DNA of 31,517 nt from a virus. Shown in pieces: positions 1 to 31,517 of this stretch. Positions within the stretch are counted from its first letter, which is position 1, and each line of letters starts with the position of its first letter. The translations under genes and the position numbers were made by a program. The notes under the pieces were generated by a model, which ran no database searches, was not told the origin of the DNA, and saw only the letters and a program-made list of their open reading frames with translations. The stretch is from IMG/VR virus record IMGVR_UViG_3300034198_024944, positions 1-31,517 of that record. One strand, 5' to 3'.

Positions 1-363
1 AAGTCTTCCAAGAAGATCTCTAGCAGTTGATGCTTTATTAGCAAGTATCGCAATATTGACGTTATCATTAAATATTGCGTAATGAAGCAAATAAGAAACG
101 ACAGTGGTAGATTTACCTGACTGTCTGGGCATTTTGCAGATATTAAACCTATGTTCATGGAAATTCTTGATTAGTTTTTCTTGAAACTTGTACATATCAA
201 ATGGCACAAGACCTTGATCAAGAGAAACAATTTTTATATAATTTTTAGTAAAATAAACAGGATCTTTTTGGCACTTAATATATTCCTCAATTTCTTTTGA
301 GGTAAACTCTATTGGTGTATTTGCTTTTTTTAGAAGAGGATTGCCTAAATATTGATCACTCAT
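1..363 (-). CDS. gp17: Terminase large subunit gp17, N-terminal 121 residues (runs off the window)
   Basis: This is the ATPase-nuclease motor that packages phage DNA into the prohead and cuts the concatemer. Only the N-terminal 121 codons are present; the gene continues past the left edge. The reading frame is open from an ATG at 363 and begins MSDQYLGNPLL. A Walker A motif, PRQSGKST, lies at residues 79-86 and matches the SRQLGKTT type of T4 gp17. It is preceded by FDMYKFQ at about 55-61, in the place of the adenine-binding region. Walker A lies closer to the N-terminus than in T4, so the N-terminal extension is short. Walker B and the nuclease domain are outside the window. The start is six bases after the stop of the 61-residue gene, and the Shine-Dalgarno sequence is weak, which suggests coupling to upstream translation. 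Identity is firm from the P-loop and the position after gp16. Confidence 0.93.
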   Translation of the reverse strand, partial: MSDQYLGNPLLKKANTPIEFTSKEIEEYIKCQKDPVYFTKNYIKIVSLDQGLVPFDMYKFQEKLIKNFHEHRFNICKMPRQSGKSTTVVSYLLHYAIFNDNVNIAILANKASTARDLLGRL

Positions 364-369
364 TATATA

Positions 370-555
370 TCATTTTTTAATATATTCTAAACCTAAATTT
401 GTTAGGGTTTCCTGTTGTTTTAAAAACAATTTAATATAACATTTTGCCGTATTTTTAATCAATTCTATATCATTGCATACATTTAATTCTCTAGAAATTT
501 TTTCATATTCAAAAATCTTAGAAAGATTTTCAAGTTCAATTTCATTAGGATTCAT
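370..555 (-). CDS. Small conserved protein between the terminase subunits, 61 residues
   Basis: This 61-residue acidic and helical protein begins MNPNEIELENLSKIFEYEKI and has no recognisable domain. Its ATG overlaps the TGA of the upstream 371-residue gene (ATGA overlap). A clear Shine-Dalgarno sequence, AGGAG, lies about seven bases before the start, so translation is supported. It ends six bases before gp17. From memory, a short ORF with a very similar start sits between genes 16 and 17 in other marine T4-like phages, which argues for a real gene. The position suggests a packaging accessory role, but that is inference only. Confidence 0.8.
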   Translation of the reverse strand: MNPNEIELENLSKIFEYEKISRELNVCNDIELIKNTAKCYIKLFLKQQETLTNLGLEYIKK

Positions 556-1667
556 AACTTTTCTCCTGAAAATAATAGTGGTTGAGTTGGATCTCTCATT
601 GAAGGATAAAAACTCAACACGAGAGCATTTGGATATATTTTTCTTACTTCGGCCGTAACCTCTAATTTAGAAGGTCTTGTAAATTGAGGAAAGAACATTT
701 GCTTCATTAAAGTTTTTCCTCTCCAATTCAAAACTATAGTATAAGTTGTTCCTCTTGTTTGTATTCTAGTATACTCTTCTTCAACGGGAACACAATTTGG
801 AACTATTTTTTTGCCTTTTTTCTTTAATCCTTTCTGAGTGTAACCAGACCAACAAGATTCTTCAACTTCGGACTTAGGTTTTTTTCCTTTCTTTTTTATA
901 GAAATTGCAATTGCTGCTTGTTGAGCAAGATTTGCTGCTTCCGATTTAGTTCCCCAATTATCAGCACCAACTTTTCTACACTTTACTAAAGCACCAGAAG
1001 CATAAGCACTTGGCCATACCTTAAATCTTGATTTTACTTTATGATAGCAGGCATCATTTTTTCCACTACCTTTTCCTGGTTTATCTTTAACTTCTTGTAA
1101 ATCTATTTCTTCAGTTCTAACATTTGTTGGTTTTTCTCCTCCCGATTTTTCTGGTTGATTGGGGTCCAACCGATTTTTTCTTCTTCTTGCTGCTTCTTCC
1201 TCTTTTGCAGTTAAGTTTCTTTTCATTTTAGAACTTCCGCATTTAGGTGTTGAAGTTTGTCCTACCTGACGAGCACAAGGTTTACCAGACCATTTTCCTC
1301 CAAGTTGAACCCATCCTTTTTTCCCACTGGAAGATTTTGATTTATTAAACCAATCGTGGAGTCCTCCATCCCCAGATTTAGTTTCCTCGTTTAATTCTTT
1401 AATCCAATCATCTGGAGTTTTGTGATGTATATCAACAAATGCGTTATGGAGTTGTTTTGCAGTTATATCATTCTCTTTCATAATATTTCTCATCAATTTA
1501 TCAATAGAATCATAAGAAATATTATTTAATTTTTTAAGACCTTCTTCAAGTTCTTTTACAGCATTTAAATAGCAAGATTTATTTCCATGAACTGGACAGT
1601 GAGTTCCTTCTTTTGTTTTATTGCAAGATTTTGAAGTTTCACTAATAAACTGCTTAAATGTTTTCAT
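552..1667 (-). CDS. Mosaic cysteine- and lysine-rich protein of unknown function (DUF5872-like segment)
   Basis: This 371-residue protein sits between gp16 and gp17 and is built of distinct segments. The N-terminus MKTFKQFISE is a leader shared by several phage head-related proteins. It is followed by a Cys/His cluster (C15, H23, C24, H27, C32) that could bind a metal. Residues 104-188 hold a basic segment of the WFNKSKSSSGKKGW type ending in KPTNVRTE. Residues 205-240 hold CYHKVKSRFKVWPSAYASG, which I recognise as DUF5872-like. Residues 299-371 hold a C-terminal segment with WRGKTLMKQMFFPQFTRPS, seen in small cyanophage proteins. It starts 14 bases after gp16 and overlaps the next gene by ATGA. 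The basic charge would suit nucleic-acid binding, but no catalytic motif is visible and the function is unknown. Family names are from memory. Confidence 0.85.
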   Translation of the reverse strand: MKTFKQFISETSKSCNKTKEGTHCPVHGNKSCYLNAVKELEEGLKKLNNISYDSIDKLMRNIMKENDITAKQLHNAFVDIHHKTPDDWIKELNEETKSGDGGLHDWFNKSKSSSGKKGWVQLGGKWSGKPCARQVGQTSTPKCGSSKMKRNLTAKEEEAARRRKNRLDPNQPEKSGGEKPTNVRTEEIDLQEVKDKPGKGSGKNDACYHKVKSRFKVWPSAYASGALVKCRKVGADNWGTKSEAANLAQQAAIAISIKKKGKKPKSEVEESCWSGYTQKGLKKKGKKIVPNCVPVEEEYTRIQTRGTTYTIVLNWRGKTLMKQMFFPQFTRPSKLEVTAEVRKIYPNALVLSFYPSMRDPTQPLLFSGEKL

Positions 1668-1681
1668 CTAAAGGTTTTTGA

Positions 1682-2104
1682 TTATTTATTATCCATTAAT
1701 CCTTTCTTTAAAAGTTTTTGAAGTTCTGCTGTAGAACCAACAAAAAGAGCATTTGTGACATTTTTTGGTCCTTTCACATCTTCTTCTTTTAACTTCTTCA
1801 TTTTTTGTTGAAGATCAATTAATTTATCCGTAACTTCTGAAACACTTTTAATTAATTGTCCAGCAACTTCAAAATCTCTTGCTTTTTCCGTGTTTTGTGC
1901 TATCTCTAACATACTATCAATAGCTTCATTTCCTTTTTCTACTAAAGCATAAAGAACACTTCTAGTATATTCAGAATCAACATCTATAGCATCTTCTTTA
2001 TTCAACTTAGATAATTCCCTTTTCATTTTAGGCAAAATTGCCTTAGATATAGAAGAAGACTCCATATCTAAGGCATCATTTATACTATCAAAGTTATTTT
2101 TCAT
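1682..2104 (-). CDS. gp16: Terminase small subunit gp16
   Basis: The small terminase recognises the packaging substrate and regulates gp17. This 140-residue protein is slightly shorter than T4 gp16. It is strongly helical, with a central coiled coil at about residues 55-112 that includes LIKSVSEVTDKLIDLQQKMK, the type that builds the oligomeric ring in T4-type small terminases. The conserved C-terminal FVGSTAELQKLLKK is present. Its ATG overlaps the TGA of gp15 (ATGA), indicating coupled translation. The position after gp15 and before gp17 is the usual T4-type order; here two extra genes separate the terminase subunits. Confidence 0.9.
   Translation of the reverse strand: MKNNFDSINDALDMESSSISKAILPKMKRELSKLNKEDAIDVDSEYTRSVLYALVEKGNEAIDSMLEIAQNTEKARDFEVAGQLIKSVSEVTDKLIDLQQKMKKLKEEDVKGPKNVTNALFVGSTAELQKLLKKGLMDNK
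1683..1690 (-). promoter_or_regulatory. AATAAATA, possible late-promoter box before the 371-residue gene
   Basis: On the minus strand this reads AATAAATA, matching seven of eight bases of the T4 late -10 element TATAAATA. It overlaps the gp16 stop and ends 15 bases before the ATG at 1667. In such AT-rich sequence, and spanning Lys-stop codons, chance is a real alternative. Confidence 0.2.
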
Positions 2105-3153
2105 AATTGAACATCAGTCCCCTTAGTTGGACTATAAACTTTTCCATCAGCAAAATCAAAAATACTTTCATTAAATCCAAAATCATCACCATAATTAATT
2201 AATTCTGAATCTTGATAATTTACCAAATTAATTGGATCACCAGCATAATGATTGGAAATTTCAGATTTATCTTGACTTCTTGAAACTTTAATATTGTTTC
2301 CTGTAATAGAAGTAATATACATTTCTTCATTTCCTATTTGTATATAATTATTTTCTTGTAAAAGAATAGTAGAAGAAACTTCAAATTCAGTTACATTTTC
2401 GTCAATATCATAAGAAAGGAATGAACTTTCGTCATTATTATAGTCTTTAACTGCTCTTGGTGTAGATACATATCTCAATTCTCTTCTTGCGTTTATTTTA
2501 TCTGTTGATGTGAAATAATCAACTTGAACTTTTTTAATTAGTCCTTCAGTACTATCCGCAATAGGTCCAAAGAGATAAGTTTTTGCTGTAAAATTAATTG
2601 TATAAATTAAATTTCTTCTTTCTTCATAGTTTCCTTCATAATTATCAGACATCTCAATATTTTCTATGATAATTGGAATATCTCTTTTTTCTCCAATAAT
2701 ATCAATTAAATCTACTGTCAAGTTCAGATGTGGTTGAAAATAAGGAAGAATTTGTTCAATAATTTCAAGCATATCATCATTTAATTTTGTTATTATATTT
2801 AATTCAAAACCAATATTATATGGAACTGGCATATATACTTGCACTGGTTTTTTATTATTAGTAATCGCATTAAAAGTCTGCATAGTAGAAACTTTTCTAC
2901 TAGAATCATATTTTATACTTACCATTTCATAAGAAATTCTTGGAAGAGTTATTGCAACTCTTTTTCTCAAATCTGGTTTTTGCTCAATTCTTGCTAAAAA
3001 CTTTTGAATTGGACCATAAGCAATTGGAACTTTAATTTCACTTACATCATTTCCATTTTCATCTTTATGTTTGATGTATATATTATTGAATAGAGATCCA
3101 AAGGAAACAATTGTTTTCCTTATGATCTGATGATAATAGTATTTTCCAAGCAT
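2101..3153 (-). CDS. gp15: Tail sheath stabiliser and completion protein gp15
   Basis: gp15 caps the finished tail and joins it to the neck. This 350-residue protein begins MLGKYYYHQIIRKTIVSFGS and carries the family core to about residue 215, including IKVPIAYGPIQKFLARI and the YLFGPI strand. It is longer than T4 gp15 (272 residues). The extra C-terminal part, about residues 265-310, contains a module (YIQIGNEEMYITSI, then RSQDKS and HYAGDP) that resembles modules in gp7 and the DUF4815 protein of this window. A Shine-Dalgarno sequence AAAGG precedes the start. The end overlaps gp16 by ATGA, and the neighbours gp14 and gp16 are in canonical order. Confidence 0.93.
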   Translation of the reverse strand: MLGKYYYHQIIRKTIVSFGSLFNNIYIKHKDENGNDVSEIKVPIAYGPIQKFLARIEQKPDLRKRVAITLPRISYEMVSIKYDSSRKVSTMQTFNAITNNKKPVQVYMPVPYNIGFELNIITKLNDDMLEIIEQILPYFQPHLNLTVDLIDIIGEKRDIPIIIENIEMSDNYEGNYEERRNLIYTINFTAKTYLFGPIADSTEGLIKKVQVDYFTSTDKINARRELRYVSTPRAVKDYNNDESSFLSYDIDENVTEFEVSSTILLQENNYIQIGNEEMYITSITGNNIKVSRSQDKSEISNHYAGDPINLVNYQDSELINYGDDFGFNESIFDFADGKVYSPTKGTDVQL

Positions 3154-3175
3154 ATCAGCATACCTTTATAATTAT

Positions 3176-4591
3176 TTAGAAATCAACAAAAATATTTTCT
3201 TCAGAAAAATCCAATATTTCTATTAATTCTTCCTCTATATCTTTATTTTCATTATATTTATCATAAATATCACTCGTTTCAACAGAAAAAACTTTATATG
3301 AAGCATCTGATCCTCCAAAAGTTGTTCCCATTCCAACTATAATTTCACCATCAAGAAACTGACCACTTACAATTGAAACTTTAAGAACTTTTGTATCAAA
3401 ACTCCAGTCTTTAACTCTTGCTGTGGTATTTGATGAAGTTCCTCTAACTATTTCATTAAATAAATAATTTCCAGTTGAAATTCCAGATGGAGGAGAAAAA
3501 ACAATTGATGGAATGGAATTATATCCAGATCCAGCATTAGAATAAAGTGTTGTAGATATTGATCCAGTAGGACTTAAAAATGTTTCTACTTGAGCAGTTG
3601 TTCCTGATGATGGGGAATCTATATAAACATTTGGAAGAGTAGAATACCCAACACCACCATTAGATAAAATTACCGGACCAAGAACTCCTTCATTTATTAC
3701 TGCAGTCGCAATTCCACCAGATCCTGTAGTTCCTTTGATAGTTACAGTTGGAGGAACTGTATATCCAATTCCTGGATTGTTTATAAGAATTTTTTTAATT
3801 GAAGAACCAGTATTTCTTTTTAAAGGAGTTAAAATTGCAGTTGCAGTAGCTGTAACTCCCCCCAAAAGTGGTGGAGAAATTATAACTTCTGGTTCCGTAA
3901 AATAGTTGTTTCCATCATTAATCAAATCTATGTATTGAACTGATTTTGGAGTTACTGAAAGATCTTGTGTAGATGATAAATTTACAGAAGCAGATGCAGT
4001 ATATTTAGTCAAATCATTAATCATATTAATTGTCATAATATAACCAAAATCTTTGACTGATTCATCAACTTCTTGTATTCCTGTGTCAATAACTTCATCC
4101 TCATATTCAAATATTTCACATCTTAATTCATAAACATAAAGATTATTCAGTTGATAAAAAGGTCTCTTTCCTTCAACATATTTGATTTCAAATAAACTAT
4201 TATCTAATGGAAGATATATTAAATCCCCTTCTTCTGGTCTAATTGAAGTTTCAATATCTATTTGTCCAACCAAAAAAGGACTAATAAAATCTTCATATCG
4301 TTCTTTTGATATGATAAAAGTAATTTCATCAGTAGTTCTTACTCCAAATTTTGATAAAATATCTCCCTGTCCCCCAAATCCTTCAAAATTTGTTATATAA
4401 GCTTCTAATCTAAATCCATCATTAAAAGTAGAAAGTATTTCTTCTTTAATGATAGTTTTTTTATTAATAAACTTTCTAGGCATATAAACAACATCTTGCC
4501 CGAACATTCTTAACTGCTCATTGACAAGATCTTGCAATAATCTTTGTTCTGATGGAGAACCGTTCAAAAAATAAGAATTTAAAGGTGCCAT
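3176..4591 (-). CDS. gp14: Neck protein gp14 with an inserted Gly-Tyr repeat array
   Basis: gp14 works with gp13 to close the packaged head and provide the tail docking surface. This 471-residue protein begins MAPLNSYFLNGSPSEQRLLQ and keeps the family N-terminal core to about residue 190, with GQDVVYMPRKF and FGVRTTDEITFIISKERYED. T4 gp14 has 256 residues; the excess here is mostly an insert at about residues 210-373. That insert contains four repeats of the form GxGYxxxPxVxI, such as NNPGIGYTVPPTVTI and SNGGVGYSTLPNVYI. An acidic C-terminal tail of the family type follows, ending FSEENIFVDF. The ATG is one base after the gp13 stop. Confidence 0.93.
   Translation of the reverse strand: MAPLNSYFLNGSPSEQRLLQDLVNEQLRMFGQDVVYMPRKFINKKTIIKEEILSTFNDGFRLEAYITNFEGFGGQGDILSKFGVRTTDEITFIISKERYEDFISPFLVGQIDIETSIRPEEGDLIYLPLDNSLFEIKYVEGKRPFYQLNNLYVYELRCEIFEYEDEVIDTGIQEVDESVKDFGYIMTINMINDLTKYTASASVNLSSTQDLSVTPKSVQYIDLINDGNNYFTEPEVIISPPLLGGVTATATAILTPLKRNTGSSIKKILINNPGIGYTVPPTVTIKGTTGSGGIATAVINEGVLGPVILSNGGVGYSTLPNVYIDSPSSGTTAQVETFLSPTGSISTTLYSNAGSGYNSIPSIVFSPPSGISTGNYLFNEIVRGTSSNTTARVKDWSFDTKVLKVSIVSGQFLDGEIIVGMGTTFGGSDASYKVFSVETSDIYDKYNENKDIEEELIEILDFSEENIFVDF
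3470..3960 (-). repeat. Four-copy Gly-Tyr protein repeat inserted in gp14
   Basis: Four degenerate repeats of roughly 40 residues lie inside gp14. Each has a strand with Gly-x-Gly-Tyr (or Asn-Asn-Tyr), a Pro-x-Val/Ile-x-Ile strand, then a Gly/Ala/Thr-rich strand. Examples are NDGNNYFTEPEVIIS, NNPGIGYTVPPTVTI, SNGGVGYSTLPNVYI and SNAGSGYNSIPSIVF. The DNA copies have diverged, so this is a protein-level repeat. The same repeat occurs in gp7, gp8 and the DUF4815 protein. Confidence 0.8.
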
Positions 4592-4592
4592 T

Positions 4593-5408
4593 TTAAGCTA
4601 TTAAATCTAATGGTGGCAATTCGTATTCATTTTTCAGTTGATATTCTATTTTTTCTATTTCATTTAACGCATCTTGATAAATTTTATCACCATTTAATGT
4701 TATTCCTCCAGGCAATTGGACATTATTATATTTTGTTAAATTCTGTCCCCATTGTTTTTTAATCAATGCTGTCAAATAGGTTTTTAGCCACCAATCATTA
4801 TAAACTGCTGGGGCATCTGCTGGATCAACAATTCTATAGCAATCAATAATTATATACTGATTATCACTAACTTGTTGCCAATCTATATCAATATATAATC
4901 TATGATTTTTTTTATTAAACCTTAGTTGAACATCTGGAGTTATCATTCTGCTAATATCTTCCAAATATTCTTTTACCATAGCATAATTTAATAAGTCTAA
5001 AGCACCATAATAATAAAGATCATTTAAAAATAATTGATATTTAATATTAAAAAGACCACTAGAAATAGTACTTGCATCAACTTTAAAGATACTATTTACT
5101 CCAATTACTGTATCTGGCAATGGAATAAAATTTTGTGCTTCAATATAATTTGATGTTGTTACACCAACTGAAGAATTTGCACTTGAAGGAGATTTTGAAT
5201 TTCTAAAAGTATCAATTTCAAATTGTGATAACTTATGTTTTAAATATACTCTTTCTATTCCATCAAAATGCCTTTCCTGAAAATATTGGAGAGCATCATC
5301 CAGTCTATCATTTAATTGATCTTCATCAACATTAATTTCAATTACAGGAAATCCCAATCTTCTTAAGCAATAATCAAGTAAACCTTGACGACTATTTACT
5401 TCTGCCAT
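4593..5408 (-). CDS. gp13: Neck protein gp13
   Basis: gp13 binds the portal vertex after packaging and forms the neck with gp14. The 271-residue protein begins MAEVNSRQGLLDYCLRRLGF followed by the conserved DEDQLNDRLDDALQYFQERH, the family signature. The later segment with DWQQVSDNQYIIIDCYRIVD and NDWWLKTYLTALIKKQWGQN is also characteristic. T4 gp13 is somewhat longer (309). A strong Shine-Dalgarno sequence AGGAG lies about eight bases before the ATG, and the gene is followed one base later by gp14. Confidence 0.93.
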   Translation of the reverse strand: MAEVNSRQGLLDYCLRRLGFPVIEINVDEDQLNDRLDDALQYFQERHFDGIERVYLKHKLSQFEIDTFRNSKSPSSANSSVGVTTSNYIEAQNFIPLPDTVIGVNSIFKVDASTISSGLFNIKYQLFLNDLYYYGALDLLNYAMVKEYLEDISRMITPDVQLRFNKKNHRLYIDIDWQQVSDNQYIIIDCYRIVDPADAPAVYNDWWLKTYLTALIKKQWGQNLTKYNNVQLPGGITLNGDKIYQDALNEIEKIEYQLKNEYELPPLDLIA

Positions 5409-5429
5409 AAAAATTCTCCTGTTTTTTAA

Positions 5430-5771
5430 TTAACTCGTGGTAACTCCTGCAGTAACTAAAGCAGTTCCTTCAACAACTCTAATTTTTTTAGATCCATCAT
5501 CAAGAAGAACATCATATACATATCTTCCAGATCTTAATTTTGAAGTTAATGTAGAACCAAGAGATATTTTAACTTTTCCAAGATTGTTATTGGGAAATGA
5601 AACTTCAAATTTTGCTGCTATACTATTTGTTTCTGCACTTTTCTTTAAAAAAGAGGCACCAGTATAATTTTCTAAATTTATTAAAGAATTACTTTCATTA
5701 CTTTCAAGAAAAAAATTCTGCTCAAAATCAGCACCGCTTTGAATAACGATATTTACTACATATACTGACAT
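5430..5771 (-). CDS. Small beta-rich virion protein, 113 residues
   Basis: This 113-residue protein is predicted beta-rich and resembles the small beta-sandwich found at the N-termini of some phage baseplate and receptor-binding proteins. The pattern is a QSGADFEQNFFLES strand, INLENYTGASFLKKS, NNLGKVKISLGSTLTSKLRSG, then RYVYDVLLDD and a final VVEGTALVTAGV strand. It lacks a signal peptide and membrane segments. It lies between the baseplate block and gp13, where marine T4-like phages usually carry small structural proteins, so a role in the virion is inferred. The exact partner is unknown. Confidence 0.75.
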   Translation of the reverse strand: MSVYVVNIVIQSGADFEQNFFLESNESNSLINLENYTGASFLKKSAETNSIAAKFEVSFPNNNLGKVKISLGSTLTSKLRSGRYVYDVLLDDGSKKIRVVEGTALVTAGVTTS

Positions 5772-5798
5772 TACTGAAAAATTCTATTTCTTAAGTAT

Positions 5799-5999
5799 TT
5801 AGGTTTTTTTGTTAATTATATTAAAGACTAAATCTTTCAACTCATTTATTTCATTCTTAAGATTTTCTATTTCTTTTTTTTCTTTTAGTATTTTTTCAGA
5901 TATTTTTATATATTCTTCATATTGATAATCATTACAATTTATAATTGCATTTGTTTTTTCATCTCTAAAAAGACCTTTGTGTCCATCTACTGGTATCAT
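5799..5999 (-). CDS. Small coiled-coil protein, 66 residues
   Basis: This 66-residue protein begins MIPVDGHKGLFRDEKTNAII and ends in a predicted coiled coil at about residues 33-62 with EIENLKNEINELKDLVF. Its ATG overlaps the TGA of the giant upstream gene by four bases (ATGA), implying coupled translation. I recall near-identical N-termini in small proteins at the same position in other cyanophages. The coiled coil suggests it oligomerises or binds a larger structural partner, perhaps the DUF4815 protein it is coupled to. This is inference; no enzymatic motif is visible. Confidence 0.75.
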   Translation of the reverse strand: MIPVDGHKGLFRDEKTNAIINCNDYQYEEYIKISEKILKEKKEIENLKNEINELKDLVFNIINKKT

Positions 6000-8900
6000 A
6001 TTGATGCAATTGCTCTTAGATCTCTTATTTTTGGTGTAAATGTCTGATTTGTTCCTGTCATTATGATTTTAATTTGATAACCATTAAACAGTGAAAGATT
6101 TTTAGCATTAAATTCATAATTTCCAAAATCATTTGGATTTATTGATGGACTAATAAATTTATCTGATCTTCCGCTATTATTTGCAGAATTTATTACATTT
6201 CCAGATGCATTTAGATTATCATATCCTGGGAATAATTCGTAAAGTTGCTGGTCATCTGGAGTATCATTTCTAAACAGTCTATATAAAACTCTAATATCAT
6301 TAGAAGAATGTCTATACGCATCAAATAGAACCTTTAAACTATTAGCTGATTTTTGTAACTTTATTTTTTTGGAAATATAAATCGCAGAGTTTGGATCACC
6401 AATTAGTTTATTTACTCTTGGATCTTTTGAAAAATCAGAAACTGGATTATTTATTCTATTCATTACAAAAATCATATTTACTCTATCCAAATCAATCATT
6501 GGTGAAACTTTGGAATCTTTTGTAGATAAAATCATTTCCAAAGTTAATGATTTTTTACCAGGGAAAGTAGATGAATTTAAATAAGTATTTTCATTCACTT
6601 GAGATAAAACCGATCTTGTTGTTTCCAAAATATTATTAGAATTGAATGTAATATTTTGGAAACCTTGGTCAAGATATGGAGATTCATTGCCATCAACACT
6701 TGTTCCACTAACTGTTCTGAGTTTTGATGTTATTGAAGTTGTCTCTGGCAAAATTGTTTGAACAATTGGTTTTACAATATTAAAAGTAATATTTTGAGTA
6801 GATTTTGGTCCATTCAATGAAGAAGATTGTGGATTGGATGTTAAATATGAACCACCTGTTTTTTTGGATTTAAAAAACAACTCTGGATAATTATTTGAAT
6901 TTCCATATGTTCTATCAACTCCATTTTTGGAAGTATCAATCTTTAAATAGTATGAGTCAATTTCAATGGGATAAGTCATTAAATTTGTATTAGATAATGA
7001 ATGAGAAGTATTGATCCTTCTTAAAGATACACCATTAAACTCATATTTAAATACTAAATCATTCAAATCATGTGAAGATGGGATTGTATTGTCAACTCCT
7101 CTAAAAACAGTTCCAGTAAGTAGATTTGATACACTATCAACAGAAGTATATGAAATTATTTCGTCATTAATTAAAATATATCCAGGATTTAAATTACTCA
7201 CTGGAATATTTTCAAAATTTACAAAATTATCAACAGAATTTACAGATATTGAGTTATTTGTGGTTGATGAGTAATTAGACTTTAATGTAGTTGGAGAAAT
7301 GTCACTTTCAATTCCAAGTATCTTTATTACATTAAGTCCATTATACATTCCGTGATTTTGATGAAAAACTTTAAAATGTAGTCCATCTGTTGATTGATTT
7401 ATAATAGAAACAACAGCACCAGTAATAACTTGATTCCCTGTAGAATTTGTGCTGATAATATTATCAGTTGAATTTATATTTAATCTTCCTTGAACATTAT
7501 CTATAAGTAAAGAGTTATAAGCAGAAATTACTCCAACAGTATTTGGAATAGAAATAATTAAATTTTTTCCAAATCCATCAGTATCAGAAGGAGAAACTGT
7601 TAAGGCATCCCCATAAGAATATCCAGATCCTCCAATTGAAACAGTTGCTGCAATAGCAACGCCATTATTTACAGTTAAATTAACTTTTGCTCCATTTCCG
7701 TTTCCAGACAAAGAAATTAAACTAATATTTGAATATGTTTTTCCAGTCACAGAAAAATCACTTCCAGAATTAGTTATGATTAATGTACTATTAATTCCAA
7801 TTGCCCCAACTATAGATTTTAAATTTCCACTAAAATTAGAATTATTTTGTTGTGTAATCTTGTTACCTATAATCAAATTAGAAAGATTTAAATTAGTCAA
7901 TGTATTTCCAAAACCAACTAATATTGATTTAGAATAACAAGAAACTGGATTTGGTATTAATGAAGCAATTTGATTATTTCCAATTCCTAATTCTGGATTA
8001 TAAAATCTAACAGAAGCAGAAGAAGTAGTAAAATCAGCTCTATATAAAGTAAATTTCAAATCCTCAAGTTGACTTGGATCCCAGGTAGAACCATTTTGAG
8101 ATTTAAATAGAGATCCAAGAACTGGTTGTTGAGATACAATAATTTTTTCAGAGTCAGGTTTGTTTACAGTAGTAATATCAACTTCTCCCATTCTTGAAAT
8201 CCAAACATTATAATTATTTGATGCCGATAACAAAACTATTGCGTATGAATTCCCAGTTTCCAAATAAACAGGAGATGAGAATGTAAATGTTGTAGGAATT
8301 GAACCATCAGGGGATATAAAAATGTTATTTGGATCTAAAATAACTTCAGAAAATGGAAGAATAGTTTGAGTTGGTGTTCCATTTTGCATAGTTCTAATTT
8401 GAATGGTAACTGGGAGTTTATCATCTTTGGACCTAAAAAATATATCACATTTTGTTATAAAAACTCCATTTGGATCTGTTACTTCAAATGATTCCGCAAG
8501 AGGATCAACCCATCTTGTTTGTGATGACGATCTAAATGAATTTTGTGTATTTGCAACTATTCTACTATCAGTAGATGTTGTTGTTCTTTGGTCAGATACC
8601 GTATTTCTTTCTATACTTGCATTTTTAATTCTAAGAGTAGATGACTCAACATTTTCTAATGTTCCACTGGAAACAAAATTTGTTTCTGCCGAACTTTCTG
8701 AAATTCCTACAATTGATGAGTTTGTAGAACTTGTTGTTAATAAAAACGTTTTGGTTCCGGTTTTGAATGATGGGGTTGAGGGTAAAGTTGGATCTGGAAT
8801 AAAGAAAGAACTAATTAATGTTCCTGAAGAATCACTAATCAATCTTAAATCCGAAATAGTAGCAACTGCTCCACTTGTTTGTCCAACTAATTTCATTCCA

Positions 8901-11900
8901 ACTGATACACATCCAAAAAAATCGGATATAGATTGTATTCCTAAACTAGAAATATCAACATTCAGGATTGTAGTTGTTGGTGAATAACTACCAGATAAGT
9001 AGTTTGATGGTTCATATGGATTTTCTGTATATACTTCTGTTGGTTGATTATATGGACCATATTTGTGGTTTTGTTTGGCAAGTCTGAATTGTATAGATTT
9101 TGTTCCAAGTTTTCCAACAACAGTTTCAAATTCATTGAAATTTCCACTTACCATAGTGATTTCTAAAAGTTTTGGAAAAACATAAGAAGACACATCTACA
9201 TTATCAAAAAATGCATAAAACTTAGTTTTTGGTTTTAATCTTCTAGAAATTATCTCAATATTTCTAGATCTCATTGTAGTTATAATTTCATTAGAAACTA
9301 CTCTATCCCCTATCTTTGTAGTATCATATTTTGAAGATACTGCATATTGTATTCCTTGTCTTGTTTGATTTGTTGTAGTAGTAGTAGTTTCACTTGAAAA
9401 AGTAGTTACAGTGTCACGAATTGCTTGAGTGCTTACTTGACTTTGCCTCATAACTCCATCTGGAGCACGAGATGCATGAAGAGCAGAAGTTGCAACCCAT
9501 CCTGTATCTGATACAACAGAACTTTGATTTAATTGACCTAAAACTGGACCTGATGATGTGGATGATCCCGACCAATTAGTTTCCCAAGATCCCCAATCTA
9601 CTGGAGAAAGACCAGTATTTGTATCAACTGAATATTGCTGTATAGTTGCATTATAAGACCCTTCAACATCTATTGTTCTTTCTGTTTTTCTAGGATCTAC
9701 CCAAGTATCACTTTCTGGATTTAATTTAATAGATCCAATCCAATTTATTGTATTGAAAGGATTCACATTTTCTGATCTTGTTGCAAATTTATTTTTTGTA
9801 TATTCTACGTCATTATAATTTAAACATATAACATTTCCTACTTTTTTAATATTATTAGAACCTAAATCATTTACATAATTAATGTCAACACTTGGATTTG
9901 CAGTTGTTCCAACTCCAACTATTGACTCAGATCCAAGCAGTAAATCTAAAGAAGTAGCATATGGTTCTGGCCTTAAAAATCCATTAGATACATCAATACT
10001 TGCTCTATAGTTTTCATTTGATATATCTCCACCATAAATTGATCTAAAATTATCAACAAAAAACCCACATTTAAATTTATCTAATTGAGTTTGAGGATCT
10101 CTAATTGTTAAATTTTGAGTATCAGTTTCAAGTAAAGACAAAGAGGTATAATATTCAACATTTGAAATTCTATCTTCTAAAGTTGAAATATCTTTCATTG
10201 TATATCTTTTATGAGAAGATACTACAATTTTAGCATCATTTACATTATACAAATATGCTGGATAGTATATAGTTGCTATTTCTAAAGCATTATTTAATCC
10301 GTCTGGAACTTTTGGAGTCAATGAAGAAATTCCCTTATTTAGAGCAAATGTTCCTTCTTTTGTCAAAAATAATTTATCAATTCTTGGCAAATAATAAGAA
10401 TATGATAAATTTATATTTCTATTATTTGCAAATGTATTTGGAGAAGAATTTTGATCAGGACTAAAAATTCTTGAATAATATTCAAATGGAGATTTATTGC
10501 CAGTATAAGGAAGAACTCTTGGTCTTACATCAATAATATCAGTCACTCTACTTCCATTTATTGATGCTATGTTATTTTCATATCTTATACTATCATATGA
10601 AGTTGCACTTACAAAATCTCCACCATCTGTTTTATCTATACTGTAGTAATTATAAATTATTTTCAATTGTCTATTTGGAGATGATGCATTATTATTTCTA
10701 ATTATTCTTGAAAAATCAAGAAACTCACTTCTTTGACCATTATCAAAAGTAAATGATTTTTTTATATCAAAATCACCTATTTCTATAGAATAAACAATAG
10801 AAGTTACTTTAGATTCTTCAAATAATATATCTTCGTTTGGTATGAATTTATTTTCGTTAATGTATACTATTTCTATTTGATTGGTTATTTTATTGTCTGA
10901 TACTACTGCAACAGCATTACTATTGCTGCCAATAACTCTTTCACCAATAACAGTATTTAAAAGATTTGAACTTGTATTTACTAAATTTAATTTTGGTAAA
11001 GATGGTTCATCTGTAGTTGATGATTGATATACAGCCAGAACGGATTCAACATCACAAACATGTAATGATATTTGTTCATCCTGAACTCTTGTTCCATATA
11101 TGCTACTGTATATTAATCCATCATTTAAAGTGCTAGCTCCAATTCCTGACAGATTAGATGAAGATTTATTTATGGTTATTTTTTCACATCTATTATATAT
11201 TTTTTTGCGAGTAGAACATTTATTTTTTTTATATGTTACCGTCAATATCGCTTGTCCAGAAGAAATATTTAAATTTTGAAGAGTAATAGTTCTTCCAGAA
11301 ACAGTTAATTTTTGATCATTTAATTGTTCAACTATTCCACCATACTTTTCAGCTAAACTATAATTTTCTATACTAAATGGTTCTAAAGTCAAATTAGCAT
11401 CAGTTTCCAATGTAGAACTATAAGAATTTGAAGAAATTGAAATTTCATAAGATTTTTTAATTAATATTTCAGATGAAGTTAAATCTAAATTAGAAATATT
11501 GCTGTATTTTAAATTAGAATATAAAAATGCATTTGAAGTATTTAAAATGCTCAATGTTGCTTTTGTGACCCCATTAATTGTTGGTATTGTTGAATTTGGA
11601 AGACTTCCATTACATACATTTGAAACAGATGTTGTTGCTACAACATTAATAGTGTTTAAAGATGGATTTATTGATTGGACTTTATTGTAAGTGGGTACAG
11701 TTTGTCCTGGTTTTGTGTATTTAATAATATCTCCAACTTTTAAATTTACATAAAAATTAGAAGCAGAAGCAGATATGGTACTAATTCCAGAATTTTCTGC
11801 AGAAATTGTAAATTGTGTAGTTGCATCAGCAATATAAAGATTATTTGATAAAACTGGATCTGCTGTAAATATATTTTCTGCATTAGAAATTTGATGAACA

Positions 11901-13519
11901 TCCGATAAATTATAATCGGTTACATTAGTTATTGTTCTAATTTCATTTAGTCCAGAAATTTGTTCGTTAGCAACAAAAGAACCAGATACTTGATATAATG
12001 TTAACTGATTTGAATTTGTGACATTATTCAATAAATAACCAGTTGCTCCACTATTACTTCCCCTAATAAAAGCAGGAGTAGACTGAGTTATTGTTGAATT
12101 TATTGATAAAACAGTATATGTTTGTATATCATACAAGGAACATCTCATTGATGTTGATGCATCAACATAATTTGATGTATCAAAACTTAAATCATAAATC
12201 CTTGCAATACCAATTTCAATTCCAGAACTAACTCCTGGTGTTTGGGTTCTACCACTATAAAGTTTTACTTGAGAATTTGTTCCAAATCCAATTGGAGCAG
12301 TTCCAAAGATATTGTTTATTTCTATTTGTTTACCAATATTGAATGGAGAAAATTCATTATAAATTCCTTCAGTATCTCTTGGTTTTTCTACATCAATTGT
12401 TGTTGTATTAATAGTTTCTATCTCATAGCCTCTTACATATGCTTTTCCTGGACTAATTGATAAACAAGCTAGATTTTTTGATGGTAAATTGCCTTGTTTT
12501 GTTTGTTGATTGTCATTATATATTCCATCATTCCCTGTTCTATTATTTAACGATTCTTTAATAGAAATTGAAAATGGTCTTACATAATAATCGCCAGATT
12601 GATCATATGTTCTTCTAGCAATTTCATCTTCAATTATATTATACTGAGTATCTTTTACAAACTTTTGTATTGCGCCATTTTCTATTCTTAATAATTCTAT
12701 AAAATCTTGATCATTAAAATCAGTTATTGATTTTTTGATTAAAGTTGCAGTTATTTTTAATCTATCTGCTCCATCTGCAGCATAATTTGAAAAACCATTT
12801 GCATTATCAAAAAGATCTGGATATTCATTTGAAGCTATAGCAATCTCTTCATTTATAAGCAATCCAACTCTATATGAAGGAGTATTTGTGTATGGATCTA
12901 AAATTATAATTTGAGAAGGAACAAAAACAAAAAATCCACGAATAAAATAAACTCCATCAGCAATTTTTGCTGCTGATCCAACAGAAGTTGAGTTTTGAAT
13001 AACGGATGTTGCAACAGATGAATTTGCTCTGATAGTTGATAAAGAATAATTTATATCTTCAAGAGTTATTAAATTTTCTCCATCAACAAAAGTTTTTGTT
13101 GTAAAATTAGTATCACTTGAACTTTGATATTTTACAAATAAAGTATAATTTGATACATTATCTTCTAATGGACTATAATAATATTCCACTTTTGCAGTGA
13201 CACCACTAATTTCCCCTTTTAATGTTATACCTATTAAATTGTCAATATAGGAAGAAACCGGAATTCCAGAAAAAGTATCATTTATTTGAATTGATGTATA
13301 TTCAGACTCATATGCTATTTGTCCAGGAATTACTACAGATCCATCTTTAAAGAAATGATTTCCAAATTGTTCAATTTGATCTTGAAGTATTGATTGTAAT
13401 GTTGTTAATTCTCTAGCCTGAATTGGAGTTGCTGGTTTAAATAATACTCTATTGTAATTATTAGATCTTTTAAAATCGTCAAAATATGGAGAAACATTTA
13501 GATTAGTATTTTGGGGCAT
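5996..13519 (-). CDS. Giant DUF4815-type baseplate/tail structural protein, 2507 residues (gp10-like position)
   Basis: This very long structural protein follows gp8, where T4 has gp9 and gp10. The N-terminus has NVSPYFDDFKRSNNYNRVLF and TPIQARELTTLQSILQDQIE, which I recognise as a DUF4815 signature. Beta-rich repeats follow. At about residues 1650-1850 lies a conserved block with DPLAESFEVTDPNGVFITKC, NVWISRMGEVD and GSLFKSQNGSTWDPSQLEDL. Further on are two Gly-Tyr repeats (NSGSDF, IGGSGYSYG) and one INDEIISYT module. The C-terminal 200 residues (ISKKIKLQKSANSLKVLF to MTGTNQTFTPKIRDLRAIAS) are also typical of the family. It is thought to form the outer baseplate and its fibre-attachment part. 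Equating it with T4 gp10 rests on position only. It ends with an ATGA overlap. Confidence 0.85.
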   Translation of the reverse strand: MPQNTNLNVSPYFDDFKRSNNYNRVLFKPATPIQARELTTLQSILQDQIEQFGNHFFKDGSVVIPGQIAYESEYTSIQINDTFSGIPVSSYIDNLIGITLKGEISGVTAKVEYYYSPLEDNVSNYTLFVKYQSSSDTNFTTKTFVDGENLITLEDINYSLSTIRANSSVATSVIQNSTSVGSAAKIADGVYFIRGFFVFVPSQIIILDPYTNTPSYRVGLLINEEIAIASNEYPDLFDNANGFSNYAADGADRLKITATLIKKSITDFNDQDFIELLRIENGAIQKFVKDTQYNIIEDEIARRTYDQSGDYYVRPFSISIKESLNNRTGNDGIYNDNQQTKQGNLPSKNLACLSISPGKAYVRGYEIETINTTTIDVEKPRDTEGIYNEFSPFNIGKQIEINNIFGTAPIGFGTNSQVKLYSGRTQTPGVSSGIEIGIARIYDLSFDTSNYVDASTSMRCSLYDIQTYTVLSINSTITQSTPAFIRGSNSGATGYLLNNVTNSNQLTLYQVSGSFVANEQISGLNEIRTITNVTDYNLSDVHQISNAENIFTADPVLSNNLYIADATTQFTISAENSGISTISASASNFYVNLKVGDIIKYTKPGQTVPTYNKVQSINPSLNTINVVATTSVSNVCNGSLPNSTIPTINGVTKATLSILNTSNAFLYSNLKYSNISNLDLTSSEILIKKSYEISISSNSYSSTLETDANLTLEPFSIENYSLAEKYGGIVEQLNDQKLTVSGRTITLQNLNISSGQAILTVTYKKNKCSTRKKIYNRCEKITINKSSSNLSGIGASTLNDGLIYSSIYGTRVQDEQISLHVCDVESVLAVYQSSTTDEPSLPKLNLVNTSSNLLNTVIGERVIGSNSNAVAVVSDNKITNQIEIVYINENKFIPNEDILFEESKVTSIVYSIEIGDFDIKKSFTFDNGQRSEFLDFSRIIRNNNASSPNRQLKIIYNYYSIDKTDGGDFVSATSYDSIRYENNIASINGSRVTDIIDVRPRVLPYTGNKSPFEYYSRIFSPDQNSSPNTFANNRNINLSYSYYLPRIDKLFLTKEGTFALNKGISSLTPKVPDGLNNALEIATIYYPAYLYNVNDAKIVVSSHKRYTMKDISTLEDRISNVEYYTSLSLLETDTQNLTIRDPQTQLDKFKCGFFVDNFRSIYGGDISNENYRASIDVSNGFLRPEPYATSLDLLLGSESIVGVGTTANPSVDINYVNDLGSNNIKKVGNVICLNYNDVEYTKNKFATRSENVNPFNTINWIGSIKLNPESDTWVDPRKTERTIDVEGSYNATIQQYSVDTNTGLSPVDWGSWETNWSGSSTSSGPVLGQLNQSSVVSDTGWVATSALHASRAPDGVMRQSQVSTQAIRDTVTTFSSETTTTTTNQTRQGIQYAVSSKYDTTKIGDRVVSNEIITTMRSRNIEIISRRLKPKTKFYAFFDNVDVSSYVFPKLLEITMVSGNFNEFETVVGKLGTKSIQFRLAKQNHKYGPYNQPTEVYTENPYEPSNYLSGSYSPTTTILNVDISSLGIQSISDFFGCVSVGMKLVGQTSGAVATISDLRLISDSSGTLISSFFIPDPTLPSTPSFKTGTKTFLLTTSSTNSSIVGISESSAETNFVSSGTLENVESSTLRIKNASIERNTVSDQRTTTSTDSRIVANTQNSFRSSSQTRWVDPLAESFEVTDPNGVFITKCDIFFRSKDDKLPVTIQIRTMQNGTPTQTILPFSEVILDPNNIFISPDGSIPTTFTFSSPVYLETGNSYAIVLLSASNNYNVWISRMGEVDITTVNKPDSEKIIVSQQPVLGSLFKSQNGSTWDPSQLEDLKFTLYRADFTTSSASVRFYNPELGIGNNQIASLIPNPVSCYSKSILVGFGNTLTNLNLSNLIIGNKITQQNNSNFSGNLKSIVGAIGINSTLIITNSGSDFSVTGKTYSNISLISLSGNGNGAKVNLTVNNGVAIAATVSIGGSGYSYGDALTVSPSDTDGFGKNLIISIPNTVGVISAYNSLLIDNVQGRLNINSTDNIISTNSTGNQVITGAVVSIINQSTDGLHFKVFHQNHGMYNGLNVIKILGIESDISPTTLKSNYSSTTNNSISVNSVDNFVNFENIPVSNLNPGYILINDEIISYTSVDSVSNLLTGTVFRGVDNTIPSSHDLNDLVFKYEFNGVSLRRINTSHSLSNTNLMTYPIEIDSYYLKIDTSKNGVDRTYGNSNNYPELFFKSKKTGGSYLTSNPQSSSLNGPKSTQNITFNIVKPIVQTILPETTSITSKLRTVSGTSVDGNESPYLDQGFQNITFNSNNILETTRSVLSQVNENTYLNSSTFPGKKSLTLEMILSTKDSKVSPMIDLDRVNMIFVMNRINNPVSDFSKDPRVNKLIGDPNSAIYISKKIKLQKSANSLKVLFDAYRHSSNDIRVLYRLFRNDTPDDQQLYELFPGYDNLNASGNVINSANNSGRSDKFISPSINPNDFGNYEFNAKNLSLFNGYQIKIIMTGTNQTFTPKIRDLRAIASI
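7042..7184 (-). repeat. INDEIISYT module within the DUF4815 protein
   Basis: This segment of about 48 residues reads PGYILINDEIISYTSV, then LTGTVFRGVD and a His-Asp-Leu-Asn ending. The order is a hydrophobic strand, Ile-Asn/Asp-(Asp)-Glu, a second strand, Arg-Gly, and a His-containing loop. It matches three segments of gp7 and one of gp15, so it appears to be a shared structural module. Confidence 0.6.
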
Positions 13520-13525
13520 TTTTCT

Positions 13526-15109
13526 TTAGAACTCCAATACAATTTTAATATCTTCTTTTTGGCTAGGTGATAAAGGAACTGCATTTATGTTATCTATGTA
13601 AATAATTTCACCTGATTTTGTGTTATATTCAGCAGAAGCAATTCCAGAATTGAATACCAATCCCAATTGATATGTATTATTATTTATTGTAAACTCACTA
13701 CCATTAAAATTTTTATCAATAGATAGTTCAGGGCCAATTCTAGTTGAGCTATCAGAATGAATAATTAGTTCTCCTCCAGTTGAAATATCTGGATTTGAAG
13801 TAAATTGATTTATAGTATAATTTACATAATCTGTTGCTAGTCCAACTGGTTGATAATATTTTAAAACTCCAGTAATACTATCCCAAGACGCGACAAATCC
13901 AATAGCAGTTGAACCAAAACCAACATTTTGTGTAATAATTGAATCTAAACCATAAGTGGTTTCAGTTGTTATTCCAGATAACTTTAACGCACTTAATCCA
14001 CTAACTTCAGAATCAGTTAAAAGTTGAACATCACTTCCAACTACAGTTGGATTTTTTATAATTCCGACCCTTCCAAAATCATTTACATCAATTGTATCTG
14101 GGTTTTGTATATTTTTTTGGAATCTTGAATATATTAGTGCTCTATATGCTCCAAGTTCTCTATAAATATCATAACCATGCCCTCCTTTTGGCGGAATAAT
14201 AACATCAAAAGTTGCAATTGTTCCAGTATTTGATAAAGAATCTGGTATTCCTATTCCTCCTGGTCTGAAATCAATTTTCCCTTTTGTATATCCAGAACCA
14301 CCATTTGAAATGTAAACATCAGATACAGAACCAGTAGAATCCACAGTAATTGTTGCGGTTCCATCTTTTCCATCTCCCAATATAGGAATGTTTGAAAATG
14401 ATCTTGGTAATGATTGACTAGATTGATATCCAGATCCTCTACCAGTAATTATGGCAGTATATATTTTTCCATTAATTGCATTATTTTTAATTGTCAAACT
14501 TTCTCCCGAAGATCCCCAATCCTCAGGAACTGGCATATATTCAATAGAATCAAATTTAATAATTTGAGAAGGTTTTATAGTATAAAGATATTTCCAAATA
14601 TATCCATCTCCACTAGTTCCAGCTTGCCTTGGCTCTAAATCAACAAATGTGGGTTCATCAAATGAAGGTTTTCCATTTAGATTATCTGGATCAGAACCAT
14701 TATTCAAACAAATATAAACTTGTAAATTTTCATTAATCACAAAGTAATTAGAATCATAAAGTCTTGGTTTGCTAGTAACATTTGTTAAATTATAAATCGT
14801 ATAGTTATTTCTATACATATCATAAATTGTTCCTGGAGTCCATTGTAATTTTGGGACAACTCTACTTACATCAGCAGAAGTTACCTTTTTTAAAGATACT
14901 ATTGTTTGTTTAATTAAATTTTCTTCATTAAATCCATCAAGAGGTGGTGTTGGCCAGTTTGAAGGAGAACCACCAGCAAGAGTGTTTGTGCTATTTGGTT
15001 GTCCAATAAAAACATAGTAATTATTTGAAGTATAACCAACCGAAACAAGACTCTTAACAAAAGTCTCGGTATTTAATATTCTAAACTGGTCTGATATAAT
15101 AGCAGGCAT
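13526..15109 (-). CDS. gp8: Baseplate wedge subunit gp8, enlarged
   Basis: gp8 is a dimeric component of the baseplate wedge. This 527-residue protein begins MPAIISDQFRILNTETFVKS and has the family features YVFIGQP, LKKVTSADVSRVVPKLQWTP and DMYRNNYTIYNLTN in the first 110 residues. FVVNENLQVYICLNN-type sequence, FVDLEPRQAGTSGDGYIWKY and KFDSIEYMPVPEDWG follow. T4 gp8 has 334 residues. The excess includes two Gly-Tyr repeats at about residues 215-285 (ITGRGSGYQSSQ, ISNGGSGYTKGKIDF) and a C-terminal beta-rich part. The gene starts 29 bases after the gp7 stop with a poor Shine-Dalgarno sequence and ends six bases before the next ATG. Confidence 0.92.
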   Translation of the reverse strand: MPAIISDQFRILNTETFVKSLVSVGYTSNNYYVFIGQPNSTNTLAGGSPSNWPTPPLDGFNEENLIKQTIVSLKKVTSADVSRVVPKLQWTPGTIYDMYRNNYTIYNLTNVTSKPRLYDSNYFVINENLQVYICLNNGSDPDNLNGKPSFDEPTFVDLEPRQAGTSGDGYIWKYLYTIKPSQIIKFDSIEYMPVPEDWGSSGESLTIKNNAINGKIYTAIITGRGSGYQSSQSLPRSFSNIPILGDGKDGTATITVDSTGSVSDVYISNGGSGYTKGKIDFRPGGIGIPDSLSNTGTIATFDVIIPPKGGHGYDIYRELGAYRALIYSRFQKNIQNPDTIDVNDFGRVGIIKNPTVVGSDVQLLTDSEVSGLSALKLSGITTETTYGLDSIITQNVGFGSTAIGFVASWDSITGVLKYYQPVGLATDYVNYTINQFTSNPDISTGGELIIHSDSSTRIGPELSIDKNFNGSEFTINNNTYQLGLVFNSGIASAEYNTKSGEIIYIDNINAVPLSPSQKEDIKIVLEF

Positions 15110-15129
15110 TTTATAAGTTACTTTTTTTC

Positions 15130-15137
15130 TATTTATT
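15130..15137 (-). promoter_or_regulatory. AATAAATA, possible late-promoter box before gp8
   Basis: On the minus strand this reads AATAAATA, one base from the T4 late -10 element. It sits in the short gap between gp7 and gp8, 20 bases before the gp8 ATG. A site here would let gp8 be expressed without reading through the 12.6 kb gp7 gene. Chance occurrence in AT-rich DNA cannot be excluded. Confidence 0.35.
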
Positions 15138-15138
15138 G

Positions 15139-18100
15139 TTAAATTAAACCAAAAGTTCTAGATACAACTGGTGCTGTAGAAAGACCAACTATACCATCAT
15201 CTACATTTAAATCAAATGTTTGTGGATTTCTATTTTGTCTATTTTGATATCCATAAAATATTCCCCAAGAATATTTACCATAAAATCCAAGAGAAGTTAC
15301 TCCAACATTTACATCTATTGGGTAACCTGATGGTCCTGGTGCAAAATTACATCCAACTGTAACAATTCCAGATATAATATCAGTTTGAACTCTTTCTACT
15401 CTATAAACACCATCAATAAATGATTTTGCAGTTCCAATTTTAGATTCTGGATAATTTGATAATCCACCAATACTTGTCGTAATTCCAGTTAAAGCATGAC
15501 CACAAGTAGAATTGCTTTCTGTAATTATAAAATAATCTCCAACATTTAGTTGACTATAATTGATCCCATATGAATTTAAAGATGAATAACCTATTCCTAA
15601 TAAAGTATTATCATATTGTTGAGATTTTAAAGTGAAATCTATTGTAGAACTTGCAACGCTAATTTTTGTAATATTTCCAAAATCTCCTTTAGTTCTTACA
15701 GTATAAACAGTTTCAACTTTAGCAGTATTACTTTGAACAAAAAATGGTATTTCTGAATTTACTTTATAACCAAATCCTCCATCATTTATATCAATTGATA
15801 CAATAGATTCATTTTGAATATTTGCTGTAAAAGATGGATAATGAAAAGATGGTTCGGAGTATATACAAGTTCCAGAAAATCCAACTGCAACTATTTTTTG
15901 TTGATAATCTAAACCTGAATAATATTCAAAATCATTAATTTGATTTAACTGATTCGTATTTATTGGAATCCAATAATTTAAATCATTTGATTGATAGAAT
16001 TTTCCTAGTGAGTCTGACAAATAATAATGATTATTATAATATTTTATATTTCTTAAATTTCCTGAAACACCATCTATATTATTTAATGACCAATCATTTT
16101 CTCCAGTTGGTGAGGTTAAAATAGTTAAATTATCTCCAACAGCAATGAATAAACCATCTGCCCAAATAACTTTATATAAATCATTAGTCGTAAAATTATT
16201 AAAAATTATATTTACTGATTTATTCCAAATTTTTCCATCTCTAGAATAAAGAATAGTTCCAGATTTTCCAACAGCAACAAATTTATTTTCATTGCTAGTT
16301 ACTGATAATAAATTTTGATTTATTATTGATGATGAATAATTTAAAAGGGAACTTGTTGTAATACCAGCACCATAAAAAACTGCCCCATTATTTCCAACAG
16401 AAACCCAACTATCAAAATAATTTGAATATACAACTGAGTTTAAATTATCAGTATAAGTAGTTGGAACATATTTTAGTTCATTAAAATTAGATTGAATATC
16501 ATATAATTCCAAAGTATTCCAAGAAGATACTGTAGTTCCTATACCAACGCTTTTTACCACTGTAGAATTGTTTCCTACAGATAGATATATAAATTCTTCA
16601 GATATACCTGTTGGACCACCAACATCAACTGAGTTTAGATTATTTAATCCATACTTATTAAAATTCCAATTTATTCCTTCTTGACTATCGCATACTACTC
16701 CATCATCTCCAACTAAAACGAAAACATTACCATAAACCAAAGAATTTAAACTGCTAATTGTAGTTATTCCAGAAGTTTGTTTCCAAGAATAAACTAAATC
16801 TTTTTCTAATAAACTTGAATTTGAAATTTGGACACTTGGAGAAAGGATATTTTTGTATCCAACTCCACCATAAGAAATCAATATATTTGATATTGTTGAT
16901 GCTGATGATACATAAGCAGTTCCAAATGCTGGAGCAATATTATTATTTTCTACAATAAAAATATTATCATTTTGATATGAAATACTATCAACATAAGAAA
17001 ATATTGGAAAGCAATTATCTACATATATTTTTGTATCAGATGGTAAAACTTTTTTAATTATTTGAGCAGTAGGAGTTACTTTTGAATGCAATCCTGGTCT
17101 TGATTTTGAGTATAAAACACCATTAATAATCTTATCTTCAGTTTGCTTCGTCCAGTCTAAAGCTCGATCTGTTGTTGTATCAATTCCAATACTATCGTAA
17201 GTAAATGTGTCTAACTCATCTACTGAAATAATTTTTTTAACTACTCTTTCAAATTGTCCTTTAACTAATGGTTGATATAAATCTTTATTGATTTGTATTG
17301 TATCTCCTTCTTTAATAGTTGGAGGTGGAACAACTTCCAATACATCACGAACTGAACCTTTATAGAACAATATAACACAATTAGAGTTGGGTTTTGGTGC
17401 TTCTGTAAATACTATTCGTGAGTTTTTAAAATTGTATGAAACTCCAGGTTCTTGTAATATATTATTGAGATATATTAAAATGTTATTATTGATATTTAAA
17501 TCAGATCCAGGAATAGTTTTTAGTGATATTATACTTGTTTTGTTATTTTCAGTTACAGTCAATGAAAAAGTTTTTCTATATCCATTAAAAAATGGAGATA
17601 TATCATTAAATTGTATAAACTCCCCTGGATAATATCCAAAGAATTTATCTGAAAGAACTTCAGTGACTGTAATAACAAATTCACTAAATCCAATACCAAC
17701 TATTGGATTGGTAACTATACCAGTTACTCCTAAAACATCTCCAACTTTATATCCTGTTCCTGGATTAGTAATATCAAATTGAATAATGCTTGATCCATTT
17801 CCAACTTGTACATCTATCTTTGCATCAGTACCAACTCCTATTCCATCTTTTTGATAGAGTGATAAATTACCATACGCAGAAGGTAAGCTTATAATTACCT
17901 CAGGAATAGAGGTATTTGTATATCCACTTCCAGGATTATCAATAGAAAGATAACCAAGTTCTCCTCCTCCTCCCAATCCTAAATCTGCAGAAATAATTGC
18001 TCCCGATCCTATTGTTGATGCTATAGTAACAACTGGTGGGTTTCTATAACCAGAACCATATCCAGTTAAATATATGTTATCAATAGTTCCAGTTGGAGAT

Positions 18101-21100
18101 ACGGAAACAGTAGCAGAAGCACCTACAAGAGGTTGATAACCATAACTGGTAGTAATGGAGACTCTAGATATTCTTCCAGTTTTTGGAATACCACTAATAA
18201 ATTTTATAGTATTATTTCCTGGAGTATCTATTATAAAATCTTTTCCAGAAAATTGAAGAATATTATTTATGAATATCAGAGGATTATTGTTTGAATCAAT
18301 TATACTATTTGTATTCGTAAATATTCCAACCACAGTTTCATTATTTGTTGTCAAAGGATAGTTTGTTCTAGTAATTATTACGGAAGTTGTTCCAACTCCA
18401 GAACTTACATTATGATTTGGTTGTATTTTAACTAAATTATTGCCGATTTCAGATACAATTGTATCTGAATTTATAAGTAAATTATTAGTATTGACTAAGT
18501 TTATTACATCTCCAATAAGTAATAAAGATGTATTTATTCCACTAATAGTATCTTTAAACTGAGATTTAAAAGTTCCAGTATATTTTCCTACTACATTATC
18601 AAGTCCAGTAAATTGAAGAGAAATATCGTCTAATATAATATTTTTATCATTTGATGCTTGAACAAAATCAAATTCTCTAGAAAATACTCTTCCTTGGAAA
18701 CTTGATTTTGCATTTAATGTTGTTGTTACTCCAGCAGTTGAAGTAGATGCGTCAAGGTATGGTATTTTTCCATATGGCGATGTAGAAAAATATAATACAT
18801 CATTGATAATATTATAATCACCTCTCATTATTGCTACTTGATTTGTAGAAGTATGATCCTCTGGTGTTGTTCCTAAATATCCTCTTTCAACTTCTAATAC
18901 ATTTGTAGATCCAATTCCAATACTTATTATTTTTAAATATTCATTATCAATTTTTACAAAATCAATTCCACTAATTGAAGAAATGCCAGAATTAATATAT
19001 ATTTGAGTTGATCCTATTCCAACTGATTGAGATAATTCTGGATACAATCCTCTATAATATGGTGGAGTTTGGAATATATTATCAATTACAATAAATGAAT
19101 TTTCATTTGGATTTGCAAGAGTAAATGAATGAGTTCCAATTCCAAGTGCAACTAAATCTAAAGAATTATCAACTGTTGTGGATAAACCAGATACTTTAAA
19201 TTTATTATCATCTATTTTTTTGACATATAAATTTTGAGGCAAAATGTTAGTACCAAGAACTGTTGGACTTAAATAAACATTATCTAATGGAGAAACTCCT
19301 CCAACATCAGAACCGGAAATTACAATTTGATCCGTTAAAGCATATCCTACTCCACCTTTTATTACAATAACAGAATTTATAATACCAAAACTATCTCTTG
19401 ATACTGTAAATGATGCTCCAGCACCAACACCAACTATTGTTGTTGCGGATAAATTTTGATAAGTTTGATTTGCTTGACCTGGAATAGTGCTATTTGAAAT
19501 TTGTGATACTTGGAAAGATAAATCATTTTGAGGAGTAGCACCTCCCATATAAGTTCCAGAAATTGAAACATTATCGCCTATAGAATACCCTCTACCTCCA
19601 TTATTTAATATAATAGAAGTGGATATTGGTGTCCCAGTATTATCATAAACAATAAATACACTAAATTTAGCATCTGTTCCAATACCACTTGTGTATTTTT
19701 GAGGAAATGGATGCCCATATCCATAAAAAACATTTTTAGAAGCATGTGTTAAATCTACAGAAGAAATTCCAGATACAATAGCATTAATTTGGGAGTTATA
19801 CCCATTTTCATAAATTGCTCCTCCTACAACACCACCACCAACTTCCATAAGAATATTAGATGCGGTAGAAGCAACAGATAAATAAGCAGTATTTCCAGTT
19901 ATAACTTTAATTACTTGAGAACTTTCTACCACTGAAGTAGTTGCTATTCCAATAGGAGTCCCATCTCCATAAGAATAAATTATATTTTGGCCAGTTTGAA
20001 AGTTATGATTTGGTATTTTAAAAGTATTGGATTCTAAGTATATTGTAGTTGTAATTCCATTTGAACTATCAAATTCTCTATAAAAAAGAGGATATGTATC
20101 TAGTCCATTACTATTAGTAAGTTTGAATGAAGTTAATCCTACAATTTGTCCTCCTTGAGTAGAACTACTAATTCCATTAAATTGATTGCTTATATCATCA
20201 ATTAAAATTACTTTATTTGTTTTTGCTAAAATGTAAGGAGTTAAATCTGCTCCTGTTACTTCAACTCTTTCTACAGAACCGTCATCCTCTTGATATTCAT
20301 CTTTAGCAAGAGCAAAATTGTGTTTTGTTTGTAATGAAATTTTATTATCAATTTCAATCACTAGAGTTAAATCAGATTTTGAAATTGGTTTCATATTTGT
20401 GGATTTTGCGATTCCAATTTCAACAGGACCAGAAGTTGTAATTCCAATTACATCAAGGTCAGAAAACTCTACATATCCTGCAGGATGAACTAAAGATCTT
20501 ACTGGTTCTTTCCACTTACTGTAAGGGACTTTTCCTTTAATTGAATAAGAAAACTTTTGGTAATAACGATTATCGGAAATTCTTTGCTGATAATCATTTA
20601 ATATTCCTTTTCTATCATTAGAATAATTTATTTTATCCCTTGAATTTCCTATTTTACTTTCTAAATTAAATTGATTAACTCTGATTACTGTTCCATTTAG
20701 TTTAGAAAGTGTTCCTTTTAATTTATAACCTTCTTTTAACTCTCCAGAACAATTAATCATTCTTAATTCATTGATATCATTATCCCAACCATTTTCCATC
20801 ACAGTTGCATTAAATACGTTATTATTCTTAAGATCATATCCAAGAACTTTTTCATTTGAAGTATAAGATAAGTCATCAATAATAAACATTTCAAATTGAG
20901 CCATATCTTTTCTATTCACAACATATCCATAACCAAAAGTAAGATCATATTCACCAAAAGGAGTCTGCTCTTGGTTGTTATTTAATCCAGAAATATCATA
21001 AGTTATTGTATAATTATTTGTATCTACACTAGTTATAGTGAAAAATCTATATTTGTAGTTAGAAGAATTATAATTTAGTTTGTTTTTATCTTTAATAATG

Positions 21101-24100
21101 CACCTTTCTATAAAAATTTGATCCCCAACTTTAAATGGAAATGTACTTCCAGATTGTCCATAGACATCTGGAACGAGAGGATATAATTGAGCATCAACGT
21201 TAATTAATTCTAAAGTAACATAATTTCCATTTACATCAATTGCATTAATATCATATCCATTTGAATTTCTAGTTGGAATAATATTAAGAGGAACTGAAAG
21301 ATCATTCGTATTTTTTATAATTGATACATTATTTACAGATCCTCCAATAATTGAGCAGGATAACTTTATATTATTATTACCAATAACTTTGAGAATAGGT
21401 GGAACATTATATCGTTTTCCTCCAGTTATTATTCCAATAAAATCAACTCTTGATATATCTTTAATTTGTGCTGTTGCCGGAACACTCAAATATGGTTTAA
21501 GAGTTTTGTCGGTTGGATAATCAAATCCATCCTTTACTCTTTCTAAATAATCAATTTTTCCGACAGAAGAAGAATTTGCAAATAAAACTGCTCCTTTTCC
21601 ATTAGAAGAAGTCACAGAAGAAATTTTTGGAAGTTTTAAATACCCCTTTCCTCCAGAAATTACATTTATTTTTGATATTGGGCCAGAAGATGTAATAGAA
21701 TTTGTATCATAAAAAACAGAATTAATTCCAGATGTTACGGTATATCCAGTAGTTTCTGGTTTTACTGGTAAAGTTATTTTAAAATTATTATCATCAATAG
21801 TTAATATAGAATATTCTCTATTATAAAGACTTGGTTTTATGGAAATTTTATTTCTATTTTTAACTTCATCATCATAACTAATTTCTTTTTCAGTTTGAAC
21901 TGCATTTATTGTCGGTTCAAACTTGTAGTAAATTTCTGATGGAATTAGTGAGTTTTGAGTATCCAATGTATAATTTGGATAAAAATATGATTCTAATTCT
22001 CTAGTGAAATTTTTATCCCTATAAAGGATTAGTTTAAGATTATTGAGAGTAAAATCTGTTAAATCAAATACAATTTGATTTCCTTTAGTGACAGTAATTT
22101 CTGGATTGATTAATGATAATGAATGATTTCCTGTACTTACTGATGTAAGTTGAATATAATTGCCAATCTTTGTATCATATTCGTACTTACAAAGTTTAAT
22201 TTTATCTGGATTTAATCTAAGAATAAAATATTTTTCTTTATCTTGTAGTCCTCCTATTGGATTATTTCCATTAGAATAATAAGCAACTTTATCTCCGGTA
22301 TTTAACTCATTATCTGTTATTTCTATTTCAGAAGTATTAAGATCAACACCATTATTTGTTGAATCAAAATTTATAAATTGAGATGTAATTTTTCTTAATT
22401 TTTTATCATATCTAAAAGCAATTGATTGAGTTAAACTTGGAAATAGGTTAAATTTTATATTTTGATCATTTAATAATTCGTGAGGATCTGAAGTAGTTAT
22501 ATTTGCCGAATAATTTTCTATTTTTCCAGTTATAGGATTAAACTGTGTTGTTAGTGAATGAGCAACTCCAATATTTTGATCGTAAATAAAATATAAAGAG
22601 TTTAAGCTTGAACCTATTCCAATTGAAGTAGTAAATCCTAATGTAGAAATTCCAATATAATCCTTATCAAACACTACTGAATAAACAGTTTGTTGATCTT
22701 CAAGGTAAAATGATACACCAATTCCAGTATTAGAAACTTTTATTGGATTTCCATTAATTCCACTTGCGTATGTTAAAGATTGACCCGTATAAAAGTTGTG
22801 TTTTGGGACATAAATTCTTCTTTCCGAAATATACCTATCGTTTCCACTAAATTCTGTATAAGTTGTTCCTTGTGTTCCATAACCAACAGAAGAATATGGA
22901 TCAAAATAAATGATAAAATTATTTACTGAATATGATTTTAATTCATCTACAATAAAATTAAATTCTGTTGGCAATAGTTTTACTGAAGAAATTCCTGCTG
23001 TATGAACTCCAGAATATGCTTGACTTCTAATAATTCTAAACTTAGATTGTTGCGCAGAAATTTCAATAATTCTTACTATTTCATCGTCAATTTTTATTAA
23101 ATCATTTACTTTAAATCCAGAAATATCATTTACTGAAATATAAGTAGAAAAACCAGTTATTGATGTAGATAAAATATCAGTTGTTATTCCTACTGTTTTG
23201 TTATTAACTAATATTTTTTTAAATCCATTTAAAGAAGAAAAATTAACATCAGATATTGAGGATACTAATACTACATCTTCATTTAACAAATTGTGGGGTA
23301 TTTTTGTATCTACAAAAATTGTATTTGATTTGTTATAAACGGAAACATTTGTAAAAGTTGAAATGCCAATCTGTATAGATGAAATATTTTTTCCTAAAAC
23401 TCTTTCAACTATTGCTGATGCTGATGTTCCTCCTGTATTTTCATTATTAAAAACTAATACATCATTTACCTTATAACCAAATCCTGATGAATAAACAGTA
23501 ACTGAGGTTATTCCTGCTGGATATGTTTTTTTGACAATAAAATCTTGTTTATAATTTGATTGTACCTTATCAATTAAATCATATCTAGATGTTAAAGAAT
23601 TGATATAATATGGACCGTTATTTCTGATAATGTCAATATTTTGTAAATTACTATCTTGATTGAACCCACTATTAAAATTATCTTTTATTGGATTATTCTT
23701 GAATTTATTTCCAATTACATATGGATATGCTGGATTATCAAAGTCATCTAAAGTGCAAAAATAAGCATAAATTCCATCTGGAAAATCATTGTTTTTTATA
23801 AATTTCCCATTAAACTCATCTAAATCTCCATATTCTCTATTGAATGGATAATCTTGAATAAAATATCCAGGAGGGAAATTTTTTGGTCTTATTGAATAAT
23901 CTAAAGATGTGGGGGTAGAATAACTAGATTTTACTTTCCTATATGAAGAACCATCTATAATGTATGGTCCATAAATTGGATTTCCATCATATGCCCATCC
24001 AACAATTGGAGATTGCTTATTTTGATTACTTTCTTTTAAGGTTGAATCAATATTATCATCTAATTGTTTTCTTAGTTCTTTAGGAGCATAAAAATTAATA

Positions 24101-27100
24101 AATTTTAAACCTAAGGATTTATTTTCACTAGGAATGATAAAGTTATCGTCATTTAAATATAGTGGTTTATTTTTTACTACTTGATTTATGCCCCATTCGA
24201 ACACATTTCCTTCAAATTCTGCTCCAGAACCTCTTTTTTGAATTTCAATTTTAGTATTTTTATTATAACCAATTCCAGGATTTAGAATTTTTAATGAAGT
24301 TATTTTTCCATTTTCTACAATTGGTAAAATATCTGCATATTTTCCATTTCCTCCAGAAATTACAACATCAATATCATTTTCATATCCGTTTCCAGAGTTC
24401 AAAATTTGAACATCAATTATTGAAGTATTTGAAATTATTGGTTTCAATAAAGCCGTTGAAGATGGTTGTAAAATAGTAACTAGTGGTTTTCTGTGAAAAT
24501 TAATAATTTCAGATGTTCCATAACCAACTCCAGGATCTTCTAAAAATACACTATCAATTGATCCAAGAACTATTGGTTCCAATACTGGAGAAACAATCGA
24601 AGTTTGACTTATTCCTGGGACTACTTGTATTTTAATTTCAATCTTAGGATATGCAAATGTATGAGTTCCTATTCCAGAAGAATGTAAATCTACATATTCT
24701 TTATTAATATATCTTTCTTTTGTGAATTGAGTTCCAATTCCTGCTTCTGAAAGTTTAAACCTATTTTCATCAATGGTAGTTACAATGTATTGAGTCTCAG
24801 TTGAAAGACCTCCTATTGAAGATGTGGTATAAGAATAATTTACAATATCTCCATTTAAAAAGTTATGCCCATTTGCCTGAATATAATTATCATGAGTATT
24901 AATTCCAGAAGTAGTTCTAATGGATTTGTTTGAATACCCACTTCCAGGATTTTTTACATAAATTTTATTAATTGTATTTTTTGAATTTAAAGTTTGAAAA
25001 TTATGAATTCCACTACTAATTCCAATAATATTTACAGTATTAATTCCTGATATAGAATCTTTATATGATTTATAAAGATTAATTTGATTTGAACTTACTA
25101 TACCAACAAAATAACTTGAATTGTCAGATAGAAAAAAGTTTTTATTTTTTAGAACATTATTTATTGTAAAAGATTCACGACAGATAATGGGAACATTTCC
25201 ATTTGAATTATAAATTATTTCCTCTGCATTTTCAAAATTATGATTATCAATGAATGTAATAATATCATTATTGATATCAACTCCGTTTGTATTTCCTTTA
25301 AATGAAGATGTAATTCTTTGTTTTATTAAATTTGGTTCTAATATTGCTCCTGATCCATTTCCGCCTTCTATCGTAATTTTTGGTTTTTGTTTATAACCAA
25401 TCCCAGGAGAAATAATTTTAACTTCTTTTACTGAACCAGTAACATTTGCTATTCCTTTTGCATCAATTCCTGTTCCTGCCGGATCCGTAATTGAAATTTT
25501 TGGGCCATTAATTACATCATAACCATTTCCTTTTCTTTGAACATTAATATTAATTAAATTCCCATAAAAAATACTTTCATTCAATACAGTTGGAGGATAT
25601 ATTTCAACTCCATTTACTAGTAGCCCAACCGGATATCCTTTTGTAGATTTATCAGTATCAAAAGAATTTAATTTATCAGTTTTTGATATATTAAATTTTT
25701 TAAATAGTTTTTGATGTTTTAATTTTTTTATTCCTCCCTTATTTTGACCATAGAGATTTTTATCATAAAAACCATCTTTAATCAAAAATTCATTTGAAGA
25801 AAAGGAAAGTTTATTATATTTTGAAAAATCAATATAAACTCCAGAAAAAAGATCACTTTGATTAAATGCTAAACTAATTTCAATATCATTTATTTTTTTT
25901 ACAAAATATTTGCCACTTTTTAGATAATTTTGTGATTGATTTGCGGAATTAAAATATACTCTTTCTCCTGTAAGAAACTCGTGTATAGTTTGAGTCCTAA
26001 TTGCATAACCATCTTCTGATAAACTTAATAATTTTACCACATTTATATTAGATGATATTTCATAATTTGGAATTCCAGAAGAAGCAACATAAACATTATT
26101 AAAATCATAGTCAGAATAAGTATTTTGAACTCCTGCCTCTAAATTTTTTATTTCAGGAAAAATATTATCTAAACAATTTGACTTATTAATTATTTTTGAA
26201 ACTATATTTTTTCCAAAAATATTGGATGTTGTTTGTATTTGAATTGTATTTGTTGAAATTATTTTTTCAACTTGAACTAACAATGGAATATCATCTTGGA
26301 TATTGGAGTTAATTAAATAAATTTTTTCACCAAAAACAAATTTTACATTATCTTTTAATGTTATTGTAACTAAATTATTTGAACCAAATGGTTCAGTTAT
26401 TGATTGTATTTCATGTTTAGTTGGAATATTATAAATCCAACTATTTGCTTGAATTTTATCACTTAAATTTACTCCAAATTCAGATAAAGATATTTTATCT
26501 CCAACTCTAATTCTAGATGTTTTTGAATAATCAATAGTATTAATTACATTCAATAATCTCATTTGAATAATAGATCCATCATCCAAATAAGAATATAAAA
26601 AGTTATTTTCTACAATTTTATCACCAAAATTTAAATTATTAGTAATTCCAGATACACCAATAAATTGATTAATATTTTTATCAGTATAACTTAATTCAAG
26701 TGATCCTGAATAATTTGAAGGAAATGCAAGAAATGTTCCACTGTTTCCAAAACCAATAGTAGAATCTACAAAAATAGAACTAGATCCAGCAGAAACTTTT
26801 TCTAAAACATTTGTTTTTTTAGTTATATTAAAATCATAAATTAAGGAAGTAGAATCTAAGGAAATTTCATAAAAATCTTTTTTTCCTATTGGTCTATACT
26901 CTACATTATAAACAGAAGCGCTTGCAGTTCCAACTCCAACAATTGATTGAAATATATTTTTTCCTTTAAGATTTTCTATATTTCCACCGCTAATTTTTTC
27001 TACTAAAATATTTTTAGTAAGAAAATAATTATTTGTTGATGGTTTTAAAGTATAATCTTTTGGTTTTATAATTTGTATTTGTTCACCAAAAAGAACAGAA

Positions 27101-27741
27101 AATAATATCTGAAAAGAAATATCCGTTCCTTTTGAAATATAAAAGTCTTTTGCCCTTGATAATACTGTTTCTAAATTTAATTTTGGATGAAGTTGCCTAT
27201 TTTCAAACCCTGGCAAAAATTGAGATTTGAATTTATTAAATAATTTCTGGAAAAAAATTAAATTTAAGTTAGTTATTTCAGTATTAGCAAAATGAGTTTC
27301 TGCTTGTGTGGATAAAAACTCTAAAAATTGCGTATTGCCTGTTTTGTCTAGATTGTCAATTCCGCTAAATCCACGAATGCACCCTGTAAAAGAATTGATA
27401 GTTTTTCCGGTATAAGTAATAATTTCATCATCAATTTTAAACAATCCATAAGAATCTGGAAATCCAATTGTATGACTTACATTAATTGTATCGTCAAAAG
27501 TTAGAACATCAGATGTTAAGACTGGAGGATATTGCGAACTATAAAAAGTTTCGTTATTAAAGTTATCAATACTTTTATATTTGTTCAGATTTTTTGATAA
27601 GTCTACTAATCCAGTTTGATGCTCTTGAGAAACATAATACTGTTGCAAAAACTCCTTAAATAAAGGATAATCAGCATTTAAGAACTCTGGAATTTGAGAT
27701 TCAATAATTGATTGGATTTTTATTTTTTTAAATTCCGACAT
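15139..27741 (-). CDS. gp7: Giant baseplate wedge protein gp7, 4200 residues
   Basis: gp7 starts baseplate wedge assembly and contacts gp8, gp10 and gp6. The conserved ends identify it. The N-terminus has MSEFKKIKIQSIIESQIPEF and PLFKEFLQQYYVSQE, then FYISKGTDISFQILFSVLFG near 200-222. The C-terminus has YSWGIFYGYQNRQNRNPQTF and ends STAPVVSRTFGLI. T4 gp7 has 1032 residues, so this protein is about fourfold larger. The interior is a chain of beta-rich modules: about fifteen Gly-Tyr repeats, three IDDEII-type modules, several HNFxxG segments, a YHYH-like domain (1244-1347) and a beta-propeller-like region (3651-3965). The frame is open throughout 12.6 kb with no sign of frameshift. The ATG directly abuts the gp6 stop (TAAATG). 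Large gp7 proteins are known in cyanophages; the domain calls are mine. Confidence 0.9.
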   Translation of the reverse strand: MSEFKKIKIQSIIESQIPEFLNADYPLFKEFLQQYYVSQEHQTGLVDLSKNLNKYKSIDNFNNETFYSSQYPPVLTSDVLTFDDTINVSHTIGFPDSYGLFKIDDEIITYTGKTINSFTGCIRGFSGIDNLDKTGNTQFLEFLSTQAETHFANTEITNLNLIFFQKLFNKFKSQFLPGFENRQLHPKLNLETVLSRAKDFYISKGTDISFQILFSVLFGEQIQIIKPKDYTLKPSTNNYFLTKNILVEKISGGNIENLKGKNIFQSIVGVGTASASVYNVEYRPIGKKDFYEISLDSTSLIYDFNITKKTNVLEKVSAGSSSIFVDSTIGFGNSGTFLAFPSNYSGSLELSYTDKNINQFIGVSGITNNLNFGDKIVENNFLYSYLDDGSIIQMRLLNVINTIDYSKTSRIRVGDKISLSEFGVNLSDKIQANSWIYNIPTKHEIQSITEPFGSNNLVTITLKDNVKFVFGEKIYLINSNIQDDIPLLVQVEKIISTNTIQIQTTSNIFGKNIVSKIINKSNCLDNIFPEIKNLEAGVQNTYSDYDFNNVYVASSGIPNYEISSNINVVKLLSLSEDGYAIRTQTIHEFLTGERVYFNSANQSQNYLKSGKYFVKKINDIEISLAFNQSDLFSGVYIDFSKYNKLSFSSNEFLIKDGFYDKNLYGQNKGGIKKLKHQKLFKKFNISKTDKLNSFDTDKSTKGYPVGLLVNGVEIYPPTVLNESIFYGNLININVQRKGNGYDVINGPKISITDPAGTGIDAKGIANVTGSVKEVKIISPGIGYKQKPKITIEGGNGSGAILEPNLIKQRITSSFKGNTNGVDINNDIITFIDNHNFENAEEIIYNSNGNVPIICRESFTINNVLKNKNFFLSDNSSYFVGIVSSNQINLYKSYKDSISGINTVNIIGISSGIHNFQTLNSKNTINKIYVKNPGSGYSNKSIRTTSGINTHDNYIQANGHNFLNGDIVNYSYTTSSIGGLSTETQYIVTTIDENRFKLSEAGIGTQFTKERYINKEYVDLHSSGIGTHTFAYPKIEIKIQVVPGISQTSIVSPVLEPIVLGSIDSVFLEDPGVGYGTSEIINFHRKPLVTILQPSSTALLKPIISNTSIIDVQILNSGNGYENDIDVVISGGNGKYADILPIVENGKITSLKILNPGIGYNKNTKIEIQKRGSGAEFEGNVFEWGINQVVKNKPLYLNDDNFIIPSENKSLGLKFINFYAPKELRKQLDDNIDSTLKESNQNKQSPIVGWAYDGNPIYGPYIIDGSSYRKVKSSYSTPTSLDYSIRPKNFPPGYFIQDYPFNREYGDLDEFNGKFIKNNDFPDGIYAYFCTLDDFDNPAYPYVIGNKFKNNPIKDNFNSGFNQDSNLQNIDIIRNNGPYYINSLTSRYDLIDKVQSNYKQDFIVKKTYPAGITSVTVYSSGFGYKVNDVLVFNNENTGGTSASAIVERVLGKNISSIQIGISTFTNVSVYNKSNTIFVDTKIPHNLLNEDVVLVSSISDVNFSSLNGFKKILVNNKTVGITTDILSTSITGFSTYISVNDISGFKVNDLIKIDDEIVRIIEISAQQSKFRIIRSQAYSGVHTAGISSVKLLPTEFNFIVDELKSYSVNNFIIYFDPYSSVGYGTQGTTYTEFSGNDRYISERRIYVPKHNFYTGQSLTYASGINGNPIKVSNTGIGVSFYLEDQQTVYSVVFDKDYIGISTLGFTTSIGIGSSLNSLYFIYDQNIGVAHSLTTQFNPITGKIENYSANITTSDPHELLNDQNIKFNLFPSLTQSIAFRYDKKLRKITSQFINFDSTNNGVDLNTSEIEITDNELNTGDKVAYYSNGNNPIGGLQDKEKYFILRLNPDKIKLCKYEYDTKIGNYIQLTSVSTGNHSLSLINPEITVTKGNQIVFDLTDFTLNNLKLILYRDKNFTRELESYFYPNYTLDTQNSLIPSEIYYKFEPTINAVQTEKEISYDDEVKNRNKISIKPSLYNREYSILTIDDNNFKITLPVKPETTGYTVTSGINSVFYDTNSITSSGPISKINVISGGKGYLKLPKISSVTSSNGKGAVLFANSSSVGKIDYLERVKDGFDYPTDKTLKPYLSVPATAQIKDISRVDFIGIITGGKRYNVPPILKVIGNNNIKLSCSIIGGSVNNVSIIKNTNDLSVPLNIIPTRNSNGYDINAIDVNGNYVTLELINVDAQLYPLVPDVYGQSGSTFPFKVGDQIFIERCIIKDKNKLNYNSSNYKYRFFTITSVDTNNYTITYDISGLNNNQEQTPFGEYDLTFGYGYVVNRKDMAQFEMFIIDDLSYTSNEKVLGYDLKNNNVFNATVMENGWDNDINELRMINCSGELKEGYKLKGTLSKLNGTVIRVNQFNLESKIGNSRDKINYSNDRKGILNDYQQRISDNRYYQKFSYSIKGKVPYSKWKEPVRSLVHPAGYVEFSDLDVIGITTSGPVEIGIAKSTNMKPISKSDLTLVIEIDNKISLQTKHNFALAKDEYQEDDGSVERVEVTGADLTPYILAKTNKVILIDDISNQFNGISSSTQGGQIVGLTSFKLTNSNGLDTYPLFYREFDSSNGITTTIYLESNTFKIPNHNFQTGQNIIYSYGDGTPIGIATTSVVESSQVIKVITGNTAYLSVASTASNILMEVGGGVVGGAIYENGYNSQINAIVSGISSVDLTHASKNVFYGYGHPFPQKYTSGIGTDAKFSVFIVYDNTGTPISTSIILNNGGRGYSIGDNVSISGTYMGGATPQNDLSFQVSQISNSTIPGQANQTYQNLSATTIVGVGAGASFTVSRDSFGIINSVIVIKGGVGYALTDQIVISGSDVGGVSPLDNVYLSPTVLGTNILPQNLYVKKIDDNKFKVSGLSTTVDNSLDLVALGIGTHSFTLANPNENSFIVIDNIFQTPPYYRGLYPELSQSVGIGSTQIYINSGISSISGIDFVKIDNEYLKIISIGIGSTNVLEVERGYLGTTPEDHTSTNQVAIMRGDYNIINDVLYFSTSPYGKIPYLDASTSTAGVTTTLNAKSSFQGRVFSREFDFVQASNDKNIILDDISLQFTGLDNVVGKYTGTFKSQFKDTISGINTSLLLIGDVINLVNTNNLLINSDTIVSEIGNNLVKIQPNHNVSSGVGTTSVIITRTNYPLTTNNETVVGIFTNTNSIIDSNNNPLIFINNILQFSGKDFIIDTPGNNTIKFISGIPKTGRISRVSITTSYGYQPLVGASATVSVSPTGTIDNIYLTGYGSGYRNPPVVTIASTIGSGAIISADLGLGGGGELGYLSIDNPGSGYTNTSIPEVIISLPSAYGNLSLYQKDGIGVGTDAKIDVQVGNGSSIIQFDITNPGTGYKVGDVLGVTGIVTNPIVGIGFSEFVITVTEVLSDKFFGYYPGEFIQFNDISPFFNGYRKTFSLTVTENNKTSIISLKTIPGSDLNINNNILIYLNNILQEPGVSYNFKNSRIVFTEAPKPNSNCVILFYKGSVRDVLEVVPPPTIKEGDTIQINKDLYQPLVKGQFERVVKKIISVDELDTFTYDSIGIDTTTDRALDWTKQTEDKIINGVLYSKSRPGLHSKVTPTAQIIKKVLPSDTKIYVDNCFPIFSYVDSISYQNDNIFIVENNNIAPAFGTAYVSSASTISNILISYGGVGYKNILSPSVQISNSSLLEKDLVYSWKQTSGITTISSLNSLVYGNVFVLVGDDGVVCDSQEGINWNFNKYGLNNLNSVDVGGPTGISEEFIYLSVGNNSTVVKSVGIGTTVSSWNTLELYDIQSNFNELKYVPTTYTDNLNSVVYSNYFDSWVSVGNNGAVFYGAGITTSSLLNYSSSIINQNLLSVTSNENKFVAVGKSGTILYSRDGKIWNKSVNIIFNNFTTNDLYKVIWADGLFIAVGDNLTILTSPTGENDWSLNNIDGVSGNLRNIKYYNNHYYLSDSLGKFYQSNDLNYWIPINTNQLNQINDFEYYSGLDYQQKIVAVGFSGTCIYSEPSFHYPSFTANIQNESIVSIDINDGGFGYKVNSEIPFFVQSNTAKVETVYTVRTKGDFGNITKISVASSTIDFTLKSQQYDNTLLGIGYSSLNSYGINYSQLNVGDYFIITESNSTCGHALTGITTSIGGLSNYPESKIGTAKSFIDGVYRVERVQTDIISGIVTVGCNFAPGPSGYPIDVNVGVTSLGFYGKYSWGIFYGYQNRQNRNPQTFDLNVDDGIVGLSTAPVVSRTFGLI
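15847..16791 (-). repeat. Seven-fold repeat in gp7, probable seven-bladed beta-propeller
   Basis: Residues 3651-3965 of gp7 contain seven copies of a roughly 45-residue repeat whose core reads aromatic-V-A-V-G-x-x-G-x-I-x-x-S-x-D-G-x-x-W. Examples are VFVLVGDDGVVCDSQEGINW, FVAVGKSGTILYSRDGKIW, LFIAVGDNLTILTSPTG and IVAVGFSGTCIYSEPS. The pattern is that of Ycf48/BNR-like propellers. The last copy lacks the closing Trp, whereas an unpaired SWKQTSG strand precedes the first copy. This is what a ring closed by its first and last strands would show. Confidence 0.7.
23701..24012 (-). other. YHYH-like domain inside gp7
   Basis: Residues 1244-1347 of gp7 read SPIVGWAYDGNPIYGPYI at the start, DLDEFNGKFIKNNDFPDGIY in the middle and AYPYVIGNKF at the end. 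Order and spacing resemble the YHYH protein family, which has GxAxDGxPIYGP, LDExNG, FPDGTYHYH and PYFIG. The namesake YHYH is changed to YAYF near residue 1325, so any metal or ligand site may be lost. Confidence 0.7.
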
Positions 27742-29619
27742 TTATCTTGTATACTGCTCGTTTGCGTAACTTGAAGTAAAAGTATAAAGATTTCCAGAAA
27801 TATTTTCACCAGATGATAATGTATCAGAAATCATATTAATTACTTTAGGAATATTTAGTTGCAAATATATATCTCTAACTGATACTATGTCGTTAGATTC
27901 AGGAACTGCTTCAATTTCAATTCCATTTTGACTTATTGAACTTGTAATTTTAAATGGATCTAATCTAATTTCTCCAGTTGAGTATATCACTGTTCCTGCT
28001 GAATTGACTACAATAGTAGGAATATTATTAATCAATTTAAAAAATACAATTATTCCATTATTACTACTATTTGGTCTATCTGTTATGTATAAAATGTCTG
28101 AATTATTATTAATTGTAAATCCTGTAGATTTTAAATTAAACCCTAACCCACTTATTGAAGTTTTTTGAACATGCATTGCATTTCCATAACATAGTTCATA
28201 TGTAGCCAATGTATTTAAAGCAGGTTGAAGGTCCCTTCTCATTTTGACCTTTGTAATATTTGATGTAATTGAATTGCTTGTATTATCAATTAATGAAACT
28301 AATTTACTATACTTAAATCTTCCTCCAAAATTATTCAACTCTGATGATTGAGCAAATGACTTAATTGTATTAAAAACTTTAGATTGTAAGTCAGAAACGT
28401 TTGAAGTTGAGTTTGCATTATAATAAACACTAGTTTCTAATTCAATATAAAGATATTTTAAATCAATAAGATCTAACTCCATTCCTGCGATCGAATATTT
28501 TTTTATCTGTTTTTTAATTTCATTTTTTGTGACTTCAGATAAGTAAGATCCATTTCTTGGTTTTGCAGACACAATTACTTTCCCATATTGAGGAGGAGTT
28601 AGTTCATCTCCACCGTAAGCATTTACAGATTCTACATTTGGAAATAAGTAAGGAATCAAACTTTTATAATCATTTGCAGTAACTGCTCTATATTGAGAAG
28701 AATATACTCTTGGTCCAAGATACTTAATTGACTCTATTGGTTCAATATCATCACCATTTTCTGATGATTGTATGGTATTTAATAAAGAAACCCCAGTAGT
28801 AACTGAGTTTTGGTTATTATCAATTAAAACGCCAGAAAATGTAAAATTCGCAGCTCCATTTGCTGATTTTCCATTTGTTACAACATAAGATACTGCTATA
28901 ATACTTTTATTCGGAGGTCTTTTTCCAAGAATATCATCTCCAAATAAAATTTGATATTGTTCGTTTAATATTTCTTGTAATAAGAATATTTTTGATGATG
29001 GGTTGACTTCAAAAATATTGGCATATTGTTTATATTGTTCGGCTATATTTGTATTTACAATTACACGAATTGAATTAGTATCAATATTAGAGTTTGGTAT
29101 AATAAACTTTTGTTGGGGTTGAGAATAATCTGATACAAAAGTTATTCTCAATAAAATTCCTTCGTAAATATCAATATTATCAAAACTAGCAATTCCTGTT
29201 GAATCAACATTTACTGTAATGTCTTCTGGAATCACAAAAGAATAATTTCCATTTTGTGCCGACCCTAAAGCAACTATTCCTGCCTTTAACGTAACTGTTT
29301 TTGAAAGTAAATTTGAAACATTAACTGAAAAGCTTACAACTGCCCTCGATGACCTTGCTGAACGAGGAACATAACCAATGTTTCTTGAAAGAGATACAAC
29401 ATTTTCTCTGAGTGTCGCAGAGTCAATGAATGCCTCATTCACTGCCATATTTGTATTAAAGGCAGTAATATAAGAGTTATAGGCAAGAATATCAATTAAT
29501 ACAGAAAAGTTAGAACCTTCAAAATCAAAATCTGTAAAATTACTATTTGCCCTCAGATAATCCTTAATCTGAGTTCTTAAATCAGAAAAATCTAGATTTG
29601 TGAATTGAGCTAAGGACAT
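27742..29619 (-). CDS. gp6: Baseplate wedge subunit gp6
   Basis: gp6 forms the dimeric ring that links baseplate wedges around the hub. This 625-residue protein, close to T4 gp6 in length (660), begins MSLAQFTNLDFSDLRTQIKD. It has the highly conserved segments GSNFSVLIDILAYNSYITAF and NEAFIDSATLRENVVSLSRN, followed by IGYVPRSARSS. The central region holds FGDDILGKRPPNKSIIAVSY and YRAVTANDYKSLIPYLFPNV, the Baseplate_J-like core. The ATG overlaps the gp25 stop by one base (TAATG), and gp7 starts immediately after its own stop, so gp25-gp6-gp7 are likely translationally coupled. No inserted Gly-Tyr repeats are seen here, unlike gp7 and gp8. Confidence 0.95.
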   Translation of the reverse strand: MSLAQFTNLDFSDLRTQIKDYLRANSNFTDFDFEGSNFSVLIDILAYNSYITAFNTNMAVNEAFIDSATLRENVVSLSRNIGYVPRSARSSRAVVSFSVNVSNLLSKTVTLKAGIVALGSAQNGNYSFVIPEDITVNVDSTGIASFDNIDIYEGILLRITFVSDYSQPQQKFIIPNSNIDTNSIRVIVNTNIAEQYKQYANIFEVNPSSKIFLLQEILNEQYQILFGDDILGKRPPNKSIIAVSYVVTNGKSANGAANFTFSGVLIDNNQNSVTTGVSLLNTIQSSENGDDIEPIESIKYLGPRVYSSQYRAVTANDYKSLIPYLFPNVESVNAYGGDELTPPQYGKVIVSAKPRNGSYLSEVTKNEIKKQIKKYSIAGMELDLIDLKYLYIELETSVYYNANSTSNVSDLQSKVFNTIKSFAQSSELNNFGGRFKYSKLVSLIDNTSNSITSNITKVKMRRDLQPALNTLATYELCYGNAMHVQKTSISGLGFNLKSTGFTINNNSDILYITDRPNSSNNGIIVFFKLINNIPTIVVNSAGTVIYSTGEIRLDPFKITSSISQNGIEIEAVPESNDIVSVRDIYLQLNIPKVINMISDTLSSGENISGNLYTFTSSYANEQYTR

Positions 29620-30020
29620 TATACTCTAGTTGGTTGTAGTAAAAATTCTATATTTTGTGTTGGAAGTGGAAGTCCAACAATATCATAAGAAATTTGAACA
29701 TTAATTTCATTTTGTTCTTCAAATAATGTTGTTTCAACATTTCTTAATCTGATTCTGGGCTCAAAATTATTCAATACTGTTGAAATTTCATCATCCAAAA
29801 TGATAGAAACTTCCTCCGAAATTAATTCAAATAAAGAATCATTTACAGAAGTTCCTAATAAAGAATTAAAAAATCTTTCATTTAATCTTGTTCGAACCAA
29901 ATTAATTACAGATTTTTTAATTGCATCCTCATTTATAATTGAAATCAAATCATTTGTAATAGGATTTCTACTAAAAGATAAACTAATATCTTTAAAATAT
30001 CTAGAAATACTAACAGCCAT
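29619..30020 (-). CDS. gp25: Baseplate wedge subunit gp25 (gpW/gp25 family)
   Basis: gp25 is the baseplate component that starts sheath assembly. The 133-residue protein matches T4 gp25 in length (132). It has FSRNPITNDLISIINEDAIK, then NLVRTRLNERFFNSLLGTSV and the EPR motif (residues 87-89 in NNFEPRIRLRNV) that is conserved across contractile injection systems. It opens the baseplate block and overlaps gp6 by one base. The Shine-Dalgarno sequence is weak. The 39-base leader has a TATAGATA sequence that could be a late promoter. Confidence 0.95.
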   Translation of the reverse strand: MAVSISRYFKDISLSFSRNPITNDLISIINEDAIKKSVINLVRTRLNERFFNSLLGTSVNDSLFELISEEVSIILDDEISTVLNNFEPRIRLRNVETTLFEEQNEINVQISYDIVGLPLPTQNIEFLLQPTRV

Positions 30021-30045
30021 TTAGAATGAAAAAAAGAGTTTAATA

Positions 30046-30053
30046 TATCTATA
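30046..30053 (-). promoter_or_regulatory. TATAGATA, possible late-promoter box before gp25
   Basis: On the minus strand this reads TATAGATA, one base from the T4 late element TATAAATA. It ends 25 bases before the gp25 ATG, inside the gap that separates the baseplate block from the upstream small genes. The spacing is suitable for a start site with a short leader. The evidence is sequence similarity only. Confidence 0.3.
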
Positions 30054-30059
30054 TGAGTT

Positions 30060-30299
30060 TTAAATTAGTTTTCCAAATGATGGTTCAGTTCCATAATTCC
30101 AATCATCATAATCTTCATCATTTCGAATTTTTTCATGTAATTCTGTTTGTTTTTTTAAATCATGTTTTGGTGCATAATCAAACATGACTTCTTGAATTAC
30201 TCTTTTTGGATGCTCATTTGTATAATCTGTAATGAGTTTTGTAGTTCCCCACATTTCTCTCATGTAGTCTTTGTTCCTATCGACATGATAAAATGACAT
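30060..30299 (-). CDS. Unrecognised acidic 79-residue protein
   Basis: The 79-residue product begins MSFYHVDRNKDYMREMWGTT and is rich in charged and aromatic residues, with EDYDDWNYGTEPSFG near the C-terminus. I do not recognise a domain; there is no signal peptide or membrane segment. A strong Shine-Dalgarno sequence AGGAG precedes the ATG by about seven bases, which supports expression. The AGGAG adjoins the 3' arm of a perfect stem-loop, so translation may be modulated. It lies between speD and gp25. Confidence 0.75.
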   Translation of the reverse strand: MSFYHVDRNKDYMREMWGTTKLITDYTNEHPKRVIQEVMFDYAPKHDLKKQTELHEKIRNDEDYDDWNYGTEPSFGKLI

Positions 30300-30308
30300 T
30301 TTTAGCTC

Positions 30309-30329
30309 CTGTTTTATAGATTAAAACAG
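30309..30329 (-). promoter_or_regulatory. Perfect 8-bp stem-loop touching the ribosome binding site of the 79-residue gene
   Basis: In the transcript, CTGTTTTA pairs exactly with TAAAACAG across a five-base loop. The 3' arm runs straight into AGGAG, sharing its first two bases, so folding would partly mask the ribosome binding site. It is not followed by a run of U, so it does not look like an intrinsic terminator. It may alternatively protect the 3' end of the speD message. Confidence 0.5.
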
Positions 30330-30361
30330 AACTTTTATTGAGGTTTCTATCTCAAATCTAT

Positions 30362-30688
30362 TTAACGATATAGATGACGTAGTTTATAATTATATGAATC
30401 TAAGTATTTTAGCATTTCTATTGCAATAATCTTTGGATTATTTTTCCCACAAGTATAAACATCAATTGCAATGCATCCTTCTTCAGGCCAAGTATGACAA
30501 GAAACATGACTTTCTGAAAGAGCAATAACAATTGTACATCCTTGAGGTTGAAAAGAATGAGGATATATGTTCAGTATATTCATACCTGCACGTTCAATTC
30601 CTCTTTCCATAGTTTTTTGAAGAGAAATTACATCGTTTAAAAGATTGAATTTTACTTCATAGACTTCCAGCAGGAGATGATTCCCCAT
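30362..30688 (-). CDS. speD: S-adenosylmethionine decarboxylase proenzyme (speD)
   Basis: The enzyme removes CO2 from S-adenosylmethionine to give the aminopropyl donor for spermidine synthesis. I take the ATG at 30688 (108 residues, MGNHLLLEVYEV), which matches the family start; an in-frame TTG at 30703 would add five residues. The prokaryotic self-processing site is intact: cleavage between Glu59 and Ser60, where Ser60 would become the pyruvoyl group, with His65 and Cys80 at the family's +5 and +20 spacing. SESHVSCHTWPEEGCIAIDV is the diagnostic segment. speD is a known accessory gene of marine cyanomyoviruses. No spermidine synthase is in the window, so the product would have to feed a host enzyme. 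Its placement just before late structural genes suggests late expression. Confidence 0.93.
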   Translation of the reverse strand: MGNHLLLEVYEVKFNLLNDVISLQKTMERGIERAGMNILNIYPHSFQPQGCTIVIALSESHVSCHTWPEEGCIAIDVYTCGKNNPKIIAIEMLKYLDSYNYKLRHLYR

Positions 30689-30728
30689 TGAAAAATTTTC
30701 CAATTTTTTATTTTTTTATTTAACTTTA

Positions 30729-30736
30729 TATTTATT
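30729..30736 (-). promoter_or_regulatory. AATAAATA, possible late-promoter box before speD
   Basis: On the minus strand this reads AATAAATA, one base from the T4 late -10 element. It overlaps the stop of the 199-residue gene and ends 40 bases before the speD ATG, leaving room for a leader. It is a candidate site only, because AT-rich sequence makes such matches common. Confidence 0.3.
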
Positions 30737-31331
30737 TTATAAAAAATCCTTTTCTTTTATAATCAGGATCTTTTATGTAATAATAATTTTCTTTATTCTC
30801 AAAAATTTCATCTTCCCATATTGGTATTGCAATTGAATTTCCGTATCTAAAATCAGGATTTTGACGAAAATGAACTTCAATAAGATGATTTTCTATGAAT
30901 TCACAATTAATCCAATCATAATTACCTATTAAATTATCAAGAATTTTAGGAAAATTTATTTTTTTATTGACTTTTTCCCATTTGTTCCATTTATAAAGAG
31001 GATCGGTTTCTTTTTTTGTACCTTTAATTACTAATTTTGGTATTTTTTGGTAAAAGTCTACACTTAAATGTTCTCCTTTAAAGACCTCGCACCAAAACTC
31101 AGACGGATGTAAATGCTCGGTATTGTTTTCTATCCATTCAATACGAGCAAATCGACTCATTCCAAGAAAATTTATACAAGGCCTAATAATATAAAAGTCG
31201 GATTTTGGAACTGTAGTACCAGCAGGACCACAACTATATCCTAAAATCCGACTTAAAATTAATTTATTATAAACCCAGAGATCAGATGAATGAATACAAT
31301 TCCATTCATCATCAACTTCTAGATGATGCAT
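30732..31331 (-). CDS. Conserved 199-residue protein of unknown function
   Basis: The protein begins MHHLEVDDEWNCIHSSDLWV and is rich in Trp, Tyr, His and acidic residues. Notable blocks are GYSCGPAGTTVPKSDFYIIR, PCINFLGMSRFARIEWIE, HLHPSEFWCEVFKGEHLSVD and EVHFRQNPDFRYGN. From memory these blocks recur in an unnamed protein of other marine T4-like phages. I do not recognise a catalytic family, and see no signal peptide or membrane segment. Its ATG follows the stop of the 48-residue gene by one base, with AGGACAAGGA just upstream acting as ribosome binding site, so the two are probably co-translated. Confidence 0.8.
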   Translation of the reverse strand: MHHLEVDDEWNCIHSSDLWVYNKLILSRILGYSCGPAGTTVPKSDFYIIRPCINFLGMSRFARIEWIENNTEHLHPSEFWCEVFKGEHLSVDFYQKIPKLVIKGTKKETDPLYKWNKWEKVNKKINFPKILDNLIGNYDWINCEFIENHLIEVHFRQNPDFRYGNSIAIPIWEDEIFENKENYYYIKDPDYKRKGFFIK

Positions 31332-31332
31332 T

Positions 31333-31479
31333 TTATTTTCCTTGTCCTCTGTACTTTTTACGAGCCTTATTACTACTTGTTGCTGAGTATTTTGTATTTT
31401 TACTACAACCTTGACTTGTTAGTTTTGGTTTTTTTTCTTTTTTTGTGCTATTTTTTGATAAAGTCTTTGAAAGTGCCAT
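31333..31479 (-). CDS. Small, very basic 48-residue protein
   Basis: An ATG at 31479 opens a 48-codon frame ending in TAA at 31333-31335, one base before the next gene. The product begins MALSKTLSKNSTKKEKK and ends in SNKARKKYRGQGK. Lysine, arginine and serine dominate, with almost no hydrophobic residues, so it is probably disordered. The SxNTKYSATSSNKARKKYRG type of ending recurs in small proteins of other marine T4-like phages, as I recall. The charge suggests binding to nucleic acid or an acidic partner, which is unproven. No good Shine-Dalgarno sequence is seen in the 38 bases upstream within the window. Confidence 0.75.
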   Translation of the reverse strand: MALSKTLSKNSTKKEKKPKLTSQGCSKNTKYSATSSNKARKKYRGQGK

Positions 31480-31517
31480 AATTTAATGTTTTTAAATAGG
31501 GTTTTTAACGGGTTTGA

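Follow-up and report, generated by a model that had tools for sequence, protein, structure and literature searches.

The window analysed here, a 31.5-kb IMG/VR virus contig (31,517 nucleotides, 28% G+C), carries T4-like cyanophage structural genes, all on the minus strand, among them gp25, gp6, gp7, gp8, a gene for a DUF4815 protein and gp13. The order gp25-gp6-gp7-gp8 runs from position 30020 down to 13526, with gp7 lying between gp6 and gp8. The gp7 gene (15139-27741, minus strand) is a single open reading frame (ORF) for a baseplate wedge protein of 4,200 amino acids that matches phrog_2885 (baseplate wedge subunit) with an E value of 0. Furthermore, an N-terminal profile of cyanophage gp7 matches T4 gp7, residues 191-221 (window 27079-27171) aligning with T4 gp7 residues 728-758 (E = 5e-5) in a match confined to this one 31-residue stretch. 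Gene order, phrog_2885 and the N-terminal profile together identify the protein as a T4-type gp7. T4 gp7 has been stated to be absent from these phages (PMC7029224), and in T4 itself gp7 is a peripheral wedge protein with six copies per tail (PMC3004832). Since it is residues 191-221 that align with T4 gp7, the beta-propeller described below falls in an extension absent from T4 and is not placeable by homology.

With respect to gene organization, gp7 is one ORF in the window phage and in S-SCSM2R, and is annotated as two ORFs in S-SSM7 (L003:1-17758), Sf-FS3 (L005:259-17788), DSL-LC02 and B23; in S-SSM7 and Sf-FS3 the two halves are separated by a fibre-like ORF of about 340 amino acids, unlike the single ORF of the window. 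A YHYH domain (PF14240, E = 3.6e-19) is encoded at 23746-24036 (gp7 residues 1236-1332), far upstream of the propeller. Three proteins of the window phage, gp7, gp8 and gp14 (15139-27741, 13526-15109 and 3176-4591), share a short GGxGY beta unit, which accounts for the matches of both gp7 and gp8 to phrog_460 (head closure); it looks like a building block common to virion proteins. A host recognition cluster has been reported between the DUF4815 gene and gp13/gp14 in cyano- and pelagimyophages (PMC7029224). No such cluster is present at this position in the window (3176-5996), where a single short ORF lies between the DUF4815 (VrlC-like) gene and gp13/gp14, so that the tail fibres must be encoded elsewhere.

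The domain of interest occupies gp7 residues 3651-3965, which correspond exactly to window positions 15847-16791 (minus strand). A blade HMM built from relatives alone, with the window copy left out, was scored on the whole of the window gp7 and found seven units (residues 3665-3694, 3700-3752, 3766-3807, 3810-3842, 3853-3894, 3894-3931 and 3933-3965), each scoring 15-29 bits. Together they reach 138 bits, compared with at most 6.6 bits among 500 shuffles of the same residues, and no eighth unit was found anywhere in the 4,200 residues (the next candidate scores -3.7 bits). In the seventh unit the match is confined to HMM positions 1-28 and hence leaves out the Trp strand. All 35 non-redundant sequences share an orphan Trp, W3653, in the segment VYSWKQ ahead of blade 1. 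An earlier note on this DNA had proposed seven consecutive repeats, preceded by an orphan Trp strand and ending in a blade without its Trp, and all of this is borne out. Repeats of the type it described, VAVGxxGxIxxSxDGxxW, are indeed present, but the full motif occurs in blade 4 alone and the remaining blades are degenerate; the uniform repeat length of about 45 residues that it gave does not hold, since blade 3 lacks a Trp where one is expected and blade 2 contains a longer insertion, so that blade lengths range from 31 to 65 residues.

Taking the HMM units together with an AlphaFold2 model, we delimit the following elements, all on the minus strand. The putative closing strand VYSWKQT (16774-16794; strand at model positions 59-61) precedes blade 1 (residues 3665-3701; 16639-16749), which is followed by blade 2 (3702-3766; 16444-16638), whose outer strand and loop are long and variable, and by blade 3 (3767-3810; 16312-16443), whose outer strand is without Trp. 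Next come blade 4 (3811-3854; 16180-16311), whose full motif reads VAVGKSGTILYSRDGKIW, blade 5 (3855-3895; 16057-16179), blade 6 (3896-3934; 15940-16056), which is the most conserved blade and reads YYSFDLxNWxxR in relatives, and blade 7 (3935-3965; 15847-15939), which has no Trp strand of its own. The propeller is flanked by two small beta units, unit a (3611-3640, VSSASTISNILISYGGVGY...; 16822-16911), with three strands in the model, and unit b (3970-3998, ...SIVSIDINDGGFGY...; 15748-15834), also seen in the model. The gp7 C-terminal domain (3999-4200; 15142-15747) follows; it is present in phages with and without the propeller and is more conserved than the propeller.

The AlphaFold2 model covers gp7 residues 3595-4200 and was computed from 43 sequences, drawn from the window and IMG/VR only; its mean pLDDT is 81.5, with propeller blocks between 75 and 97 and mostly about 90. 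The predicted strands fall into seven sets, six of four strands and a last one of three in which the C-terminal strand of blade 7 is missing. In VIA-align comparisons, model positions of about 52-372 are superposed on entire propellers of seven blades with Z scores of 28-29 and rmsd values that lie mostly between 2.3 and 2.8 A. For WDR5, RACK1, LIS1 and the designed seven-bladed protein 7big, each with Z above 28, the rmsd is about 2.6-2.7 A over some 276-286 residues, and 7big is matched as a whole (Z = 28.6, rmsd 2.6 A, 276 residues, model 58-371). Foldseek, which weighs sequence too, places Ycf48 as the nearest solved structure (E = 1e-10). The structure prediction and fold search thus uphold the seven-bladed fold, and with the Ycf48 profile and PSII_BNR matches given below they make it nearly certain that the predicted domain is a closed seven-bladed ring. 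The earlier note had also held that the ring closes by strand swap. The ring part of that claim stands, as the model superposes on whole seven-bladed propellers; a strand-swap (velcro) closure by the N-terminal strand fits the model, in which the short strand bearing the invariant Trp (3653-3655) is free to complete the three-stranded last set. We infer this pairing from the fold and not from coordinates.

The relationship to Ycf48 is also visible in sequence. A profile of eight diverse phage propeller copies matches Ycf48 by sequence alone (E = 2.5e-8), the DSL-LC03 propeller exceeds the cut-off of the Pfam family PSII_BNR (PF14870; 30.9 versus 27 bits), and 11 of 43 relatives match PF14870 with E values of up to 0.1. 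The window's own copy has no PF14870 match and, as a single-sequence query, retrieved nothing useful from Pfam, PHROGs, NCBIfam or the PDB, so the link to Ycf48 is visible only through relatives or profiles. The whole 43-sequence alignment, used as a profile against the PDB, gave no match at an E value of 0.01, unlike the propeller-only profile of eight copies.

Several hallmarks of characterized propeller families are missing from the window copy. Ycf48 binds D1 through a patch of six conserved Arg (PMC10403576); this patch is absent from the window propeller, which has only two Arg, R3834 and R3897, neither of them conserved in the family, and a net charge of -12. The catalytic Arg triad of sialidases is absent for the same reason, and the lack of both Arg sets makes a photosynthetic or sialidase action unlikely. 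Furthermore, we find no Trp-Asp dipeptide, the WD40 hallmark, within residues 3651-3965, and no canonical Asp-box (S-x-D-x-G-x-T-W), although two shortened ones, SQEGINW and SRDGKIW, occur. A conserved acidic set inside the ring was not found either; where polar residues are conserved, they are mostly Ser, Tyr, Trp, Asn and Thr.

Using tblastn, we find the propeller in 13 phage records, in every case in a cyanophage gp7, and more remotely in DSL-LC02. The gp7 proteins of S-SSM7, S-SCSM2R, Sf-FS3, S-8S56, S-CAM9 and DSL-LC03 carry an orthologous propeller at the same position (26-29% identity), and the public gp7 records that we checked do not name a propeller. In phages without it (S-SM2, Bellamy, B23, P-SSM2, S-T4, P-TIM68, S-B05, ACG-2014f and SynMITS9220M01), the two beta units, which follow the pattern VSaaGTIssIxIxdGGxGYxxxPxVxI, are neighbours ahead of the C-terminal domain; in carriers, the propeller is placed precisely between them. 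When the propeller profile was run on the whole records of 16 phages, six of them carriers, full-length matches were obtained only in gp7 of those six; in most of the non-carriers the profile matches beta units of the type of unit b alone, and in ACG-2014f it has no match in the whole record. A candidate second propeller in S-SRM01 was rejected, as the single match corresponds to GGxGY beta units in another gene. The long insertions of S-SM2-type gp7 were likewise rejected as propellers in the same slot, being YHYH-like modules at other places. In six IMG/VR contigs, S-SM2-type gp7 contains a varying number of FTCxxD...HxYPRxxDPxY modules, inserted upstream of the gp7 C-terminal region, which indicates that the gain of beta modules by gp7 is not confined to one place.

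In a tree built from the N-terminal part of gp7, a single branch (support 96/98) separates the eight carriers from the other phages, so that presence and absence require one change, a value that none of the label shuffles reached; this result is based on 18 genomes and a midpoint root. The carrier clade is deep, its end branches reaching 1.26 changes per site. As the drawn root has non-carriers on either side, the simplest interpretation is that the propeller was gained once. Sequences related to this end of gp7 are encoded on at least 303 IMG/VR contigs, and the propeller is present in all 57 contigs that were aligned, which were found partly via the propeller itself. We observe no loss or swap within the clade, the propeller being kept in 8 of 8 genomes and, with the same reservation on how they were found, in 57 of 57 contigs. 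Examined for presence, absence and variability among related phages, as the earlier note had suggested, the propeller is therefore a feature of one clade, absent from others and always at the same gp7 position.

Within the C-terminal region of gp7, conservation is lowest in the propeller, whose mean pairwise identity is 42% versus 58% for the C-terminal domain; between the window and its relatives, the values are 35% and 54%, respectively. Among 15 close pairs, which have lineages in common and are hence not independent, dN/dS amounts to 0.16 for the upstream part of gp7, 0.21 for the propeller and 0.12 for the C-terminal domain, and the propeller value is below 1 in all 15; in dN alone, the propeller exceeds the C-terminal domain by a factor of about 2.6. 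We found no variable binding face: loop classes differ little and no face of the ring is markedly variable. Blades 2-5 are more variable than blades 1, 6 and 7 in one close cluster, and across the family the per-blade difference is not significant (P = 0.12). The propeller is thus under purifying selection with slightly more freedom than its surroundings, and does not bear the signature of a diversifying tip.

These observations bear on what the propeller may do. Among the alternatives considered, the one that we take most seriously, while leaning against it, is a receptor-binding domain that contacts a glycan or protein of the host surface and helps to set host range independently of the tail fibres. 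Precedents exist in the propeller of the phi11 receptor-binding protein (RBP) and in PhiKZ gp131C at the baseplate periphery (PMC4901313), a Caulobacter phage tail fibre contains related propeller units, and both the low conservation and the raised dN of the propeller would suit such a part. Against this, dN/dS is well under 1 and barely above that of the rest of gp7, swap and loss are not seen in the clade, the ring has no markedly variable face, and the role of gp131C itself is unproven. The suggestion in the earlier note of a receptor-binding or decoration domain on a baseplate wedge was a fair guess, given the precedents. It fits less well with a dN/dS that is only mildly raised, with a single origin and with the absence of swapping, all of which argue against a fast-evolving specificity determinant. 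A stronger form, in which the wedge protein gp7 of this clade, and not a tail fibre, bears six host-sensing propellers at the baseplate rim, appears improbable to us; if true, host contact could be felt directly by a protein that moves at the baseplate switch.

That the domain is instead an inert structural element, a spacer or bulk at the baseplate rim, seems quite unlikely. It would agree with the propeller-free gp7 of other cyanophages and with the tolerance of gp7 for insertions that the beta modules at other places in S-SM2-type phages imply, but such an element would hardly persist, as the propeller does, in all sampled phages of a deep clade and show a dN/dS below 1 in every pair. Many propellers are glycosidases, and an enzyme of the sialidase, glycosidase or lyase kind acting on a host surface glycan could find encouragement in weak matches of relatives to a glycosylhydrolase model (S-8S56, 33 bits at a cut-off of 175) and in the adjoining C-terminal part of gp7, weakly similar to the barrel of phage endosialidases (Z = 7.5); since every glycosidase-family match falls far below its cut-off and neither an Arg triad nor a conserved acidic set is present in the ring, we hold this to be very improbable. 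The barrel similarity comes from a model of the propeller-free S-SM2 gp7 end (L110:2480-3445; compare window 15142-15747), itself of low confidence (62.9), which aligns with the endosialidase 4hiz over 82 residues (rmsd 2.6 A) and finds no support from sequence. Least credible of all is a captured host Ycf48 with an auxiliary metabolic function, acting on photosystem II during infection. Cyanobacteria carry Ycf48, and it is the closest solved relative by both Foldseek and sequence profile. Nevertheless, the phage propeller is internal to a virion protein of 4,200 amino acids, with no free ORF, and it lacks the Arg patch for D1 binding. Ycf48 works in the thylakoid lumen, out of reach for a baseplate protein.

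Propellers commonly serve as binding scaffolds, and the reading that we prefer, to which we give an even chance, is that the gp7 propeller would act as a rigid disc that binds a steady partner. The strand just ahead of blade 1 would supply the outer strand of blade 7 and thereby close the ring, and the whole ring would have been plugged in between two copies of the small beta unit, within the long C-terminal extension of cyanophage gp7 that has no T4 counterpart. The disc would be non-catalytic and presumably sit on the baseplate exterior, judging from the peripheral location of T4 gp7, with six discs per virion if the stoichiometry of gp7 is as in T4. The disc would more probably engage a steady partner than be itself the variable part that sets host range. 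This partner might be a second protein of the baseplate or a fibre protein, or else a host-surface ligand that does not vary, and a role in docking another part of the baseplate is about as compatible with the data as receptor binding. The dN/dS values of 0.16, 0.21 and 0.12 along gp7 are as expected of a held interface, and the related units in the Caulobacter phage tail fibre and in a collagen-like actinophage neighbourhood fit a binding role at the virion surface.

Little is known of the recognition of Synechococcus and Prochlorococcus by T4-like cyanophages, whose baseplates are unlike that of T4. A propeller in a fixed gp7 slot, present in one clade and missing from its sister, offers a clean domain for expression, binding tests and baseplate maps. 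Genomes known for a long time, S-SSM7 among them, and many marine contigs encode it, although the gp7 records checked do not name it. We found no description of a propeller in cyanophage gp7 in the open-access literature, subscription papers and preprints being outside the scope of the search.

With respect to known systems, the domain resembles Ycf48 (PDB 2xbg, 5ojp and 5ojr) in being a closed seven-bladed propeller, and differs from it in lacking the Arg patch, in being part of a virion protein and in sharing only about 15% identity over the model. The C-terminal domain of gp131 from the Pseudomonas phage PhiKZ (PDB 4GBF) is likewise a seven-bladed propeller in a myophage baseplate, thought to be peripheral (PMC4901313); it belongs to a different protein, the gp7 propeller being inserted instead in a T4-type wedge protein between beta units. 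We found no sequence relation between the two; the structural likeness is taken from the published description (PMC4901313), and the absence of gp131C from the best 50 Foldseek or VIA matches is not evidence against it. The RBP gp45 of Staphylococcus phage phi11 is also a phage baseplate protein with a propeller closed by an N-terminal strand (PMC4901313), but its propeller has five blades, and it is a dedicated homotrimeric RBP with a putative, modelled GlcNAc pocket. Members of the same blade family occur outside wedge proteins, with two HMM units in the tail fibre KSC_gp039 of Caulobacter phage KSC and seven in a free-standing propeller of the Actinomycetia phage DSL-LC01 (WJZ48562; L022:2908-3780). 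The latter is a fibre neighbour that lies between collagen-like genes, and its annotation as a photosystem II assembly factor is probably only a transferred name. A 596-amino-acid ORF of Limnohabitans phage DC31 (L106:5419-7209) has about twelve blade units and is probably two propellers in tandem. The fold, the family and the kind of place are thus already known; what is new is this fusion, its slot between the beta units and its clade-wide distribution.
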